Below are positions 1 to 64,000 of a stretch of 64,000 nt of DNA, piece after piece. Location of the stretch: contig JAOPYE010000014.1 in the NCBI GenBank assembly GCA_025964775.1, positions 1 to 64,000 on the forward strand, read 5' to 3'. The notes beneath the pieces are model-generated. The model had not been told where the DNA came from. It searched no databases and saw nothing but the letters and a program-made list of their open reading frames with translations. A program made the position numbers and the translations under genes. Origin of the DNA: Marmoricola sp. Lineage in GTDB: Bacteria; Actinomycetota; Actinomycetes; Propionibacteriales; Nocardioidaceae. Every line of letters starts with the position of its first letter. The first letter of the stretch is position 1.

Positions 1-323
1 CACCACAGCCACGTCCGAGTTCCGGTCGGACCGCGTTCCTGGTTCTCGATGGACATCACGACGTCAGCATGGCCGACCGGGTGGGTCCTGGGCTTGAGTG
101 CATGTACTCAGAGAGGTCGCACAACCCTCGGGTTAAGCGACCGCCCTGAATCTACGGGAGCCTGCCGGGTCGAGGCGGGACCCGCCCGCCACTGGCTCGG
201 ATGTTGTACTCGGCCTGAGCGCCTTCGCGCTCTCGGGCGAGGTCGAGGTAGTAGGCGGGGTCAGCTTGAAGGACCCGTGGCTCATCGCGGAGTTGACCTC
301 CGGCGATGATCTGACAGCCAACG
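1..323. other. No confident gene; weakly coding stretch
   Basis: I see no confident gene here. A 65-codon minus-strand frame (152-349) has some codon bias in its second half and reads as a short hydrophilic peptide, but it overlaps the next frame and has no recognisable domain. Third-position GC is lower than in the genes further on. The stretch could be the decayed end of an acquired gene or simply intergenic. Confidence 0.4.
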
Positions 324-656
324 TCAGTTCTTGTGGCTGGGCGCCCCATGTCGCCTGCGACTGCGCGGTCGTCGCGGTTCCCACGCCACCCCTTTGCTGA
401 TGGCCTTGATGAAGACCGCGATGCCCTTCAGAACCAGGACCCACCCGATGGCCAACGTGAAAGCAGAATCGGTTTGTACAAAGGCGATTCCTACGCCGAT
501 ACAGACTCCGCCGCCCCCGCCGCCAATGAGGTACCAAGGCGACCCCTTAAAAATCCGGGACAACGTGCGGCCAACGCATAGCCAAAGGCTACGTGGCCGC
601 TCTGGGTCGTTGCCCAACACTCCGGCTCCAAGACCAGCCCGCAAACTCGCCGCCAC
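324..656 (-). CDS. Possible small membrane protein (unrecognised)
   Basis: This frame encodes 110 residues. A glycine-rich hydrophobic stretch (around residues 40-60) and a second hydrophobic segment (around 65-85) are followed by a very basic, arginine-rich tail, as in a two-helix membrane protein. I recognise no family. Codons are less GC-biased at the third position than in neighbouring genes, which suggests either acquired DNA or a chance frame. No good ribosome binding site is visible before the first ATG, so the true start may be internal. It stands alone on the minus strand, divergent from the DUF1295 operon. Confidence 0.35.
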   Translation of the reverse strand: MAASLRAGLGAGVLGNDPERPRSLWLCVGRTLSRIFKGSPWYLIGGGGGGVCIGVGIAFVQTDSAFTLAIGWVLVLKGIAVFIKAISKGVAWEPRRPRSRRRHGAPSHKN

Positions 657-764
657 CCTTAAGGCCTGCGGGTCGGGGCACTGGGTTCAACACTGTTGTG
701 AGGGCCATTTCTGGACGACGCAGCACCTAGGCTCCACCATTCCGTATCGGGCTTTGCTGGTGAA

Positions 765-793
765 CTAGAACAAGTTCTAGGTACTGTCGATCC
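765..793 (+). promoter_or_regulatory. KstR-like operator overlapping a leaderless promoter
   Basis: Bases 765-780 read CTAGAAC-AA-GTTCTAG, an inverted repeat with 7-base arms and a 2-base centre. Its core fits the published mycobacterial KstR motif TnnAACnnGTTnnA. Directly downstream a TACTGT hexamer (782-787) lies six bases before the ATG at 794, so the transcript is probably leaderless and the operator sits just upstream of the -10 box, where a TetR repressor would block polymerase. The same arms recur at 3928-3943. Confidence 0.7.
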
Positions 794-1666
794 ATGAGCA
801 AGACCGAGTCACTCGTGCGTGTCGGCATCGCCTACGTCGTCGCGTTCGGTGCGGGCGCCTTGTGGTTCGCCTACGGCCCGGCGACACCACACCTCTGGCT
901 CGACGGTCTGATCGCCGACCTGATCGCGACCGTGGTGGTGTTCATCGCGAGTCGCATCCACAAGAACTCGAGCTTCTACGACGCGTACTGGAGCGTCCTG
1001 CCGCCGTTGCTGATGCTGGCGTGGTGGATCGAGGCAGGCCGGCCGACCTGCGGTCGCGTCTGGCTGGTCGCCTTCGTGATGGTCCTCTGGGCCGTGAGGC
1101 TGACCGGCAACTGGATCTACGCGTGGCCGGGGATGCACCACGAGGACTGGCGCTACCCGATGCTCAAGGAGAAGGCCGGCAGGGCCGAGCTGGTCGTCGA
1201 CCTGATGGCGATCCACGTCTTCCCGACGTTGCAGGTGTTTCTCGGCATGCTGCCCGTCTACCTCGTGGTGACCCGCACCGACCGCACCCTGAGCTGGCTC
1301 GACGTCGTTGCCCTGGTGGTCGGGATCGGGGCCGTCGTGCTGGAGTTCACCGCCGACCGGCAGATGTACCGGTTCGCCCGCGTCCGTCAGCCGGGCCAGG
1401 CGATGGACCGGGGCCTGTGGTCCTGGTCGCGGCACCCGAACTACTTCGGCGAGTTCAGCTTCTGGCTCGCCCTGGGACTCTTCGGCGTCGCGGCGGCGCC
1501 GCACGACTGGTGGGTTCTCGTGGGGGCCGTCGGCATGTTCGTGCTCTTCGAAGGAGCCAGCATCCCGATGATGGAACAGCGCAGCCTCGAACGGCGGCCG
1601 TCGTACGCCGACGTGATCGCTCGCGTCCCGCGCTTCGTCCCGCGGCCGCCGCGCAAGGGCTCGTGA
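794..1666 (+). CDS. DUF1295 membrane protein, steroid 5-alpha-reductase-like
   Basis: This 290-residue integral membrane protein has about seven or eight hydrophobic segments. It carries the DUF1295/ICMT-like signature in its C-terminal half: GLWSWSRHPNYFGE with RHPN at residues 213-216, followed by a conserved Glu-rich loop and a C-terminal RxPRFVPRPP tail. The family is related to the C-terminal domain of 3-oxo-5-alpha-steroid 4-dehydrogenases, which reduce a steroid double bond with NADPH at the membrane. The substrate here is not known. The start fits a leaderless -10 box, and the stop overlaps the next ATG by one base (TGATG), so the pair is one operon. The steroid-type operator just upstream supports a role in steroid or isoprenoid metabolism, by inference. 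Confidence 0.85.
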   Translation: MSKTESLVRVGIAYVVAFGAGALWFAYGPATPHLWLDGLIADLIATVVVFIASRIHKNSSFYDAYWSVLPPLLMLAWWIEAGRPTCGRVWLVAFVMVLWAVRLTGNWIYAWPGMHHEDWRYPMLKEKAGRAELVVDLMAIHVFPTLQVFLGMLPVYLVVTRTDRTLSWLDVVALVVGIGAVVLEFTADRQMYRFARVRQPGQAMDRGLWSWSRHPNYFGEFSFWLALGLFGVAAAPHDWWVLVGAVGMFVLFEGASIPMMEQRSLERRPSYADVIARVPRFVPRPPRKGS

Positions 1667-2769
1667 TGGGCCGACCGAAGGTGGTCATCGCGGGGCTCGG
1701 TGACACCGGGGTCCTGACCGCGATCCATCTCTCGAAGCACGCCGAGGTCGTCGGAGTCTCGAGCAAGCCCGGCCTGGTGAGCGGCCAGGAACTCGGCCTG
1801 CGCCTGGTCCGGCCACGCGAATGGGTGCGCGACTACTGGATCTCGTTCGACCGGTACCACCGGCTCGACCGGGTCCGAACGGTGCACGGCACGATGACCG
1901 GACTCGACACGGTCGCCCGGGTCCTGACGATCACCGGCGCAGAGGGCGACACCCGCACCGAGTCGTACGACGCCCTGGTGATCGCCAGCGGGGTGACGAA
2001 CGGCTTCTGGCGCCGCCCCGGTCTGGAGACCACCGACGACGTGAACGACGCCCTGGCGTCGGCGCACGAACGGGTGGCCGCGGCAGATTCAGTGGCCGTG
2101 ATCGGCGGTGGTGCGGCGGCTGTGAGCAGTGCCTACAACCTCGCCACCACGTGGCCCGACAAGCAGGTGGACCTGTATTTTCCCGGTGACCGCGCGCTAC
2201 CGCATCACCACGGCAAGGTCTGGAGCACTCTCGGCAAGCGCCTCGACGAGCTCGGCGTGGGCCTGCACCCGCGGCATCGCGCTGTGGTTCCCGACGAGTT
2301 CGCGTGCGACGAGATCACCGCCGGCCCGGTCGAGTGGAGCACTGGTCAGTCACCCGTGAAAGCAGACGCCGTGCTCTGGACGATCGGCCGGGTCACCCCC
2401 AACACCGCCTGGCTACCCGGCGAACTGCTGAACGCCGACGGGTTCGTCGTCGTCGACGAGTACCTCCGGGTTCCCGGCGCTCCGGGTGTCTACGCGATCG
2501 GCGATGTCGCCGCCACCGACCCGCTGCGCACCTCGGCCCGCAGTCGGGCCGACGGGCTGCTGGCGCACAACGTCCGCGCCGAGCTGGAGGGCCGAGCGCT
2601 GAAGCCCTTCAAACCGGCGCCGCGTCGCTGGGGCTCAGTGGTGGGTGCGCAGGCCAACGGCCTGGAGGTGTTCGCGCCGAGCGGGCACGCCTTCACGATT
2701 CCGGCGTGGCCGTTGCTGCAACCGCTCGTCGTCTTCCGGGCGATCTACAAGGGCGTGCGCCGGGCCTGA
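1666..2769 (+). CDS. FAD-dependent pyridine nucleotide-disulfide family oxidoreductase
   Basis: The protein has 367 residues. It has the two-dinucleotide-fold layout of the NDH-2/AIF/rubredoxin-reductase group: an N-terminal FAD-binding GLGDTG at residues 10-15, a central NAD(P)H-binding GGGAAA near 147-152, and the C-terminal FAD motif YAIGD near 276-280. No CxxC redox disulfide is visible, so it is not a thioredoxin-reductase type. The start ATG shares one base with the upstream TGA, so it is translationally coupled to the DUF1295 gene. It could feed electrons to that partner or to quinone; the acceptor cannot be read from sequence. A long frame starting at 862 runs into this gene, but its first 268 codons lie out of frame inside DUF1295 and are not part of the protein. 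Confidence 0.85.
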   Translation: MGRPKVVIAGLGDTGVLTAIHLSKHAEVVGVSSKPGLVSGQELGLRLVRPREWVRDYWISFDRYHRLDRVRTVHGTMTGLDTVARVLTITGAEGDTRTESYDALVIASGVTNGFWRRPGLETTDDVNDALASAHERVAAADSVAVIGGGAAAVSSAYNLATTWPDKQVDLYFPGDRALPHHHGKVWSTLGKRLDELGVGLHPRHRAVVPDEFACDEITAGPVEWSTGQSPVKADAVLWTIGRVTPNTAWLPGELLNADGFVVVDEYLRVPGAPGVYAIGDVAATDPLRTSARSRADGLLAHNVRAELEGRALKPFKPAPRRWGSVVGAQANGLEVFAPSGHAFTIPAWPLLQPLVVFRAIYKGVRRA

Positions 2770-2783
2770 CCAGGCGGGCCTGA

Positions 2784-3212
2784 CTACGCCGGGGCCGGAC
2801 CGCCGAGGTCGAAGTCGGCGAAGTCGAAGCCGGGGACGACCACGCAGCTGACCAGGACCGCGTCGTCGACCGGCCGCGCCGCTTGCCACCGGCCAGCAGG
2901 AACGAGCAGCTGCGGGCGCTGGCCCGCGGTGATGTCAGGTCCGAGCAGGTGCTCGCCTGCGTGCTCGGGATCGTCTCCGACCCACAGGCGAAGCGCGCCG
3001 CCGCGGTGGTGGAACCACAGCTCGTCCGAGGCGACCCGGTGCCAGGCCGATGACTCGCCGGGCAGGAGCAGGAAGTGGATCGCCGTTGCGAGCGATCGAG
3101 CGCCTCGCTCGGACTCTAGGTCGTCTGAGTGCCGGTAGGTCTCGGCGAACCAACCACCCTCGGGGTGCGGCTGGAGGGTCAGGTCGGCGGCCCAGTCAGG
3201 GAGTTCCGTCAT
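2784..3212 (-). CDS. DUF985 cupin-fold protein
   Basis: This is a 142-residue single-domain protein. The family signature is plain: HPEGGWFAETYR near residues 17-28, then SSAWHRVxSDELWFHHRGG in the middle, and a C-terminal VxPGFDFxDF. DUF985 proteins are cupins with a conserved metal-site-like histidine cluster; their reaction is not established. The start lies seven bases after the toxin stop with a GAGGA-type ribosome binding site, so it is probably co-transcribed as the third gene of the toxin-antitoxin operon. I see no functional link between them. Length matches the family. Confidence 0.85.
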   Translation of the reverse strand: MTELPDWAADLTLQPHPEGGWFAETYRHSDDLESERGARSLATAIHFLLLPGESSAWHRVASDELWFHHRGGALRLWVGDDPEHAGEHLLGPDITAGQRPQLLVPAGRWQAARPVDDAVLVSCVVVPGFDFADFDLGGPAPA

Positions 3213-3219
3213 GAGGTCC

Positions 3220-3957
<738 letters not shown>

Positions 3958-3995
3958 CCGAGGAGCCTCGAACCACGTCGACCCAGGAGACCCCC

Positions 3996-4721
3996 ATGAC
4001 TGAGCCAAGCCCGCGCGTCGTCGTCATCACCGGAGCCGCGTCCGGCATCGGGTTCGCGACCGCCGAGCTGTTCCGCGACCTGGGCGACATCGTCTACGGC
4101 CTGGACATCCACCCGACCGTGCCGGACGGGGTCACGTACGTCGAGTGCAACGTCGGCAGCCGCGAATCGGTCCGGGCCGCGATCGCGAAGGCGAGCGAGC
4201 ACGGGCGGATCGACGTCCTGGCCAACGTGGCCGGCGTCGTGCAGTTCGGACGGTTCGACACGGTCACCGACGACGAGTGGGACCGGATCCACACGATCGA
4301 CCTCAAGGGGCCGTTCATGGTGATGCAGGAGGCGATGCCGCACCTGCGCGCCACCCGCAACGCCAACATCGTCAACGTGTCCTCGGTCGCCGGCCGGGTC
4401 CCGCAGGGCTACACGACGGCGTACTCGGCCGCGAAGGGTGGACTGACCCAGCTGACCCGCTCGCTCGCCCTCGAGCTGGCCCCCGAGAGGATCCGGGTCA
4501 ACGCGGTCTGCCCGGGCACCGTGGACACCCCGATCGTCACCGAGGTCGCGGAGAAGTACCCGGCCGACCTCGACCCGAGGGTCGCGGACCGGCTGATGAT
4601 GATGCTGCCGGGTCGTGCGATCACGCCCGCCGAACTGGGCGCATCGATCGTCTACCTGGCGTCACCGGCCGCGCGGATGATCACCGGTTGCGTGTTGGCC
4701 CACGACGGTGGGATGAGTTAG
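3996..4721 (+). CDS. Short-chain dehydrogenase/reductase (steroid-type candidate)
   Basis: This 241-residue classical SDR has the nucleotide-binding TGAASGIG at residues 12-19, an NVAG variant of the NNAG motif, a catalytic Ser in NVSS, the YSAAK active site with Tyr143 and Lys147, and PGTVDTP after it. An aspartate after beta-strand 2 (GLDIHP) suggests NAD(H) preference. The start is the ATG with GGAGA upstream; a longer frame from 3888 would run through the operator and is rejected. It oxidises or reduces an alcohol/ketone, substrate unknown. The KstR-like box in its promoter suggests a hydroxysteroid or related lipid. The stop overlaps the convergent MBL gene by four bases. Confidence 0.88.
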   Translation: MTEPSPRVVVITGAASGIGFATAELFRDLGDIVYGLDIHPTVPDGVTYVECNVGSRESVRAAIAKASEHGRIDVLANVAGVVQFGRFDTVTDDEWDRIHTIDLKGPFMVMQEAMPHLRATRNANIVNVSSVAGRVPQGYTTAYSAAKGGLTQLTRSLALELAPERIRVNAVCPGTVDTPIVTEVAEKYPADLDPRVADRLMMMLPGRAITPAELGASIVYLASPAARMITGCVLAHDGGMS

Positions 4722-5539
4722 TCCGTTACGTCCTTCAGGGCGTCGAACTCGGCGGCGTCGTGAGCGGAGAACATCGTCACAACGTCGGTCGAGCCGGAGT
4801 CCGGGCCGTGCTCGGCGTGCAGCGAGCGGAGCCGGTCGGCGTTGGCGTGCCGGGCCTTCTTGTCCATCTGCACGAAGTTCTGGAACATCACCAGGCCGGA
4901 CGGGCAGGTCGGCGGAGTGTTCTTCTCTCCGGTGTTGAAGTAGGCGTCGCCGGCGTGCAGGAACCAGCCACCTGAGGGCCGTCGTACGGCGACTGCGCAG
5001 TGGCCGCGCGTGTGCCCGCGGGTCGGGACAAGCAGGACGTCTTCGCCGATGGCCGTGACCGAGTCGAACCCGAGCCAGGAGCCTCCGGCCACGCTGTGCT
5101 CGACCCAGGTCGGGTTGTGCGCCCACTGCGCCTGGATGTACCGGTTCTTCTCCCGCAGCGCCTTGCTGGCCCGGGCTGCCGCCAGCTCGTCGGCGAACAC
5201 GTGCACCTTGGCGCCGGGGAAGTCGCCCAGCCCGCCGGCGTGGTCGAGGTCGAGGTGGGTGACGACGATGTCGGTGACGTCGCCCGCCTGGTAGCCGAGG
5301 GCTTCCAACTGCGAGAGCGCCGTGTTCGCCGGGTCCAGGTCGAGGCCCATCAGGCCGATGAAGGCCTTGCCCATCCGGCGTTGGGCCAGGTCGGCGGTAC
5401 CGAACCCGGTGTCGACCAGGGTGAGCCCGTCGGCCCGTTCAACGACGAGGCTGTGCGCCACCATCCGGTCCGGGGTCATCGAGCCGGGGGCACGGGGGGA
5501 CATGGACGCAGCGGACAGGTGTCGGATCAGGGAGGTCAC
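4718..5539 (-). CDS. MBL-fold metallo-hydrolase
   Basis: The protein has 273 residues. The metallo-beta-lactamase signature HLDLDH is at residues 95-100, with LVDTGFG before it (near 41-47) and further histidines in the C-terminal half (TRGHTRGHCAV). It resembles the AHL-lactonase/N-acyl-hydrolase branch, but that is not specific. The start is set to the GTG at 5539; the frame stays open further upstream, but that would overlap the divergent SURF1 gene and its promoter. Intergenic space to SURF1 is only 37 bases. Confidence 0.8.
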   Translation of the reverse strand: MTSLIRHLSAASMSPRAPGSMTPDRMVAHSLVVERADGLTLVDTGFGTADLAQRRMGKAFIGLMGLDLDPANTALSQLEALGYQAGDVTDIVVTHLDLDHAGGLGDFPGAKVHVFADELAAARASKALREKNRYIQAQWAHNPTWVEHSVAGGSWLGFDSVTAIGEDVLLVPTRGHTRGHCAVAVRRPSGGWFLHAGDAYFNTGEKNTPPTCPSGLVMFQNFVQMDKKARHANADRLRSLHAEHGPDSGSTDVVTMFSAHDAAEFDALKDVTD

Positions 5540-5564
5540 GGACCCGATCGTCGCACCCCACCCG

Positions 5565-5576
5565 TAGGCTGGTCGA
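5565..5576 (+). promoter_or_regulatory. Leaderless promoter of the SURF1-cobQ-cobK unit
   Basis: TAGGCT (5565-5570) is followed by six bases and the GTG at 5577, with no ribosome binding site. This supports the GTG start over the ATG codons nine and twelve bases further on. Confidence 0.55.
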
Positions 5577-6335
5577 GTGGTTCTGATGATGCTCCGGCCG
5601 AAGTTCTGGGCGGGGCACCTGGCGATGATCGTCTGCCTGTCAGCGGCGGTCGGGCTCGGTCTCTGGCAGCTCGACGCCTGGCACACCCGCCGCGCCGACG
5701 CGGCGCGTCACATCTCGGCGCAACCCGCCGTCGCACTGAGCTCCGTGATGGGTGGCGACAGCTCGTTCCCGGGACGGTCCCTGGGTCGGCAGGTCACCTT
5801 CAGCGGCCGCTGGATCGGTGCCTCCACGCTCTACGTGTCCGACCGGTACCTCGGCAACAGCGTCGGCTACTGGGTCGTCACTCCGATCCTGGTCGACGGC
5901 ACCTCCTCGGCGATGCCCGTGGTGCGCGGCTGGAGCCCGACCCACACGTCGACGATCCCGACCGGACGCGTCGCGATCACCGGCTGGCTCCAGGCCACCG
6001 AAGGCAGCGGCCCGGTCGACGCGAATCCGGACGACGACATCATCCCGACGATGCGCATCGCGAGCATCGTGCAGCACGTCAACACCGACCTCTACAGCGG
6101 CTACGTGGTGGCGAACGTCCCGAAGAGCACGCTGGCCCCTTTCCAGTCCGGGATCTCGTCGGTCTCGGCCGCCGCCATCCCGGCTGTCTCCGGCTTCACC
6201 GCGCTGCGCAACTTCCTGTACGCGATCGAGTGGTGGGTCTTCGGCGGCTTCGCCGTGTTCGTCTGGGTGCGCTGGTGCCGTGACACCTACGAGCTCGAGA
6301 CCACACCGCTCGAGACCACACCGGTCGAGGCGTGA
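5577..6335 (+). CDS. SURF1-family cytochrome oxidase biogenesis protein
   Basis: This 252-residue membrane protein has the SURF1 layout: an N-terminal transmembrane helix (about 12-30, ending GLGLWQL), a large extracytoplasmic domain, and a C-terminal helix (about 205-230). SURF1 helps assemble haem a-containing cytochrome c oxidase. The last codons contain a perfect tandem 15-base duplication coding LETTP twice. The stop overlaps the cobQ GTG start by four bases, so it shares a transcript with cobQ and cobK although the functions differ. Confidence 0.85.
6294..6323 (+). repeat. Tandem 15-base duplication
   Basis: CTCGAGACCACACCG occurs twice head to tail at the 3' end of the SURF1 gene, adding [10 protein letters not shown] to the cytoplasmic tail. 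It is in frame and looks like a recent slippage event. Confidence 0.9.
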
Positions 6336-7825
6336 GCGGCCTCCTGGTCGCCGGCACCACCTCGGATGCCGGCAAGAGCATCGTCACCACCGGACTGTGC
6401 CGGGCGTTCGCGCGCCGCGGGGTGAAGGTCGCGCCGTACAAGGCGCAGAACATGTCGAACAACTCGATGGTCTGCGCGAGCGGTCCGGGCTCCTGGGCCG
6501 AGATCGGTCGTGCGCAGTGGATCCAGGCGCTGGCGGCCGGCGCAGAACCCGAAGCTGCGATGAACCCGGTCCTGCTCAAGCCCGGAGGCGACACCCGGAG
6601 CCATGTCGTGGTGATGGGCCAGCCAGCCGGATCGGTCAGCTCCCGCGACTGGACCACCGGGCGCGCGCACCTCGCGGCCGCAGCGCACGCGGCGTACGAC
6701 GACCTCGCGAGCCGGTACGACGTCATCGTCGCCGAGGGCGCGGGCAGCCCGACCGAGATCAACCTGCGTGCCGGCGACTACGTCAACATGGGGCTGGCCC
6801 GGCACGCCTCGCTTCCGACGGTCGTCGTCGGCGACATCGACCGGGGCGGACTCTTCGCTGCCCTGTACGGGACCGTCGCACTGCTCGAACCGGCCGATCA
6901 GGCGCTGATCGCCGGCTTCGTGGCCAACAAGTTCCGAGGCGACCGGTCGTTGCTCCAGCCCGGAATCGACGACCTGACCCGGATGACCGGTCGGCCGACG
7001 TACGGGGTGCTGCCGTGGCACCCCGACCTGTGGCTCGACTCCGAGGATGCCCTCGACCTCGACGGTCGTCGTGCCCGGACCCACGCCGGACTGCGGGTCG
7101 CCGTGGTGCGGCTGCCGCGGATCAGCAACTTCACCGACGTCGACGCCCTCGGGCTGGAGCCCGATCTCGACGTCTCGTTCGCAGCCTCGCCTCGCGATCT
7201 GGTCGGCGCCGATCTGGTGGTGCTCCCGGGCACGAGGGCCACCCTCGACGACCTGGCCTGGCTGCGTTCGCGTGGGCTCGACGAGGCGATCGCCGCCCAC
7301 GCTGCGGATGGTCGCGCCGTGCTCGGCATCTGCGGTGGCGCGCAGATGCTCGGCGGGTCGATCGACGACCCCGACGGCGTGGAGGGGAGCGTGGGCGCCT
7401 CGGCCACCGGCCTCGGCCTGCTGGACGCGACGACCCGGTTCGGGACCGGCAAGGTGCTGCGCCTGCCGACGGGCACCGGACTCGGCCAGCCGGTGAGCGG
7501 CTACGAGATCCACCACGGGACCTTCGAGGTCGGCTCCGGCGAGCCGTTCCCGGGCGGGGTGCGCGAGGGTGCCGTCTTCGCCACGATGTGGCACGGGAGT
7601 CTGGAGAGCGACGGGTTCCGGGCGGCGCTGCTCGCCGAGGTCGCCGCGGTAGCCGGGATCAGCAGGGCTGCCTCCGAGGTGGTGTTCGCCGAGCGACGCG
7701 AAGCGCGGCTCGACCTGCTCGGCGACCTCGTCACCGAGCACCTCGACCTCGACGCGCTGCTCGAGCTGACGACGTCCGGCAGCTCCGCCGACCTTCCGGT
7801 CCTGGCGCCCGGCGGTCCCTCATGA
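6332..7825 (+). CDS. cobQ: Cobyric acid synthase CobQ
   Basis: This 497-residue glutamine amidotransferase amidates adenosylcobyrinate a,c-diamide at positions b, d, e and g to give cobyric acid. The N-terminal ATPase domain starts GTTSDAGKS (about 8-16) and continues with the diagnostic [12 protein letters not shown]. The C-terminal class I amidotransferase domain has Cys334 in GICGGAQML and the His pair in YEIHHG (394-395). Length is typical. It starts with GTG overlapping the SURF1 stop (GTGA), and its own stop overlaps cobK by four bases. Confidence 0.96.
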
Positions 7826-8571
7826 GCATCCTGCTCCTCGGCGGGACGGCCGAGGCCCGCGAGCTGGCGGTGCTGCTGGAGCAGGCCGGAGCCGACTTCG
7901 AGTCCTCGTTGGCGGGCCGGGTCGTCCAGCCCAGGCTGCCCGTCGGGCGGGTGCGGATCGGTGGCTTCGGTGGTGTGGCCGGCCTCGAGGCGCACCTGGC
8001 TGCCGCCGGGGTCACCGCGGTTGTCGACGCGACCCACCCCTTCGCCGAAGGGATGTCAGCGAACGCGCTGGCGGCCTGCGCCGCTGCGGGGATCGCGTTA
8101 CTGCGGCTCGAACGCGTCGGCTGGAGCGGGGCGCCGTACGCCGAGACCTGGCACTGGGTGACCGGTCACGACGAGGCGGCCGTCGTCGCCAGTCGGCTCG
8201 GCGCCCGGCCGTTCCTGACGATCGGGCGTCAGTCCCTCGGGGCCTTCACCGGGCCGCTCGAGCACGCTGCTGTCGTGGCACGCGTCGTGGATCGCCCTGA
8301 GGTGAAAGTGCCACCGATGTGGCAGATCCTGCTGAGCCGGGGCCCCTACGAGCTGGCCTCGGAGCGGGCGATCCTGCGCGAGCACGCGAGCGACGTGCTG
8401 GTGACCAAGGACTCCGGCGGTGACTGGACCTGGCCCAAGATGGAAGCAGCTGCCGAGCTCGGCATCCCGGTCGTCGTCGTACGCCGCAAGGCGCCGACGA
8501 CGGGGGTCGAGGTCGTCAGCGATCCGGCCGATGCCGCCGCCTGGGCCTTGGGATTTCGAGACACGCGCTAG
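7822..8571 (+). CDS. cobK: Precorrin-6A reductase CobK
   Basis: This 249-residue NADPH-dependent enzyme reduces precorrin-6A to precorrin-6B. Family landmarks are the N-terminal [19 protein letters not shown] in the first half, and LVTKDSGG in the C-terminal half. The ATG overlaps the cobQ stop (ATGA). The last codons (FRDTR) lie in half a copy of the dispersed palindrome, reading TTTCGAGAC, and overlap the 3' end of convergent cobD by 56 bases. The tail of both genes therefore appears shaped by that repeat. Confidence 0.95.
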
Positions 8572-9457
8572 CAGTCACCAGGGCCAGCGCCCCGAGGTCG
8601 ACCCGGCGCGCCAGCCTGCGGGCGCGGCCGATGTCGGGTGCCTGGGGAGCGGGACCGTCGCCGAGCCGGGCGCGGTCCTCGAGGACCGACCCGTAGCGGT
8701 TGGTCCCACCCAGGGTGATCCCCAGCGCACCCGCGAACGCGGCCTCGACCGGTCCGGCATTCGGGCTCGGGTGGCCGGCTGCGTCCCGACGCCACGCCCG
8801 CACGGCGGCGCGAGGATCAGGACCCAGGGCCACGGCGAGGGCGGCGGTGATGCGTGACCCGGGCCGGTTGAGCAGATCGTCGAGCCGCGCGCTGGCCCAC
8901 CCGAAGCGCTCGTACCGCGGAGTGCGGTGGCCGACCATGGCGTCCAGGGTGTTGGCGGCGCGGTGGCCGATCAGGCCGGGGATGCCGAACGCGGCGCCGA
9001 GGACCAGCGGCGCGACCACCGCGTCGGAGGTGTTCTCGGCAACGGATTCGACGACCGCGCGGGTGATGCCGGATGCGTCGAGGTCACGCGTCTCGCGGCC
9101 GACCAGGTGGGTCAGGCGCTGGCGGGCAGCGGGCAGGTCGTCGGGCAGGTGTGCCCCGACCGCCGCCGCTTCACGGTCCAGGGACCGGGCTCCCAGAACG
9201 ACCCAGGTCACCAGCGCCGTGGCCAGGGTGTGGGTGACCGGGTGCCGCCGGGTGCCGCGCTCGAGGAGCACGCCGGCGGCGGTCGTCGTACCCACCAGCA
9301 CCACTGTGTACGCCGCTCCGCGGGCCCGGTCGTCGGCGTACATCCGGTCCTCGACAAGGAGCGCGACCTGCCCGAACCCGGCGACCGGATGGAGCCGGCG
9401 CGGATCGCCCCAGGCCTGGTCCGCGGCGAAGCCGATCAGCAGGCCGAGGCTCCTCAC
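8516..9457 (-). CDS. cobD: Adenosylcobinamide-phosphate synthase CobD/CbiB
   Basis: This 313-residue membrane enzyme attaches the aminopropanol arm to adenosylcobyric acid. Family motifs include GDPRRLHPV near the N-terminus, the [10 protein letters not shown] segment, and [18 protein letters not shown] near the C-terminus. The GTG start overlaps the cobU stop (GTGA). It is the last gene of the cobT-cobU-cobD operon under the cobT riboswitch. The C-terminal tail ([11 protein letters not shown]) is encoded across the cobK end and is probably not conserved. Confidence 0.94.
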
Positions 9458-9963
9458 AGGACCAGCACGCGCCCGGCCACGACGAGGTGCACCTCGTCGC
9501 AGACGGCGGCGATCCGCTGGTTGAGCGTGCCGAGGAGGTCGCGGAACAGCCGTCCGGAGGCGTGCTCGGGCACGACTCCCTGGCCGACCTCGTTGGTCAC
9601 CAGCACGATGTCGTCTGCGATGCGGACAGCATCGACGGCGGCGCTCAGCGCGTCCTCGAAAGCATCGGTCCAGTCAGAGCCGGACCACGCGTCGAGGTTG
9701 TCGAGGTGGTAGGTGAGCCAGGTACCGAGGCAGTCGACGAGAACGGGACCGGCAGGCAGGACCGTCAGGTCGGTGCTCTCGAGCGTCACCCAGTGCGCCG
9801 GGCGGCGGTCCCGGTGCGCGGCGACCCGCGCCTGCCACTCCTGGTCGTCGGCCGTCGGGACCGGTCCTGGAGCGACATAGGTGACCGTGGCCCGGTCGGC
9901 CAGCAGGCTCTCGGCGTGGGCCGACTTGCCCGACCGCACCCCACCGGTGACCAGGATCCTCAC
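9454..9963 (-). CDS. cobU: Adenosylcobinamide kinase/guanylyltransferase CobU
   Basis: This 169-residue bifunctional enzyme phosphorylates adenosylcobinamide and transfers GMP to it in nucleotide loop assembly. The P-loop GGVRSGKS is at residues 7-14, followed by VLVDCLGTWL and VTNEVGQGVVP, both family markers. The GTG start overlaps the cobT stop by four bases. The histidine that carries GMP is expected in the region AHRDRRPAHW. Confidence 0.95.
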   Translation of the reverse strand: MRILVTGGVRSGKSAHAESLLADRATVTYVAPGPVPTADDQEWQARVAAHRDRRPAHWVTLESTDLTVLPAGPVLVDCLGTWLTYHLDNLDAWSGSDWTDAFEDALSAAVDAVRIADDIVLVTNEVGQGVVPEHASGRLFRDLLGTLNQRIAAVCDEVHLVVAGRVLVL

Positions 9964-11018
9964 GAGATGGCGAGCTCGCTGAGCAGCGCGACATCGCGCA
10001 ACAGCGCCGCAGCCGACCGCACCACCGGTACCGCCGCCACCGCTCCGCTGCCCTCACCCAGGCGCATGCCGAGGTCGAGCAGCGGCTCGAGGCCGAGCTT
10101 GTCCAGCGCCAGGCTCTGGGCCGGCTCCGTGGACCGGTGACCGGCAGCGAACCAGGCGGCTGCGCCGGGCTCGATGCGATCGGCCATCACGGCGCAGGCG
10201 ACGGCGATGACACCGTCCAGCAGCACGGGGATGCCGGCGCGTGCTGCCGCGACCATGAAACCGACCGACGCGGCGAGGTCGGCGCCACCGAGGGCAGCAA
10301 GGGTCTCGACCGGCCCGAGATCGCCGTCCTCGTCAGCCCTGGCGTTCACCCGGTCGAGCCCCTGCTGGATCAGGTCCTTCTTGTGCTCCCAGGTGGCGTC
10401 GTCGATGCCGGTGCCTCGACCGGTCACGTCGTCTGCCGGGATTCCGAGGCTCGCGGCGATCAGCGCCGTCGCCGGGGTCGTGTTGCCGATCCCCATGTCG
10501 CCGCTGATCAGCAGCTGCGCGCCTGCTGCGATCTCTTCGGCCGCGATCCGGGCGCCTGCTTCCAGCGCTGCGTGGGTTTCCGCCATGGTGAGGGCGTCGG
10601 TCAGGTGCAGGGGTTCGCTCGACCGACGGATCTTGAATCGCTGGACCTCGGGGTCGATGCCCTCCAGGTCGTCGTCGACGGCGATGTCGAGCACCCGGAC
10701 GTGGACGTCGTGCGCGTTCGCGAGCGCCGAGACGCCGGCGCGGCCGGCGGCGAAGGTGCGGACCATCGCCGGTGTCACCGCCGCCGGGTACGCCGAGACG
10801 CCGTGCGCCGCGACTCCGTGGTCGCCGGCGAAGATCACCGCCCGCACGTTCTGGGGGACCACCGGCGGGCAGTGGCCCTGGACCGCGGCGAGCCAGACCC
10901 CGAGCTCGCCGAGGCGACCGAGCGCGCCGGCAGGAGTGGCCAGACCGGCCAGTCGTTCGGCGGCCGCCGTACGGGCCAGTGCCGAGGGGGGCGTGAGCAT
11001 GGACATGGCGTCAGCCAT
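9960..11018 (-). CDS. cobT: Nicotinate-nucleotide--dimethylbenzimidazole phosphoribosyltransferase CobT
   Basis: This 352-residue enzyme makes alpha-ribazole phosphate from NaMN and the lower ligand base. Motifs seen are TPAGALGRLGELGVW, FAGDHGVAAHGVSAYP, GDMGIGNTTPA and the C-terminal LGEGSGA containing the catalytic-base glutamate region. The start is the ATG at 11018, preceded by a strong AAGGAGG; a longer frame runs through the riboswitch and is rejected. First gene of cobT-cobU-cobD. Confidence 0.95.
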   Translation of the reverse strand: MADAMSMLTPPSALARTAAAERLAGLATPAGALGRLGELGVWLAAVQGHCPPVVPQNVRAVIFAGDHGVAAHGVSAYPAAVTPAMVRTFAAGRAGVSALANAHDVHVRVLDIAVDDDLEGIDPEVQRFKIRRSSEPLHLTDALTMAETHAALEAGARIAAEEIAAGAQLLISGDMGIGNTTPATALIAASLGIPADDVTGRGTGIDDATWEHKKDLIQQGLDRVNARADEDGDLGPVETLAALGGADLAASVGFMVAAARAGIPVLLDGVIAVACAVMADRIEPGAAAWFAAGHRSTEPAQSLALDKLGLEPLLDLGMRLGEGSGAVAAVPVVRSAAALLRDVALLSELAIS

Positions 11019-11074
11019 CAGGTCCTCCTTCGGGATGGTGCGTCCCAAGTAGTTGGATTCATCCAGAACTGGAT

Positions 11075-11196
11075 GACCAGGCTGTTGGGTCTGACTCCAC
11101 CGCCGAAGCGATGTCACAGTAGCGCGACTGTGCCGGATTCCCACCGGCTTCCTCGAGCCTGGTGCGCCCATCGTAGGGCCTCGGTGAACGGGTGCC
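11075..11196 (-). ncRNA. Cobalamin riboswitch upstream of cobT
   Basis: On the minus strand a conserved core reads GAAGCCGGTGGGAATCCGG, then GCACAGTCGCGCTACTGTGA (the B12-box region), a short hairpin, and GAGTCAGACCC. These are the invariant parts of the AdoCbl-binding riboswitch, spaced normally. It lies between the cobBC stop and the cobT ribosome binding site, with 50 bases of downstream sequence (ATCCAG...CTGGAT hairpin) that could be the expression platform. It should switch off cobTUD when cobalamin is plentiful. Confidence 0.9.
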
Positions 11197-13674
11197 TCAG
11201 GAGCCCGGTCGAAGGCTGGCCAGGGCGGACACGAGTGCGGCGGTCGGCTCGCGTTCACGTACGGCGATCCGCACCCAGCTCGCGTCCAGGCCCGGGAACG
11301 TGTCGGCCCGGCGGACCGCGAAACCCGCCTGCCGCAAGGCGTCATGCACTCCGGCGCCGGCTCGGGCGAGGACGAACGGAGCCGTCGAGGCGATGTGCTC
11401 GATGCCCAGCCGGGCCAGCTCGCCGCTCAGGTACTCACGGTCGCGCGCGATGCGCGCGACCCGTCGGCCGGCCTCCTCGTTCGCCTCCGCCGACGTGCAG
11501 GCGATCAGCGCGGCGAGCGCCGCTGCCGAGACCGACCACGGGGTCTGACGCCTGGCCAGTGCGGCGATGGTCTCGGCGTCGCCGGTCACGTACCCGGCCC
11601 GGATGCCCGGGATCGTCCACAGCTTCGTCAGGCTGCGGATCACCAGCAGGCCGGGCCTCACGATGCCGGCGAGCGACTCCTCGTCGTCCTCGAGGAAGGC
11701 CTCGTCGATGACGACCAGCCGGCCCGGTGCGAGCAGCCCGAGCAGGGTCGAGGCAGGGTGCCGGACGCCTGTCGGGTTGGTCGGGTTGCCGAGGACGACC
11801 AGGTCCGCCTCGGCCGGCACCAGCGAGGTGTCGAGCCGGAACCCGGTCGCAGCGGTCAGAGTGACGTGCCGCACCGGCTGGCCCTCGAGGGCCACGTCCG
11901 GCTCGGTGAACTGGGGGTGCACGACGACCGGACACGTCCAGGACCGCAGTCGTGCGACCAGGCCGAAAGCCTCGGCGGCCCCTGCCGTGGGCAGCACCGT
12001 GTCCGGGCTTCGGCCGTGACGGATGGCGATCGCGTCACGGGCCGGCGTCGCGTCGGGATAGCGGCCCGGATCGGCCGCGAGCAGGGCTGCCTCCAGCCAG
12101 GCGGGTCGCGGGCCGTCGTACACGTTCACGGCGAAGTCGGCCAGACCGGGCGTGGCCTCGGCGTCGCCGTGGTGGCGCAGGGGCTCGTGGGGCAGGTCTG
12201 GGGGGACGTCGCCGCATCTCGGCAGACTCACTTCGAGACGGGCGCTGCCCGCCTTCCTCGGTACAAGCGATGATCGCGGGACGCGGGGTGGGAGCGCGAC
12301 CGGCTCAGCAGCGTGAGCGGTTGCCGCGAACCGGGCGGCCAGCCGCGGGTGGCCGGCCCAGTGCGTGTGCAGGTAGGCCGCATGAAGGCTCGGGCCCGCG
12401 ACACCGTCGACGAGCCCGTCGCCGAAGCTCCAGGCGGGCCGCCCGGGTGAGGACAGCAGGTGGGTGCGGTGGAACTCGTGGCCGGTCACCACCTCGCCCG
12501 CGGTCGTGAGCAGGTTCTCGCCCGCCGCGGTGGCGGTCCGGTAGGCGAGGGTCAGCCGCGGTGCCATCGCGGCCTCGACCGGGACCGCGCCGACCATCTC
12601 GGCTCCGTCGACGGTGCGGCACAGGTAGAGCAGGCCGGCACACTCGGCGACCGTGGGCAGCCCGTTCGCGATCGCGGCCCTGACCTGGGTGCGCAGCGTG
12701 TCGTTGCCGCTCAGGTCGGCCGCGTGCAGCTCGGGGAAGCCGCCGCCGAGGTACAGGCCGCGGGTGCCGGCCGGAAGCGAGTCGTCGGTCGCCGGGTCGA
12801 AGACGACCGGATCGCAGCCGGCGGCACGGAGCAGCTCGGTGGTCTCGGCGTAGGAGAACGTGAACGCACGGCCGCCGGCCACGGCGATCACCGGGCGGTC
12901 GGTCCCTGCGAATGGTGCCGAGACGTGGTGACCCGACAGCGCGGCAGTCGGATCCCAGGGACTGCCGGCGAGGTCCGGAGCTGCCTGCGCCAGCCGGACC
13001 ACGGCCTCGAGGTCGATCCGCTCTGCGACCTGGGCGGCAAGCCGGTCGAGCGAGGCGGCGGCGTCGGTCCGCTCGGCCGCCGGCACGAGTCCGAGGTGGC
13101 GCGAGGGTGCCTCGATGCCGTCGTCGCGCCGCAGGACGCCGAGGACCGGGTACCTGTCGGCGAGTGCTCGCAGGACCTCGCCGGCGTGGCGGTCCGAACC
13201 GGCCTTGTTGAGCACCAGCCCGACGACGTCGACCGAGTCGTCCCAGGTCGTCATCCCGTGCACCGTCGCGGCGATCGAACGCGAGGCGTGCGAGATGTCG
13301 ACCACCAGGACGACCGGGGTCCGGGTGACCTGGGCGACGTGAGCGGTCGAGGAGAAGCCGTCGCCGCCGAGCTGGCCGTCGTACAGGCCCATGACGCCCT
13401 CGATGACGGCGACGTCGGCGCCCGAAGCGCCGCGCAGGAGCAGCGGCACCAGCAGCTCCTCGCCGACGAGGTGCGGATCCAGGTTGCGGCCCGGTCTGCC
13501 GGTGGCCAGGGCGTGGTAACCGGGGTCGATGTAGTCCGGCCCGACCTTGTGCCCGCTGATCGCCAGGCCCCTGCGAGCCAGTGCCGCCATCAATCCGGTC
13601 GCGACCGTGGTCTTGCCGTGTCCCGATGCGGGTGCGGCGATCATCAGGCGCGGCAGGGCTGTGGTGGTCACCAT
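11197..13674 (-). CDS. CobB-CobC fusion: cobyrinate a,c-diamide synthase plus PLP decarboxylase-like domain
   Basis: This is one uninterrupted 825-codon frame. Residues 1-455 are CobB: P-loop ASGHGKTT (16-23), the GxKVGPDYIDPGYH segment, and a C-terminal amidotransferase domain with Cys345 in AECAGLLYLC. CobB amidates side chains a and c. Residues about 490-825 are CobC/HisC-like, a PLP fold with Lys684 in RSLTKLW-IPGIRAGY. CobC makes the aminopropanol arm from L-threonine phosphate. In mycobacteria the two are separate genes. The linker (455-490) contains a copy of the dispersed palindrome. The ATG overlaps the cobO end, and a GTG one codon later also fits. Confidence 0.92.
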   Translation of the reverse strand: MVTTTALPRLMIAAPASGHGKTTVATGLMAALARRGLAISGHKVGPDYIDPGYHALATGRPGRNLDPHLVGEELLVPLLLRGASGADVAVIEGVMGLYDGQLGGDGFSSTAHVAQVTRTPVVLVVDISHASRSIAATVHGMTTWDDSVDVVGLVLNKAGSDRHAGEVLRALADRYPVLGVLRRDDGIEAPSRHLGLVPAAERTDAAASLDRLAAQVAERIDLEAVVRLAQAAPDLAGSPWDPTAALSGHHVSAPFAGTDRPVIAVAGGRAFTFSYAETTELLRAAGCDPVVFDPATDDSLPAGTRGLYLGGGFPELHAADLSGNDTLRTQVRAAIANGLPTVAECAGLLYLCRTVDGAEMVGAVPVEAAMAPRLTLAYRTATAAGENLLTTAGEVVTGHEFHRTHLLSSPGRPAWSFGDGLVDGVAGPSLHAAYLHTHWAGHPRLAARFAATAHAAEPVALPPRVPRSSLVPRKAGSARLEVSLPRCGDVPPDLPHEPLRHHGDAEATPGLADFAVNVYDGPRPAWLEAALLAADPGRYPDATPARDAIAIRHGRSPDTVLPTAGAAEAFGLVARLRSWTCPVVVHPQFTEPDVALEGQPVRHVTLTAATGFRLDTSLVPAEADLVVLGNPTNPTGVRHPASTLLGLLAPGRLVVIDEAFLEDDEESLAGIVRPGLLVIRSLTKLWTIPGIRAGYVTGDAETIAALARRQTPWSVSAAALAALIACTSAEANEEAGRRVARIARDREYLSGELARLGIEHIASTAPFVLARAGAGVHDALRQAGFAVRRADTFPGLDASWVRIAVREREPTAALVSALASLRPGS
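12231..12265 (+). repeat. Dispersed palindrome (family A) in the CobB-CobC linker
   Basis: CTTCGAGAC, then a self-complementary GGGC-GCT-GCCC core, then CTTCCTCGGTAC. This is a diverged copy of the family seen at 19242, 20759, 24914, 28653 and 58946. It encodes residues around 470-481, exactly between the two fused domains. Confidence 0.7.
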
Positions 13675-14282
13675 TCGATGCCGCGCTGGCCCTTCTGGCC
13701 GGCGTCCATCGGGTGCTTGACGCAACCCATCTCGGTCACCAGGTCGGCCGCGCCGATCAACCGCGGATCGGCACGCCGCCCGGTGATCACGACGTGCTGG
13801 TGCCCGGGCCGTTCGGCGAGGGTGGTCAGGACGTCGTCCAGGTCGATCCAGCCCCAGTTGATCGGGTAGGTGAACTCGTCGAGCACGTACAGGTCGTGCT
13901 CCTGGGCAGCGATCCGGCGCTGGATCTCCCGCCAGCCCTCGACAGCGGCCGCCTCGTGGTCGTCGGTGGTGCCGGCCTTCTTCGACCACGACCAGCCCGC
14001 GCCCATCTTCTGCCAGTCGACCGGGCCGCCGACCCCGGTGCTGCGGTGCAGCTCGTCGAGCTGCTCGAAGACCGCCTGCTCACCGAGCCGCCACTTGGCC
14101 GATTTCACGAACTGGAAGATGCCCAGGCTCCAGCCCTGGTTCCAGCCCCGCAACGCGAGGCCGAAGGCTGCGGTCGACTTGCCCTTGCCGTCACCGGTGT
14201 GGACCGCGAGCAGCGGCCGGTGGCGACGCTGCCGCGTCGAGAGCCCGTCGTCGGGAACGGCCGCCGGCTGACCCTGCGGCAT
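13668..14282 (-). CDS. cobO: Cob(I)yrinic acid a,c-diamide adenosyltransferase CobO
   Basis: This 204-residue ATP:corrinoid adenosyltransferase of the CobA/BtuR type has the P-loop GDGKGKST at residues 30-37, then the family marker GIFQFVKSAKW, YVLDEFTYPINWGW in the middle, and GRRADPRLIGAADLVTEM near the C-terminus. It installs the upper adenosyl ligand. The ATG shares one base with the chelatase TGA, and its end overlaps cobBC, so chelatase-cobO-cobBC is a single operon under the 16.4 kb riboswitch. Confidence 0.96.
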   Translation of the reverse strand: MPQGQPAAVPDDGLSTRQRRHRPLLAVHTGDGKGKSTAAFGLALRGWNQGWSLGIFQFVKSAKWRLGEQAVFEQLDELHRSTGVGGPVDWQKMGAGWSWSKKAGTTDDHEAAAVEGWREIQRRIAAQEHDLYVLDEFTYPINWGWIDLDDVLTTLAERPGHQHVVITGRRADPRLIGAADLVTEMGCVKHPMDAGQKGQRGIEW

Positions 14283-16312
14283 CAGGCGGCCCCCTCGACC
14301 CGGTGCCGGACCGCATCGGTGAGCGCCGCGGCACTGACCTCGCCGAGCCGGACGTAGTCGGCGCCGAGGTCGACTGCCAGGTCGCGCGCCAGCCCCATCC
14401 GGAAGCGCCCGGTCTCGCAGTCGATGACCAGCGTGGCGATGCTGCGCGTCGCGATGTGTCGTGCGACTGCTTGTGACCGCGCGACCGCGTCGGCGCCGTA
14501 CGTCGCCCGTCCGTCGGTGACCACGACCAGCAGTGGTCGGCGCCGCGGATCCCGGACCGCTTCGATCCGCAGTGTCTCGAGTGCGCTCAGGAGGCCCTCG
14601 GCCAGCGGGGTCCGGCCGCCGGCCGGGAGGTCGTCGAGCCGGGCCGCGGCGATCTCGACCGAGGACGTCGCCGGCAGCGCGAGCACCGCTGCGGAGGCGC
14701 GGAAGGTGACCAGGCCGACCTTGTCCCGCCGACGGTAGGCATCGAGCAGCAGGGACAGGACGGCGGCCTTGACCTGCTGCATCCGCGCACGTGCCGCCAT
14801 CGAGCCGGAGGCATCGACGCAGAACAGGATCAGGTTGGCTTCCTTGCCCTCCCGTACGGCGATCCGGAGGTCCTCGGGCCGGAGCACCAGCCGGCTGCCC
14901 CTGGCCCGGCCGGCCTGGTGCGGAGCTGCGGCACGGATGGTCTCGACGAGGTGGATCGCGCCGCCGGAGCCGTCGAGCCGCTGGGCCCCGATCCGCCGTC
15001 CCGCGCTGGTGATGGCGCGACTGCGCCGACCCTGGTCACCGGCGCCGAGGCCGGAGACGGCGAAGAGCTTCGGGCGGTAGGGCTCGCCGGCGGTGGTGGT
15101 CGTCGAGTCGTCGTTCGCGGGGCCGGCCCCCACGGTCGTCGAGCTTGCCGAGACGTCGGAACTGTCGGTGCCCTGGTGGAGTTCGCTCTGGTTCTCGGGT
15201 GCGGGCGTTCCGGCACGCTCCACGACCGGGTGCTGATCGGTGTCTGCGCTTCCAGGACCATCGTCGGTCGGCTCGGGCTCGGGGTCGTCCTCTCCGAGGA
15301 CCTGGTCGAGCAGGGCTTCGTCGATGCCCGGGGCGTCGAAGGGATTGCGACGGCGGCGGTGCGGAAGGGAGAGGCGGGCTGCTGCGCGGATGTCGGCTCG
15401 GTCGACGCCAGAACCGCCACGCCAGGCTGCGTGCGCGATCGCGGCCCGAGCCGTGACCAGGTCGGCCCGCATCCCGTCGACGTCGAAGGCGGCACAGACC
15501 TCGGCGATCTTGAGCAGGGCGGCGTCATCGAGGACGACCGACTCGAGCGCCGCCTGGGCCTTCTCGATCCTGGCGGTGAACGATCGCTCGGCCTCCTCCC
15601 AGTCGGCGACGAAACCGGCAGGGTCCGCGTCGTAGGCCATCCGGCGGCGAACGACCTCGACCCGCAGGGCCGGATCGCGGGGAGCCGCGACCTCGACGGT
15701 CAGCCCGAAGCGGTCCAGCAGCTGCGGCCGGAGCTCGCCCTCCTCGGGGTTCATCGTCCCGACCAGGACGAACCGTGCGGCGTGCTCGACCGAGATTCCG
15801 TCGCGCTCGACCGTCGAGGTGCCCATGGCTGCGGCGTCGAGGAGCAGGTCGACGAGGTGGTCGTGCAGCAGGTTGACCTCGTCGACGTACAGGATCCCGC
15901 GGTGGGCCCGCGCCAGCAGCCCGGGTTCGTACTCGGTCCTGCCCTCGGACAGCGCACGCTCGAGGTGCAGGGATCCGAGCACCCGGTCCTCGGTGGCGCC
16001 GACGGGGAGCTCGACGAGGCGGACCGGCCGGGTCTCCCGTGCCGGGTTGTCGCCGAACGGGCCGTCGGGCGAGACGGCGTGCGGGTCGTCCGGATCGGAG
16101 CAGAAGCGGTCACCGGCGACCACGTCGATCGGAGGCAGCACGGCCGCGAGCGACCGGACCATCGTCGACTTGGCGGTGCCCTTCTCGCCGCGGATCAGGA
16201 CGCCGCCGACGTCGGGCGAGATCGTGGTGAGGATCAGGGCCAGGGCCATGTCGTCGAAGTCGGACCCAGCGTGCGAACCGACAATGGCGCTGAAAGGGAA
16301 CTGCAGTGGCAT
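14282..16312 (-). CDS. ChlI-ChlD fusion chelatase (cobaltochelatase partner)
   Basis: This 676-residue protein joins an AAA+ ATPase (Walker A GEKGTAKST, 42-50; Walker B LYVDEVNLL) to a C-terminal von Willebrand A domain with the MIDAS motif DASGS at 500-504. An acidic, low-complexity linker of about 345-430 separates them. Such proteins drive Mg or Co insertion; in actinobacteria they are thought to replace CobS and CobT as motor for CobN. The linker holds an in-frame 21-base repeat also present in cobN. It starts at the ATG after a cobalamin riboswitch and is the first gene of the operon. Confidence 0.9.
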   Translation of the reverse strand: MPLQFPFSAIVGSHAGSDFDDMALALILTTISPDVGGVLIRGEKGTAKSTMVRSLAAVLPPIDVVAGDRFCSDPDDPHAVSPDGPFGDNPARETRPVRLVELPVGATEDRVLGSLHLERALSEGRTEYEPGLLARAHRGILYVDEVNLLHDHLVDLLLDAAAMGTSTVERDGISVEHAARFVLVGTMNPEEGELRPQLLDRFGLTVEVAAPRDPALRVEVVRRRMAYDADPAGFVADWEEAERSFTARIEKAQAALESVVLDDAALLKIAEVCAAFDVDGMRADLVTARAAIAHAAWRGGSGVDRADIRAAARLSLPHRRRRNPFDAPGIDEALLDQVLGEDDPEPEPTDDGPGSADTDQHPVVERAGTPAPENQSELHQGTDSSDVSASSTTVGAGPANDDSTTTTAGEPYRPKLFAVSGLGAGDQGRRSRAITSAGRRIGAQRLDGSGGAIHLVETIRAAAPHQAGRARGSRLVLRPEDLRIAVREGKEANLILFCVDASGSMAARARMQQVKAAVLSLLLDAYRRRDKVGLVTFRASAAVLALPATSSVEIAAARLDDLPAGGRTPLAEGLLSALETLRIEAVRDPRRRPLLVVVTDGRATYGADAVARSQAVARHIATRSIATLVIDCETGRFRMGLARDLAVDLGADYVRLGEVSAAALTDAVRHRVEGAA
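15134..15154 (-). repeat. 21-base repeat (family B) in the chelatase linker
   Basis: This segment is identical over 21 bases to 25460-25480 inside cobN. On the coding strand it begins GTCTCGGCAAGCTCGACG and is read in the same frame in both genes, giving VSASSTT. Here it lies in the low-complexity linker (residues 387-393). Confidence 0.85.
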
Positions 16313-16351
16313 GGGGGCTCCCGCGCTTTAGCCATCGGACATCGGAGCGCG

Positions 16352-16498
16352 AGGCCGGTCTTCGGACTTCCGGAGTCGTCGTACGACGCCCCGGTCACCG
16401 CAGCGGGCCCTGTGCCGGACTCTCACCGGCTTCCCAGATTCTCCCCGTCCACACCGCGATGTTGCTGCGAGTCTCTGGGGCACCTCGTGCTTGGAGGC
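16352..16498 (-). ncRNA. Cobalamin riboswitch upstream of the chelatase-cobO-cobBC operon
   Basis: Minus-strand sequence shows GAGGTGCCCC at the 5' side, GGGAAGCCGGTGAGAGTCCGG, then GCACAGGGCCCGCTGCGGTGA (B12-box region), a perfect short hairpin containing CGTCGTACGACG, and the 3' element GAAGTCCGAAGACCGGCC. This is an orthodox AdoCbl riboswitch without inserted repeat. It ends about 40 bases before the ATG at 16312. The divergent cobL start lies just beyond its 5' end. Confidence 0.92.
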
Positions 16499-16519
16499 GT
16501 AACGATAACCTTTCCGCCC

Positions 16520-17740
16520 ATGGAGCCCACGCAGGCCAATTCGGTAGCCGTCTTCGGCATCGGCGCCGACGGTTGGGAGAGCCTGGATCCTGCCTCCCAG
16601 CAGGCGATCCTGGCTGCGGAGGTCGTCCTCGGTGGAACCCGCCAGCTGGAGCTGCTGCCGTCAGCCGACCCTGCCAGCGGGCAGGAGCGGATCGCGTGGC
16701 CCTCGCCCCTGCGCGATCACCTGGCCGCGCTGATCGACGACCACTCCGGTCGCTCCGTCGTCGCGCTGGCGTCGGGAGACCCTCTCGTCTCGGGCATCGC
16801 CGGCACCCTGATCGACGTGCTCGGATCCGATCGGGTGCAGGTCGTCCCGGGCGTCTCGTCGATCGCCCTGGCCCGGGCACGGCTGGGTTGGCCCGCCGAC
16901 GCGGTCGAGGTCGTCACCCTGGTGGGACGCGATCCGCAGCGCATCCTCGCAGCCGTGGCGCCGGGGCACCGCCTGATCGTGCTGTCCTCCGATGCCACGA
17001 CTCCGGCGGTCGTCGCCGAGGTGCTCACCGGTGACGGGTACGGCGCGAGCACGATGACCGTGCTCGGCGATCTCGGGACGTCGTACGAGACCCGCCGCAG
17101 TGCGCGCGCGGACGCGTGGAGCGGACCTTCGGCGGCGCTCAACCTGATCGCGATCGCCTGTGTGGGCAGGGGAAACTCCCGTACGCCGGGGCTCGCCGAC
17201 GACGCCTTCGAGCACGACGGCCAGCTCACCCGGCGCGATGCGCGGGCCTCGGCACTGGCACGTTTGGCGCCCTCGCCGGGCCAGGTGCTGTGGGACGTCG
17301 GTGCCGGGGCCGGTTCGATCGGGATCGAGTGGATGCGATCCCATCCGTCGACGCGTGCGATCGCGATCGAGGTCGACGCCGAGCGAGGGATGCGGATCCG
17401 CCGCAACGCGAGAAGGCTCGGCGTACCGGGGTTGGAGGTCGTCGTCGGCCGGGCGCCCGGAGCACTCGCCGGGCTGGCCGCGCCCGACGCTGTCTTCGTC
17501 GGGGGCGGCGCGAGTCGCCCGGGTGTGCTCGACGCCGTTCTGGCTGTGCTGCGGCCCGGCGGACGGCTCGTCGTGCACGCCGTGACCCACCAGACCGAGT
17601 CCCTGCTCGTCGAGCGGTACACCAACCTCGGCGGGGAACTCATCCGGCTGCAGGTCGAGACTGTCGCACCTATCGGGACGTTCACCGGCTGGAGTCCCGG
17701 CCGAGCGATCGTCCAGTGGTCCTGGCAGGTGCCGCAGTGA
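16520..17740 (+). CDS. cobL: Precorrin-6Y C5,15-methyltransferase (decarboxylating) CobL
   Basis: The protein has 406 residues. The N-terminal half (CbiE, about 1-205) is a tetrapyrrole methylase with the VFGIGADG start and ALASGDPLVSGI. The C-terminal half (CbiT, about 215-406) is a class I methyltransferase with DVGAGAGSIGIEW at 259. Together they methylate C5 and C15 of precorrin-6B and remove the acetate carboxyl on ring C, giving precorrin-8. A longer frame upstream lies antisense to the chelatase and is rejected. No ribosome binding site is near; TAACCT eight bases before the ATG suggests a very short or absent leader. Confidence 0.94.
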   Translation: MEPTQANSVAVFGIGADGWESLDPASQQAILAAEVVLGGTRQLELLPSADPASGQERIAWPSPLRDHLAALIDDHSGRSVVALASGDPLVSGIAGTLIDVLGSDRVQVVPGVSSIALARARLGWPADAVEVVTLVGRDPQRILAAVAPGHRLIVLSSDATTPAVVAEVLTGDGYGASTMTVLGDLGTSYETRRSARADAWSGPSAALNLIAIACVGRGNSRTPGLADDAFEHDGQLTRRDARASALARLAPSPGQVLWDVGAGAGSIGIEWMRSHPSTRAIAIEVDAERGMRIRRNARRLGVPGLEVVVGRAPGALAGLAAPDAVFVGGGASRPGVLDAVLAVLRPGGRLVVHAVTHQTESLLVERYTNLGGELIRLQVETVAPIGTFTGWSPGRAIVQWSWQVPQ

Positions 17741-18513
17741 CGATCCACTTCGTCGGCGGAGGCCCGGGCGCTGCCGACCTGATCACGCTGCGCGCGGCGA
17801 CCCTGCTGGCGGGGGCCGATGTCGTCGTGTACGCCGGCACCTACCTGGACCGCGACGTGCTCGGTCACTGCCGCGAGGACGTCCGGCTGGTCGACACCCA
17901 GGACCTGGACCTGGACCAGATCACCGCCGAGCTGGTGACCAGCCACCTGGCCGGACGGAGCGTGGTGCGGCTGTGCTCGGGCGACCCGTCGCTGTACTCG
18001 GCGCTCGCCGAGCAGACCGCGCGGCTCGATGCCGCGGGCGTGGACTGGGACGTCACTCCGGGCGTACCGGCCTACGCGGCAGCGGCCGCGCTGCTCGGCC
18101 GAGAGCTCACCGTCCCGTTGCTGACCCAGTCAGTCGTGCTGACCCGCGCCCAGGCCCGGTCGACGGCACTGCCGGCAGGTGAATCGCTGGCCGCGTTCGC
18201 TGCGACCGGCGCGACCCTGGTCCTGCACCTCGCGATCACCCGGATCCGCGAGATCGCCGAGGAGCTGATCGACGACTACGGGCCGGAGTGCCCGGTCGCG
18301 GTGGTCCATCGGGCGAGCCAGCCGGCCGAGGTCGTCCTGCGTGGAACGCTGAGCACGATCGCCGACCAGGTCGAGGCCGCGGGCCTGCGCCAGGCGGCGG
18401 TGATCCTGGTCGGCCAGGTCCTCGACCCGGTGCCGAGTCCGGGCGAGGTCGCCGAGTCCTACCTGTACGACGCGAGTCGCGACCGCTCCTCGAAGCTCCG
18501 CTCAGCCGACTGA
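17737..18513 (+). CDS. cobM: Precorrin-4 C11-methyltransferase CobM
   Basis: This 258-residue SAM-dependent tetrapyrrole methylase makes precorrin-5. Motifs: FVGGGPGAADLITLRA at the N-terminus, VVYAGTYLD, LCSGDPSLYSA (SAM-binding loop) and VTPGVPAYAAAAA. The GTG start overlaps the cobL stop (GTGA), so cobL-cobM is an operon. Its 3' end overlaps the convergent cobIJ gene by 12 bases. Confidence 0.95.
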   Translation: MTIHFVGGGPGAADLITLRAATLLAGADVVVYAGTYLDRDVLGHCREDVRLVDTQDLDLDQITAELVTSHLAGRSVVRLCSGDPSLYSALAEQTARLDAAGVDWDVTPGVPAYAAAAALLGRELTVPLLTQSVVLTRAQARSTALPAGESLAAFAATGATLVLHLAITRIREIAEELIDDYGPECPVAVVHRASQPAEVVLRGTLSTIADQVEAAGLRQAAVILVGQVLDPVPSPGEVAESYLYDASRDRSSKLRSAD

Positions 18514-20028
18514 GCGGGCGGTCCACACCCTGCCGGACCTGGTGACGCGAGTCCCGCGGGCGCCGATGATCAGCAGGCACTTCATGTCGATGGTGTCGGC
18601 CTCCAGCTCGGCCAGCGTTGTCACGGTCAGGGACTCGCCGGCGCGACCGACGTCGCGACCGACGACCACCGGCGTGTCAGCCGAGCGCACCTCGAGCAGC
18701 AGCTTCTGGGCCTCGGCGACCTGGGTCGTACGCGACCGCGAGGCCGGGTTGTAGATCGCCAGGACCAGGTCGGCCTCGGCGATCGCGCGCAGGCGCGTCT
18801 CGATCACCGGCCATCCCTTGAGCCGGTCCGACAGGCTCATCACCGCGAAGTCGCCGCCGATCGGTGCCCCGGCCCGCGCGGCGACAGCCTGCACCGCGCT
18901 GATCCCCGGCACGACCCGGATCGGTACGTCGGCGTACGCCGGGTCCTCGGCCGCTTCGAAGACCGCAGCAGCCATCCCGAAGACGCCGGCGTCCCCGCCG
19001 GAGACGACCGCGACCCGCTCGCCGGCGAGCGCCAGGTCGAGCGCGAACCGGGCCCGGTCGACCTCGACGGTGTTGCCGGACGCGTGCCTGCTCAGCCCGA
19101 TCCGCTGGGGTACCCGGTCGACGTACGGGGCGTAGCCGACGACGTGGTCGACCTCGGCGAGCACGGCTGTGGCTTCGGGTGTCAGCCAGGCTTCGGGGCC
19201 CGGGCCGAGGCCGACGACGACGAGCTCAGCGGCGGTGCCAGGGTTTCGAGACAGGCGCTGCGCGCCTTCCTCAACCACCGAAACAGCACGCCGTCCGCCC
19301 GGGGTGTCGGCGACCGAGTCGCCGGGCACCACGATCAGGGAGAAGTACGGCACCGTCTCGGGGTCGACGTCGCGCACCGGGAGCCAGCGCTGCTCGGGCA
19401 TCGAGGCACGTTCGACGTACATGGCGTGGTCGAGCCGCCCGGCCTGCTCCAGGGCCGAGCGCACCCGGGGAAACGTGCGTCCGAGCTTCATGATGATCGC
19501 GCCCTGGGTGTCGGCCAGGCGCCGGGCGAGCTCGGCCTCGGGCAGCGTGCCGGGCAGGATCGTCAGCACGTCGGTCTGCCGGACCAGCGGCGTCGCGACG
19601 CTTGCCGTGGCGGCCGCGAACGACGGCACGCCCGGAACGATCTCGGTGGGGAAGCGGCCGCTCAGCCGGTCGTGCATGTACATGAACGAGCCGTAGAAAA
19701 GCGGGTCACCCTCGGCCAGCAGGACGACGGTTCGTCCGGCTTCGAGGTGGACGGCGAGCCGCTCGGAGCTCGCTTCGTAGAACTCGGCCATCGCGCCGGC
19801 GTACCCGCCCGGGTGGTCCGGCAGGCCCGTGGTCACGGGGTAGACGAGGTTCTCCTCGATCAGGCCGTGCGGGATGAGGTCGGCAGCGATCCGGCGGGCG
19901 TTCGACTCCTTGCCGACGCCCGAGTGGTAGGCGATCACGTCTGCCGCGCCGATCAACCGGGCTGCCTTGAGCGTGGTCAGTTCGGGATCGCCGGGACCCA
20001 CCCCGACGCCGTACAGGCGCCCGGTCAC
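18502..20028 (-). CDS. cobIJ: CobI-CobJ bifunctional precorrin-2 C20 / precorrin-3B C17 methyltransferase
   Basis: This 508-residue fusion has CobI in residues 1-235 (YGVGVGPGDPELTTLKA start, LAEGDPLFYGSFMY, VPGVPSF). CobJ occupies about 262-508 (VVGLGPG start, VVSGGDAGVFGMA, VPGISAVQAVAARAGAP, IYNPASRSR). CobI methylates C20; CobJ methylates C17 with ring contraction. Such fusions occur in mycobacteria. The linker residues 250-263 (VVEEGAQRLSRNPG) are encoded by a copy of the dispersed palindrome. The GTG start overlaps the cobH stop by four bases. Confidence 0.95.
   Translation of the reverse strand: MTGRLYGVGVGPGDPELTTLKAARLIGAADVIAYHSGVGKESNARRIAADLIPHGLIEENLVYPVTTGLPDHPGGYAGAMAEFYEASSERLAVHLEAGRTVVLLAEGDPLFYGSFMYMHDRLSGRFPTEIVPGVPSFAAATASVATPLVRQTDVLTILPGTLPEAELARRLADTQGAIIMKLGRTFPRVRSALEQAGRLDHAMYVERASMPEQRWLPVRDVDPETVPYFSLIVVPGDSVADTPGGRRAVSVVEEGAQRLSRNPGTAAELVVVGLGPGPEAWLTPEATAVLAEVDHVVGYAPYVDRVPQRIGLSRHASGNTVEVDRARFALDLALAGERVAVVSGGDAGVFGMAAAVFEAAEDPAYADVPIRVVPGISAVQAVAARAGAPIGGDFAVMSLSDRLKGWPVIETRLRAIAEADLVLAIYNPASRSRTTQVAEAQKLLLEVRSADTPVVVGRDVGRAGESLTVTTLAELEADTIDMKCLLIIGARGTRVTRSGRVWTARSVG
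19242..19279 (+). repeat. Dispersed palindrome (family A) in the CobI-CobJ linker
   Basis: GGTTTCGAGACAGGCGC-TGC-GCGCC-TTCCTCAACCACC: flanks GGTTTCGAGAC and TCCTCAACCACC around a GGCGC/GCGCC hairpin. It is the best-preserved coding copy, and its minus-strand reading is in frame with both flanking enzyme domains. Confidence 0.85.
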
Positions 20029-20693
20029 TCCCGCTCCTGGGCGAGGGCGTTCAGTGCGGAGGCAGCGATCGCCGAGCCACCGCGACGACCACGCACCGTC
20101 AGGAACGGGAGGTCGATGCCGTGCTCGACGGCGAACGAGGCCAGCGCGTCCTTGGACTCTGCGGCGCCGATGAAGCCGACCGGGACACCGATGATCGCGG
20201 CCGGACGTGGCGCCCCTGCCAGGATCATCTCGAGCAGGTGGAACAGCGCGGTGGGTGCGTTGCCGATCGCGATGACGGACCCGGCGAGCCGGTCGCCCCA
20301 GAGCGCGAGCGCGGCTGCCGATCGGGTGGTGCCGAAGTCGCGGGCGATGTCGGGCACGCGGGGGTCGCGCAGCAGGCACAGCACGTCGTTCCCGCGCGGC
20401 AGACGAGCCCGGGTCACACCGGAGGCGACCATGTGGGCGTCGGTGAGGATCGGCGCCCCGGCGTTCAGGGCGGCGCGCGCGGCAGGGACCAGGTCGTCGT
20501 GGATCAGCAGGTCGGCAGCCAGGTCCGTCTGGCCGCTGCCGTGCACCATCCGTACGGCGACCCGTTCGGCGTTCGCGGGAAGGTGCGCCAGATCGGTCTC
20601 GCGGCGAATGGTCGCGAACGATGCGCGGTAGATCGCGGCGCCGTCGTCGACGTAGTCGTAGCGCCGTGGCGGCCGTGCACTGATCAGGTCCAT
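20025..20693 (-). CDS. cobH: Precorrin-8X methylmutase CobH
   Basis: This 222-residue enzyme moves the C11 methyl to C12, giving hydrogenobyrinate. The catalytic histidine is His51 in VRMVHGSGQTD. GAPILTDAHMVASGV, AIGNAPTALFHLLE and GVPVGFIGAAESK follow, all family signatures. The start ATG at 20693 has GAGGAGAG upstream; a longer frame runs through the riboswitch and its repeat and is rejected. cobH-cobIJ is a two-gene unit under the riboswitch. Confidence 0.95.
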   Translation of the reverse strand: MDLISARPPRRYDYVDDGAAIYRASFATIRRETDLAHLPANAERVAVRMVHGSGQTDLAADLLIHDDLVPAARAALNAGAPILTDAHMVASGVTRARLPRGNDVLCLLRDPRVPDIARDFGTTRSAAALALWGDRLAGSVIAIGNAPTALFHLLEMILAGAPRPAAIIGVPVGFIGAAESKDALASFAVEHGIDLPFLTVRGRRGGSAIAASALNALAQERE

Positions 20694-20740
20694 CGTCTCT
20701 CCTCGGGGTTCTCGCCCCTCTCGGTGACAACGACGGGTGG

Positions 20741-20872
20741 CCAGTGTCTGGCTGGGCCGGTGTCGAGACGCAAGCTGTGCAAGCTCCTCAACCACCAATG
20801 GGCCTCACAGTGGCGGAACCGCCCCGGACTCGCACCGGGTTCCTGTTCCACTCGTCGAGGCCGTCAGCCTAG
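20741..20872 (-). ncRNA. Cobalamin riboswitch upstream of cobH, with inserted palindrome
   Basis: Minus strand: GTGGAACAGGAACCCGGTGC, GAGTCCGGGGCGGTTCCGCC, ACTGTGA (B12-box region), then a 38-base family A repeat, then AGCCAGACACTGGCC at the 3' side. Core elements are intact. The repeat replaces the variable peripheral stem between ACTGTGA and the 3' CAGACACTGGCC element. The cobG stop codon lies in its 5' edge. Confidence 0.9.
20759..20796 (+). repeat. Dispersed palindrome (family A) inside the cobH riboswitch
   Basis: GGTGTCGAGACGCAAGC-TGT-GCAAGC-TCCTCAACCACC. The flanks match the family. The inner GCAAGC...GCTTGC-type arms differ from the GGCGC copies, so the stem is conserved in form rather than sequence. 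Its nearest relative is the copy in the cobN riboswitch (24914-24950). Confidence 0.88.
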
Positions 20873-21730
20873 GTGACCACCATCGGCCACGACGAGCCCG
20901 CTCCAGGGTGAGACGACGAGCAGGTCCCCGGGCGTCACCTCGGCCAGCGCGGCCAGCACCTCAGCGGTGATCACGCCGTCGGGGACCTCGAGGTGCTGGC
21001 CACCGTCGAACGGGCCGAACGGCAGCGGGCCGGCGTTGCGCAAGGTCCGGGGATCGCGGGTCCCGCTGAGCATCGGGGTGCTCAGCTCGTCGACGTGCCA
21101 GGCCGCGTTCGGGCCCTCGCCGCGGCGCGTCAGGAAGTCGTGGGCTAGGGCCACCAGCCGTGCCGGTACGTCGTCGAGCGGGACGACGTCGCCCCAGCCC
21201 TCGCTCCCGGCGCGCAGCTGGGCGTGCTGTTCGCCGACCGCCATCGCGCCGAGGTCGAGGGTGCGGCCCTGGAGGTCACCGCGGCCGTCGTCGAGCACGA
21301 CCAGGAACCGTCCGGGGAGGGCGGCCAGAGCCGGCGCGGCACACAGCAGGTCGTCGAACGCGCGCGCGACCGGCCGAAGGTCGGCGAGCCCTCCGCTGAG
21401 ACCGGAGAGCGGCGAGCGCATCACGTTGCGCACCAGCTCGTGGTCGGCGTGCGGGAGCAGGCCGGTGGCCGCGATCGCGTCGGTGACCTCGGCGGGCAGC
21501 GCACCGTCGGTGAGCGGCAGGCCCCGGAGCTGGAGGTTCGCCCGGCCTGTCGTGTGGAGGTGGCCGTCGCCGAACCGCGTGGCCATCTGCGACAGCGCCA
21601 CGAGCTGGTGGTGAGCGATCTCGCCGCCGATCAGCCGGAGCCGGACCAGTGCTCCGTCCTCGGCCGGCCACGGCCGGGACACGCCCGGGCAGAGGTCGCC
21701 GCGGGTGCGGGGGGCCGGAGACGGGTTCAC
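20864..21730 (-). CDS. cobG: CobG-like precorrin-3B synthase, C-terminally truncated
   Basis: This 288-residue protein of the sulfite/nitrite reductase superfamily has an N-terminal ferredoxin-like half-domain (about 15-75, TGRANLQLRGLP), the segment RNVMRSPLSGLSGGLADLRP, and a second ferredoxin-like half-domain (about 225-280) ending at VVSPWSGLVVADGG. The [4Fe-4S]/siroheme half that normally follows is absent. Only isolated cysteines remain (DLCPG and LLCAA), with no CxnC pairs. The gene stops where the cobH riboswitch begins, leaving no room for the missing part. It may be a decaying gene or a cofactor-free variant. GTG start, 16 bases after the membrane-protein gene upstream. Confidence 0.85.
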   Translation of the reverse strand: MNPSPAPRTRGDLCPGVSRPWPAEDGALVRLRLIGGEIAHHQLVALSQMATRFGDGHLHTTGRANLQLRGLPLTDGALPAEVTDAIAATGLLPHADHELVRNVMRSPLSGLSGGLADLRPVARAFDDLLCAAPALAALPGRFLVVLDDGRGDLQGRTLDLGAMAVGEQHAQLRAGSEGWGDVVPLDDVPARLVALAHDFLTRRGEGPNAAWHVDELSTPMLSGTRDPRTLRNAGPLPFGPFDGGQHLEVPDGVITAEVLAALAEVTPGDLLVVSPWSGLVVADGGHLG

Positions 21731-21746
21731 CCCGACATTGTGCCGG

Positions 21747-24128
21747 TCAGTACCCGTAGCCGTGGATCGCCAGGATCAGGCTGATCACGAGCACACCGGC
21801 GCCCGCGAACTGGAGCTCCCACGAGGTGGCCGGCCGCGGGTGCTCCTCGTCGCGGAAGGTCTGCAGCGAGCCGAGGACCGCGGGGGCCAGGCCGGCGGCC
21901 ACGAACGCGATGCGCAGGACGGTCAGGTGACTGGAGCTGCCCGAGATCGCGATGGCGACCAGCACCGTTCCACCGATGACCAGCGCCAGGATCTGGGTGA
22001 TGCCGGTCGGGAACGGCACCTTCGCCGGAAGGGTGAAGCCGGTGCGGTAGCGCACCTGTCCCATCAGGTCAGGCAGGGCGAAGAGCAGGACGCCGGCGTA
22101 CCACTGCCAGCAACCGCCGATCAGGACGTGGCCGAGGAAGGCGAACACGGCGACCCGTACGGCGATCCCGGCGATCTCGGCGCTCAGCGCGGGCTCCGGC
22201 ATCTCCTCGGGGACCGACGTGTGCCGCAGCCGCTCGGGGTACCAGAGGTCGGCCAGGTGCTCGAGCAGCACCCGTAGTCCGATCGCGAACCCGGCGATCA
22301 CGCCGATCGTGCCCGCGTGCGCGGGGATTCCGGTGGCCTGGCCGGCGAAGCCGTCCATCGCTGCCGCGATCGCGCGCGCCACCCAGCCGCAGATCACGGC
22401 GGTGATGAGGACGTCGCCGAGCCGGTCCCAGCCGTAGCGCAGGTCCAGGTCCCCCGAACGGCGCAGCGGCCGGATCAGCGTCGCGATCAGCGGGAGCCCG
22501 GTCCACAGGAAGCCGACCAGCAGGATCACGGCGGCGCCGTGCGACGTCAGGTGTCCGGCGACGAGCAGCCCGAAGAACAGCGAGGCCATGAAACCGGCGA
22601 CGGCATCGAACGCCGCCACGAACACGATCAGGGCCAGCAGGCCGGACGTCGGCGGGAGTGCGTGGCCATGGGTCTGGTGGGCGGCGGTGATGCCGAGGGC
22701 GACGCCACCGATCGGCATCAGCCACCACAGCGAGCCGAAGATCGCGCGGATCACGGTGCCGTCGATCGCGAGCCGACCGAAGAACGGCGACCAGCGGGCG
22801 ATGTACGGCGGTGCGGTCCGGCTCCAGAAGTCCGTGGCGTCGTGCCCGAAGGCTTCCCAGCTCGGCGAGTGGTCACCGCGACCGACGCGCTCGATCAGCG
22901 CACCGTTGATCTCTCCGGCCGGCTCGACGCTGTCGCTGAAGGCCGCCGAGGAACCCACCAGGAACCGCGACAGCGGACGCGGACGTGCGACCGAGACGAC
23001 TGCCAGGGCGAGGACGAGCAGCACCAGCAGGTTGCTCAGGCCGTTCGAGCCGAGCCCGCCGCTTGCGTGCCCCGGCCTGGGCGTCGGGTGCTGGACCGGG
23101 GTCGGTGTGGCGCTCGGCGTCGGGGTCGCCGTCGGGGTGGGCGTCGGGGTCCCCACTGCCGGCGCTGCCTTGACGCTCAGCGTGGACGAGGAGGTTCCCG
23201 AGATCTTGTCCGGGTGTGCCAGGTCGATCGCCCGCGCGACGATCCGGTGCTGGCCCACGGCGAGCGCCGTCGGCAGGGTGCACGACCAGGACGTGCCGCT
23301 GGTGGTGCAGGAGGTCGTCGGGTGGGCCCAGTCCAAGTTCTTCGGCGGGTCGACGAGCAGCTGGATCCGCTGCCCGGAGCCGCTCGCCGTACCCGTGATC
23401 CTGACCGGTTGCTGGCCGACCTTGACGCTGGCCGGACCGCTGATCGAGGGTGCTCCGGGAGCGGCGATCCCCAGCACCTGGACGCTGGCCGACCCGGAGC
23501 GCGATGTCCCGGATCCGGACTCGGACACCCTGATCGAGTACGTGCCGGGCACGCCTGCCGACGAGCTCAGCGCACAGGTGAACGTGCTGCCGGAGGTGCT
23601 GCAGGGCGTCCCGCTCTGGCCGAGGACCACGCTGCCGCCGGTCGTGACCGTCGCCTGGACGTGGAAGTCGTTCAGACCGCTGATGTGGTCGTAGCTTCCG
23701 CTGACCGTGAACGGCTGACCCGCCTGCACGGAGCCGCTCGACCCGCGGACGCCGAAGTTGCTCGACACCGAGGCGGACGCGGAGGAGGAGCGGGTCTGGC
23801 CGCCGCCGCTGGCCCGCGCGCTGACCGTGACGGACCCCGGGCTCAGGTACCGGCCGCTGCCCAGGCTGCACCGCCAGGGGCCGAGGCCGTTGATCGCGCC
23901 TGCGGGTCGGCACGACAGCGAGCCGCTCGCGCCCGGGTTGGAGATCGAGGCGGACAGCGTGCTGTGATCGAGGTTGTTGAAGATGACCAGCGAGAACGGG
24001 TGCGGCTGTCCCGAGTAGCTCGTGGAGGACAGGAAGATCGCCGGGCTCTGCGTCGCCGCCGAGGCGGTGGTCGGCACGCCGATCACCACTGCCGCGGCGA
24101 GGAGGAGTCCCGCGAGCGTCCGGTTCAT
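21747..24128 (-). CDS. Large secreted-domain plus polytopic membrane protein (unrecognised)
   Basis: This 793-residue protein has a Sec signal peptide (1-25, ending TASAA) followed by about 320 residues of Ser/Thr/Gly-rich Ig-like beta domains with paired cysteines. A proline-threonine linker (repeats of TPTPT/ATPTP, near 330-360), a transmembrane helix near 375, and a C-terminal region of some 9-10 hydrophobic helices complete it. I recognise no family. It lies between cobN and cobG, immediately upstream of cobG in the same direction, so it may be co-transcribed with cobalamin genes; a role in metal or corrinoid traffic is only a guess. The start is the ATG with AAAGGGA upstream. Confidence 0.8.
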   Translation of the reverse strand: MNRTLAGLLLAAAVVIGVPTTASAATQSPAIFLSSTSYSGQPHPFSLVIFNNLDHSTLSASISNPGASGSLSCRPAGAINGLGPWRCSLGSGRYLSPGSVTVSARASGGGQTRSSSASASVSSNFGVRGSSGSVQAGQPFTVSGSYDHISGLNDFHVQATVTTGGSVVLGQSGTPCSTSGSTFTCALSSSAGVPGTYSIRVSESGSGTSRSGSASVQVLGIAAPGAPSISGPASVKVGQQPVRITGTASGSGQRIQLLVDPPKNLDWAHPTTSCTTSGTSWSCTLPTALAVGQHRIVARAIDLAHPDKISGTSSSTLSVKAAPAVGTPTPTPTATPTPSATPTPVQHPTPRPGHASGGLGSNGLSNLLVLLVLALAVVSVARPRPLSRFLVGSSAAFSDSVEPAGEINGALIERVGRGDHSPSWEAFGHDATDFWSRTAPPYIARWSPFFGRLAIDGTVIRAIFGSLWWLMPIGGVALGITAAHQTHGHALPPTSGLLALIVFVAAFDAVAGFMASLFFGLLVAGHLTSHGAAVILLVGFLWTGLPLIATLIRPLRRSGDLDLRYGWDRLGDVLITAVICGWVARAIAAAMDGFAGQATGIPAHAGTIGVIAGFAIGLRVLLEHLADLWYPERLRHTSVPEEMPEPALSAEIAGIAVRVAVFAFLGHVLIGGCWQWYAGVLLFALPDLMGQVRYRTGFTLPAKVPFPTGITQILALVIGGTVLVAIAISGSSSHLTVLRIAFVAAGLAPAVLGSLQTFRDEEHPRPATSWELQFAGAGVLVISLILAIHGYGY

Positions 24129-24264
24129 CTGATCCCTTTGCGGTCGAGAAGTCATGGGTGCAGGACGATCTTCGCGCGTCCGAAGGCCCTACCGTCCCAT
24201 TTCCGCGCTTGCCGTGGTGCGTAATTGGCGCGAGCTGTCGGCGATGATCACCTGCATGCGCGCG

Positions 24265-24825
24265 ATGAGTGAGCTGGAATGGCCGAAGCAGACCGAACGA
24301 CTGAGGCTGCGCCCGACCGTCGAGGCCGACCTGGACGCCCTGTGGGCGATTCGGCGGCAGGAGTCCGTCGGCCGCTGGATGACCGAGTCGTCGCAGGACC
24401 GCGACGCGTTCCACGCCCGGCTGATGGTGCCCGACCACCTGGCCAAGACGATCACCCTCGAGCTCGAGGGACGGATCATCGGCGACCTGATGATCGCGGT
24501 CGAGGACGCCTGGTCCCAGGGCGAGGTGCGCGATCAGGCCCGGGGCGTCCAGGCCGAGCTGGGGTGGTGCCTGGACCCCGCGGTCGAAGGTCACGGCTAC
24601 GGCACCGAAGCAGCCACCGAGCTCATCCGGATCTGCTTCGCCGAGCTGGGTCTGCGCAGGGTGACCGCGGCGTGCTTCGCCGACAACGAACCCTCGTGGC
24701 GGTTGATGGAGAGGATCGGGATGCGGCGCGAGGCGCACAACGTCGCGGACTCGCTGCACCGCGACGGTCGGTGGCTGGACGGGTTCGTCTACGCCGTGTT
24801 GCACGACGAGTGGCCGGCGTCGTAG
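24265..24825 (+). CDS. GNAT N-acetyltransferase (RimJ/RimL type)
   Basis: This 186-residue GNAT has ERLRLRPTVEADLDAL at the N-terminus, the acetyl-CoA loop region PAVEGHGYGTEAATELI (Q/RxxGxG/A variant GHGYGT), and the C-terminal ACFADNEPSWRLMERIGMR, typical of enzymes acetylating N-termini or small amines. The substrate is unknown. Upstream in-frame ATG codons at 24244 and 24256 are possible; the chosen one begins the conserved domain. It stands alone before the cobN riboswitch. Confidence 0.82.
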   Translation: MSELEWPKQTERLRLRPTVEADLDALWAIRRQESVGRWMTESSQDRDAFHARLMVPDHLAKTITLELEGRIIGDLMIAVEDAWSQGEVRDQARGVQAELGWCLDPAVEGHGYGTEAATELIRICFAELGLRRVTAACFADNEPSWRLMERIGMRREAHNVADSLHRDGRWLDGFVYAVLHDEWPAS

Positions 24826-24839
24826 CGGTAGCCCGGCTG

Positions 24840-24971
24840 TACTCTGGGCGCTCACGTCCTGTGGAACAGGAACCCGGTGCAAGCCCGGGGCGGTTCCGCC
24901 ACTGTGAAGCCTCGGTGCTGAGGAGCTTGCGCTGCAAGCGTCTCGACACCCGGCTCAGCCAGACACTGGCC
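24840..24971 (+). ncRNA. Cobalamin riboswitch and promoter upstream of cobN
   Basis: A TACTCT hexamer (24840-24845) is a plausible -10 box. Then come GTGGAACAGGAACCCGGTGC, AAGCCCGGGGCGGTTCCGCC and ACTGTGA, a 37-base family A palindrome, and the closing AGCCAGACACTGGCC. The core is nearly identical to that of the cobH riboswitch, so the two are recent duplicates or co-evolved. About 50 bases later comes the cobN ATG with AGGAGG. Confidence 0.92.
24914..24950 (-). repeat. Dispersed palindrome (family A) inside the cobN riboswitch
   Basis: GGTGCTGAGGAGCTTGC-GCT-GCAAGCGTCTCGACACC on the plus strand: the GCTTGC/GCAAGC stem is exact. It occupies the same structural position, with the same orientation relative to the RNA, as the copy in the cobH riboswitch. 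Confidence 0.88.
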
Positions 24972-25018
24972 ACGGGACGACCTACGACGAGGGGCGAGAA
25001 CCCTTCAGGAGGCTCTCG

Positions 25019-28000
25019 ATGGCGCGTATCGCGTTGCTGTCCACGTCCGACACCGACCTGCTGAGTGCGCGTGCGTCGGGCGCCGACTACCTGCTCGCCA
25101 ATCCGGCGCGGCTCGGCGTCGAGGACCTGGGATCCTTGCTGGCCGGGGCTGACCTGGTGATCGTCCGGCTCCTCGGTACGCCGCGCTCGTGGCAGGACGG
25201 CTTCGACGTCGTGCTGGGCAGCGAGCTCCCGGTGATCGTGCTGGGTGGTGAGCAGACCCCGGATGCCTCGCTGATGGAGCTCTCCACCGTGCCGGTCGGG
25301 ACCGCCGCGCAGGCGCACGCGTACCTGGCCCAGGGCGGCCGGGCGAACCTGGAGAACCTGCATGGGTTCTGCTCCGACACGGTCCTGCTGACCGGGACCG
25401 GCTTCGAGCCACCGGCGGTGGTGCCGTTGTGGGGCTGGAGCGAGCGCCCGGGTCTCGGCGTCTCGGCAAGCTCGACGACCGGCGACCGACTCCGCATCGG
25501 CGTGCTCTTCTACCGTGCCCACGAGACCAGCGGGAACGCCGGTTTCGCACACGCTTTGGCCGATGCGATCGACGCCGGCGGCGACGCGGTCGGGCTGCCG
25601 ATCTTCTCGGCGAGCCTGCGCTCGGCGCCCGATGACCTGTACGACGCCCTCGGCACCCTCGACGCACTGGTCGTGACCGTCCTCGCCGCCGGCGGCAGCG
25701 CGCCGGGGACCGCGAGCGCCGGCGGTGACGACGAAGGCTGGGACGTCGCCCGGATCGCTGCGCTCGACATCCCCGTCCTGCAAGGGCTCTGCCTGACGTC
25801 GAGCCGTGAGGACTGGGCGGCCGGCGATGAGGGCGTCACCCCGCTGGATTCGGCGAACCAGATCGCGATCCCGGAATTCGACGGGCGGATCATCACGGTG
25901 CCGTTCTCGTTCAAGGAGACCGATGCCGACGGCCTGCCGCGCTACGTCGCCGACGCCGAGAGGGCTGCGCGGGTCGCCGGCATCGCCGTCGGGCACGCGC
26001 GGCTGCGTCGGCTGGCCCCGGCGGAGCGGAAGATCGCGCTGATGCTCTCGGCGTACCCGACCAAGCACAGCCGGGTCGGCAACGCGGTCGGGCTGGACAC
26101 CCCGGTCTCGGCGATCCGGCTGCTGCGTCGGTTGCGCGACGCCGGCTACGACCTCGGTGAACCCGGCGGCGAGATCACCCGCTTCCTCGATCTCGACGAC
26201 GACACCGAGGCAGGCAACGGGCTGATCCACGCGCTCATCGCTGCGGGCGGCCAGGACGAGGAATGGCTAACCACCGCGCAGCTGAGCGACTCCCACGTCC
26301 GGATCAGCGCCGCCGACTACCAACGCTGGACTGCCGAGCTGCCCGAGGACCTGCGCGCCGGGATCGTCGCGGCCTGGGGGCCGGCGCCGGGAACGCTGTT
26401 CACCAACGAGGCGGGCGAGATCGTGCTGGCGACGCTGCGGGCGGGCAACATCGTCCTGCTGATCCAGCCGCCGCGCGGGTTCGGCGAGAACCCGGTCGCG
26501 ATCTACCACGACCCCGACCTCGCGCCGAGCCACCACTACCTGGCGGCGTACCGCTGGGTCGGCGCGGCCGCGGGTGACGGTGGCTTCGGTGCCCACGCCG
26601 TCGTCCACCTCGGGAAGCACGGCTCGATGGAGTGGTTGCCCGGCAAGAACGCGGCGCTGTCCGGGTCGTGTGCGACCGACGCCGCGATCGCGAACCTGCC
26701 GCTGATCTATCCGTTCCTGGTCAACGACCCGGGCGAAGGTGCCCAGGCCAAGCGTCGGGCGCACGCCACGATCGTCGACCACCTGGTGCCGCCGATGGCG
26801 CGGGCCGAGTCGTACGGCGACATCGCCCGCCTCGAGCAGCTGCTCGACGAGTACGGGAACATCGCGGCGATGGATCCGGCCAAGCTGCCGGCCATGCGCG
26901 CGCAGATCTGGACGCTGATGCAGGCCGCCCAGATGCACCAGGACCTCGGCCTGGAGGAGCGCCCGGGCGACGACGACTTCGACGACTTCATCCTGCACGT
27001 CGACGGCTGGCTGTGCGAGGTCAAGGACGCCCAGATCCGCGACGGCCTGCACGTCCTGGGCCAGGCACCCGTCGGCGAGGCCCGGGTCAACCTGGTGCTG
27101 GCGATCCTGCGGGCCACCCAGATCTGGGGCGGCGAGCACGGCGCCGTACCGGGGTTGCGAGCGGCCCTGGGTCTCAAGGACGGCGAGGCGTCGACGGCGG
27201 TCGACGCGATCGAGGCCCGGGCCCGGGACCTGGTGCAGCGCCTCGAGGACGCCGACTGGGACGCCTCGGCCGTCGGCGGACTCCACGACGACCCCGTCGT
27301 ACGGCAGGTGCTCACCTTCGCCGCGACCGAGGTCGTGCCCCGTCTGGCCCGGACCACCGACGAGCTCGACGCCGTCCTGCATGCGCTCGAGGGCGGCTTC
27401 GTGCCGGCAGGCCCCAGTGGCTCACCGCTGCGCGGGCTGGTCAACGTGCTGCCGACCGGACGCAACTTCTACACGGTCGATCCGAAGGCCGTGCCGTCAC
27501 GGCTGGCCTGGGAGACCGGCGTCGCGATGGCGGACTCGTTGCTGGCCCGGCACCTCTCCGAGACCGGCACCTACCCGCTCTCGGTCGGGTTGTCGGCCTG
27601 GGGCACCAGCGCGATGCGCACCAGCGGTGACGACGTCGCGGAGGTTCTCGCCCTGATCGGCGTCCGGCCGACCTGGGACGAGGCGTCGCGTCGGGTCAAC
27701 GGTCTGGAGGTCATCGACCTCGCCGAGCTCGGACGCCCGCGCATCGATGTGACCCTGCGTATCTCGGGCTTCTTCCGGGACGCGTTCCCGCACGTCGTGG
27801 CGATGCTCGACGACGCGATCCAGCTCGTCGCCGAGCTCGACGAGCCGGACGAGCAGAACTACGTCGGTGCCCACGCGCGGGCCGACCTGGCCGTGCACGG
27901 CGACCAGCGCCGCGCCACCACCCGGATCTTCGGGTCACGTCCGGGTACCTACGGCGCGGGCATCCTCCAGGTCATCGAGGCCGGCAACTGGCGTGACGAC

Positions 28001-28651
28001 CAGGACCTCGCCGAGGTCTACACCCAGTGGGGTGGGTACGCGTACGGCCGTGACCTGGACGGCGTCAGCGCGGCCGACGACCTGCGCACCAACTACCGAC
28101 GGATCGCGGTGGCCGCGAAGAACATCGACACCGCCGAGCACGACATCGCGGACTCCGACGACTACTTCCAGTTCCACGGCGGCATGGTCGCCACGATCCG
28201 GGCGCTGACCGGGAAGGCGCCGCGCGCGTACGTCGGCGACTCCACCTCCCCGGATGCGGTGCGGACCCGCTCGCTGGCCGAGGAGACCGCCCGTGTCTTC
28301 CGTGCCCGGGTGGTCAACCCGCGCTGGATCGCCGCGATGCAGCGGCACGGGTACAAGGGCGCGTTCGAGCTGGCGGCGACCGTCGACTACCTCTACGGCT
28401 TCGACGCCACCGCCGGCGTGGTGCACGACTGGATGTACGACACCCTCGCCCAGGAGTACGTGCTCGACGAAACGAACCAGGAGTTCATGCGACAGGCCAA
28501 CCCGTGGGCGCTGCGCGGGATCGTCGAGCGGCTGCACGAGGCTGCCGATCGCGGGCTGTGGGCCGAGCCCGATCCGGACGTCCTTGCTGCGATGAATGCC
28601 GTCTACCTGGACTTCGAGGGCGACCTGGAGGACCGCCACTCCGATGGGTGA
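25019..28651 (+). CDS. cobN: Cobaltochelatase subunit CobN
   Basis: This 1210-residue CobN/BchH-type large chelatase subunit inserts Co(II) into hydrogenobyrinate a,c-diamide with ATP. Landmarks: LLSAYPTKHSRVGNAVGLDTP in the middle, VHLGKHGSMEWLPGK near residue 530, LPTGRNFYTVDPKAVPS near 810, and RVTLRISGFFRDAFPH near 910. Length fits. Its ATPase partner is probably the ChlI-ChlD fusion at 14.3-16.3 kb. It is under a riboswitch and has a good AGGAGG. A 21-base repeat shared with the chelatase gene lies in frame near residues 148-154. Confidence 0.96.
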   Translation: MARIALLSTSDTDLLSARASGADYLLANPARLGVEDLGSLLAGADLVIVRLLGTPRSWQDGFDVVLGSELPVIVLGGEQTPDASLMELSTVPVGTAAQAHAYLAQGGRANLENLHGFCSDTVLLTGTGFEPPAVVPLWGWSERPGLGVSASSTTGDRLRIGVLFYRAHETSGNAGFAHALADAIDAGGDAVGLPIFSASLRSAPDDLYDALGTLDALVVTVLAAGGSAPGTASAGGDDEGWDVARIAALDIPVLQGLCLTSSREDWAAGDEGVTPLDSANQIAIPEFDGRIITVPFSFKETDADGLPRYVADAERAARVAGIAVGHARLRRLAPAERKIALMLSAYPTKHSRVGNAVGLDTPVSAIRLLRRLRDAGYDLGEPGGEITRFLDLDDDTEAGNGLIHALIAAGGQDEEWLTTAQLSDSHVRISAADYQRWTAELPEDLRAGIVAAWGPAPGTLFTNEAGEIVLATLRAGNIVLLIQPPRGFGENPVAIYHDPDLAPSHHYLAAYRWVGAAAGDGGFGAHAVVHLGKHGSMEWLPGKNAALSGSCATDAAIANLPLIYPFLVNDPGEGAQAKRRAHATIVDHLVPPMARAESYGDIARLEQLLDEYGNIAAMDPAKLPAMRAQIWTLMQAAQMHQDLGLEERPGDDDFDDFILHVDGWLCEVKDAQIRDGLHVLGQAPVGEARVNLVLAILRATQIWGGEHGAVPGLRAALGLKDGEASTAVDAIEARARDLVQRLEDADWDASAVGGLHDDPVVRQVLTFAATEVVPRLARTTDELDAVLHALEGGFVPAGPSGSPLRGLVNVLPTGRNFYTVDPKAVPSRLAWETGVAMADSLLARHLSETGTYPLSVGLSAWGTSAMRTSGDDVAEVLALIGVRPTWDEASRRVNGLEVIDLAELGRPRIDVTLRISGFFRDAFPHVVAMLDDAIQLVAELDEPDEQNYVGAHARADLAVHGDQRRATTRIFGSRPGTYGAGILQVIEAGNWRDDQDLAEVYTQWGGYAYGRDLDGVSAADDLRTNYRRIAVAAKNIDTAEHDIADSDDYFQFHGGMVATIRALTGKAPRAYVGDSTSPDAVRTRSLAEETARVFRARVVNPRWIAAMQRHGYKGAFELAATVDYLYGFDATAGVVHDWMYDTLAQEYVLDETNQEFMRQANPWALRGIVERLHEAADRGLWAEPDPDVLAAMNAVYLDFEGDLEDRHSDG
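25460..25480 (+). repeat. 21-base repeat (family B) in cobN
   Basis: This is an exact match to 15134-15154 in the chelatase linker and is read in the same frame (VSASSTT). In CobN it precedes a new beta-strand segment (DRLRIGVLFYRAH), again between structural blocks. Confidence 0.85.
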
Positions 28652-29444
28652 GCTCTTCGAGACGGTTGCTGCGCAACCTCCTCAGGACAAGCGTCGCGTC
28701 CGGGTCATCGGCATCGGCACCGGCGACCCGGGCCAGCTGAGCGGCGAGGCGATCGCGGCGCTCACCTCGGTGGCGTACGTGATCGCCGCCGACAAGGGCG
28801 GGGGCGATCCGTTGCTCGACGTACGACGTCGCCTGTGCGAGCGGTACGGCGTCGACCTGGTCGCCGTACGGGATCCCGAGCGGGACCGGGACGACCCGGC
28901 CGACTACCCCGGAGTGGTCCGTGACTGGCACGCCGCCCGGGTCGATGCCTACGCCGACGTGCTCGCCGAGTGTCCCGGCGATGCGGCCTTCCTGGTCTGG
29001 GGTGATCCGGCGTTCTACGACTCGACCTTGCGCGTCGTCGAGGACCTGGCCGCGCGCCTGCGACTGGCCTGCGACGTCATCCCGGGGATCTCGGCTCCGC
29101 AGCTACTGGCAGCCCGGCACCGGATCGTGCTGCACGGGATCGGCCAGCCGATCCTGGTCACCACCGGGCGCAGACTCGCGGACGCGGTGATCGCCGGACA
29201 CGACAACATCGTCGTGATGCTCGACGGCACGCTCGCCTGCTTGGAGCTCGACCCCGACGGCTGGCAGATCTGGTGGGGAGCGAACCTGGGGTCAGACGAC
29301 GAGGTGCTGGTTGCCGGTCGGCTGGCCGACGTGGCGGACGACCTGCTCCGGGCTCGCGAGGCCGTGAAAGCCCGCGCGGGCTGGGTGATGGACACCTACC
29401 TCCTGCGGCGCGTTGAGGCGCGACAGGTACCTTCGGGGGCGTGA
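28644..29444 (+). CDS. cobF: Precorrin-6A synthase (deacetylating) CobF
   Basis: This 266-residue SAM-dependent C1-methyltransferase removes the extruded acetyl group to give precorrin-6A. It marks the aerobic pathway. The domain starts RVRVIGIGTGDPGQL; AADKGGGDPLLD, LVWGDPAFYDSTLR and IPGISAPQLLAARH follow. The first 16 residues (LFETVAAQPPQDK) are not CobF sequence: they are encoded by a family A palindrome overlapping the cobN end. The ATG overlaps the cobN stop by eight bases; a GTG after the repeat is conceivable. Confidence 0.94.
   Translation: MGELFETVAAQPPQDKRRVRVIGIGTGDPGQLSGEAIAALTSVAYVIAADKGGGDPLLDVRRRLCERYGVDLVAVRDPERDRDDPADYPGVVRDWHAARVDAYADVLAECPGDAAFLVWGDPAFYDSTLRVVEDLAARLRLACDVIPGISAPQLLAARHRIVLHGIGQPILVTTGRRLADAVIAGHDNIVVMLDGTLACLELDPDGWQIWWGANLGSDDEVLVAGRLADVADDLLRAREAVKARAGWVMDTYLLRRVEARQVPSGA
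28653..28690 (+). repeat. Dispersed palindrome (family A) at the cobF N-terminus
   Basis: CTCTTCGAGACGGTTGC-TGC-GCAACC-TCCTCAGGACAA: a GGTTGC/GCAACC stem inside the family flanks. It lies immediately after the cobN stop and forms the first codons of cobF. Confidence 0.8.
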
Positions 29445-29803
29445 AGCCCTTGCTGAAGGCCTACACGGTGCTGGCCACCGTCGTGGGCATCTCGATCATC
29501 ACCCTCATCATCGTCGGCGTCCCGCTCGAGTTCATGCACGGGATCTGGCCGGGCGCGCTGCCGATCGGATCGCATGGTTGGCGGATCGGTCACGACATCA
29601 ACCTGTACCTCGGCACGGCGCACGGGTTCATCTACATGCTGTTCGTGCTGATCGCCTTCATGCTGTCGCTGCGGCTGCGCTGGCCCATCCCCTTCACGAT
29701 CGTGACGCTGGCGTGCGGGACGATCCCGTTCCTCAGCTTCTGGGCCGAGCGGCGCGCGATCCTGCGTGCCCGTGCCGACATCGCCGCGGCGGAGTCGGCC
29801 TAG
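29441..29803 (+). CDS. DUF3817 membrane protein
   Basis: This 120-residue protein has three hydrophobic helices (about 10-30, 60-80, 85-105). The DUF3817 pattern is visible: an HxxxxxxGxxHGFxYMxF-like segment (INLYLGTAHGFIYMLF) and RWPIPFT. The family is common in actinobacteria and its function is unknown. The GTG start overlaps the cobF stop (GTGA), so it may be translated from the cobN-cobF transcript. The stop overlaps the convergent gene by four bases. Confidence 0.88.
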   Translation: MKPLLKAYTVLATVVGISIITLIIVGVPLEFMHGIWPGALPIGSHGWRIGHDINLYLGTAHGFIYMLFVLIAFMLSLRLRWPIPFTIVTLACGTIPFLSFWAERRAILRARADIAAAESA

Positions 29804-30282
29804 TCGCTCGACGTGCTGTCGTCCTTGGGACGACGGCGGGTCTTGGCCGCTTCGGCCGTCTTCGACTCGGTGAGGACCTCCTCGAAGAACGAGGTCAGCG
29901 AGTCCGCGGGGGCTGGCGGTACGTCGCCCAGGTGCGCGGGCGCCGCATCGTCGTCGGCGCCGATGAACTCGGTCACCACGGGATCGTGCAGGTCATCGGG
30001 TGCGAGAGGGGTCTCGGTCGGAACGGCCGTGTCGACGGGCTCCGCGGCGATCAGGGGCGCCTCGGTCTCGAGCTGTTCGACCGGGTCGGGCTCGCTCACC
30101 GCGTCCTTCGTGGCGGGGGCCCGAGCCGGCGGCTTCGGCGTCGGTACGACGGTCAACGGTGCCGGTGCCGCCTTGCGGGCCTGAGCTGCCCTCGCCGCCG
30201 CGATACCGAGGCCGATCAGCACGAGCATCAGGATGCGACGGCGCCAATTCCTGCCCTTGTTCCTGCTTCCCTTGCGCCCCAT
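29800..30282 (-). CDS. Single-pass membrane protein, basic N-terminus, acidic tail
   Basis: This 160-residue protein has a strongly basic N-terminus (GRKGSRNKGRNWRRR), a transmembrane helix (about 17-33, ILMLVLIGLGIAAARA) and a long proline- and acid-rich tail with no fold recognised. Topology suggests a cytoplasmic basic end with an exposed tail. The start is the ATG with GGAGGGAA upstream; a longer frame adds 24 unlikely residues. It lies divergent from the cyclophilin gene. Confidence 0.7.
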   Translation of the reverse strand: MGRKGSRNKGRNWRRRILMLVLIGLGIAAARAAQARKAAPAPLTVVPTPKPPARAPATKDAVSEPDPVEQLETEAPLIAAEPVDTAVPTETPLAPDDLHDPVVTEFIGADDDAAPAHLGDVPPAPADSLTSFFEEVLTESKTAEAAKTRRRPKDDSTSSD

Positions 30283-30400
30283 GGGTTCCCTCCCGTTGGT
30301 GTCGTGTGATCCCCCGATCATGCCTCGGGCCCGACCCGATGCAAACCTTGGCACGCATGGGAGGATCTCGGGACACCATCACCATCCTGGAAGGCAAGCC

Positions 30401-30913
30401 ATGTCGGACCTGAAGGCCACGCTTCACACGAACCGCGGCGACATCGTGCTCAACCTGTTCCCGAACCACGCGCCAGCGACGGTCGAGAACTTCGTCGGAC
30501 TCGCGGAGGGCACCAAGGAGTACCAGGCCGACGGCGGCAAGACCGGCAAGTTCTACGACGGCCTCGGCTTCCACCGGGTCATCGATGGCTTCATGATCCA
30601 GGGCGGCTGCCCGCTCGGTACCGGCACCGGTGGCCCGGGCTACACCTTCAAGGACGAGTTCCACCCCGAGCTCGGCTTCACCAAGCCCTACCTGCTCGCG
30701 ATGGCCAACGCCGGCCCGGGCACCAACGGCTCGCAGTTCTTCATCACCACCGCGGCGACCACCTGGCTCAACAACCGGCACACCATCTTCGGCGAGGCCG
30801 CTGACCAGGAGAGCCGCGACGTCATCGACGCGATCGGCAAGACCGCCACCGGTGCCGGCGACCGCCCCATCGACCCGGTGATCATCGAGTCGGTCGAGAT
30901 CACGCGGGACTGA
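30401..30913 (+). CDS. ppiA: Cyclophilin-type peptidyl-prolyl isomerase
   Basis: This 170-residue cyclophilin catalyses cis-trans isomerisation of proline bonds. Signature stretches are FYDGLGFHRVIDGFMIQGG (active-site Arg in FHRV), AMANAGPGTNGSQFFIT and the NRHTIFGE loop. No signal peptide, so it is cytoplasmic. It opens the block that in mycobacteria (ppiA to fhaA) lies near oriC. A frame starting earlier at 30233 has no support. Confidence 0.95.
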   Translation: MSDLKATLHTNRGDIVLNLFPNHAPATVENFVGLAEGTKEYQADGGKTGKFYDGLGFHRVIDGFMIQGGCPLGTGTGGPGYTFKDEFHPELGFTKPYLLAMANAGPGTNGSQFFITTAATTWLNNRHTIFGEAADQESRDVIDAIGKTATGAGDRPIDPVIIESVEITRD

Positions 30914-30922
30914 CCACGAACC

Positions 30923-31852
30923 GTGAGTGACCCCTCGGCAGCCGCCCCGGTCTGCTACCGCCACCCCGGCCGCGAGACGTGGATCCGGTGCCAGCGGTGC
31001 GACCGACCCATCTGCCCCGACTGCATGAACTCGGCCTCGGTCGGGTTCCAGTGCCCTTCCTGCCTGAAGGAGGGTGCCAAGTCGACGCGGACCGGGCGGC
31101 TGCCGTACGGGGGTCTGCACAGTGCTGATCCACGACTGACCTCGTTCGTCCTGATCGGGATCAACGTGGCGGTCTGGGTGCTGATCAGGACGGTCGGATC
31201 GGCCTCGGACCTCGCATCGCGGCTCTCGCTGAGCCCTCGCGGCTTCTGCGAGTCCACCGGCGGGACCTTCATCTTCCCGGATGCGTTGAAGGCCGACTGC
31301 ACGGGCGCCCACCAGTGGATCCCCGGTGTTGCCACCGGTGCGCCCTGGCAGGTCATCACCTCGGCCTTCGCCCACGTCGAGCCCCTGCACATCGGGCTGA
31401 ACATGCTCGCGCTCTACTTCCTGGGTCCGCCCCTGGAGCAGATCCTGGGTCGCGCTCGTTTCCTGGCTGTCTACCTCGTCTCGGCCATCGCCGGTTCTGC
31501 GGCGGTGATGCTCTTCGCCGAGCCGTACAGCTCGAGCCTGGGCGCGTCCGGCGCGATCTTCGGCCTGATGGGCGCCCTGGTGATCGTGGTGATGAAGGTC
31601 AAGGGCGACATGCGCTCGATCCTCATGTGGATCGGCATCAACCTCGTCTTCTCGTTCACCTTCAGCGGTATCTCCTGGCAGGCCCACATCGGCGGCCTGA
31701 TCGGTGGAGTGGTCCTGGCCGGGGCGATCGTCTACGCCCCGAAGGAACGTCGTACGTGGATCCAGTGGGGAAGCGTGGTGGCGGTCAGCGCCATCGCGAT
31801 CGCCCTGATCGTGGTGAAGGCGCACGCCCTCGGCGGATCCCCGACGAGCTGA
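30923..31852 (+). CDS. Rhomboid intramembrane serine protease with N-terminal zinc finger
   Basis: This 309-residue protein has a B-box-like zinc ribbon in residues 1-50 with C11, H14, C23, C26, C31, C34, C44 and C47. Rhomboid membrane helices follow. The catalytic serine is Ser209 in GASGAIFG and the histidine His255 in WQAHIGG; the HxxxN loop reads HIGLNM. It cleaves transmembrane substrates within the bilayer. The gene starts nine bases after ppiA and is probably cotranscribed. The zinc-finger fusion is common in actinobacterial rhomboids. Confidence 0.93.
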   Translation: MSDPSAAAPVCYRHPGRETWIRCQRCDRPICPDCMNSASVGFQCPSCLKEGAKSTRTGRLPYGGLHSADPRLTSFVLIGINVAVWVLIRTVGSASDLASRLSLSPRGFCESTGGTFIFPDALKADCTGAHQWIPGVATGAPWQVITSAFAHVEPLHIGLNMLALYFLGPPLEQILGRARFLAVYLVSAIAGSAAVMLFAEPYSSSLGASGAIFGLMGALVIVVMKVKGDMRSILMWIGINLVFSFTFSGISWQAHIGGLIGGVVLAGAIVYAPKERRTWIQWGSVVAVSAIAIALIVVKAHALGGSPTS

Positions 31853-31864
31853 CGCCGGCCCCTG

Positions 31865-31893
31865 AGAGTTATCCCCAGTCTGGGGACAACTCT
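31865..31893. terminator. Bidirectional hairpin between rhomboid and crgA
   Basis: AGAGTT-A-TCCCCAG-T-CTGGGGA-C-AACTCT forms a 13-pair stem with one mismatch and a single-base loop. It lies between two convergent genes (ends at 31852 and 31913), so it can terminate both. No U-tract follows. The two arms also resemble DnaA boxes (TTATCCCCA and TTGTCCCCA), probably by coincidence. Confidence 0.6.
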
Positions 31894-31912
31894 GTGGAGA
31901 ACTACACCGGTG

Positions 31913-32392
31913 TCATTCCCACTTGGTGGCGAAGGTGAAGCCCACGGCCATGAATCCGACGCCGACCAGGAGGTTCAGCTGGTTGAGCTGGTCCATCACC
32001 GGGATGTGGAAGCTCGTGCTCTGGCCGACGAAGTAGTACGTCACGATGTAGGTCAGGCCGATCAGGAAGCTCCCGAGCATGCCGATCACGACGCCCCGTC
32101 CGCGGCCGAGCGGAGTGGTCGGGTGCGAGGCGACGATCAGGCCGAGGAACGCCAGACCGAAGCCGATCGCGTAGTTCCACTTGTGCAGGTCGGCCATCCA
32201 CGGGAACGCGGTGTGCGGCCTCTTCAGGCCCGGCAGCACCGTGAAGTTGGCCGCGTCCATGGCCGCGTGCGTGTAGACCGTGATCCAGGCGATCCCGGCC
32301 AGGATCAGCGCAACGGCGACAGCGCACCGCACCAGCGAGGTCTGGTAACCGCTCACCGAGACGGTGGGGTTGCGGGCTGCAGGCTTGGACAC
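31913..32392 (-). CDS. crgA: CrgA-like cell-division membrane protein, apparent tandem duplication
   Basis: This protein has 159 residues and four transmembrane helices. CrgA is normally 80-100 residues with two helices and ends in a GFGxxxxGFxxATxW-like stretch. Here that stretch appears twice: NYAIGFGLAFLGLIVASH (about 75-92) and NLLVGVGFMAVGFTFATKW (about 139-158). Each follows a helix with GxxWITVY / GLTYIVTYY. CrgA binds FtsZ, FtsQ and PBPs at the septum. The position between ppiA and DUF881 matches mycobacterial crgA. The basic N-terminal motif of CrgA is weak here, so identity rests on position and the repeat pattern. Confidence 0.72.
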   Translation of the reverse strand: MSKPAARNPTVSVSGYQTSLVRCAVAVALILAGIAWITVYTHAAMDAANFTVLPGLKRPHTAFPWMADLHKWNYAIGFGLAFLGLIVASHPTTPLGRGRGVVIGMLGSFLIGLTYIVTYYFVGQSTSFHIPVMDQLNQLNLLVGVGFMAVGFTFATKWE

Positions 32393-32493
32393 GACAAGGC
32401 TCCCAGGAGTGAGGCTAGAGTTTCGAGGTCGTCGGTTAGCGTAGTCATCGCTGGCCCGGAACCGGGTAGCGGCCGGACATAAGCGGCTCGGAC

Positions 32494-33372
32494 GTGGGAG
32501 TGGGTGACCAGGTGTCGACCGACGACGGGCCCCCGGAGCCGACCCCGGAGCGGCCCCCGGAACGACCGCACGGCCACGTGCGCACCGAGCCGTGGTGGAG
32601 CCCGTGGCGCGACCTGATGCGGATCAGGTTGCGCGGGCGCTGGCGGCCCGCGGCGGTCGCCATGTTCGTCGCTGCCGGTGCGCTGTTCGTCACCACCTCC
32701 ATCAACTCCAAGGGCCTGGACCTGCGCGCTTCGAGCGTCACCGACCTCGATCACGTGGTCCAGGCCGAGCGTGACCACACCAACGCCCTCCAGAGCCAGA
32801 TCGCCGTCCTGAACAGCCAGGTCGGCAGCCTGTCGCGCCAGGTCAGCAACGCCCAGGTCGCCGCGCTGCAGAGACGCGTCGACCGCCTCCGCGATCCGGC
32901 CGGTGTCCTGCCGGTGCAGGGTCCGGGGCTCACGGTCAGCCTGAACGACGCCCCGAAGAGCCAGATCGACGCCGCCGGCAAGCCGGGTGGTGTCTCGGCC
33001 GACGAGCTCGTCGTCCACCAGCAGGACATCCAGGCCGTCGTCAACGCACTGTGGAGCGGCGGTGCCGAGGCGATGACGATCCAGAACCAGCGGGTGGTCT
33101 CGACCACGGGCATCAAGTGCGTGGGCAACACCGTCGTCCTGCACGGGGTGCCGTACTCCCCGCCGTACGAGATCGCCGCCATCGGCGATCCGGTAGCGCT
33201 GCAGGCCGCGCTCGATGCGAGCGACTACGTCAGCGCCTACCGCTCCTTCGTGGCCCTGTACCAGCTCGGCTACCTGGTGACCCCGAGCGTGAGCCTCGAC
33301 TTCCCCGCCTACACCGGCAGTACGGCGCTCAAGTACGCCGTCGCCGGGACCCCGCAACCGCCCGTCCGCTGA
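32494..33372 (+). CDS. DUF881 family membrane-anchored protein
   Basis: The protein has 292 residues. A Pro-rich cytoplasmic start (1-45) leads to a transmembrane helix (about 52-70), a coiled-coil stretch (about 85-130, LQSQIAVLNSQVGSLSRQVS) and the DUF881 domain, with GPGLTVSLND and LWSGGAEAMTIQNQRV as its markers. The mycobacterial counterpart lies beside crgA. A role in division or envelope growth is inferred from that context. Several GTG codons could start it; the first in frame is used. Divergent from crgA. Confidence 0.85.
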   Translation: MGVGDQVSTDDGPPEPTPERPPERPHGHVRTEPWWSPWRDLMRIRLRGRWRPAAVAMFVAAGALFVTTSINSKGLDLRASSVTDLDHVVQAERDHTNALQSQIAVLNSQVGSLSRQVSNAQVAALQRRVDRLRDPAGVLPVQGPGLTVSLNDAPKSQIDAAGKPGGVSADELVVHQQDIQAVVNALWSGGAEAMTIQNQRVVSTTGIKCVGNTVVLHGVPYSPPYEIAAIGDPVALQAALDASDYVSAYRSFVALYQLGYLVTPSVSLDFPAYTGSTALKYAVAGTPQPPVR

Positions 33373-33388
33373 GAAGACAAGGAGAACC

Positions 33389-34657
33389 ATGGGGCACTCC
33401 CACTCCCACGCGCATGCCCACCGGGACGGGCCGAGCAGCGTCGAGGTCGGCCGCGGTCCGCTGACGGTGCTGATCGGCTTCCTGGCGGTCGTCGCGGTCG
33501 CCACGGTCGTGGCAGTGGTCGTGCTCTGGCCCGACTCGGGGACTGTGGACAAGCTCCGCTCCGAGGCCCAGTTCGCCGCACCGGGAGTGACCTTCCAGAA
33601 GGCGCGCGTCACCGGGGTGCAGAAGGCGTGTCCGCAGACCTCCTCGGGCGGGCAGACGGGAAGCGGGTCGCAGTCCGGGTCGGCCCCGACCTGCGGGATG
33701 ATCACCACGGTCGTGGCGGACGGACCCGACGCGGGCCGGACCGAAGCGGTCGGTGTGCCGCCGGCGGTCGCGCAGTCCGGGCTGTCCTCGGGCGACACGG
33801 TCCGGTTGATGCGCGTCCCGGGCACGGCCGGTGCGGCGGCGTCGTACTCGTTCGACGACGTGGTCCGGATCCAACCGCTGCTGATCCTGGCGCTCTTCTT
33901 CGTCCTCATCGTGGCGCTGGTGGCCAGGCTGCGCGGCATCCTCGCGCTGGTCAGCCTCGGGTTCGGCGGTCTGGTGCTGCTCAAGTTCATGCTGCCGGCC
34001 CTGCTGTCGGGCTCCTCGGGCGTCGGCGTCTCGCTGGCCGGTTCGGCGGCGATCATGTTCGTGGTGCTCTACCTGGCGCACGGTCTCTCGGTGCGTACCA
34101 GCGCGGCGCTGGCCGGCACCCTGGTCGGGGTCGGGATCACCGCCGGGATCGGGCAGCTCGCGATCCACGGCGCCAACCTCTCCGGGTTCTCCGACGAGAG
34201 CAGCGCGCTCCTCTCCGCCTTCGCGGGCAGCATCTCGTTCCAGGGCCTGTTCACCTGCGCCCTCGTGGTGGCGGGCCTCGGTGTGCTCAACGACGTCACC
34301 ATCACCCAGGCCTCGGCCGTCTGGGAACTGCGGGGGGCCGGCACCGACCTCACCCGCCGGGAGCTGTTCGCCAGCGCCATGCGGATCGGTCGAGACCACA
34401 TCGCCTCGACGATCTACACGATCGTGTTCGCGTACGCCGGCAGTGCGCTGGCCGTCCTGCTGCTGCTCACCCTCTACAACCGCCCGATCTTCGAGCTGCT
34501 CTCGACCGAGGCCATCTCCGAAGAGGTCGTCCGGACCCTGGCGAGTGCGATCGGGCTGGTGCTCGCCGTACCGATCACGACCGCCATCGCGGTGCTCACC
34601 GTCGGCGGCCCTGCCCGTGTGCGGGCGACTCCGGGCCGCCGGGTGGCGACGAGCTGA
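33389..34657 (+). CDS. YibE/F family membrane protein
   Basis: This 422-residue protein has a His-rich N-terminus (MGHSHSHAHAH), one transmembrane helix (about 28-50), an extracytoplasmic domain of roughly 120 residues with a Cys pair, and then a YibE/F membrane domain of about seven helices (LRGILALVSLGFGGLVLLKF, LGVLNDVTITQASAVWEL). Function is unknown; the histidine cluster hints at metal binding. It begins 16 bases after DUF881 with AAGGAG. The last seven bases of spacing separate it from convergent pknB. Confidence 0.87.
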   Translation: MGHSHSHAHAHRDGPSSVEVGRGPLTVLIGFLAVVAVATVVAVVVLWPDSGTVDKLRSEAQFAAPGVTFQKARVTGVQKACPQTSSGGQTGSGSQSGSAPTCGMITTVVADGPDAGRTEAVGVPPAVAQSGLSSGDTVRLMRVPGTAGAAASYSFDDVVRIQPLLILALFFVLIVALVARLRGILALVSLGFGGLVLLKFMLPALLSGSSGVGVSLAGSAAIMFVVLYLAHGLSVRTSAALAGTLVGVGITAGIGQLAIHGANLSGFSDESSALLSAFAGSISFQGLFTCALVVAGLGVLNDVTITQASAVWELRGAGTDLTRRELFASAMRIGRDHIASTIYTIVFAYAGSALAVLLLLTLYNRPIFELLSTEAISEEVVRTLASAIGLVLAVPITTAIAVLTVGGPARVRATPGRRVATS

Positions 34658-34664
34658 CGACCAG

Positions 34665-36389
34665 CTAGAACAGCGGGGTCGCGGTGCCTGTCGGGGTCGG
34701 CGTTCCGGTCGGTGTCGGAGGAACGTAGGACGAGACCAGGATCGTGATCAGGGTCCCGGCGTTCTGGGTCGTTCCGGCCGGTGGGCTCTGCTGGGTCACG
34801 GTTCCCTTCGGCAGGGTCGACTGCGAGTCCGGCAGGCTGCTGACCTGGAAGCCGGCTGCCTCCAGGGCCTTGACCGCCTTCGCCTCGGTCATGCCGACGA
34901 CGTTCGGGACCTGCTGGGGCCCCTTGGAGTAGGAGATCTTCACCGTGCTGCCGACGGTGACCGGGGTACCGACCGGGGGATCAAGAGCCACCACGTTGTC
35001 CTTGGGCTCGTCGGACTTCACCGCCTTCATCACGACCACCAGCCCCAGCGTCCGGAGCTGGTCGGCCACCGAGTCCTTGTTGTTGCCGATCACGCTGGGG
35101 ATCTGGACGGTGGGCTTGCCGGTGGAGACCACGAAGTTGACGGCGGTTCCCGGAGCCACGAACGCGCTCGAGGCGGGGTTCTGCGAGATCACCAAGCCGG
35201 TGGCGATCGTGGGGCTCGCACCCTCGGTGACGTTGCCGACGGTCAGGCCGGCCTGGCGGATCGAGCTCTCCGCGTCAGCGCGGGTGAGGCTCAGCACCGA
35301 GGGCACTGAGGTCTGGTTCGGGGCCGAGCCGATGAGCTTGGGGATGAGGAAGAACCCGCCGGCGACGAGCGCGACGAGCAGCAGTGCGAGCCCGGCCAGG
35401 ACCCAGTTGCTGCGGCGGTCGGGCTCCTCGTGCCAGCTGCCCGGCACGATCGAGGTCGCGGCGGTGTCGGTGCCCAGTGGCAGCACCGGAGGCACGTACG
35501 CCGGCTCGACCGGCACCGGAGGTGCCTGGACCGGACGGCCGGCCAGGAACCGGTCGATGTCCTCCTTCATCGCGGCGGCGCTCTGGTAGCGGTCCTCGAC
35601 GCGCTTGGCCAGTGACTTGTGGACGATCGCGTCGATCTCGGGTGGCAGGTCGGCGTCGAAGGACGACGCGGCCGGAGCCTGCTCGCGGACGTGCTGGTAG
35701 GCCACCGAGACCGGGCTGTCGCCGACGAACGGCGGCCGGCCGGTGAGCAGCTCGAACAGCAGGCAGCCGGTCGAGTACACGTCCGAGCGGGAGTCGACGG
35801 TCTCACCGCGGGCCTGCTCGGGCGACAGGTACTGCGCGGTGCCGACGACGGCTGCGGTCTGCGTCATGGTGCTCTGCGCGTCGGAGATCGCCCGCGCGAT
35901 GCCGAAGTCCATCACCTTCACGTCGCCGGCCGGCGTGAGCATCACGTTGGCGGGCTTGATGTCGCGGTGGATGATCCCGGCGCGGTGGCTGTAGTCGAGC
36001 GCGGCGAGGACTCCCGAGGTGATCTCGAGGGCTCGCTCGGGAAGGATCTTGCGTCCCTCGCGCAGGATGTCGCGCAAGGTCCTGCCGGCGACGTACTCCA
36101 TCACGATGTAGGGCTGCGAGACGTTCGAGCCGTCCGTCGACAGCTCCTCGCCGGTGTCGTAGACCGACACGATCGACGTGTGGTTCAGCGAGGCAGCCGA
36201 CTGGGCCTCACGGCGGAACCGTGCCTGGAAGGTCGCATCGCTCGCCAGGTCGGTGCGCAGGCGCTTGACCGCGACCGTGCGGCCGAGGCGGATGTCGGTG
36301 CCCTTGCGGACCTCGGCCATCCCGCCCCTGCCGAGCAGCTCGCCGATCTCGTACCGGCCACCGATGCGGTGCGGTGTTGGCTCATCCAT
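34665..36389 (-). CDS. pknB: Serine/threonine kinase PknB with three PASTA domains
   Basis: The protein has 574 residues. The kinase domain spans 13-275: GRGGMAEV glycine loop, Lys42, HRDIKPAN with Asp143, DFG at 161-163, and activation-loop threonines T176 and T178 in TQTAAVVGTAQY. A transmembrane helix (about 330-352) leads to three extracellular PASTA repeats (about 355-555), one fewer than in M. tuberculosis PknB, and a short Thr-Pro tail. It senses muropeptide/lipid II and phosphorylates envelope and division proteins. It sits at the 3' end of the fhaA-fhaB-pstP-rodA-pbpA-pknB block. Confidence 0.96.
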   Translation of the reverse strand: MDEPTPHRIGGRYEIGELLGRGGMAEVRKGTDIRLGRTVAVKRLRTDLASDATFQARFRREAQSAASLNHTSIVSVYDTGEELSTDGSNVSQPYIVMEYVAGRTLRDILREGRKILPERALEITSGVLAALDYSHRAGIIHRDIKPANVMLTPAGDVKVMDFGIARAISDAQSTMTQTAAVVGTAQYLSPEQARGETVDSRSDVYSTGCLLFELLTGRPPFVGDSPVSVAYQHVREQAPAASSFDADLPPEIDAIVHKSLAKRVEDRYQSAAAMKEDIDRFLAGRPVQAPPVPVEPAYVPPVLPLGTDTAATSIVPGSWHEEPDRRSNWVLAGLALLLVALVAGGFFLIPKLIGSAPNQTSVPSVLSLTRADAESSIRQAGLTVGNVTEGASPTIATGLVISQNPASSAFVAPGTAVNFVVSTGKPTVQIPSVIGNNKDSVADQLRTLGLVVVMKAVKSDEPKDNVVALDPPVGTPVTVGSTVKISYSKGPQQVPNVVGMTEAKAVKALEAAGFQVSSLPDSQSTLPKGTVTQQSPPAGTTQNAGTLITILVSSYVPPTPTGTPTPTGTATPLF

Positions 36390-36455
36390 GGAGGTGTCCC
36401 CTCAGAGGTTCGGGTTCGATCATGCCGGTGCCGTCGACACCGGGCTGCTGGACGT

Positions 36456-37943
36456 TCACTTCTTCAGCACCGCTTCCATCACGGCCTTCGCGATCGGCGC
36501 GGCCAGGCCGCTGCCGGAGATTTGGTTGCGGTCGACGTTCGCGTCCTGGATCAGGACGGCGACCGCGACCTGCGCGGACTCGGCCGGCGCGAAGGAGACG
36601 AACCACGCGTACGGCGGCCGGCTCGGAGCGCTCTGCGCGGTGCCGGTCTTGCCGGCCACCTGCACGCCCGGGATCTGCGCGGTGGTGGCGGTGCCCTGCT
36701 GGACGACCGAGACCATCATCTGGGTCAGCTCGCGGGCGACGGCGGCCGAGATCGCGTGCGCGGTGAGGACCTTCGAGGGGATCTGCTTGATGACGTCGAG
36801 GTCGCTCGAGCGGATCTCGTCGACCAGGTACGGCTGCATCACCTCGCCGTTGTTGGCGATGCCTGCTGCGACCATCGCCATCTGGAGCGGGGTGGCCCGG
36901 ACGTTCAGCTGACCGATCGCCGAAAGTGCGGCGCCGGGCTGGTCGACGTTGGTCCCGAACTCGCTCGCGGACAGGCGGGTGAGCTGGTCGTCGAGATCGT
37001 GGAAGTAGTCGTTGCGCCCGAAGCCGAACGCCGCCGCCTGGTTGGCCAGTACGTCCGCGCCGAGCTTCAGGCCGATCGAGCCGAAGGCCACGTTGCAGGA
37101 GACGTCGAGAGCCCGGGTCAGCGTGATCTTCGGCGGGCCGCAGGAGTTGTGGTTCTCGTTGGTCAGGTACTTGGTCGTCAACGGAAGCTTCAGCGAGGAG
37201 CCTCCCATCACCATCGAGTTCGGGGTGTAGCCGTGGGACAGCGCAGCCGCAGCGGTGATCAGCTTGAACGTCGATCCGGGCGGCAGGGTCTCCTCGATCG
37301 CCCGGTTGTTCAGCGGCCCGAGCGGGTCGGCCAGCAGCCGGTCGTAGTTGCTCTTCGCGGTGGTGAAGTCGTGCCCGGCGAGCTGGTTGGGGCTGAACGA
37401 CGGGCTCGAGACCATGGCGAGGATGCGTCCGGTAGCGGGCTCGATCGCGACCACCGCCCCCTGGACCCGGGGACCGAGGGCGCGCAGGCCGTCGAACGCT
37501 GCCTTCTGGGCCTTCGGGTTGATCGTCAGGCTGACGTTGCCGCCCTGGGGCGCGGCGTTGCCGAGAAGGTCGATGACCTTGTTGACGAACAGGCTGGGGT
37601 CGTCGCCGGTGAGGACGCTGTTCTGCGTGGACTCGATGCCGCCCAGGCCGAGGGTCCGGGTGAAGTAACCGGTGATGTCGGCGTACTCGGCACCTTCGGG
37701 GTAGGTGCGCAGGAACTTGTAGCGATCCGAGCTCTTGGTGCTCTGCGCGATCGCCCGGCCGTCGACCAGGATCGCACCGCGTGGCTCGTCGAAGGCGGCG
37801 TCGGCGACCCGCACGTTGTCGGGATGCTTGGTCAGCGACGTGAGGCTGCCGGCCTGCCAGTACTGCAGGTAGGTCGCGTTGATCATCAGGGCCAGGAACA
37901 TGATCAGGCAGGCGATGGCGAGGTTGCGGATGGGGCGGTTCAT
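36456..37943 (-). CDS. pbpA: Class B penicillin-binding protein PbpA
   Basis: This 495-residue transpeptidase has an N-terminal membrane anchor (8-24). The active-site motifs are STFK with Ser224 and Lys227, SCN at 282-284 and KTG at 432-434. It crosslinks peptidoglycan with its SEDS partner. The ATG overlaps the rodA stop (ATGA). Position and length match mycobacterial PbpA. There is a 66-base gap before pknB, with a ribosome binding site for the kinase. Confidence 0.95.
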   Translation of the reverse strand: MNRPIRNLAIACLIMFLALMINATYLQYWQAGSLTSLTKHPDNVRVADAAFDEPRGAILVDGRAIAQSTKSSDRYKFLRTYPEGAEYADITGYFTRTLGLGGIESTQNSVLTGDDPSLFVNKVIDLLGNAAPQGGNVSLTINPKAQKAAFDGLRALGPRVQGAVVAIEPATGRILAMVSSPSFSPNQLAGHDFTTAKSNYDRLLADPLGPLNNRAIEETLPPGSTFKLITAAAALSHGYTPNSMVMGGSSLKLPLTTKYLTNENHNSCGPPKITLTRALDVSCNVAFGSIGLKLGADVLANQAAAFGFGRNDYFHDLDDQLTRLSASEFGTNVDQPGAALSAIGQLNVRATPLQMAMVAAGIANNGEVMQPYLVDEIRSSDLDVIKQIPSKVLTAHAISAAVARELTQMMVSVVQQGTATTAQIPGVQVAGKTGTAQSAPSRPPYAWFVSFAPAESAQVAVAVLIQDANVDRNQISGSGLAAPIAKAVMEAVLKK

Positions 37944-39361
37944 CGCATCATCACCACCTGGGTGGAGTCCATGTCGGCAGGCTGGTCACTGAACTCCGGC
38001 GGCGGCCGCCGGGCCGCGTCCGAGACGCGGAGCAGCAGCGCGACTATCACCCAGTTGGCGACCAGGCTCGATCCACCCTGGGACAGGAACGGCGTGGTCA
38101 GGCCGGTCAGCGGGATCAGCCGGGTCACGCCACCGACGACGACGAAGACCTGCAGCGCGAAGACGGTGGCCAGTCCGGCCGCGACCAGCTTGCCGAAGTT
38201 GTCGCGGCAGATCAGCGCGGTCCGCAGGCCGCGCTCGACCAGCAGGGCGTAGAGCAGGATGATCGCGATCACACCGGTCAGGCCGAGCTCTTCCCCGAGC
38301 GAGGGCAGGATGAAGTCGGACCACGAGATCGGCGTCGTCTGCGGAGATCCCTGGCCCAGGCCGCGCCCGGTCAGACCGCCCCAGGCCATGCCGTACATCG
38401 CCTGGACCAGCTGGTAGGAGGGGGAGTCCTTGCCGAACGGATCGAGCCAGCCCTGCACGCGGGCCTGGACGTGCGCTGTGGTGAGGTAGCCGGCGTACGC
38501 ACCGACGGCGAAGAGCACGCCCCCGACGACCAGCCAGCCGGGTCGCTCGGTGGAGACGTAGAGCATCACCAGGAAGAGGCCGAAGAACATCAGCGAGGAC
38601 CCGAGGTCGTTCTGGAAGACCAGGATCCCGAGGCTGACCAGCCACATCGCCAGGATCGGACCGAGGTCGCGCCCGCGGGGCAGGTCGACGAAGAGCACCC
38701 GCCGACCGGCCAGGGCGAGTGCGTCCCGGTGCAGCACCAGGTAGCCGGCGAAGGCGATCACCAGCAGTACCTTCGCGATCTCGCCGGGCTGGAAGCTCAG
38801 CGGGCCGAGGTGGATCCAGATCCGCGCACCGTTGACGGTCTTGCCGATCCCGGGCAGCAGCGGCAGCAGGAGCAGCACGATCGCGGCCAGGCCTGCGGTG
38901 TAGGTGAACGACTGGAGCCGACGGTGGTCGCGCAGGCCGGCCAGCACGGTGATGAAGCCCAGGACCCCCAGGGTCATCCAGACGAGCTGGGAGGCGGCGA
39001 AGTTGCTGCCCACGGGATGGCCGGTGGGAGCCAGGTCGATGCGGTGGATCATCGCCAGGCCGAGGCCGTTGAGCGCCGAGACGATCGGCAGCACCACCGG
39101 GTCGGCGTACTCGGCCTTGTAGCGGATGGTCACGTGGGCGGCGACGACCAGCGCTGCCAGCCAGGCGCCGTGCTTGATCAGGTCGGCAGGGACCTGGCCG
39201 TTGACGCCGAGGCCGACGGCGGCGTAGGCGCCGATGCCGACCACCAGGCTCAGCACCAGCAGGTAGAGCTCGGCTCCGCGGCGGCGCCGATGGACGAACT
39301 CCATCAGCGGTCCCGCCCCGGGAGCGCGCTTGGTCGCGGTGGTGCGTCCGGTGCGGCTCAT
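37940..39361 (-). CDS. rodA: SEDS-family peptidoglycan glycosyltransferase RodA/FtsW
   Basis: This 473-residue protein has about 12 transmembrane helices. SEDS motifs are clear: WIHLGPLSFQPGEIAKV (the PGE segment with the catalytic-loop context), DLGSSLMFFG, and the C-terminal GLTTPFLSQGGSSL. It polymerises lipid II glycan strands together with PbpA. The start ATG at 39361 overlaps the pstP stop (ATGA); a frame starting 70 codons earlier is antisense-like His/Asp-rich sequence and is rejected. Confidence 0.95.
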   Translation of the reverse strand: MSRTGRTTATKRAPGAGPLMEFVHRRRRGAELYLLVLSLVVGIGAYAAVGLGVNGQVPADLIKHGAWLAALVVAAHVTIRYKAEYADPVVLPIVSALNGLGLAMIHRIDLAPTGHPVGSNFAASQLVWMTLGVLGFITVLAGLRDHRRLQSFTYTAGLAAIVLLLLPLLPGIGKTVNGARIWIHLGPLSFQPGEIAKVLLVIAFAGYLVLHRDALALAGRRVLFVDLPRGRDLGPILAMWLVSLGILVFQNDLGSSLMFFGLFLVMLYVSTERPGWLVVGGVLFAVGAYAGYLTTAHVQARVQGWLDPFGKDSPSYQLVQAMYGMAWGGLTGRGLGQGSPQTTPISWSDFILPSLGEELGLTGVIAIILLYALLVERGLRTALICRDNFGKLVAAGLATVFALQVFVVVGGVTRLIPLTGLTTPFLSQGGSSLVANWVIVALLLRVSDAARRPPPEFSDQPADMDSTQVVMMR

Positions 39362-40758
39362 TGCGCTCCGGTGCAGCCGCTGGTGCCGGTACCCGGCGTC
39401 GCGCTCGGGCTCGGGCTCGGCAACGTGATGGGCGTCGGTGTCCGGGTGGGGGTCGCGGTCCTGGTGGTCCCGGCAGCCGGTTTGGGGTGCCTGGTCGTGG
39501 TGGGTGTCTTCACGGGCGTTGGCGTGACCACCGGCGTCGTGGGCACCGGGATCGTGCTGGTGTCCGCGCACTTCAGCGGGAGGCCGGCGACGTACTTCTC
39601 CGCCTTGGCGAGGCTCTCGACGGCCTTGCCGTTGCGGACCTCGGTCGCGAAGTACGGCTCGATGGCCGAGAGCGAGATGTCGGTCGACTTCACCAGGTGG
39701 TGCAGCGGCGGGGCTCCCCAGATGTCGAGGTCGACGCCCTTGAAGATCGCGACCTTGCCGGCGTTGTCCGAGACGTAGTACCGGGTCTGCGAGTACGCAT
39801 AGGCGCCCCAGCCCGCGCCGGCGAGCAGCGCGAGGACGACCGCGACCACAGCGAGAATGCGCAACGCGCTCCCGCGCCGCGGGGGCTGCGGCGCGTACCG
39901 CAGGTCCTCCGGATCGATCGGGAGGCCCTCCAGGGCCGCGAACTCCGAGTCGCTCAGGTTGCCGGTGGACTCGTCGGAGATGCGCAGGTGCGGTGCCGAG
40001 GCGGCGGCGCCGACGACGAACGCGGGTGGGCTTGCTTCGTCGTCGTCCTCGACCACCTCGGCGACCACGACGGTCACGTTGTCCGAGCTGCCGGCATCGA
40101 GTGCAGCGGAGACCAGGCGCGAGGCGGCTGTCTCGAGCGGATCGATGGCCAGCAGCGCAGCCAGGGCGTCGTTCGTCAGGACTCCTGAGCAGCCGTCGGA
40201 GCAGAAGAGGAGGCGGTCGCCGACGTTGACCTCGGTGGTGAAGAGGTCCGGTTCGGGCTCGTGGACACCGTCGACCGCGCGCAGGATCAGGTTGCGGTGC
40301 GGGTGCACCCGCGCCTCGTCCTCGGTGATCCGGCCTTCGTCCACCAGGCTCTGGACCAGGGTGTGGTCATCGGTCAGCTGTCGCAGGACGCCGTCGCGGA
40401 GCAGGTAGCCGCGGCTGTCACCGACGTGCCCGATCGCGAGGTGGGTCCCGTCGAAGACCGCAGCGCTGACCGTAGTGCTGGTGCCGTCGAGGTCGGGGTG
40501 CCCCTCGACGATCTCGGCGAGGCGGTCGTGGGCCAGGTGGATCGTCGCGGCGAGCTCGCTGAGCGGGTCGTTGCCGGGCGGTACGTCGAGCTTGCGGATC
40601 GCCTCGACCGCAGCACTGCTCGCGATGTCGCCTCGTGCAGCACCGCCGACACCGTCGGCGATGACCAGCAGGTGGGGGCCGGCATAGCCCGAGTCCTGGT
40701 TGTCCCGACGCACCCGCCCGACGTCGGAGAGCGCGGTGAACCGCAGCCGGAACGTCAT
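39358..40758 (-). CDS. pstP: PP2C-type serine/threonine phosphatase PstP
   Basis: The protein has 466 residues. The PP2C domain (1-235) has RDNQDS, VIADGVGG, GHVGDSRGYL, LTDDHT and FCSDG, all metal- and phosphate-site motifs. A transmembrane helix (about 315-335) and an extracellular domain with a Thr/Pro-rich tail complete it. It reverses PknA/PknB phosphorylation. The start overlaps the fhaB stop (ATGA), so the cascade fhaB-pstP-rodA-pbpA is translationally coupled. Confidence 0.95.
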   Translation of the reverse strand: MTFRLRFTALSDVGRVRRDNQDSGYAGPHLLVIADGVGGAARGDIASSAAVEAIRKLDVPPGNDPLSELAATIHLAHDRLAEIVEGHPDLDGTSTTVSAAVFDGTHLAIGHVGDSRGYLLRDGVLRQLTDDHTLVQSLVDEGRITEDEARVHPHRNLILRAVDGVHEPEPDLFTTEVNVGDRLLFCSDGCSGVLTNDALAALLAIDPLETAASRLVSAALDAGSSDNVTVVVAEVVEDDDEASPPAFVVGAAASAPHLRISDESTGNLSDSEFAALEGLPIDPEDLRYAPQPPRRGSALRILAVVAVVLALLAGAGWGAYAYSQTRYYVSDNAGKVAIFKGVDLDIWGAPPLHHLVKSTDISLSAIEPYFATEVRNGKAVESLAKAEKYVAGLPLKCADTSTIPVPTTPVVTPTPVKTPTTTRHPKPAAGTTRTATPTRTPTPITLPSPSPSATPGTGTSGCTGAQ

Positions 40759-41243
40759 TTGCGCAGCTCCAGGATCGTCTTCCCGATCCGGATCTTGGTT
40801 CCGAGGGAGATCGCCGTGGCCTGGGTGATCCGGCTGCTGCCGACGTAGGTGCCGTTGGTCGAGCCGAGGTCCTCGACGTACCACTGGTCCCCGGAACTGG
40901 CGATGCGCGCGTGCCGGGTCGAGACGTAGTCGTCTTCGAGGCGGATCGCAGCGTCGCTGCCCCGCCCGATCAGCAGGGGCGCCGCCGCGAGCGGGACGAG
41001 TTCGCCGGAGTTGCCGCCCTCGACGATCACGACCGCGGTCGGGTCACCGCGGCGCGGCTTCGGGGCCTTGGCGCGCGCTTTGCCGACGGCCTTGGCCGAC
41101 CGTCGTTCCTGGGCGCGGCTCTGGTCGCGGGCCACGCGCGCACCGAACATGTCCGAGCGGATCACCGAGACCGCGGAGAGGACGAAGATCCAGAGCACTG
41201 CGAGGTAGCCGAAGCGGATCAGGACCAGCGTCAGTTCTGACAT
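40755..41243 (-). CDS. fhaB: FHA-domain membrane protein FhaB
   Basis: The protein has 162 residues. An N-terminal transmembrane helix (7-27), a basic linker (35-65), and a C-terminal FHA domain (about 70-160) with IGRGSD, STRHARI and DLGSTNGTYV that binds phosphothreonine. FhaB (FipA) links PknA/B signalling to division. It lies three bases downstream of fhaA. Length matches the mycobacterial protein. Confidence 0.94.
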   Translation of the reverse strand: MSELTLVLIRFGYLAVLWIFVLSAVSVIRSDMFGARVARDQSRAQERRSAKAVGKARAKAPKPRRGDPTAVVIVEGGNSGELVPLAAAPLLIGRGSDAAIRLEDDYVSTRHARIASSGDQWYVEDLGSTNGTYVGSSRITQATAISLGTKIRIGKTILELRK

Positions 41244-41246
41244 GCC

Positions 41247-41978
41247 TCAGGCCTGCCTCTGGCGCAGGGTCATGGTCGTGTTGCCGATCCGGATCTCTGC
41301 GCCGTCGGCGATGGCGGCGTTCTCGACGCGGCGTCCGTTGACCAGGACTCCGTTCGTCGAGCCCAGGTCGTGCACGCTGACCCGTGGACCATCGGCGTCG
41401 TGGGCGACCCGGATCTCGACGTGGCGACGCGACACCCCGGGGTCGTTGACCCGCAGGTCGGCGTCGTTGCCGCGGCCCACGATGATGCCCGGAGGCGACA
41501 GCGGGAGGTGCTCGCCATTGATCTCCAGGACCGCCGACGCGCGTCGTACCTGGGTCTCGGTGACGTCGGGGCCGGACTGGCTGACCTTGGCGACGGCCTT
41601 GCTGCGCACCCGGAAGCGGCCGGTGGTCAGGTCCTCGGCGATCTCCAGGGTGATCGAGACCGGGCCGGTGAAGACGTAGGACTGGGCAGCGGCATGGTCC
41701 TTGAGCAGGGACGCGAGCTCGGCCGGCAGTGCCGGTCCGAAGGCGTCGAGGCGCTCGTGGTCGGCCTCGGAGAGCTCGACGTGGAAGTCGTTGGGGATCA
41801 GGCGACGGTCGCGGCTGAGCACCTGCGCCGAGTTGTCGGCCTCGCGCGCCAGCGCCGACGAGATCTCGACCGGCTGCACCGCGCTGCGGAAGGTACGCGC
41901 GAAGACGCCGGAGATCATCTGCTCGAGACGATTCTCGAAGCGCTGGAGGCCACTCACGCCTGTACCCCCTTTGCTCAT
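41247..41978 (-). CDS. fhaA: FHA-domain protein FhaA with DUF3662
   Basis: The protein has 243 residues. The N-terminal DUF3662 domain (about 10-125, GLQRFENRLEQMISGVFART) mediates assembly; the C-terminal FHA domain (about 160-240) has VGRGNDADLRV, VSRRHVEI and DLGSTNGVLV. FhaA binds phosphorylated MviN in peptidoglycan precursor export. It is much shorter than the mycobacterial FhaA because the long disordered middle is missing. First gene of the block; a minus-strand TATACG about 45 bases upstream may be its -10 box. Confidence 0.93.
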   Translation of the reverse strand: MSKGGTGVSGLQRFENRLEQMISGVFARTFRSAVQPVEISSALAREADNSAQVLSRDRRLIPNDFHVELSEADHERLDAFGPALPAELASLLKDHAAAQSYVFTGPVSITLEIAEDLTTGRFRVRSKAVAKVSQSGPDVTETQVRRASAVLEINGEHLPLSPPGIIVGRGNDADLRVNDPGVSRRHVEIRVAHDADGPRVSVHDLGSTNGVLVNGRRVENAAIADGAEIRIGNTTMTLRQRQA

Positions 41979-42054
41979 GACGGATCGCGCGCGGTCGGAC
42001 GCCGCGTGTCATCCACGATCGTATAGGTCCGGGCTCAGCCGACCCCCGCCCGGT

Positions 42055-42084
42055 TTGGGCGGGCGCGTCGGCTTGGGATAGCCT
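42055..42084 (+). promoter_or_regulatory. Promoter of tRNA-Leu
   Basis: TTGGGC (42055-42060), 18 bases, TAGCCT (42079-42084), with the mature tRNA beginning at 42099. The -35 element lies inside a hairpin-forming CCCGCCC-GGTTT-GGGCGGG sequence (42045-42063), which may also end antisense or upstream transcripts. Confidence 0.5.
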
Positions 42085-42098
42085 GTGTCCCGCTTCAC

Positions 42099-42181
42099 GC
42101 GCGAGTGGCGGAACGGCAGACGCGCTGGCTTCAGGTGCCAGTGTCCGAAAGGGCGTGGGGGTTCAAATCCCCCCTCGCGCA
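42099..42181 (+). tRNA. tRNA-Leu (CAG anticodon)
   Basis: The acceptor stem GCGCGAG pairs with CTCGCGC, with discriminator A. The anticodon stem CTGGC/GCCAG surrounds loop TTCAGGT, giving anticodon CAG (42132-42134) for CUG codons. A long variable arm (TGTCCGAAAGGGCG region) and a GGTTCAAATCC T-arm are present, as in class II tRNAs. The CCA end is not encoded. CUG is the commonest leucine codon in this genome's genes. Confidence 0.97.
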
Positions 42182-42192
42182 CGTGATCAGAC

Positions 42193-42223
42193 AGGCCCCG
42201 GTAGCCCCGGGGCCTTTGTCTTT
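42193..42223 (+). terminator. Intrinsic terminator after tRNA-Leu
   Basis: AGGCCCCGG-TAGCC-CCGGGGCCT, a nine-pair GC-rich stem, is followed by TTGTCTTT. It starts 12 bases after the tRNA. Confidence 0.85.
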
Positions 42224-42263
42224 CTCGGCGTGCGTTGTCGGGACGGCCGATCCGGGCCGCCGT

Positions 42264-42275
42264 TACGGTGTCGTC
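42264..42275 (+). promoter_or_regulatory. Leaderless promoter of the substrate-binding protein gene
   Basis: TACGGT (42264-42269), six bases, GTG at 42276. This favours the GTG over the ATG two codons later. Confidence 0.5.
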
Positions 42276-43538
42276 GTGAAGATGCACGTGCGCGCGGCAG
42301 GAACCGCGCTGGGGGTTCTCGGACTGGTCATGGCCCTGGCGGTGTCTGCGGCCCTCACTCCGGCTGCCGGAGCTGGTTCCCGGCAGACGGCGAAGGCAGC
42401 CGTCGGGTCGTGCTCCGGCTTCCGGAACCGGGTCGGGATGACGAACAAGGTCATCCGGATCGGCAACTCCGTCGACATCACCGGCCCGGTACCGGGTCTG
42501 TACACGAGTGCCGAACAGGCGACCCGGGCCTACGTCGCCTTCTTCAACTCCATGCACCGCATCTGCGGACGCAGGTTGGTCGTGGATGCGCACGACTCCG
42601 GCACCAGTGCCGGTGCCGACAGGACGGCGTACGTCGCGATGTGCGGCAAGGATTTCGCGTCCGTGGGCTCGATGGCTGCGTTCGACAACGGTGGTGCGTC
42701 CACTGCCCAGGCCTGCAGGCTCCCTGATCTTCGGGTGACGTCGTCGACCTCAGCGAGAAACGCCTGCGCGTCCTGCTTCGGCGTCGACGCGACGCGCGCG
42801 GGTGAGGTGCCCAACAGCCAGCCGGACTTCTTCGTCAGGAACTTCGCGACTGCTAGCCGGCACGCCGCGTTGCTCTACCTGAACGCAGGGTCGTTGCCGG
42901 CCTCGGCGAGCAGCGATATTAAGGTCGATCGAGCCCGGGGGATGACGTTCGTCTACACCGCGGGCATCGGCGTCGCTGAGTTCAACTACGGCCCCTACGT
43001 GCACGCAATGAAGTCCGCGAACGTCCAATGGGTCGAGTTCGTCGGTCCGTACCAGGACTCGGTGCGGCTGGCCCAGGCCATGCAGTCGGCCGGGTTCGAC
43101 CCGCAGGTGTCGCTGTACACCCCCGCGGTCTACGTGCCGACGTTCAGTTCCACCGGTGGCTCGGCCGTCGAGGGCTCGATCACCGCGATCAACTTCCTGC
43201 CGCTGGGCACGAACGTGACCGAGCTGAACCGGTACCGCTGGTGGCTCCACAAGCTCTACCCCGGTGCCGTGCCGACCGCGGAAGGCCTGTTCGCGTGGTC
43301 CGCGGCGAAGCTGTTCACGACCGAGGCCCTCGAGCTCGGCAGCCAGCTGACGCGCCGGACCCTGATCGCACGGGTGCGCACGGTGACTCGCTGGACGGGC
43401 GGCGGGATGCACGCGCCGATGGCCGTCGGCACCAAGCACGTTTCGCCCTGCGTCCGGTTCCTGCGGCTGCACAACGGTGTGTGGGCATCGTTCGGTGGCA
43501 CGTCCTACCAGTGCGCGGGAGTCGGTACGGCGCACTGA
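42276..43538 (+). CDS. Periplasmic-binding-protein-like exported protein
   Basis: This protein has about 420 residues. A signal peptide (about 1-32, LGVLGLVMALAVSAALTPAAGA) is followed by a type I periplasmic-binding fold resembling the branched-chain amino acid receptor group: VIRIGNSVDITGPVPGL at the start of the fold, then EQATRAYVAFFNS. Several cysteines suggest disulfides, not a lipobox. No permease or ATPase genes lie nearby, so it may be an orphan receptor. It reads away from the tRNA terminator and ends before the ParD/zeta operon. Confidence 0.75.
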   Translation: MKMHVRAAGTALGVLGLVMALAVSAALTPAAGAGSRQTAKAAVGSCSGFRNRVGMTNKVIRIGNSVDITGPVPGLYTSAEQATRAYVAFFNSMHRICGRRLVVDAHDSGTSAGADRTAYVAMCGKDFASVGSMAAFDNGGASTAQACRLPDLRVTSSTSARNACASCFGVDATRAGEVPNSQPDFFVRNFATASRHAALLYLNAGSLPASASSDIKVDRARGMTFVYTAGIGVAEFNYGPYVHAMKSANVQWVEFVGPYQDSVRLAQAMQSAGFDPQVSLYTPAVYVPTFSSTGGSAVEGSITAINFLPLGTNVTELNRYRWWLHKLYPGAVPTAEGLFAWSAAKLFTTEALELGSQLTRRTLIARVRTVTRWTGGGMHAPMAVGTKHVSPCVRFLRLHNGVWASFGGTSYQCAGVGTAH

Positions 43539-43649
43539 GTCCTTGTCCACAGACCCTGAACCAACCGCCGTACGTCTCCGCTGAAACGTGCTCGACTACG
43601 TGGGTAGGCGGACGCGACACCTCCGATCCGCGACGACGGTGGACCTTTG

Positions 43650-43683
43650 TAGCAATGTGCCACATTTCTTGTGGTTGAAGGAG
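43650..43683 (+). promoter_or_regulatory. Promoter, operator and RBS of the ParD-like/zeta operon
   Basis: TAGCAAT (43650-43656) is a likely -10 box. CCACA-TTTCT-TGTGG (43660-43674) is a palindrome just downstream of it, a good position for autorepression. GAAGGAG (43677-43683) is a strong ribosome binding site for the ATG at 43691. Confidence 0.55.
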
Positions 43684-43690
43684 TGCTCAC

Positions 43691-44101
43691 ATGACGTCGA
43701 TGCCCACGCGTATCGACGCGGATCTGTTCGAGGCTGCCCAATCTGCAGGTGCAGTGATGAGCCGCAGCGCGACCCAGCAGATCAACTACTGGGCGCGAAT
43801 CGGGCGTGAATTCGAGTCCGCAAGAGGCGTGAACCAGCGCGACATCGCGGCAGTTCTCGCAGGTCGCCGCCGCTACGACGGGCTCGGTGCCCTGGAGCAG
43901 GCCGTTGTCCGCGCCGAGTGGGATGAGCGGATCACTGAGGCTCGCGAGGGCCTCAACCTGGCCGCCGAGTTCGAAGCCGCCGGCGAGACGTGGGTCGAGG
44001 CCGATGCGGCCGGTCGCACAGTGACGCGTTCGTCGGCCCCGAAGGCCAGGCGGAAGACGCCTAAGAAGGCCGTTGCTAGCGCCTCCACGTCAACGCGTTG
44101 A
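43691..44101 (+). CDS. ParD-like antitoxin
   Basis: This 136-residue protein has an N-terminal ParD-like region (1-75) with RIDADLFEAAQSAGAVMSRS and the marker SATQQINYWARIGREFE, as in the ParD_like antitoxin family. The C-terminal part (76-136) is charged and ends in a lysine-rich, Ser/Thr-rich disordered tail. The stop overlaps the toxin's TTG start by four bases (TTGA). Its own codon bias is a little lower than neighbours. It probably neutralises the zeta-like protein and binds the palindrome upstream. Confidence 0.82.
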   Translation: MTSMPTRIDADLFEAAQSAGAVMSRSATQQINYWARIGREFESARGVNQRDIAAVLAGRRRYDGLGALEQAVVRAEWDERITEAREGLNLAAEFEAAGETWVEADAAGRTVTRSSAPKARRKTPKKAVASASTSTR

Positions 44102-44745
44102 CCCCGGGGGTGGTCTCGCCCGATCCGGTCATGCACCTGCTGGCCGGGCCGAACGGATCCGGCAAGTCGACATTCGCGGCGCGGGTTCTTGAACCGTCGA
44201 CGCATCTACCGTTCGTCAACGCAGGCGTGATTGCAGCGAATCGCTGGCCCGGTGATGAGGAGGTTCACGCCTACGAGGCATCGGAGCTCGCCGCCGCAGA
44301 ACGTGCTCTGCTCCTGAGGGCCCGGAGCTCGTTCATCACCGAGACCGTGTTCTCACACCACAGCAAGGTCGAGCTGGTCACCGGTGCCGCATCACTGGGA
44401 TACCGCGTGTACCTGCACGTCATGGTCGTTCCCGAGGACACCACGGTCCGTCGGGTGGCGCAGCGAGTAGGCCGTGGTGGACACACGGTTCCAGAGGAGA
44501 AGATCCGCGACCGTTACCAGCGTCTCTGGCCACTGATCGTTCAGGCGCGTGAGGTCGCGCACCGGACCTACTTCTACGAGAATGCCCGCGCTGCGGACCC
44601 GTTCCGGCTGATCGCTACCTACGAGGAAGGGGCTCTCGTCGGAGTCGCTTCCTGGCCACGGTGGACGCCGGCACCCCTGGTCACTCGCCGCGAACCGCTG
44701 CCGCCACCGCGCCGGGGACGTCCGGATGGAACACCGACGGGATGA
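44098..44745 (+). CDS. Zeta-toxin-like P-loop kinase
   Basis: This 215-residue protein has Walker A GPNGSGKST at residues 17-25 and FITETVFSH near 80, the zeta/PezT-like substrate loop. RVGRGGHTVPEEKIRDRYQR near 120-140 resembles the catalytic Arg region. Zeta toxins phosphorylate UDP-N-acetylglucosamine; this subgroup (zeta-like AAA proteins) is less studied and the substrate may differ. The TTG start overlaps the antitoxin stop; GTG or ATG codons at 44110 and 44131 are alternatives. The last 65 bases are antisense to the malic enzyme end. Confidence 0.82.
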   Translation: MTPGVVSPDPVMHLLAGPNGSGKSTFAARVLEPSTHLPFVNAGVIAANRWPGDEEVHAYEASELAAAERALLLRARSSFITETVFSHHSKVELVTGAASLGYRVYLHVMVVPEDTTVRRVAQRVGRGGHTVPEEKIRDRYQRLWPLIVQAREVAHRTYFYENARAADPFRLIATYEEGALVGVASWPRWTPAPLVTRREPLPPPRRGRPDGTPTG

Positions 44746-46060
44746 TGAAGCTCGGGTTGAGCTCGTCGTCCTGGACGACGTCGGCGATCGCACGCGCGGC
44801 GCGGAGCAGCATGTCCACCGTGATCTCGCGGGCCCGGGCGTCGAGCAGACCCCGGAAAACCCCGGGGAACGCAAGGACGTTGTTGATCTGGTTCGGGTAG
44901 TCCGAGCGCCCGCTGGCCACGACCTCGGCGTACTTGGCTGCCTCAACGGGGTCGACCTCGGGATCCGGATTGGCCAGGGCGAAGACGATCGACCGGTCGG
45001 CCATGTCGCGGATCCACTCGGCGTCCAGCACGCCAGGAGCACTGACCCCGATGAAGACGTCGGCGCCACGGAGCGCAACGCGTAGACCACCGGTCACGCG
45101 CCGCGGGTTGGTGATCTGGGCGAGCTGTTGCTGGGCCGGGCCCAGGTTCGGCAGATCGGGTACCAGGCACCCGGCCCGGTCGTAGACGACGACATCGGTG
45201 ACGCCGGCAGCGATCAGCAGCGTGACGATGGCGGTCCCGGCCGCGCCGGCACCCGAGACGACGACCCGGGCCCGGGTCATCTCCTTCTCGACGACGCGGA
45301 GTGCGTTGGTCAGCGCTGCCACCACGACGATGGCAGTGCCGTGCTGGTCGTCATGGAAGACCGGGATGTCCAGGCTGGCCCGGAGCCGCTGCTCGATCTC
45401 GAAGCAGCGGGGGGCTGCGATGTCCTCCAGGTTGATGCCACCGAACCCGGGGGCGATCATCTCGACGGCCTTGATGATCTCCTCGGTGTCCTGGGAGGCC
45501 AGACAGATCGGCCAGGCGTCGATGTTGGCGAACCGCTTGAACAGGGCCGCCTTGCCCTCCATCACCGGCAGTGCTGCTCCAGGACCGAGGTTGCCCAGGC
45601 CGAGGACTGCTGATCCGTCGGTGACGACTGCGACCGAATTCCCCTTGATCGTCAGGCGGGAGACGTCCTCGGGATGCTCGAAGATCGCCATGCTCACCCG
45701 TCCGACCCCGGGGGTGTAGGCCATCGACAGGTCGTCACGGGTCTTGAGCGGGACCTTGGAGGTCACCTCGATCTTGCCGCCGAGGTGGAGCAGGAAGGTC
45801 CGGTCGCTGACCTTGTGCACCTCCACGCCTCCGAGCGCGGCGACCGCCTGCTGGAGCAGGAGTGCATGGTCTCCGTCGGACGCCGAACAGGTGACGTCGA
45901 GTCGCAGCCGGGTGGGGCTGGACTCGACCACGTCGATGCCGGTGACCACTCCGCCCGCGTCGGCGATGGCTGTCGCAACCGCGCCCACGATGCCCTGGTC
46001 CGGCGGCGTGTGCAGGCGCATCGTGATCGAGTACGAGGAGGCAGTCGCGGTGGGGGGCAC
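44681..46060 (-). CDS. NAD-type malic enzyme with ACT domain
   Basis: The protein has 459 residues. An N-terminal ACT-like regulatory domain (about 8-85) precedes the malic enzyme core: MAYTPGVGRVS, VVTDGSAVLGLGNLGP, the metal-binding FHDDQHGTA, and the NAD-binding GAGAAGTAI. It decarboxylates malate to pyruvate with NAD(P)H production. The ACT domain suggests allosteric control by a small ligand. The overlap with the toxin gene at the 3' end is 65 bases. Confidence 0.94.
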   Translation of the reverse strand: MPPTATASSYSITMRLHTPPDQGIVGAVATAIADAGGVVTGIDVVESSPTRLRLDVTCSASDGDHALLLQQAVAALGGVEVHKVSDRTFLLHLGGKIEVTSKVPLKTRDDLSMAYTPGVGRVSMAIFEHPEDVSRLTIKGNSVAVVTDGSAVLGLGNLGPGAALPVMEGKAALFKRFANIDAWPICLASQDTEEIIKAVEMIAPGFGGINLEDIAAPRCFEIEQRLRASLDIPVFHDDQHGTAIVVVAALTNALRVVEKEMTRARVVVSGAGAAGTAIVTLLIAAGVTDVVVYDRAGCLVPDLPNLGPAQQQLAQITNPRRVTGGLRVALRGADVFIGVSAPGVLDAEWIRDMADRSIVFALANPDPEVDPVEAAKYAEVVASGRSDYPNQINNVLAFPGVFRGLLDARAREITVDMLLRAARAIADVVQDDELNPSFIIPSVFHPDVPGAVAAAVRGE

Positions 46061-46114
46061 GTCGCCACCATCGCACCGGTTGGTTGTTACGGGCGAGTCA
46101 CTTCGCCTGGCGTG

Positions 46115-47437
46115 CTAGCCGTTCGGGTGGCAGCCGACCTGCTGCTCGAACACCTGTGGCGTGGCGAAGTACGTGCCCACCGGGTAGTAGGCGCCCAGGG
46201 TCTGCTTCTCGGTCCCGAAGGTGGCGTCCTGCACCGCGTGGGTGAAGCCCGGGTCGGGGAGCATGTTGCGCAGGTACGCGATGCCCTTGGGGTCAGCGCC
46301 CCACGGCAGCCAGGAGACGCCGCACGCGGCCGTCGCGTTCGCCGGCCGGTCCGCTGCGGTCGAGATGGCGATCGTCACGTAGCCGTTCTTGTCGACCTGG
46401 ACGTCCTCGTCGTCGACGCAGCCGTAGGTCTGGGTGGTGCGGTCCGCCGTACACATCGACCAGTAGCGCAGTTGCTGGCCGCCGGTGGTGACCGGTTCGC
46501 CGTCGTAGGTCCGTGGTGTCGTGGGCAGCTTCGCCTTGAGCAGCAGGACTTTGCCCCACTCCTGCGAGAGATAGGCGTAGACGTACTTGTTGTCGACGTT
46601 CTCCCCGAGCCCGCCGGGCAGCTGGCCGGTCAGGGCGGCGATCGCGGGGGTGAACGTGGACGAGGTGAACTGGTTCTCGGTCGGGTCGGTGAGGTAGGTC
46701 TGCGCCACGTTGACGTAGCGCATGAAGTGGGGCGCCGCCGGCGCCAGCAGTCCCAACGGCGGGAGCGGGAGCTCGAGGCCGAGGCTCGCGAGCAGGTCCG
46801 TCACGGGCATCAGGTCGGGCAGCGGATCCGGGCAGGTCGGCAGCGGAATCCTGGTGCCATCAGCCAGCACCAGGGTGATCGCCGGTGCAGGTACGCCGCC
46901 GAACGGTCCGGCCGTGCGGTCGGGCAGGTAGATCCGGTAGGCGAACGCGATGCCGTACCTCGTGCCGTCAGTGCTGTTGTTGTACAGCGTGTTCGCGGGT
47001 CCGCCGGTCGCCGGAGCCTGACCGTTGACGATCCGCACCGTGTAGCTGCGGTTCGTCGCGTTGCGGTCCGCGCCGACCCGGAACGGGTTGATCGAACCGG
47101 GATCAGGATCGATCTGGTCGTCATGCAGGTTGCTCGCCGTCTGCAACGACAGGCTGTAGGTCTGCAAGGACATGTAGCGCGCATGCGGGAACTGGCCGGT
47201 GAGCTCGATCGAGCCGCCCAGCGGGACCGGGATCGCGGCGCCGAGGTACCGGGTCGCCAGGTCCGGGAAGAGGATGTTCTCGCGGTCCGCGCTCGGCTCC
47301 AGGACCCAGCCGCACGAGCGCGCGCGGGCCGGGTCCGCCGCGACGGCCGTCCCCGGAGAGAGCGTCAGGGTCGTGATCAGCCCGGCAGCGAGGGCGAGCG
47401 CGCAGGCCAGCGCGCGGGAGGTCGGGCGTGAGGCCAT
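46115..47437 (-). CDS. Secreted protein of unknown function
   Basis: This 440-residue protein has a signal peptide (1-35, ALALAAGLITTLTLSPGTAVAAD). The mature part contains LGGSIELTGQFPHARYMSLQTYS, a proline/leucine-rich middle, and a C-terminal domain with a WSMC...GCVDDEDVQV cysteine pair. I do not recognise the family with confidence; it resembles large exported hydrolase-like proteins annotated as hypothetical. A TACGGT hexamer six bases before the ATG indicates a leaderless transcript. It diverges from a TetR regulator, with a strong inverted repeat between them, so it is probably that regulator's target. Confidence 0.8.
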   Translation of the reverse strand: MASRPTSRALACALALAAGLITTLTLSPGTAVAADPARARSCGWVLEPSADRENILFPDLATRYLGAAIPVPLGGSIELTGQFPHARYMSLQTYSLSLQTASNLHDDQIDPDPGSINPFRVGADRNATNRSYTVRIVNGQAPATGGPANTLYNNSTDGTRYGIAFAYRIYLPDRTAGPFGGVPAPAITLVLADGTRIPLPTCPDPLPDLMPVTDLLASLGLELPLPPLGLLAPAAPHFMRYVNVAQTYLTDPTENQFTSSTFTPAIAALTGQLPGGLGENVDNKYVYAYLSQEWGKVLLLKAKLPTTPRTYDGEPVTTGGQQLRYWSMCTADRTTQTYGCVDDEDVQVDKNGYVTIAISTAADRPANATAACGVSWLPWGADPKGIAYLRNMLPDPGFTHAVQDATFGTEKQTLGAYYPVGTYFATPQVFEQQVGCHPNG

Positions 47438-47443
47438 GCCGGG

Positions 47444-47449
47444 ACCGTA
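47444..47449 (-). promoter_or_regulatory. -10 box of the secreted-protein gene
   Basis: TACGGT on the minus strand, six bases from the ATG at 47437. Leaderless layout; adjacent to the operator at 47453. Confidence 0.5.
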
Positions 47450-47452
47450 ACA

Positions 47453-47485
47453 GAGGTGGAACATGTGAACAAGATGTTCCACCTC
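47453..47485. promoter_or_regulatory. Inverted-repeat operator between divergent TetR and secreted-protein genes
   Basis: GAGGTGGAACAT (47453-47464), a nine-base centre, ATGTTCCACCTC (47474-47485): perfect 12-base arms. A related half site, GAGAACGTTCCA (47497-47508), lies closer to the TetR start. The site would block both divergent promoters. Confidence 0.7.
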
Positions 47486-47515
47486 GGACATTAGTAGAGA
47501 ACGTTCCATTCTGGG

Positions 47516-47528
47516 TAGGATCGTTGCC
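47516..47528 (+). promoter_or_regulatory. Leaderless promoter of the TetR gene
   Basis: TAGGAT (47516-47521), seven bases, ATG at 47529; no ribosome binding site. Confidence 0.5.
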
Positions 47529-48131
47529 ATGACCGCGTCGATGTCCGTGCCGATCCCCGGCCCTGCATCTCTGCCGCACCTCGAGCGCGCGACCCGTGAA
47601 CACGCGCTGCGGTTCGCCCGGCTGCAGTTCGAGCAGGGCGACCGGATCGACATGCAGACCCTCGCCACCGCACTCGGCGTCGGCCGTACGACGCTCTACC
47701 GCTGGGTCGGCGACCGGGAGCAGCTGATCGCCGAGCTGTTCGCCTCGATCACCGACGAGCTGTTCGCGGGGATTGCTGCCGAGGTCTCCGGGTCGGGCAT
47801 CGACGGCGCCTTCGACGCGATCCGTAGGTTCATGGTCCGCACCGCCGGGTTCGCACCGCTGCGGGACTTCGCCCTGCGCGAACCGGCCCTGGCGCTGCGG
47901 ATCCTGGTGTCGCCGCGCGGCATCGTCCAGGACCGGATCCGCGCCGGCGTGATCGCGGTGCTCGAGGCCAACCTCCCGGCCAGCCAGCTCCCGATCCCCG
48001 ACGACCTCATCGACGTCCTGGTCCAGGTCGGAGCGGGCCTGCAGTGGACACCGATCGTGATCGGCGATCCGCCGGACATCGATCGCGCGCTGCACCTGGG
48101 CCGCACGGTCCTCGACGCCCACTTCGGCTGA
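47529..48131 (+). CDS. TetR-family regulator (QsdR-like C-terminus)
   Basis: This 200-residue protein has a helix-turn-helix at about 40-62 (MQTLATALGVGRTTLYRWVGDR). The C-terminal ligand domain includes FRDFALREPALALRILVSP-like sequence and VQVGAGLQWTPIVIGDPPDID, typical of the QsdR-type C-terminal domain. It probably represses itself and the divergent secreted-protein gene through the inverted repeat at 47453-47485. The inducer is unknown. The stop is followed directly by a convergent membrane-protein gene. Confidence 0.9.
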   Translation: MTASMSVPIPGPASLPHLERATREHALRFARLQFEQGDRIDMQTLATALGVGRTTLYRWVGDREQLIAELFASITDELFAGIAAEVSGSGIDGAFDAIRRFMVRTAGFAPLRDFALREPALALRILVSPRGIVQDRIRAGVIAVLEANLPASQLPIPDDLIDVLVQVGAGLQWTPIVIGDPPDIDRALHLGRTVLDAHFG

Positions 48132-48794
48132 TCAGTACGCGATCCCGACCGCCGAGAACGCCGCGGCGCAGATCAGCGATGCCGGCACGGCGGTCACCGC
48201 GGCGGGCACGAGGACGGAGAGCCGGCGCGACGTACCGATCAGGACCGCGATCCCGAGCACCGTCATGAAGCCGGCGGTCTGCGCGATCTGGACGTGGAAC
48301 GTCCCGTAGGCCTGATCGACGTGTCGCCAGATCAGCAGCGCCTCCCCGATCAGTACGCCGGCACCTGCAGCCGAGCCGACGACCCGCTGCCACCAGACGT
48401 ACCCCGACGTCCACGACCCGGCGATCCCGAACACGATCCCGGCGAGGACCCCGGCGACCATCCACATGCGGGCGTGCGCGGACCAGACCGTCGCGACGCC
48501 GGCCAGGTTCAGGAACGCGGCGTAGCCGTAGTAGGCCTCGACGGCGACCACCATCATCACCACGCCGGCGACGGCCGACCGGAGTGGATCGGTCCGCATG
48601 ACCGCGCCGAGCAGGAACGCGCCGATCGCCCAGACCGCGCTGGAGTTCGCGAGATTCGCCCACGGGTAGGCGACGTGTGTCATCACGACCAGATCGCCGA
48701 CGCCCAGCGCCACGCCGGCCACAACCGGAGCGATGAGCAGTCGACCGACATCGACCAAGGACAAGGCGGAGACGGGGCGATCGAGCGTGGTCAT
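48132..48794 (-). CDS. Polytopic membrane protein (unrecognised)
   Basis: This 220-residue protein has about seven transmembrane helices separated by very short loops. I recognise no domain with certainty; it resembles small actinobacterial hypothetical membrane proteins of the DUF6518 kind. Conserved-looking tryptophans and a WTSGYVWWQRVVGSAAG segment are visible. The start is the ATG at 48794; an upstream frame of 34 codons would run into the repeat array in the promoter. Divergent from the repeat-rich exported protein. Confidence 0.7.
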   Translation of the reverse strand: MTTLDRPVSALSLVDVGRLLIAPVVAGVALGVGDLVVMTHVAYPWANLANSSAVWAIGAFLLGAVMRTDPLRSAVAGVVMMVVAVEAYYGYAAFLNLAGVATVWSAHARMWMVAGVLAGIVFGIAGSWTSGYVWWQRVVGSAAGAGVLIGEALLIWRHVDQAYGTFHVQIAQTAGFMTVLGIAVLIGTSRRLSVLVPAAVTAVPASLICAAAFSAVGIAY

Positions 48795-48838
48795 GCGCCA
48801 AGCCTTGTCCGACCGCGATCGGGAAGCCTCCGCCTCAG

Positions 48839-48888
48839 GTACCGGGCTCGTGACCAGAAGTACCGGGCCATGGTCCCGGCCCGGTACT
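48839..48888. repeat. GTACCGGGC repeat array in a divergent promoter
   Basis: GTACCGGGC at 48839-48847 and 48860-48868, and its complement at 48879-48887. The latter two form a palindrome with 10-base arms AGTACCGGGC/GCCCGGTACT (48859-48888) around ten bases. It lies between divergent genes and looks like a regulator-binding array or an RNA hairpin in a leader. Confidence 0.6.
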
Positions 48889-48960
48889 AGGACCAAGGTC
48901 CGATGGCGCCCGGGGCCGGTCCGGGGCGATGGTCAGGGAAGTCAACGAGAGGACCGTTCG

Positions 48961-49425
48961 ATGATCAAGTACCTGGTGGCCGCCGCAGCGCTGGTGCTCG
49001 CCGGCGTGCCGGCTGCGTTCGGCATGGTCGGCAACGGGTCGTTCACGCGGGACGTGCCGATCCGGATTCCGGCCCAGGCCCGGATCATCACGCCGTCGCC
49101 GTCCGCCGTACCGGAGGCGGTGGACCACCCGGCACCTGCCGGGCCGGGCGACGACCGCACCCAGAAGGCGGAGCCGGGCGAGCGCAGCACGCCGCAGGCG
49201 GAGCCGAGCGACGACGGTCAGCAGGTCGAGCCCGGCGATGACGACGGCCAGGCCGTCGAGCCGGGTGACGACACGACACAGCACAGCGAACCGGGCGACG
49301 ACCATCACGGGTCGGGCTCGGGGAGTGGTCACGGCGGAGGGAGTGACGACGCAGGATCCGGGTCGGACGGTGGGTCCGCCCCCGTGTCCGGGACGGGCGG
49401 CGGCAGGGGTTCGGACGACCACTGA
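48961..49425 (+). CDS. Exported acidic protein with EPGDD repeats
   Basis: This 154-residue protein has an N-terminal hydrophobic signal or anchor (1-22). From about residue 65 on, the motif EPGDD or a close variant (EPGER, EPSDD) recurs every 10-12 residues at least six times, followed by a Gly/Ser/Asp/His-rich tail. Such sequence is disordered and could bind cations or span the cell wall. No family recognised. The ATG has GAGAGGA upstream. It precedes the histidine kinase gene by 17 bases and may be co-transcribed with it. Confidence 0.75.
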   Translation: MIKYLVAAAALVLAGVPAAFGMVGNGSFTRDVPIRIPAQARIITPSPSAVPEAVDHPAPAGPGDDRTQKAEPGERSTPQAEPSDDGQQVEPGDDDGQAVEPGDDTTQHSEPGDDHHGSGSGSGHGGGSDDAGSGSDGGSAPVSGTGGGRGSDDH

Positions 49426-49442
49426 CTGCTGCTGCACCCAGA

Positions 49443-50858
49443 ATGGACGTGATGACCCACGATCCGCCTGCCGTCGCCGCCGGTGACCAGCACGGCGCCA
49501 CCCGGGACGATCCCGGGTTGGCGCCGTGGATCGTCGTCTCCGAGGGTCATCGCGAGCTTGCCGCGATCGAGAAGCCGCGTCGGGTCCTGGCCATGGTCGG
49601 GCTGGGAGCACTCGTCGTGCTGGTGCTGGTGAGCATCTTCGGCGTCGTGGCCGCCCGCAACCTTGCCGCGCACCAGGCGGTGCACGATGCGGCCAACCGC
49701 GCTGACCTGCTCGCGGAGGCCGTGGTGCAGCCTTCCCTGGAGAACGGGATCGTCCACCAGGACGCTGCCTCGGTCGCTGCGGTCGGCCGGGCGCTGAGGC
49801 CCTACATGGCCTCGTCGTCGCTGGTCCGCGTGAAGTTGTGGGCCGCCGACGGAACCATCCTCTACTCCGACGAGCCGCGGCTGCTGGGCCGCACCTTCGC
49901 CCTCGACAGCGAGGAGCGTGACGTGTTCACGCATCCGCGCACCGTTGCTGATGTCACCGACCTGACCAAGCCGGAGAACCAGTTCGAACGCGGGCAGGGC
50001 CGCCTGCTCGAGGCCTACCGCCCGGTGTGGACCCCGAACGGGACCCCGCTGCTCTTCGAGACCTATTCGCCGTACACCGAGGTCGACCAGCGCGCGGGCC
50101 AGCTCTGGCGCGGGTTCGCCGGGGTCACCATCAGCAGCTTGCTGCTCTTCACGGCGCTCCTGATCCCCTTGCTGTGGCGACTTCTGACGCGCGTCCGGGC
50201 GGTACAGCGCCAGCGCGAGGCATTGTTGCAACGTGCTGTCGATGCTTCGGCCGACGAGCGCCAGCGGATCGCGGCGACCCTGCACGACGGGGTCGTCCAG
50301 GAGCTCGCCGGTGCCTCGTTCTCGCTGAGCGGTGCGGCCAACCGTGCCGAGGTGATCGGTGACGACCAGCTCACCGCGGACCTGCGCGCGACCGCGACGA
50401 CGCTTCGGATGAGCATCGGTGGCTTGCGGACCCTCCTGGTCGACATCTATCCCGAGACGCTCGAGACGGCCGGTCTCCTGGAGGTGCTGCGCGACCTCGC
50501 CACCACGTTGCGCTCGCGCGAGATCGCGGTCCACCTCGATCTGCCCGCGGCCGACCCGCAGCTCGGCACCGAAGCGGACCGTCTTGTCTTCCGGATCGTG
50601 CACGAGTGCGTGGCGAACGTACGCCGGCACTCATCGGCCGCGAACGTCCACGTCAGCCTGGTCAAGGGCGAGGCCGGAACGGTCGTGGAGGTCGCCGACG
50701 ACGGGATCGGGTTCGATGCGGCCGAAGCGTTGGCCAGTCCGGCCGAAGGGCATTTCGGTCTCCGGGTCCTCGCCGACCTGGCCGGCCGGGCCGGAGCTCA
50801 TCTCGCGGTGTCCTCGGCTCCCGGTGCCGGGTGCACCTGGAGGTTGACGCTGCCATGA
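49443..50858 (+). CDS. NarL-type sensor histidine kinase
   Basis: The protein has 471 residues. Transmembrane helices near 48-70 and 215-240 enclose an extracytoplasmic sensor domain of about 140 residues. The HisKA_3 dimerisation motif is DERQRIAATLHDGVVQEL with His281 as phosphoacceptor, followed by an HATPase domain (IVHECVANVRRHS N-box, DDGIGFD G1 box, HFGLRVLADLAGRAGA G2 region). The signal is unknown. The regulator gene follows with an ATGA overlap. An in-frame ATG three codons later is also a possible start. Confidence 0.93.
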   Translation: MDVMTHDPPAVAAGDQHGATRDDPGLAPWIVVSEGHRELAAIEKPRRVLAMVGLGALVVLVLVSIFGVVAARNLAAHQAVHDAANRADLLAEAVVQPSLENGIVHQDAASVAAVGRALRPYMASSSLVRVKLWAADGTILYSDEPRLLGRTFALDSEERDVFTHPRTVADVTDLTKPENQFERGQGRLLEAYRPVWTPNGTPLLFETYSPYTEVDQRAGQLWRGFAGVTISSLLLFTALLIPLLWRLLTRVRAVQRQREALLQRAVDASADERQRIAATLHDGVVQELAGASFSLSGAANRAEVIGDDQLTADLRATATTLRMSIGGLRTLLVDIYPETLETAGLLEVLRDLATTLRSREIAVHLDLPAADPQLGTEADRLVFRIVHECVANVRRHSSAANVHVSLVKGEAGTVVEVADDGIGFDAAEALASPAEGHFGLRVLADLAGRAGAHLAVSSAPGAGCTWRLTLP

Positions 50859-51475
50859 CCCTCATCAGGGTGTTGCTCGTCGACGACCATCCGGTCGTCC
50901 GTGCCGGGCTCTGCGGCCTGCTCTCGGCGACCGACGATCTCAGCGTCGTCGGCGAGGCCGCGGACGGAGAGGCGGCGCTCGCCGTGGCTGCCGACACGGA
51001 CCCCGACGTCGTGCTGATGGACATCTCGATGCCGGGCATGGACGGGGTGACGGCGACCCGACGGCTGCTGGACTCCGGGTTCGCCGGTGCCGTGGTGATG
51101 CTGACCTCGTACGCCGAGCGCGACCGGGTCACCGATGCGCTCGGTGCCGGTGCTGTGGGCTACCTGCTGAAGGACTCCGAGCCCGGCGAGGTGCTGGCGG
51201 CGATCCGCTCAGCCGCCGAAGGGCATGCGCCGATCGATCCGCGGGTCGCAGGTGCCCTGTTGCCGAGCCGTACGCCGGCCCCGGGAGCCGGCCTGAGCAC
51301 CCGCGAGCGGGAGGTTCTCGGGCTGGTCGCCCAGGGGCTGGCCAACAAGCAGATCGCCCGTCGGCTGGGGATCACGGAGCGGACCGTGAAGGTCCATGTC
51401 GGCAACGTCTTCCGGCGGATCGGGGTCGCCGACCGCACCAGCGCGGCCCTGTGGGCGCGGGACAACCTGGCCTGA
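50855..51475 (+). CDS. LuxR/NarL-family response regulator
   Basis: This 206-residue protein has a receiver domain (1-120) with VDDHPVV, phosphoacceptor Asp56 in VLMDISMPGMDG, and LLKDSEPGE. The C-terminal LuxR helix-turn-helix is at about 140-200 (LSTREREVLGLVAQGLANKQIA, VKVHVGNVFRRIGV). It is the partner of the preceding kinase by gene overlap and family. Targets cannot be read from the sequence; the upstream EPGDD protein is a reasonable candidate. Confidence 0.95.
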   Translation: MTLIRVLLVDDHPVVRAGLCGLLSATDDLSVVGEAADGEAALAVAADTDPDVVLMDISMPGMDGVTATRRLLDSGFAGAVVMLTSYAERDRVTDALGAGAVGYLLKDSEPGEVLAAIRSAAEGHAPIDPRVAGALLPSRTPAPGAGLSTREREVLGLVAQGLANKQIARRLGITERTVKVHVGNVFRRIGVADRTSAALWARDNLA

Positions 51476-51576
51476 AGGGCGGCGGGCCTTGCGCTGCCCG
51501 TCCCGGCACGTAACGATCGAACGACCCGGGCCGTCGCGTCGACGACCGAGCGGACCCCCAGCCGAAGGACGGCCCG

Positions 51577-52200
51577 ATGAACGACATGTGGACCCTGGTT
51601 GCCGCAGAACGCGGCGCGCTTGCCGATGACCTGGCCGGACTCACCGCAGACCAGTGGGCGACGAAGTCGCTGTGCCAGAACTGGACCGTCGCCCAGACGG
51701 TCGCGCACATGACGGGGACCGGCGTCCTGACTCCGGTCACCTTCTTCGGCAACTTCGCCAAGGCCGGCTTCAACTTCGACAAGTTCGCGAACGCGCAGAT
51801 CGGCAAGAACCTCGGCGCCGACGACGCCGGCACGTTGGCGAACTTCCGCGCCATCCAGTCCTCGACCTCCTCGCCTCCCGGCCCCAAGCCCTCGTGGCTC
51901 GGCGAGGCGATCGTGCATGCCGAGGACGTACGGCGCCCGCTCGGCATCAAGCACACCTACGACGCCGACGCGGTTCACCAGGTTGTCGAGTTCTACAAGG
52001 GCTCGAACGCGCTGATCGGCACGAAGAGCCGGATCGCGGGCCTGGCGTTGAGGTCGACCGACAGCGACTGGTCGCATGGCGAGGGCGAGGAGGTCAGCGG
52101 GCCGATGTTGTCGCTGTTAATGGCGATGACGGGACGCAAGGTCGCCTGCAATGATCTGAGCGGACCGGGGGTTTCGATCCTGCAGCAGCGGTCCCTCTGA
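51577..52200 (+). CDS. Mycothiol-dependent maleylpyruvate isomerase-like protein
   Basis: This 207-residue protein has a DinB-like four-helix fold: LTADQWATKSLCQNWTVAQTVAHM at about 22-45, with His44, and AIVHAEDVRRPLG near 110-122 with His113. The conserved histidines place it in the mycothiol maleylpyruvate isomerase N-terminal family, which uses mycothiol or metal for small-molecule chemistry. The exact reaction is unknown. AAGGA lies 12 bases before the ATG. The MMPL gene begins nine bases after the stop. Confidence 0.85.
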   Translation: MNDMWTLVAAERGALADDLAGLTADQWATKSLCQNWTVAQTVAHMTGTGVLTPVTFFGNFAKAGFNFDKFANAQIGKNLGADDAGTLANFRAIQSSTSSPPGPKPSWLGEAIVHAEDVRRPLGIKHTYDADAVHQVVEFYKGSNALIGTKSRIAGLALRSTDSDWSHGEGEEVSGPMLSLLMAMTGRKVACNDLSGPGVSILQQRSL

Positions 52201-52208
52201 CCGACAGC

Positions 52209-54371
52209 ATGACCGACGTACCGGGAGCCGTGATGGAACGCTGGGCCGAGTTCGTTCTTCGACACCGACTGTGGATAGCGATCTTCTGGGCGGTCATGCT
52301 CGTCGGGGGCATCGCCTCAGTCGGCAAGACGACCAGCAACTTCACCATCAGTTTCGACCTCCCGGGCGAACCCGGGACCAAAGCCGCGAACCTGATCGTT
52401 CACGAGTTCCACAACGGTGGCAAGAACTCGCCGGCGCTGGTCTCGATCACCGTGGCGCCGGGCAGCACAGTCGCAGCCAATGCGACGGCCATCGACGCAG
52501 CCTTCGAGAAGATCACCACCGATGTGCCGAACACCCGGATGGTCGACCAAGCCAATAGCGGTGGTGACCCTGCATTCGTGACCAAGGACGGCCGAACGGC
52601 GTACGCGTATGTCTTCTACCCGTTCCCGACTTCGCAGACCCAGAAGCCTCCGTCGGCAGAGCTCACGAAATCGCTGAACGCCAATAAACCCGCAGCCTCG
52701 ACCGTCGGTGTCACTGGAGAGGAAGTCCTCGCTCTCGGCAACGACAAGGGTGGCAACGGCGTCCTGGTCGAGACCCTCATCGGTGCGGTGGGAGCGCTCG
52801 CCGTGCTGGCGTTCGTCTTCGCCTCAATGCTGGCGTTCCTGCCGCTGTTGATCGCTGCTGTGTCGATCATGACCACCTTCCTGCTGTTACTGCCGCTCAC
52901 CGAGATCACCGACGTCTCCTTCATCGTGCAGTTCCTGGTCGCGCTGATCGGCCTCGGTGTGGCGATCGACTACTCGCTCATCCTGGTCACCCGCTGGCGT
53001 GAGGAACGCGATCACGGCAAGGACAACCATGACGCTGTGGTCGAGGCGGTGCGTACGGCCGGCAGTGCGGTGTTGTTCAGCGGTCTGACGGTCGCCATCG
53101 GTCTGCTCGCGCTGATCGTGCTGCCGGTGCCGTTCATGCGCAGCGTCGGGATGGGCGGTGCGCTGATCCCGTTCGCCAGCGTCGCGGTGACGCTGTCACT
53201 GATGCCGGTGATCCTCAGCGCGATCGGCCCGAAGATCGACTGGCCGAAGGTCCGGCACGAGAACACCGCGAGTGTTGGTTGGAGCCGTTGGGCCAGGTTC
53301 GTCGTACGGCGTCGCTGGTTCGCGGCCGGCGCGGCGCTGCTGGTGCTGGGTGCCCTGTTCGTCGCGTTCACCGGGATCAAGATCGGGGCTCCGGCCTCGG
53401 ACTCGCTGGCCCGGAACGGCGCGGCGTACGACGCCCTGCACGTCCTGGAGAGGGGTGGCGTGACGACCGGCTCGCTGACGCCGATCGAGGTCGTGGCCAA
53501 GTCCGACCAAGCACCCTCGATCGCCGCGAAGCTCGGGGCCGTCAAGGGCATCGAGAGGGCGATCGTCTCGACCGGCCCGACCAGCAACGCCAACGGCATG
53601 ACCGTCATCCTGGTGATCCCCCACGCCGAGACGGTCAACAACAAGACCGTGCAGCCGGTCAAGGACGTCAAGAAGGTCGCCGCAACCTTGCCCGGGGTCC
53701 TCGGAGTCGCCGGTCTCGGCACGGCCCAGGTCGACTTCCTGCACGGCGTGTACGGCAACTTCCCGCTGATGCTCGGCCTGATTGCCGTGCTGACCTTCAT
53801 CCTGCTGGTGCGGGCCTTCCGGTCGCTGCTGCTGCCCTTCAAGGCTGTCGTGCTCAACCTGATCTCGCTCTCAGCGGTGTACGGCGCGATGCGGTTGTTC
53901 TGGCAGGACGGGCACGGGTCGAACGCACTCTTCGGCATCCCGGCCACTGGCGCGGTCACCTTCTGGGTGCCGATGATGGTCTTTGCTTTCCTGTTCGGAC
54001 TCTCGATGGACTACGAGGTGTTCATCCTGGCTCGGATCCGCGAGGAGTACGACGACGGGCACTCGACCGACGAGGCCGTCATCGAGGGCATCGGCCGCAC
54101 CGGCCGGTTGGTCACCAGTGCCGCGCTGATCCTGTTCCTCGCGTTCGCGGCGCTCGCGTCGGGGCCGGGCACGGACCTGAAGATCCTCGCGACCGCACTC
54201 GGCTTCGGCATCCTGCTCGACGCGACCATCGTCCGGTCCTTGCTCGTGCCGTCGCTCGTGTCGTTGTTCGGCAAATGGAACTGGTACTTGCCTGACCCGG
54301 TCGCGCGGGTGTTGCTGATCAAGCCCTCGGTGCAGCATGCCGAGACGGCGACACGCCCCGAGGTTTCGTAG
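52209..54371 (+). CDS. MMPL-family RND transporter
   Basis: The protein has 720 residues. RND topology: one helix (about 14-32), an extracytoplasmic domain (about 35-180), five or six helices (about 180-375), a second domain, and a second helix bundle (about 520-690). Motifs: LIGLGVAIDYSLILVTRWREE and FLFGLSMDYEVFILARIREEYDDG, each with the aspartate-tyrosine pair of the proton pathway. It exports lipids or small hydrophobic molecules. The first codons give MTDVPGAVMERW; an in-frame ATG after eight codons is also possible. It is short compared with mycobacterial MmpL3. Confidence 0.93.
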   Translation: MTDVPGAVMERWAEFVLRHRLWIAIFWAVMLVGGIASVGKTTSNFTISFDLPGEPGTKAANLIVHEFHNGGKNSPALVSITVAPGSTVAANATAIDAAFEKITTDVPNTRMVDQANSGGDPAFVTKDGRTAYAYVFYPFPTSQTQKPPSAELTKSLNANKPAASTVGVTGEEVLALGNDKGGNGVLVETLIGAVGALAVLAFVFASMLAFLPLLIAAVSIMTTFLLLLPLTEITDVSFIVQFLVALIGLGVAIDYSLILVTRWREERDHGKDNHDAVVEAVRTAGSAVLFSGLTVAIGLLALIVLPVPFMRSVGMGGALIPFASVAVTLSLMPVILSAIGPKIDWPKVRHENTASVGWSRWARFVVRRRWFAAGAALLVLGALFVAFTGIKIGAPASDSLARNGAAYDALHVLERGGVTTGSLTPIEVVAKSDQAPSIAAKLGAVKGIERAIVSTGPTSNANGMTVILVIPHAETVNNKTVQPVKDVKKVAATLPGVLGVAGLGTAQVDFLHGVYGNFPLMLGLIAVLTFILLVRAFRSLLLPFKAVVLNLISLSAVYGAMRLFWQDGHGSNALFGIPATGAVTFWVPMMVFAFLFGLSMDYEVFILARIREEYDDGHSTDEAVIEGIGRTGRLVTSAALILFLAFAALASGPGTDLKILATALGFGILLDATIVRSLLVPSLVSLFGKWNWYLPDPVARVLLIKPSVQHAETATRPEVS

Positions 54372-54420
54372 GCCAATCACGGTTTCCGGGCAGACCGGGG
54401 AGCACAGTGGAAGAAGCCGT

Positions 54421-54436
54421 CACGGGTTTTCCCGTG
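54421..54436. terminator. Short hairpin after the MMPL gene
   Basis: CACGGG-TTTT-CCCGTG is a perfect six-pair stem with a four-T loop, 50 bases after the MMPL stop and just before the small ORF. It may be a weak terminator or a translation-modulating hairpin; no U-tract follows. Confidence 0.35.
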
Positions 54437-54458
54437 CACTGTCCGCCAGGAGCTCACC

Positions 54459-54563
54459 ATGGCAATTGGACTCGGGATCGGCCTGCTTCTCATCACGCTC
54501 GGCATCGTCTGCGAATTCGTCGTGGCGCACTTCGACGCAGGATCTGCAGCCCACCCGGGCTGA
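54459..54563 (+). CDS. 34-residue membrane peptide
   Basis: ATG at 54459 follows CAGGAG at good spacing. The peptide begins MAIGLGIGLLLITLGIVCEF, one clear transmembrane helix with alternating Gly/Leu/Ile, then a short polar tail (VVAHFDAGSAAHPG) and TGA. Third-position GC is high throughout. It resembles short actinobacterial membrane peptides such as the DUF6458 type, but identity is uncertain. It lies between MMPL and the convergent dehydrogenase; the ends are three bases apart. Confidence 0.65.
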   Translation: MAIGLGIGLLLITLGIVCEFVVAHFDAGSAAHPG

Positions 54564-54566
54564 GGA

Positions 54567-55463
54567 TCAGAGCGTGAAGGAGACTCCGGTCTTCTCCTCG
54601 CTGAGTGCCCACAGCTTCTTCGCGAGCTCGCCGTCCATCGCGTACGTGCTCAGTTTGGCGTCGCCGACCGGCCCGCGGGTCTCGCGGAAACCGGTCGGAC
54701 CGCTGTAGGAACCGGGAGCCGCGAGGGTGGCTGCCAGCAGTGACGGGTTCGCGCCCTTGGCTGCGGACTGGAAGATCAGCGGCATCAGCAGCGGTGCGAC
54801 GGTGCCGATGAACTTGTTGGCGCCCATCCCGTTGGGGTCGGCAACCAGCCCGGTGACCGAGATGCCCGGGTGCGACGCCGTCGAGACCAGCGTGCTCTTG
54901 GCTTCCCCGATCCTGCGGTGCAGCTCGCGGGAGAACAGCACGTTGGCGAGCTTGCTGTTGCCGTAGTACGGCTCCGGCTTGTAGTGCTCGGGCGGGTTCG
55001 CGTCCAGGACGGCGTCGGTCCCGCCGAAGTGGGCGATCGAGGCGACGGTCACGACCCGCGGGGCGGAGGACTCCGCGAGAGCCGGCAGCAGCCGCCCGGT
55101 CAACGCGAAGTGGCCGAGGTGGTTGGTCCCGAACATCAGCTCGTGGCCGTCCTCGGTCTCCCGGTACTTCGGCGGGTTCATGACGCCGGCGTTGTTGACC
55201 AGCAGGTCCAGCGGGCCGTCCCAGCGTTCGGCGAAGGCACGCACGGACGCCTGCGAGGCCAGGTCGAGGGCCTCGACGCGGACAGCGCCACTCATCTGGC
55301 CGGCAGCGTCGGCACCGGCGGTCGTGTTCCGGCACGCGATCACCACCGAGGCCCCGTGGGCGGCGAGCTCCTTGGCGGTGTGGAAGCCGATCCCGGAGTT
55401 GCCGCCGGTGACGACGGCGGTCTTGCCGCTCAGGTCGGGCAGGTCGGCAGGCGTGAAACTCAT
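54567..55463 (-). CDS. Short-chain dehydrogenase (retinol-dehydrogenase-like)
   Basis: The protein has 298 residues. TGGNSGIGFHTAKEL near 17-32 binds the nucleotide; IACRN after beta-2 suggests NADP. NNAGVMNPP is the structural motif, and the catalytic site is YYGNSKLAN with the Tyr/Lys pair. It is of the WWOX/retinol-dehydrogenase type, longer than classical SDRs. Substrate unknown. The ATG overlaps the upstream GNAT stop by four bases (ATGA). A frame from 56315 covering it is out of frame with the real upstream genes. Confidence 0.9.
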   Translation of the reverse strand: MSFTPADLPDLSGKTAVVTGGNSGIGFHTAKELAAHGASVVIACRNTTAGADAAGQMSGAVRVEALDLASQASVRAFAERWDGPLDLLVNNAGVMNPPKYRETEDGHELMFGTNHLGHFALTGRLLPALAESSAPRVVTVASIAHFGGTDAVLDANPPEHYKPEPYYGNSKLANVLFSRELHRRIGEAKSTLVSTASHPGISVTGLVADPNGMGANKFIGTVAPLLMPLIFQSAAKGANPSLLAATLAAPGSYSGPTGFRETRGPVGDAKLSTYAMDGELAKKLWALSEEKTGVSFTL

Positions 55464-55777
55464 GGGGTCCCCTCGGAGTCCTGCTGGGGGTGATGGTGCA
55501 CCAGGTCGGCGTAGTCGGGGTGCTTCTCGATCCAGCCCCGGTAGAACGGGCAGACCGGTACGACGTCCCGCTCTCCCTTGGCACGGATCTCGTCGAGCGA
55601 GGTGCGGATGATCGCCGATCCGACACCGTGACCCTCGAAGGCGGGGTCGACCTCCGTGTGGGTGAAGACGATGGAGGTCGGGTGCAGCTCGTAGTCGGCG
55701 AATCCGGCGAGCTCGCCGTTGATGTGCGCCTCGTAGCGGGACTTCTCGGGGTTGTCGGTGACGACGACGTCGCTCAT
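55460..55777 (-). CDS. Small GNAT acetyltransferase (YjdJ/CG type)
   Basis: This 105-residue protein belongs to the minimal Acetyltransf_CG family: RYEAHINGELAGFADYELH at the start, FTHTEVDPAFEGHGVGSAI with the acetyl-CoA loop, and VVPVCPFYRGWIEKHPDYADL with the conserved Cys-Pro near the end. The substrate of the family is not known. First gene of a two-gene unit with the dehydrogenase. Divergent from the nitroreductase gene, 46 bases apart. Confidence 0.9.
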   Translation of the reverse strand: MSDVVVTDNPEKSRYEAHINGELAGFADYELHPTSIVFTHTEVDPAFEGHGVGSAIIRTSLDEIRAKGERDVVPVCPFYRGWIEKHPDYADLVHHHPQQDSEGTP

Positions 55778-55823
55778 GGACCCAACCTACCGAGCGGGGA
55801 AGGAGAGCGGTCAGACTGGTGTT

Positions 55824-56444
55824 GTGCCGGACATGCCCACGACCCAGAAGCTGAGTCCCGAGATCCACCCGCTCCTGCGTGAACGCTGGAGCACCCGCCT
55901 CTTCGACCCGGGCCAGGAGATCACCGAGGCCGAGCTGGACCGCCTGCTCGAGGCAGCTCGCTGGGCGCCGAGTGCCGGCAACTCGCAGCCCTGGGCATTC
56001 CTGGTGCTGAAGCGCGGGGACGAGGCCCACCAGAAGTTCGTCACGACGCTGAGCCGGGGCAACTCCGGCTGGGTGCCGACCGCAGGCGTGGTGCTGGTCT
56101 CGCTGCACCGGGTCGGGGACGACGAGGACCCGTCGCTCACGTTCAGCGACTATGCCGCCTACGACCTGGGACAGGCGGTCGCCCACCTGACCGTGCAGGC
56201 GGAGTCGATGGGCCTGCACGTCCACCAGTTCGCCGGGTTCGACCACGACGCGGTGGCTGCGGCCTTCGGCGTACCGGCTTCCTGGGCGGTGACCACCGGG
56301 ATCGCGATCGGTCACTACGGCTCGCCCGAGCAGGTGGCAGCGGCCGATCCGGGCTTGCGGGAGCGCGAGCAGAAGCCGCGGGAGCGCAAACCCGTCGAGG
56401 AGTTCGTCTTCGGCGGGAAGTTCGGGAAGCCGCGCCAGGTGTGA
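55824..56444 (+). CDS. Nitroreductase-family FMN oxidoreductase
   Basis: The protein has 206 residues from the GTG. RWSTRLFDPGQEITEAELDRLLEAARWAPSAGNSQPW is the FMN-binding N-terminal signature (read here as RWSTR, then ARWAPSAGNSQPW). GLHVHQFAGFD and AIGHYG follow. It reduces nitro compounds, quinones or enones with NAD(P)H. The GTG has a CAGACT hexamer six bases before it, matching the leaderless spacing seen elsewhere; the ATG three codons later (55833) is the alternative. Confidence 0.88.
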   Translation: MPDMPTTQKLSPEIHPLLRERWSTRLFDPGQEITEAELDRLLEAARWAPSAGNSQPWAFLVLKRGDEAHQKFVTTLSRGNSGWVPTAGVVLVSLHRVGDDEDPSLTFSDYAAYDLGQAVAHLTVQAESMGLHVHQFAGFDHDAVAAAFGVPASWAVTTGIAIGHYGSPEQVAAADPGLREREQKPRERKPVEEFVFGGKFGKPRQV

Positions 56445-56460
56445 CCCGGACCACGAAAGT

Positions 56461-56514
56461 TTACAAGTCCTAGGGTCTTGTCAAACGGCTTTACATTCAC
56501 TACCTTCTTGTCAA
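56461..56514 (+). promoter_or_regulatory. Promoter and candidate TetR operators of the alkB operon
   Basis: TTGTCA (56478-56483), 17 bases, TACCTT (56501-56506) is a good sigma-70-type promoter. TCTTGTCAA occurs twice, at 56476-56484 and 56506-56514, 30 bases apart. TTTACAAG (56460-56467) and CTTGTCAAA (56477-56485) form an imperfect inverted repeat over the -35 region. These are candidate sites for the TetR regulator at 58300. Confidence 0.6.
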
Positions 56515-56562
56515 GTGGTTCATGCACTCACCCAGCGTGGCCCCAGGCAGAAGGAGAGCACG

Positions 56563-58107
56563 ATGGCATCCGACAGCATCGCCAACTCGACGGTTTCCCA
56601 GGACTCGACCGAGGCCTGGAAGGACAACAAGCGCTACCTGTGGCTGATCGGACTCGTCGTCCCCAGCCTGGCGTTCATCGCCGCCGCGGCCTACATCGTC
56701 AGCGGCTGGGGCGTGTTCCTCTGGATCGGGCCGATCATCGTGCTCGGCGTCGTCCCGGCCTTCGACCTGCTCGTCGGGCTGGACAAGGCCAACCCGCCGG
56801 ATGACGCGATCGAGGCGCTCGAGAAGGACAAGTACTACCGCTGGATCACCTTCCTGTTCCTGCCGATCCAGTACCTCGGCTTCGTCGGTGCCATGGCCGT
56901 GGTCGCTGACCAGAACCCGGCCGGCTGGCTGATCAACACCCTCGGCCTGCACCACTGGGGCATGGGTCTGCCGTTCGCCGACCGGCTGATGGCCCAGAGC
57001 CTGGGCCTGAGCGTGATCGACAAGATCGGCCTGGCCGTCTCGATCGGTGTGATCGGCGGCATCGGCATCAACACCGCCCACGAGCTCGGCCACAAGCGCG
57101 AGGAGAACGAGCGCTGGCTCTCCAAGATCGCCTTGGCGCAGAGCTTCTACGGGCACTTCTACATCGAGCACAACCGTGGCCACCACGTCCGCGTCGCCAC
57201 GCCCGAGGACCCGGCCAGCAGCCGGATGGGCGAGACGTTCTACGCGTTCTGGCCGCGCACGGTCCTGGGCTCGCTCAGGAGCGCGTGGGGCCTGGAGAAG
57301 AAGCGGTACGCCCGCAAGAACAAGCACCCGTTCCAGATCGGCAACGACGTCCTGAACGCCTGGGTGATGTCGGCCGTGCTGTTCGGCGCGATGATCGCGG
57401 CGTTCGGCTGGGTGGTGGCGCCGTACCTGGTGATCCAGGCCGTCATCGGCTTCTCGTTGCTCGAGGTCGTCAACTACATGGAGCACTACGGCATGCTGCG
57501 CCAGAAGGTCGGCGCCGGTGACCGGCAGCGCTACGAGCGGGTCGACCCGAGCCACAGCTGGAACTCCAACAACATCGCGACCAACGTGCTGCTCTACCAC
57601 CTGCAGCGCCACAGCGACCACCACGCGAACCCGACCCGTCGCTACCAGACGCTGAGGGACTTCGAGGAGTCCCCGGTGCTGCCGACCGGGTACGCCGGGA
57701 TGATCGTGCTGGCCCTGATCCCGCCGATCTACCGCCGGGTGATGGACCCCCGGGTGGTCGAGCACTTCAAGGGCGACCTGACGCTGGCCAACCTGCAGCC
57801 GCGCAAGCGCGACAAGATCCTGGCGAAGTACGGCCTGACCGAGAAGGAGGCCCAGCGCAAGGCTGACATCGTTGCCGCTGAGGCTGCGGCCCTCGCAGCG
57901 TCGCTGGCCGCCGAGGTACTCGCCGCCCGCTGCCCCGGATGCGGCTACACCTACGAGGTCGCCTCGGGCAACGAGCACGAGGGCTTCGCCGCCGGTACGG
58001 CGTGGGCCGACATCCCGGCCGACTGGTGCTGCCCTGACTGCGGCGTCCGCGAGAAGATCGACTTCGTGCCGGCCGATCCGGTCACGAGTGCGCGGAGCAT
58101 GTCGTGA
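56563..58107 (+). CDS. alkB: Alkane 1-monooxygenase fused to rubredoxin
   Basis: The protein has 514 residues. The membrane diiron hydroxylase part (1-430) has about six helices and the histidine motifs HELGH (173-177), EHNRGHH, NYMEHYG and LQRHSDHH. A helical, Ala-rich linker (about 430-455) leads to a rubredoxin domain with iron ligands C457, C460 (CPGCGY) and C490, C493 (CPDCG). It hydroxylates terminal carbons of n-alkanes. Fusions of this form are known in Nocardioides and Prauserella. The start is the ATG after AAGGAG; a longer frame from 56515 overlaps the promoter. Confidence 0.96.
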   Translation: MASDSIANSTVSQDSTEAWKDNKRYLWLIGLVVPSLAFIAAAAYIVSGWGVFLWIGPIIVLGVVPAFDLLVGLDKANPPDDAIEALEKDKYYRWITFLFLPIQYLGFVGAMAVVADQNPAGWLINTLGLHHWGMGLPFADRLMAQSLGLSVIDKIGLAVSIGVIGGIGINTAHELGHKREENERWLSKIALAQSFYGHFYIEHNRGHHVRVATPEDPASSRMGETFYAFWPRTVLGSLRSAWGLEKKRYARKNKHPFQIGNDVLNAWVMSAVLFGAMIAAFGWVVAPYLVIQAVIGFSLLEVVNYMEHYGMLRQKVGAGDRQRYERVDPSHSWNSNNIATNVLLYHLQRHSDHHANPTRRYQTLRDFEESPVLPTGYAGMIVLALIPPIYRRVMDPRVVEHFKGDLTLANLQPRKRDKILAKYGLTEKEAQRKADIVAAEAAALAASLAAEVLAARCPGCGYTYEVASGNEHEGFAAGTAWADIPADWCCPDCGVREKIDFVPADPVTSARSMS

Positions 58108-58295
58108 GGATCGTGGTCGACCGGGACAAGTGCGAGGGCCTCGGGATGTGCGAGGCGATGGCGCACGAGTACTTCGAGGTCGACGACGACGAGATCATGA
58201 CCGTGCTCAACGGCTCCCCGCCCGAGTCCGAACGTGACAAGGTGCACGCCGCCGTCCAGGCATGCCCGGTCCTGGCCCTGACCCTGCAAGACTGA
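58104..58295 (+). CDS. 3Fe-4S-type ferredoxin
   Basis: This 63-residue protein has cysteines at 10, 16 and 54 (CEGLGMC and CPVLAL), the pattern of bacterial [3Fe-4S] ferredoxins, where the second cysteine of the CxxC triplet is missing. Such ferredoxins usually serve cytochromes P450. The GTG start overlaps the alkB stop (GTGA), so the two are made together. It may deliver electrons to the fused rubredoxin or to a P450 encoded elsewhere. No ferredoxin or rubredoxin reductase gene is in the window. Confidence 0.93.
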   Translation: MRIVVDRDKCEGLGMCEAMAHEYFEVDDDEIMTVLNGSPPESERDKVHAAVQACPVLALTLQD

Positions 58296-58299
58296 GCCC

Positions 58300-58935
58300 A
58301 TGAGTACCGAGGTGACTCCCAGGGCAGGGCTCTCCGCCCTGTTCCCGGGGAGCGCCCCGGCCTCGGGCGGCAGCGCCTGGCGCGAGCGGCTGATCATCGA
58401 AGCAGCCGAGCTCACCCGATCCGGCGGCTGGCAGGCGATCACGATGGCCAAGCTGGCCGATCGGGTGGGCGTCAGCCGGCAGACGGTCTACAACGAGATC
58501 GGCACCAAGCAGGCCCTCGGCGAAGCGATGATGATGCGCGAGGTCGAGGGCTTCCTGCGCAGCGTCGATGCCAGCTTCCACGCCCATCCCGGCGACCTGG
58601 TGGCGGCGATCCGCGAAGCAGCGGCCGGAGTGCTGCGCGACGCCTCGACCAACCCGTTGCTGCACGCGGTGCTCTCGGCCAGTCACGGCGCCGAGAGTGC
58701 GCTGCTCCCGCTGCTGACCACGCAGGCCGAGCCGATCATCGACGCCGCCCAGGTGCTGATCCGCGGCCACCTCGACACCTACGAGCTCCCGATCTCGCCG
58801 AAGCGGATCGGAGCACTGGTCGACATGGTCATCCGGCTGGTGCTCAGCCACGTCACCACCCCGACCGGTACGCCGGAGAAGACGGCCGAGGACATCGCCT
58901 GGATCGCCGAGCAGGTGCTGCGCACCCAGCGCTGA
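58300..58935 (+). CDS. TetR-family regulator of the alkane operon
   Basis: This 211-residue protein has a helix-turn-helix near 38-65 (WQAITMAKLADRVGVSRQTVYNEIG) and a C-terminal ligand domain with LVDMVIRLVLSHVTTPTGTP. It resembles the TetR regulators found after alkB in Nocardioides, Gordonia and Rhodococcus (AlkU/AlkX type). It starts four bases after the ferredoxin stop, so the operon is alkB-fdx-tetR and likely self-regulating via the repeats upstream of alkB. A hydrophobic pathway intermediate is the probable inducer. Confidence 0.92.
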   Translation: MSTEVTPRAGLSALFPGSAPASGGSAWRERLIIEAAELTRSGGWQAITMAKLADRVGVSRQTVYNEIGTKQALGEAMMMREVEGFLRSVDASFHAHPGDLVAAIREAAAGVLRDASTNPLLHAVLSASHGAESALLPLLTTQAEPIIDAAQVLIRGHLDTYELPISPKRIGALVDMVIRLVLSHVTTPTGTPEKTAEDIAWIAEQVLRTQR

Positions 58936-58945
58936 GTCGATCCGG

Positions 58946-58983
58946 GGTTTCGAGACAGGCCGTGCCTGCCCTCCTCGACCACC
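58946..58983 (+). repeat. Dispersed palindrome (family A), intergenic copy
   Basis: GGTTTCGAGACAGGC-CGT-GCCTGCC-CTCCTCGACCACC: same flanks as the other copies, with a GGCA/TGCC-type stem. It lies between the convergent TetR and permease genes, where it may serve as a terminator. It is the only well-preserved copy outside the cobalamin locus. Confidence 0.88.
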
Positions 58984-59005
58984 TTCCGCAAGGAGAGCTG
59001 ACGGG

Positions 59006-59764
59006 CTAGTTGATCAGTGCCACTCGCAGGTCCTCGGGAAGCAGTCGTCGGCCCCCGATCAGCCGCTCAGCCACCGCGACCGTGATCGTCTGCGCCGCCA
59101 TGATCCCGAAGAGCACCAGGGCCTGGGCGGTGGCCGCCTGCACCGGCGAACCACCGCCGAGCATGACGCCGATGAAGGCGCCGGGCAGGGTCACGACACC
59201 AGTGGTGGTGATCTGATCGAGTCCCGGCAGCAGGGCTTCCGGGGCGCGGCGGTGGATGCTCAGCTCGATCGCCCACGAAGGCCGCATGCCCAGCGACAGC
59301 GCAGCCTCGTACTGCGGCTTCTCGTCGCGCAGCGCTGCGAACGCACGCCGTCCGACCAGGGTGTTGGCAGTCATCGCGTTGCCCACCACGATGCCGGCGA
59401 TCGGGATGATCGCCAGCCCGTTGAAGGGGACCGCGCCGGTGGCCAGCACGATCGCGAGGACCGGCAGCACGCCGGCAGCCATCGCTGCAGCCGACCAGAT
59501 CCAGGCTCGCGGCGCCTCGATCCGACGGGACGTGGTGAGCACCCCCATCGCGAACATCGCCAGCGAGAACAACGCGGACAGTGCGAGGTTGCCGACGACC
59601 GCCTTGATCAGCAGGGCCACCACGCTCAGCTGGATGACGGCACGCGCCCCCGCGATGAATGAGGTGCGCGCGAGGTCGTAGCCCGCGACACGATGGGCGA
59701 CGATGGCAAGCGCCAGCAGCAGCGCGAGGGCGAGGGCGACCTGCCAGCCCGGGTCAACGGTCAC
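59006..59764 (-). CDS. fetB: FetB-type (UPF0014) ABC permease
   Basis: This 252-residue protein has about seven transmembrane helices. It carries the family's GARAVIQLSVVALLI near the N-terminus, IPIAGIVVGNAMTA in the middle and TTTGVVTLPGAFIGVMLGGGSP near 175-195. FetA/FetB exports iron and helps in oxidative stress in E. coli. No fetA ATPase gene is adjacent, so the partner is elsewhere. The GTG start has TAGCGT six bases upstream (59771-59776), another leaderless promoter, back to back with that of the oxidoreductase gene. Confidence 0.88.
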   Translation of the reverse strand: MTVDPGWQVALALALLLALAIVAHRVAGYDLARTSFIAGARAVIQLSVVALLIKAVVGNLALSALFSLAMFAMGVLTTSRRIEAPRAWIWSAAAMAAGVLPVLAIVLATGAVPFNGLAIIPIAGIVVGNAMTANTLVGRRAFAALRDEKPQYEAALSLGMRPSWAIELSIHRRAPEALLPGLDQITTTGVVTLPGAFIGVMLGGGSPVQAATAQALVLFGIMAAQTITVAVAERLIGGRRLLPEDLRVALIN

Positions 59765-59785
59765 ACGCCCACGCTAGGGCACTAG

Positions 59786-59797
59786 TAGCGTGCGCTC
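59786..59797 (+). promoter_or_regulatory. Leaderless promoter of the oxidoreductase gene
   Basis: TAGCGT (59786-59791), six bases, ATG at 59798. On the other strand the same hexamer serves fetB (59771-59776). The two divergent leaderless promoters share only 33 bases. Confidence 0.55.
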
Positions 59798-60790
59798 ATG
59801 CGTGCAGCCCAGGTAACCCGGCTCGACGGTCCTCTGGCCGTCGAGATCAACGAGATCGACGAGCCGACCGAGATCGGGCCGTTCGGCCCCCAGATCCTCG
59901 TGGACGTCCATGCGGTCGGGATCTCCTTCCCCGACCTGTTGCTGAGCAAGGGCGAGTACCAGCTCAAGCCTGAGCTGCCGTTCACCCTCGGTGTCGACTT
60001 CGCCGGCGTGATCCGCAGCGCTCCGGACGGCAGCGGCTTCGCGCCCGGTGACCGGGTTGCCTGCGTCGGCGGGTACGGCGGCGCCGGCGAGGTGGCGGCA
60101 ACAGGTCCGGACAGCACCTTCCACCTGCCCGACAACCTGTCGTTCGAGCAGGGCGCCGCGTTGCCGATGAACTACCTGACGGCGCAGTTCGCCCTCAAGG
60201 AACGCGGCCAGATCGTCCCCGGCGAGACGGTGCTGGTGCACGGCGCCGCCGGCGGTGTCGGCACGGCGACCATCCAGGTCGCGAAGGGGTACGGCGCGCG
60301 CGTGATCGCGGTCGTCTCCACCGACGAGAAGGCCGCGGTCGCCCGGGCTGCCGGCGCCGACGAGGTCGTCAAGGTCGACGGGTTCCTCGCAGCGGTCAAG
60401 GAGCTGACCGACGGGGTCGGCGTCGACATCGTGATGGATGTCGTCGGCGGTCGCCTGTTCACCGACTCGCTCCGGTCGCTCGCCCCGCAGGGTCGGCTCC
60501 TGGTGGTCGGCTTCGTGGACGGCAGCATCCCCGAGGTCAAGGTGAACCGGCTGCTGCTCAACAACACCGACGTCCGCGGCGTCGGCTGGGGCGACTACGC
60601 GATGCGCCGCCCCGGTTTCATGACTGCGCAGTGGCGTGAGCTCGAGCCGATGATGGCCTCCGGCGTGATCGCGCCTCCGATCGGAGCGACGTACGGGCTC
60701 GAGGACTTCGGACGAGCGCTGGTGGAGATGGACGAGCGCAAGACGCTCGGCAAGACTGTGATCCGCATCCACAAGGAGATGACTCGATGA
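59798..60790 (+). CDS. NADPH:quinone oxidoreductase-like MDR enzyme
   Basis: This 330-residue medium-chain dehydrogenase/reductase of the zinc-free quinone-oxidoreductase branch has no zinc-binding cysteines in the expected places. The GroES-like half starts with VHAVGISFPDLLLSKGEYQ; the nucleotide fold has VLVHGAAGGVGTATIQVAKG near 145-165. GFVDGSIPEVKVNRLLLNNTDVRG is typical of the enoyl/quinone reductase type. It reduces quinones or enones with NADPH. The stop overlaps the lipoprotein gene start (ATGA). Confidence 0.93.
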   Translation: MRAAQVTRLDGPLAVEINEIDEPTEIGPFGPQILVDVHAVGISFPDLLLSKGEYQLKPELPFTLGVDFAGVIRSAPDGSGFAPGDRVACVGGYGGAGEVAATGPDSTFHLPDNLSFEQGAALPMNYLTAQFALKERGQIVPGETVLVHGAAGGVGTATIQVAKGYGARVIAVVSTDEKAAVARAAGADEVVKVDGFLAAVKELTDGVGVDIVMDVVGGRLFTDSLRSLAPQGRLLVVGFVDGSIPEVKVNRLLLNNTDVRGVGWGDYAMRRPGFMTAQWRELEPMMASGVIAPPIGATYGLEDFGRALVEMDERKTLGKTVIRIHKEMTR

Positions 60791-61251
60791 CCCGAACCCG
60801 CTCACGCACAGCTGCAGCTGTCCTCTGCACGGCTCTCACTGCCACTGCGCTGGCGGGGTGCGGCAGCTCGGCGAGCAGCGGAACCTCCGGGGGCCCGCTG
60901 ACGATCGAGGCGTTCAAGGCGCAGGCCAACGCGATCTGCAAGACAGGCAACGCCGACATCAAGCAGATCGGGTCCGGCATCACGATCAGCTCGAGTCCGA
61001 CGCTCGTGGTGCAGGCGCTCCACGCGGCCGCGAACCGGGCGAACAAGGAAGTCAGCGACATCCGCAAGCTTCAGGCGCCGTCGAGCATCGCGTCCGCCGT
61101 CAACGCCTGGGGCGATGCCATCAACACGGCGACTGCCAAGATCCTCAAAGGCGGCATCGAGGTGCTGAGCGGAGCCGATCCGTTCGCCGGCGCCGACGCC
61201 AGGGCCAAGGCGTTGGGCCTGACCAGCTGCGAGAGCGGGTCCGGTACCTGA
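60787..61251 (+). CDS. Small lipoprotein
   Basis: This 154-residue protein has a signal peptide with lipobox LAGC (Cys24), so it is acylated and surface anchored. The mature part is helical with an AFKAQANAICKTGNADIKQIG segment and a second cysteine pair member near the end (LTSCES), a likely disulfide. It resembles small actinobacterial lipoproteins of unknown role. Its ATG overlaps the oxidoreductase stop by four bases. Confidence 0.85.
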   Translation: MTRTRSRTAAAVLCTALTATALAGCGSSASSGTSGGPLTIEAFKAQANAICKTGNADIKQIGSGITISSSPTLVVQALHAAANRANKEVSDIRKLQAPSSIASAVNAWGDAINTATAKILKGGIEVLSGADPFAGADARAKALGLTSCESGSGT

Positions 61252-61273
61252 GCGTGGTTTGCACCCGGGCGAT

Positions 61274-61285
61274 TAGAGTCTCAGG
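61274..61285 (+). promoter_or_regulatory. Leaderless promoter of the M13 peptidase gene
   Basis: TAGAGT (61274-61279), six bases, GTG at 61286, no ribosome binding site. Confidence 0.55.
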
Positions 61286-63238
61286 GTGACGATTCTTGAC
61301 GATGCCCGCTCGGGCATGGACACCGACATCCGCCCGCAGGACGACCTGTTCGGTCATGTGAACGGGACCTGGCTCGAACAAGCCGAGATCCCGAGTGACC
61401 GGGCCGCGTGGGGCCCCTTCGTGATGCTGGCCGATGTGGCCGAGGAGCAGGTCCGCTCGATCATCGAGGACTGCGCCGCCGGGAAGGTCGAGGGACTCGA
61501 CGCAGGAAAGATCGGCGACCTGTTCGCGAGCTTCATGGACACCGACCGGGTCGACGAGCTGGGCGTCACCCCGATCCTCGGGGTGCTGCAGGCGATCGAC
61601 GGGCTGGACAGCCTGCTGGGCCTCTCCGCGTTCCTCGGCGAGTTCGAGCGCACCGGCGGCGGTGGCGTCTTCGGCTCGTACGTCGACACCGACGACCGCG
61701 ATTCCGACCGCTACCTGGTCAACGTCAGCCAGGGCGGGATCGGGCTGCCTGACGAGTCGTACTACCGCGAGGAGAAGTTCGAGGACATCCGGGCGAAGTA
61801 CGTCGACTACCTCGAGAAGCTGCTCGAGCTCGCCGACCGGCCGGACCCACGGGCCACCGCGGAGCTTGTCTTCGCCCTCGAGACCAGGATCGCCGAAGGG
61901 CACTGGGAGCGCGCTGACACCCGCGACGTGATCAAGAGCTACAACCTGACCTCCTACGACGAGCTGCGCGGGGCGATGCCGTCCTTCGACTTCGACGTCT
62001 ACGTGCGCAACCTGGGCGGTGACGAGCGCACGTTCGCCGAGACCGTCGTACGGCAGCCGTCGTACCTCAAGCACCTCGAGTCGGTGCTGGTCGACACCCC
62101 GATGGAAGCGTGGCGGGCATTCCTCTCGGTGCGTGCGATCAGATCGGCGGCGGCGTACCTGCCGGAGGCGTTCGTCGAGCTCAACTTCGACTTCTACGGC
62201 CGCACCCTGTCGGGCACCCCCGAGCTGCGGGCGCGCTGGAAGCGGGGCGTCGGCCTGGTCGAGGGCGGGCTGGGCGAGGCCGTCGGTCGCGAGTACGTCG
62301 CCCGGCACTTCCCGCCGCGGTCCAAGGAGCTGATGGACGCGCTGGTCGCCAACCTGCTCGAGGCCTACCGGCAGAGCATCACCACGCTCGACTGGATGAG
62401 CGAGGAGACCAAGCAGCGCGCGTTCGAGAAGCTGGACACGTTCCGCCCGAAGATCGGCTACCCGGTCAAGTTCCGCGACTACTCCGACCTGATCATCGAT
62501 GCCGGTGACCTGGTCGGCAACATCGTGGCGATCGCTGCGTTCGAGACCGACCGGCAGCTCGCCAAGATCGGCGCGCCGGTGGACCGCGACGAGTGGTTCA
62601 TGCTGCCGCAGACCGTCAACGCGTACTACAACCCAGGCACCAACGAGATCTGCTTCCCGGCCGGCATCCTGCAGAAGCCGTTCTTCTCCCCGGACGCGGA
62701 CCCGGCCGAGAACTACGGCGGCATCGGTGCGGTGATCGGGCACGAGATCGGCCACGGCTTCGACGACCAGGGCGCCCAGTACGACGGCCACGGCAACCTC
62801 AACGACTGGTGGACGGCTGAGGACAAGGCGGCCTTCGAGGTCAAGTCGAAGGCGCTGATCGAGCAGTACGACGGCTTCGAGCCGCGCAGCCTGCCCGGCG
62901 AGCACGTCAACGGTGCGCTGACTGTCGGCGAGAACATCGGTGACCTCGGTGGCCTGACCATCGCCCACAAGGCCTACCTGATCGCCCTCGACGGGACCGA
63001 GCCGCCTGAGATCGACGGGCTCACCGGCCCGCAGCGGCTGTTCATGAACTGGAGCTACGTCTGGCGCACCAAGCGTCGCCGCGAGCTCGAGCAGCAGTAC
63101 CTGACGACCGATCCGCACAGCCCGCCGGAGTTCCGCGCCAACATCGCACGCAACCTCGACGAGTTCCACGCAGCCTTCGGCACCCGGCCCGGTGACGGGC
63201 TCTGGCTCGACCCGGAGGACCGCATCCGGATCTGGTGA
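61286..63238 (+). CDS. M13-family (neprilysin-like) metalloendopeptidase
   Basis: The protein has 650 residues. Zinc motif HEIGH with H486, E487 and H490, and the third ligand region ENIGDLGG near 550. The conserved NAYYNPGTNEICFPAGIL precedes the zinc site, and the C-terminal segment ends with the family-typical aromatic xRIW. M13 peptidases cleave peptides up to about 40 residues. There is no signal peptide, so unlike eukaryotic neprilysin it is probably cytoplasmic or exported differently. Length is normal for bacterial PepO-type enzymes. Confidence 0.95.
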   Translation: MTILDDARSGMDTDIRPQDDLFGHVNGTWLEQAEIPSDRAAWGPFVMLADVAEEQVRSIIEDCAAGKVEGLDAGKIGDLFASFMDTDRVDELGVTPILGVLQAIDGLDSLLGLSAFLGEFERTGGGGVFGSYVDTDDRDSDRYLVNVSQGGIGLPDESYYREEKFEDIRAKYVDYLEKLLELADRPDPRATAELVFALETRIAEGHWERADTRDVIKSYNLTSYDELRGAMPSFDFDVYVRNLGGDERTFAETVVRQPSYLKHLESVLVDTPMEAWRAFLSVRAIRSAAAYLPEAFVELNFDFYGRTLSGTPELRARWKRGVGLVEGGLGEAVGREYVARHFPPRSKELMDALVANLLEAYRQSITTLDWMSEETKQRAFEKLDTFRPKIGYPVKFRDYSDLIIDAGDLVGNIVAIAAFETDRQLAKIGAPVDRDEWFMLPQTVNAYYNPGTNEICFPAGILQKPFFSPDADPAENYGGIGAVIGHEIGHGFDDQGAQYDGHGNLNDWWTAEDKAAFEVKSKALIEQYDGFEPRSLPGEHVNGALTVGENIGDLGGLTIAHKAYLIALDGTEPPEIDGLTGPQRLFMNWSYVWRTKRRRELEQQYLTTDPHSPPEFRANIARNLDEFHAAFGTRPGDGLWLDPEDRIRIW

Positions 63239-63240
63239 GC

Positions 63241-64000
63241 ATGGCTGCAACGGAGCGCCGCTCCTGGCTGCCGATCGGCCTGGTGCTGGCGGTGATCGTC
63301 GTCGGACTGGTCACGATCGTGCTGACGCGTCCGGCGTCGATCACCTGCGCGACCAGGACGCACCCGACGAGCCCGGTGCTCTCGGCTGCCGGTATGACCC
63401 GGCAACCGGACCCGCGGCTCAACACCCTGGCAGCCGCCGTCAGTCGCTGGGGACCGCCGTTCGGGAAGGTCGAGGGCGGCGTCGGCTTCGACTACGGCCA
63501 GTGGCTGCACCTGTACGGACTCTCCGACAGCCTGGTCGCCTTCACCAAGCGCAACGCTGCGGTGACGGTCCTCGGTTCTGGGCTGAACCCCCGGTGGGCC
63601 GTGCTGCCGGCGACCAACCGGATCGCGTGGGACGCCTCGCCGAAGCGGTTCATGCTGCTGGACCTGGATGCCACCGCGCGGACCCGGCTCGCCTCGTTCG
63701 ACCTGGCGACCGGCGAGCAGGAGTGGTGCATCGACCTGAACTCGCGTCACCGCGACGGTCAGCCGGTGTCCACGACGTTCCTGGGCGACGGGGACCTGAT
63801 GGTCGTGCTGCCCGTCGGCGGCGGGCTCCAGCTGGCCCGGATCGAGGGCGACAACGGTCGGGTGCTCTGGAGCGTCCCGGCTGCGGGCGCCGCACGAGCC
63901 GACTTCCTCGGTGCCGTGGACAGCAAGACGGTCCTTGCCGGCGGGGTCGAGGAGTACCGGCTCGCCGAGCCGCCCCCCGCGTCCGCGGGCGGTGCGGTCG
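63241..64000 (+). CDS. Membrane-anchored beta-propeller protein (3' partial)
   Basis: This frame is open to the window end, 253 codons visible. An N-terminal transmembrane helix (about 10-28, PIGLVLAVIVVGLVTIVLT) is followed by a region with PQQ/WD-like propeller strands, including LASFDLATGEQEWCIDL and LARIEGDNGRVLWSVPA. Such proteins are extracytoplasmic scaffolds or sensors; the exact role is not readable. The ATG is two bases after the M13 stop; a GTG at 63235 overlapping that stop (GTGA) is equally possible. Probably cotranscribed with the peptidase. Confidence 0.8.
   Translation, partial: MAATERRSWLPIGLVLAVIVVGLVTIVLTRPASITCATRTHPTSPVLSAAGMTRQPDPRLNTLAAAVSRWGPPFGKVEGGVGFDYGQWLHLYGLSDSLVAFTKRNAAVTVLGSGLNPRWAVLPATNRIAWDASPKRFMLLDLDATARTRLASFDLATGEQEWCIDLNSRHRDGQPVSTTFLGDGDLMVVLPVGGGLQLARIEGDNGRVLWSVPAAGAARADFLGAVDSKTVLAGGVEEYRLAEPPPASAGGAV

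Follow-up and report, generated by a model that had tools for sequence, protein, structure and literature searches.

Two of the four B12 riboswitches in the window, the 64-kb stretch of DNA analysed here, carry as their P6 extension a copy of a palindrome that is dispersed through the genome (family A). The distribution of this stem among relatives fits a lineage-specific capture rather than an ancestral riboswitch part. We consider it probable that the palindrome, which is amplified in both the window genome (G000) and the sister genome (G004), was captured into P6 in the ancestor of the two, was copied between the cobN and cobH riboswitches, and serves there as a largely neutral stem.

Rfam assigns three of the four riboswitches to RF00174 and one to RF01482 (Table 1). 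The two RNAs of interest had been correctly located in the preliminary description: both exceed the RF00174 gathering cut-off of 31.5 bits and, as is expected of this class, both precede B12 genes, cobH and cobN. The two are inverted relative to each other and separated by about 4 kb. Their cores are indeed nearly identical (94% over 51 nt), and the palindrome segments agree at 88% over 32 nt. The other two riboswitches of the window have ordinary hairpins at the P6 place, as had been stated.

Table 1. Riboswitches, P6 extensions, family A copies and cob genes in the 64-kb window
Feature	Position	Strand	Evidence
Cobalamin riboswitch upstream of cobH	20722..20896	-	RF00174, 52.4 bits, E 3.5e-10
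P6 extension, cobH riboswitch, 51 nt between CTGTGA and AGCCAG	20754..20804	-	Sequence; single hairpin, -23.1 kcal/mol, z -2.45 (last base omitted)
Family A palindrome, cobH riboswitch: GGTGGTTGAGGA-stem-GTCTCGACACC, two U-U mismatches in inner stem	20759..20796	-	nhmmer E 0.002
Cobalamin riboswitch upstream of cobN	24823..24988	+	RF00174, 44.6 bits, E 5.9e-8
P6 extension, cobN riboswitch, 49 nt	24908..24956	+	Sequence; single hairpin, -26.5 kcal/mol, z -3.15 (last base omitted)
Family A palindrome, cobN riboswitch: GGTGCTGAGGA-GCTTGC-GCT-GCAAGC-GTCTCGACACC	24914..24950	+	nhmmer E 5e-6
Third cobalamin riboswitch, ordinary P6 hairpin	16336..16502	-	RF00174, 69 bits
Fourth B12 riboswitch, ordinary hairpin, upstream of cobT	11076..11163	-	RF01482, 50.4 bits (cut-off 50)
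cobH (precorrin-8X methylmutase), downstream of riboswitch	20028..20693	-	PF02570 CbiC, E 2.4e-68
cobI-cobJ fused methyltransferases, behind cobH	18502..20025	-	NCBIfam CobI and CobJ models; two PF00590 stretches
cobG-like gene upstream of cobH riboswitch	20864..21730	-	TIGR02435, 135.7 bits, below cut-off 234.8
cobN (cobaltochelatase subunit), downstream of riboswitch	25019..28651	+	TIGR02257, 1070.5 bits
Family A copy inside cobIJ reading frame (CobI-CobJ linker)	19240..19281	-	Pattern; translation
Family A copy directly after cobN	28657..28684	-	Pattern
Family A copy, CGAGGA variant	12233..12260	-	Pattern
Family A copy, CGAGGA variant	58950..58977	-	Pattern

The segment between ACTGTGA and AGCCAGACAC reads GGCCCATTGGTGGTTGAGGAGCTTGCACAGCTTGCGTCTCGACACCGGCCC in the cobH riboswitch and AGCCTCGGTGCTGAGGAGCTTGCGCTGCAAGCGTCTCGACACCCGGCTC in the cobN riboswitch. 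That it is a family A repeat in both was borne out by an nhmmer search of 102 riboswitch stretches: the profile, for which 34 non-riboswitch copies were used, matched both segments (Table 1). The two copies have the same orientation relative to the RNA, as had been noted, with the arms GGTG..TGAGGA and GTCTCGACACC. However, two details of the earlier reading apply to one copy only or need correction. The GCTTGC/GCAAGC stem is present in cobN, whereas the inner arms in cobH are GCTTGC and GCTTGC, resulting in two U-U mismatches; and the 5' flank, thought to be shared, is GGTGGTTGAGGA in cobH but GGTGCTGAGGA in cobN. In the predicted fold P6 is followed by one hairpin, and not by the P8-P12 extension on P6 that characterises Class I B12 riboswitches according to an excerpt of PMC11260477. 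These RNAs resemble other RF00174 riboswitches with a short P6 extension in their core, B12 box and position before cob genes, but differ from them in having a dispersed palindrome of the genome as this extension.

Family A has the properties of a REP-like element, a short imperfect palindrome in many copies: the pattern TGAGGAN{6,34}GTCTCGA has 101 matches in the window genome compared to 2 for the reversed pattern, although the true copy number is somewhat below 101 because some of the listed matches are not palindromic. The consensus, drawn by eye from 30 copies, is YCGGTGGTTGAGGA-stem-GTCTCGAAACC. When the pattern GAGGAN{14,18}GTCTCGA was scanned over 148 relatives, most had few matches; the counts were 172 in G002, 108 in G000, 60 in G004, 59 in G003, 46 in G001, 42 in G006 and 37 in G011, and, in other genera, 185 in G079, 87 in G088 and 76 in G064. 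The Y1/RAYT transposase domain (PF01797) was found in 0 of the 24 genus genomes and in 5 of 14 control genomes, so that family A is described here as REP-like rather than as a REP of the RAYT type.

Several other observations were made along the way. Some copies in the window genome (e.g., L220) are divergent doublets, CCTCAACCACCGGTGGTTGAGG, which we take to be comparable to REPIN or BIME units. The copy within cobIJ is read in frame as SVVEEGAQRLSRNP between the CobI and CobJ domains; at the same place the G018 linker is GGTTGAGCCTGTCGAAACC, a palindrome of another family, and G004 and G016 have other linkers. An Rfam scan of 20 of 30 loci around family A copies in G000 yielded no Rfam match overlapping a locus's own copy; the distance between one copy (L030) and a neighbouring tRNA is about 50 nt. 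The 75% complete genome of G001 has 86 exact matches to GGTYTCGACAGGCTCRACCACC, with 0 to 10 in the other 23 genus genomes.

The P6 site was compared across the 102 RF00174 matches in the 24 genus genomes, 28 of which fall below the family cut-off (RF00174 only). At E < 0.01 the family profile matched four of these stretches, the G000 cobH, G000 cobN, G004 cobN and G018 cobH riboswitches, all of them with the palindrome on the RNA strand. The G004 cobH copy, which is 12 nt shorter and reshaped, was not significant in this search (E 3.5). Among these matches, family A proper is seen only in the cobN and cobH riboswitches of G000 and G004. The palindrome in the G018 cobH riboswitch belongs to a related subfamily of the type GTTGAGGTGC...GCCTCGAAA, which accounts for 10 of 14 copies in G018, the riboswitch copy included, compared to 2 of 70 in G000, as counted with one strict pattern. 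In 15 other genus genomes the P6 extension of the cobN riboswitch is formed by other hairpins, of 13 to 63 nt, and G016 and G007 likewise have other hairpins in their cobH riboswitches. This range fits the variability of peripheral elements, including truncated P6 extensions, described for B12 riboswitches in excerpts of PMC11260477 and PMC10907184.

These results support the proposal that a dispersed genomic palindrome has become a stem of a regulatory RNA, since the stem was seen only in genomes carrying the family, orthologous riboswitches have other hairpins, and G018 carries its own related subfamily. If instead the palindrome were an ancestral part of the riboswitch from which the dispersed family was derived, its presence in both riboswitches of two species would be accounted for, but the other hairpins found in cobN riboswitches (15 genomes) and in cobH riboswitches (G016 and G007) would not. 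Moreover, there are genomes with many family copies and no riboswitch copy, such as G002, where none of the 172 pattern matches lies in its five riboswitch matches. The same stem in distant riboswitches lacking the family, which the preliminary description had named as the outcome that would speak against capture, was absent by exact patterns from the 148 relatives and from 84,980 species, such scans missing decayed copies and other subfamilies. The 84,980-species scan returned five matches, of which a single one, from the sister genome, is a riboswitch; the other four were considered and discarded, since Rfam does not recognise them as riboswitches at its cut-off. An ancestral origin is accordingly highly improbable.

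Capture appears to be rare: in five other genomes rich in copies, 0 of 18 B12 riboswitches matched the family profile. The profile also had 7 matches at E < 0.01 in flanking DNA totalling 283,855 bases, and we therefore claim no preference of the palindrome for riboswitches. Pattern matches in G001, G002 and on contig C8 of G004, considered as further captures, turned out to be family A copies behind CTGTGA at apparent gene ends. A scan for TCGA in P6 over 341 genomes of the taxonomic family found 20 places, of which 19 were judged by eye to be ordinary hairpins; its gap limits let it catch only one of the five known copies (G004 cobH, with G000 cobN missed by one base), and it provides no evidence of absence. 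The sample as a whole comprises few independent capture events and includes incomplete assemblies.

The cobG-cobH junction was inspected in seven genomes. A riboswitch precedes cobH in G000, G004, G016, G018 and G007, and the inverted cobH/cobN pair is found in these five genomes; G008 and G015 have no riboswitch there, cobG and cobH being too close for one. In a cobH-cobIJ tree of the seven genomes, the branch separating the five riboswitch bearers from G008 and G015 has support of 99/99; this tree is compatible with either one capture or separate captures for G018 and G000/G004. A cobN tree of 17 genomes places G016 as sister to G000 and G004 with G018 outside (84/80), and its topology favours separate captures in the two lineages.

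Within a genome, the two P6 extensions tend to match. G000 and G004 have family A in both riboswitches, G016 has CACCCCTGGG...GGGGGTGG arms in both, and the two riboswitches of G007 (C8:1080028-1080135 and 1084239-1084361) share an identical P6 hairpin, GCCCGCGAGGGC, while their outer stems differ. The G007 case suggests that concerted evolution of riboswitch pairs may not require a palindrome. In line with copying, both G018 riboswitches read AGTCAG. When all pairings of cobH with cobN riboswitches were ranked for sets of four genomes, the true pairing came first among 24 in both sets, whether P6 was scored by itself or together with the core, 1 of 24 being the best rank attainable with four lineages. 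Scored on the core without P6, it came second of 24 in both sets, with another pairing summing slightly higher; conversion is thus not supported for the core. G018 is an exception, in that P6 differs between its two riboswitches and its cobH P6 scores closer to the cobN P6 of G000 and G004 (0.40 and 0.45) than to its own cobN P6 (0.32). The flank variants are also swapped: GGTGCTGAGGA is found in G000 cobN and G004 cobH, and GGTGGTTGAGGA in G000 cobH and G004 cobN, for which copying is a simpler explanation than repeated change. Judging from the within-genome sharing of P6 and the swapped flanks, the riboswitch pair seems to predate the palindrome, whose second copy was most likely acquired from the partner riboswitch.

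This bears on the choice, left undecided in the preliminary description, between acceptance of a mobile or amplified palindrome and duplication of a riboswitch that already contained it. Capture of a dispersed palindrome fits the distribution, but separate insertions into the two riboswitches are less likely than one capture followed by copying, because the inverted pair exists in five genomes and its P6 extensions tend to match within a genome. Two independent family A insertions would be in keeping with the amplification of the family in the window genome, with the non-identical flanks of the two copies, and with G018, which suggests that separate capture in this stem is possible. However, both copies have the AGCTTGC arm, for which one further near match is listed in G000 (AGCTTGT/GCAAGC at C53:49403), and both have the TCTCGAC change; the swapped flanks, and the matching P6 extensions of the G007 and G016 pairs, also argue against separate events. 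We regard two insertions as unlikely.

All five captured P6 segments (the G000 and G004 pairs and G018 cobH) fold as single hairpins, with shuffle z-scores of -2.45 to -4.45. In 29 of 30 genomic copies, the RNA of the strand used in the riboswitches folds better than that of the opposite strand, the mean difference being 3.6 kcal/mol; the better-folding strand is the one found in all five riboswitch copies. With two or so independent events, this strand choice is suggestive only. The four copies in G000 and G004 read TCTCGAC where the family mostly has TCTCGAA, and the riboswitch arm lowered the fold energy relative to the usual arm by 2.9, 3.1 and 5.4 kcal/mol in three tested copies, the last figure being that of G004 cobN with two changed bases. 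Among the listed G000 matches with a base other than A at this position, 5 of 14 have C, namely the two riboswitch copies and three that are not family-like by eye; in G004 it is 8 of 18, several of them family-like and outside riboswitches.

It could also be supposed that the insert is a decaying parasite that damaged the riboswitches, as the U-U mismatches in G000 cobH and the shortening and reshaping of G004 cobH might suggest. But these leaders retain an intact core and B12 box, as well as the GGCGAGAACC segment a short distance ahead of the ribosome-binding site, and even the shortened G004 cobH copy is a clean hairpin (z -3.22). Damage of this kind is, in our estimation, quite unlikely.

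Returning to capture followed by copying, the sequences show that the cobH and cobN RNAs are B12 riboswitches with an intact core, and that their P6 extension is an outer hairpin free to vary in sequence and length from one relative to another. We propose the following: in the ancestor of G000 and G004, to judge from the distribution, a copy of the REP-like palindrome would have been captured into this hairpin to become a stem arm, in the orientation whose RNA folds better; the palindrome would then have spread between the inverted cobN and cobH riboswitches by gene conversion; and it would have been retained as a largely neutral structural filler, a side arm probably not touching the ligand. 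The RNA is probably still a translational B12 off-switch. By analogy with known B12 riboswitches, the GGCGAGAACC segment could pair with GGTTCC of L5 as a kissing loop, hiding the ribosome site when B12 is bound.

A broader reading, which we advance only tentatively, is that the P6 extension of B12 riboswitches in the genus may be a recurrent docking place for dispersed palindromes of the host, which are then shared by gene conversion between paired riboswitches, the repeats supplying new folded RNA parts. The cases considered under this heading are family A in G000 and G004, the GTGC subfamily in G018, and GGTCTCGACAGGCTCGACCACC in G014. The last is a different dispersed palindrome, with 7 copies in that genome including the one contained in the ribonucleotide-reductase B12 riboswitch (L062, G014:C1:2612616-2612855).

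Among known systems, family A is presumably closest to REP/REPIN elements, being a short imperfect palindrome with about a hundred copies, some of them divergent doublets; it differs in that no Y1 transposase was found in the 24 genus genomes and in that a reading frame contains one of the window copies. Rickettsia palindromic elements also insert into RNA genes. Those described in an excerpt of the review PMC10969869 are palindromes tolerated inside genes, as here, but are about 150 bp long and lie in protein genes. The same excerpt considers it conceivable that MITE-derived elements form riboswitches; in our case, however, the repeat forms no new riboswitch but a side arm within one of a known class. 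In the open-access literature, covered by titles and abstract openings with subscription journals outside its scope, no dispersed palindrome inside a riboswitch aptamer was reported, nor does the excerpt of PMC2267715 contain anything on one.

Riboswitches vary greatly in their peripheral stems, and the source of the stem sequences is rarely seen. Here, a likely donor family can be examined alongside alternative states of the site and the probable copying from one riboswitch to another. Two questions thereby become testable: whether structured RNAs acquire new stems from repetitive palindromes, and whether exchanging a stem alters ligand choice or switching.
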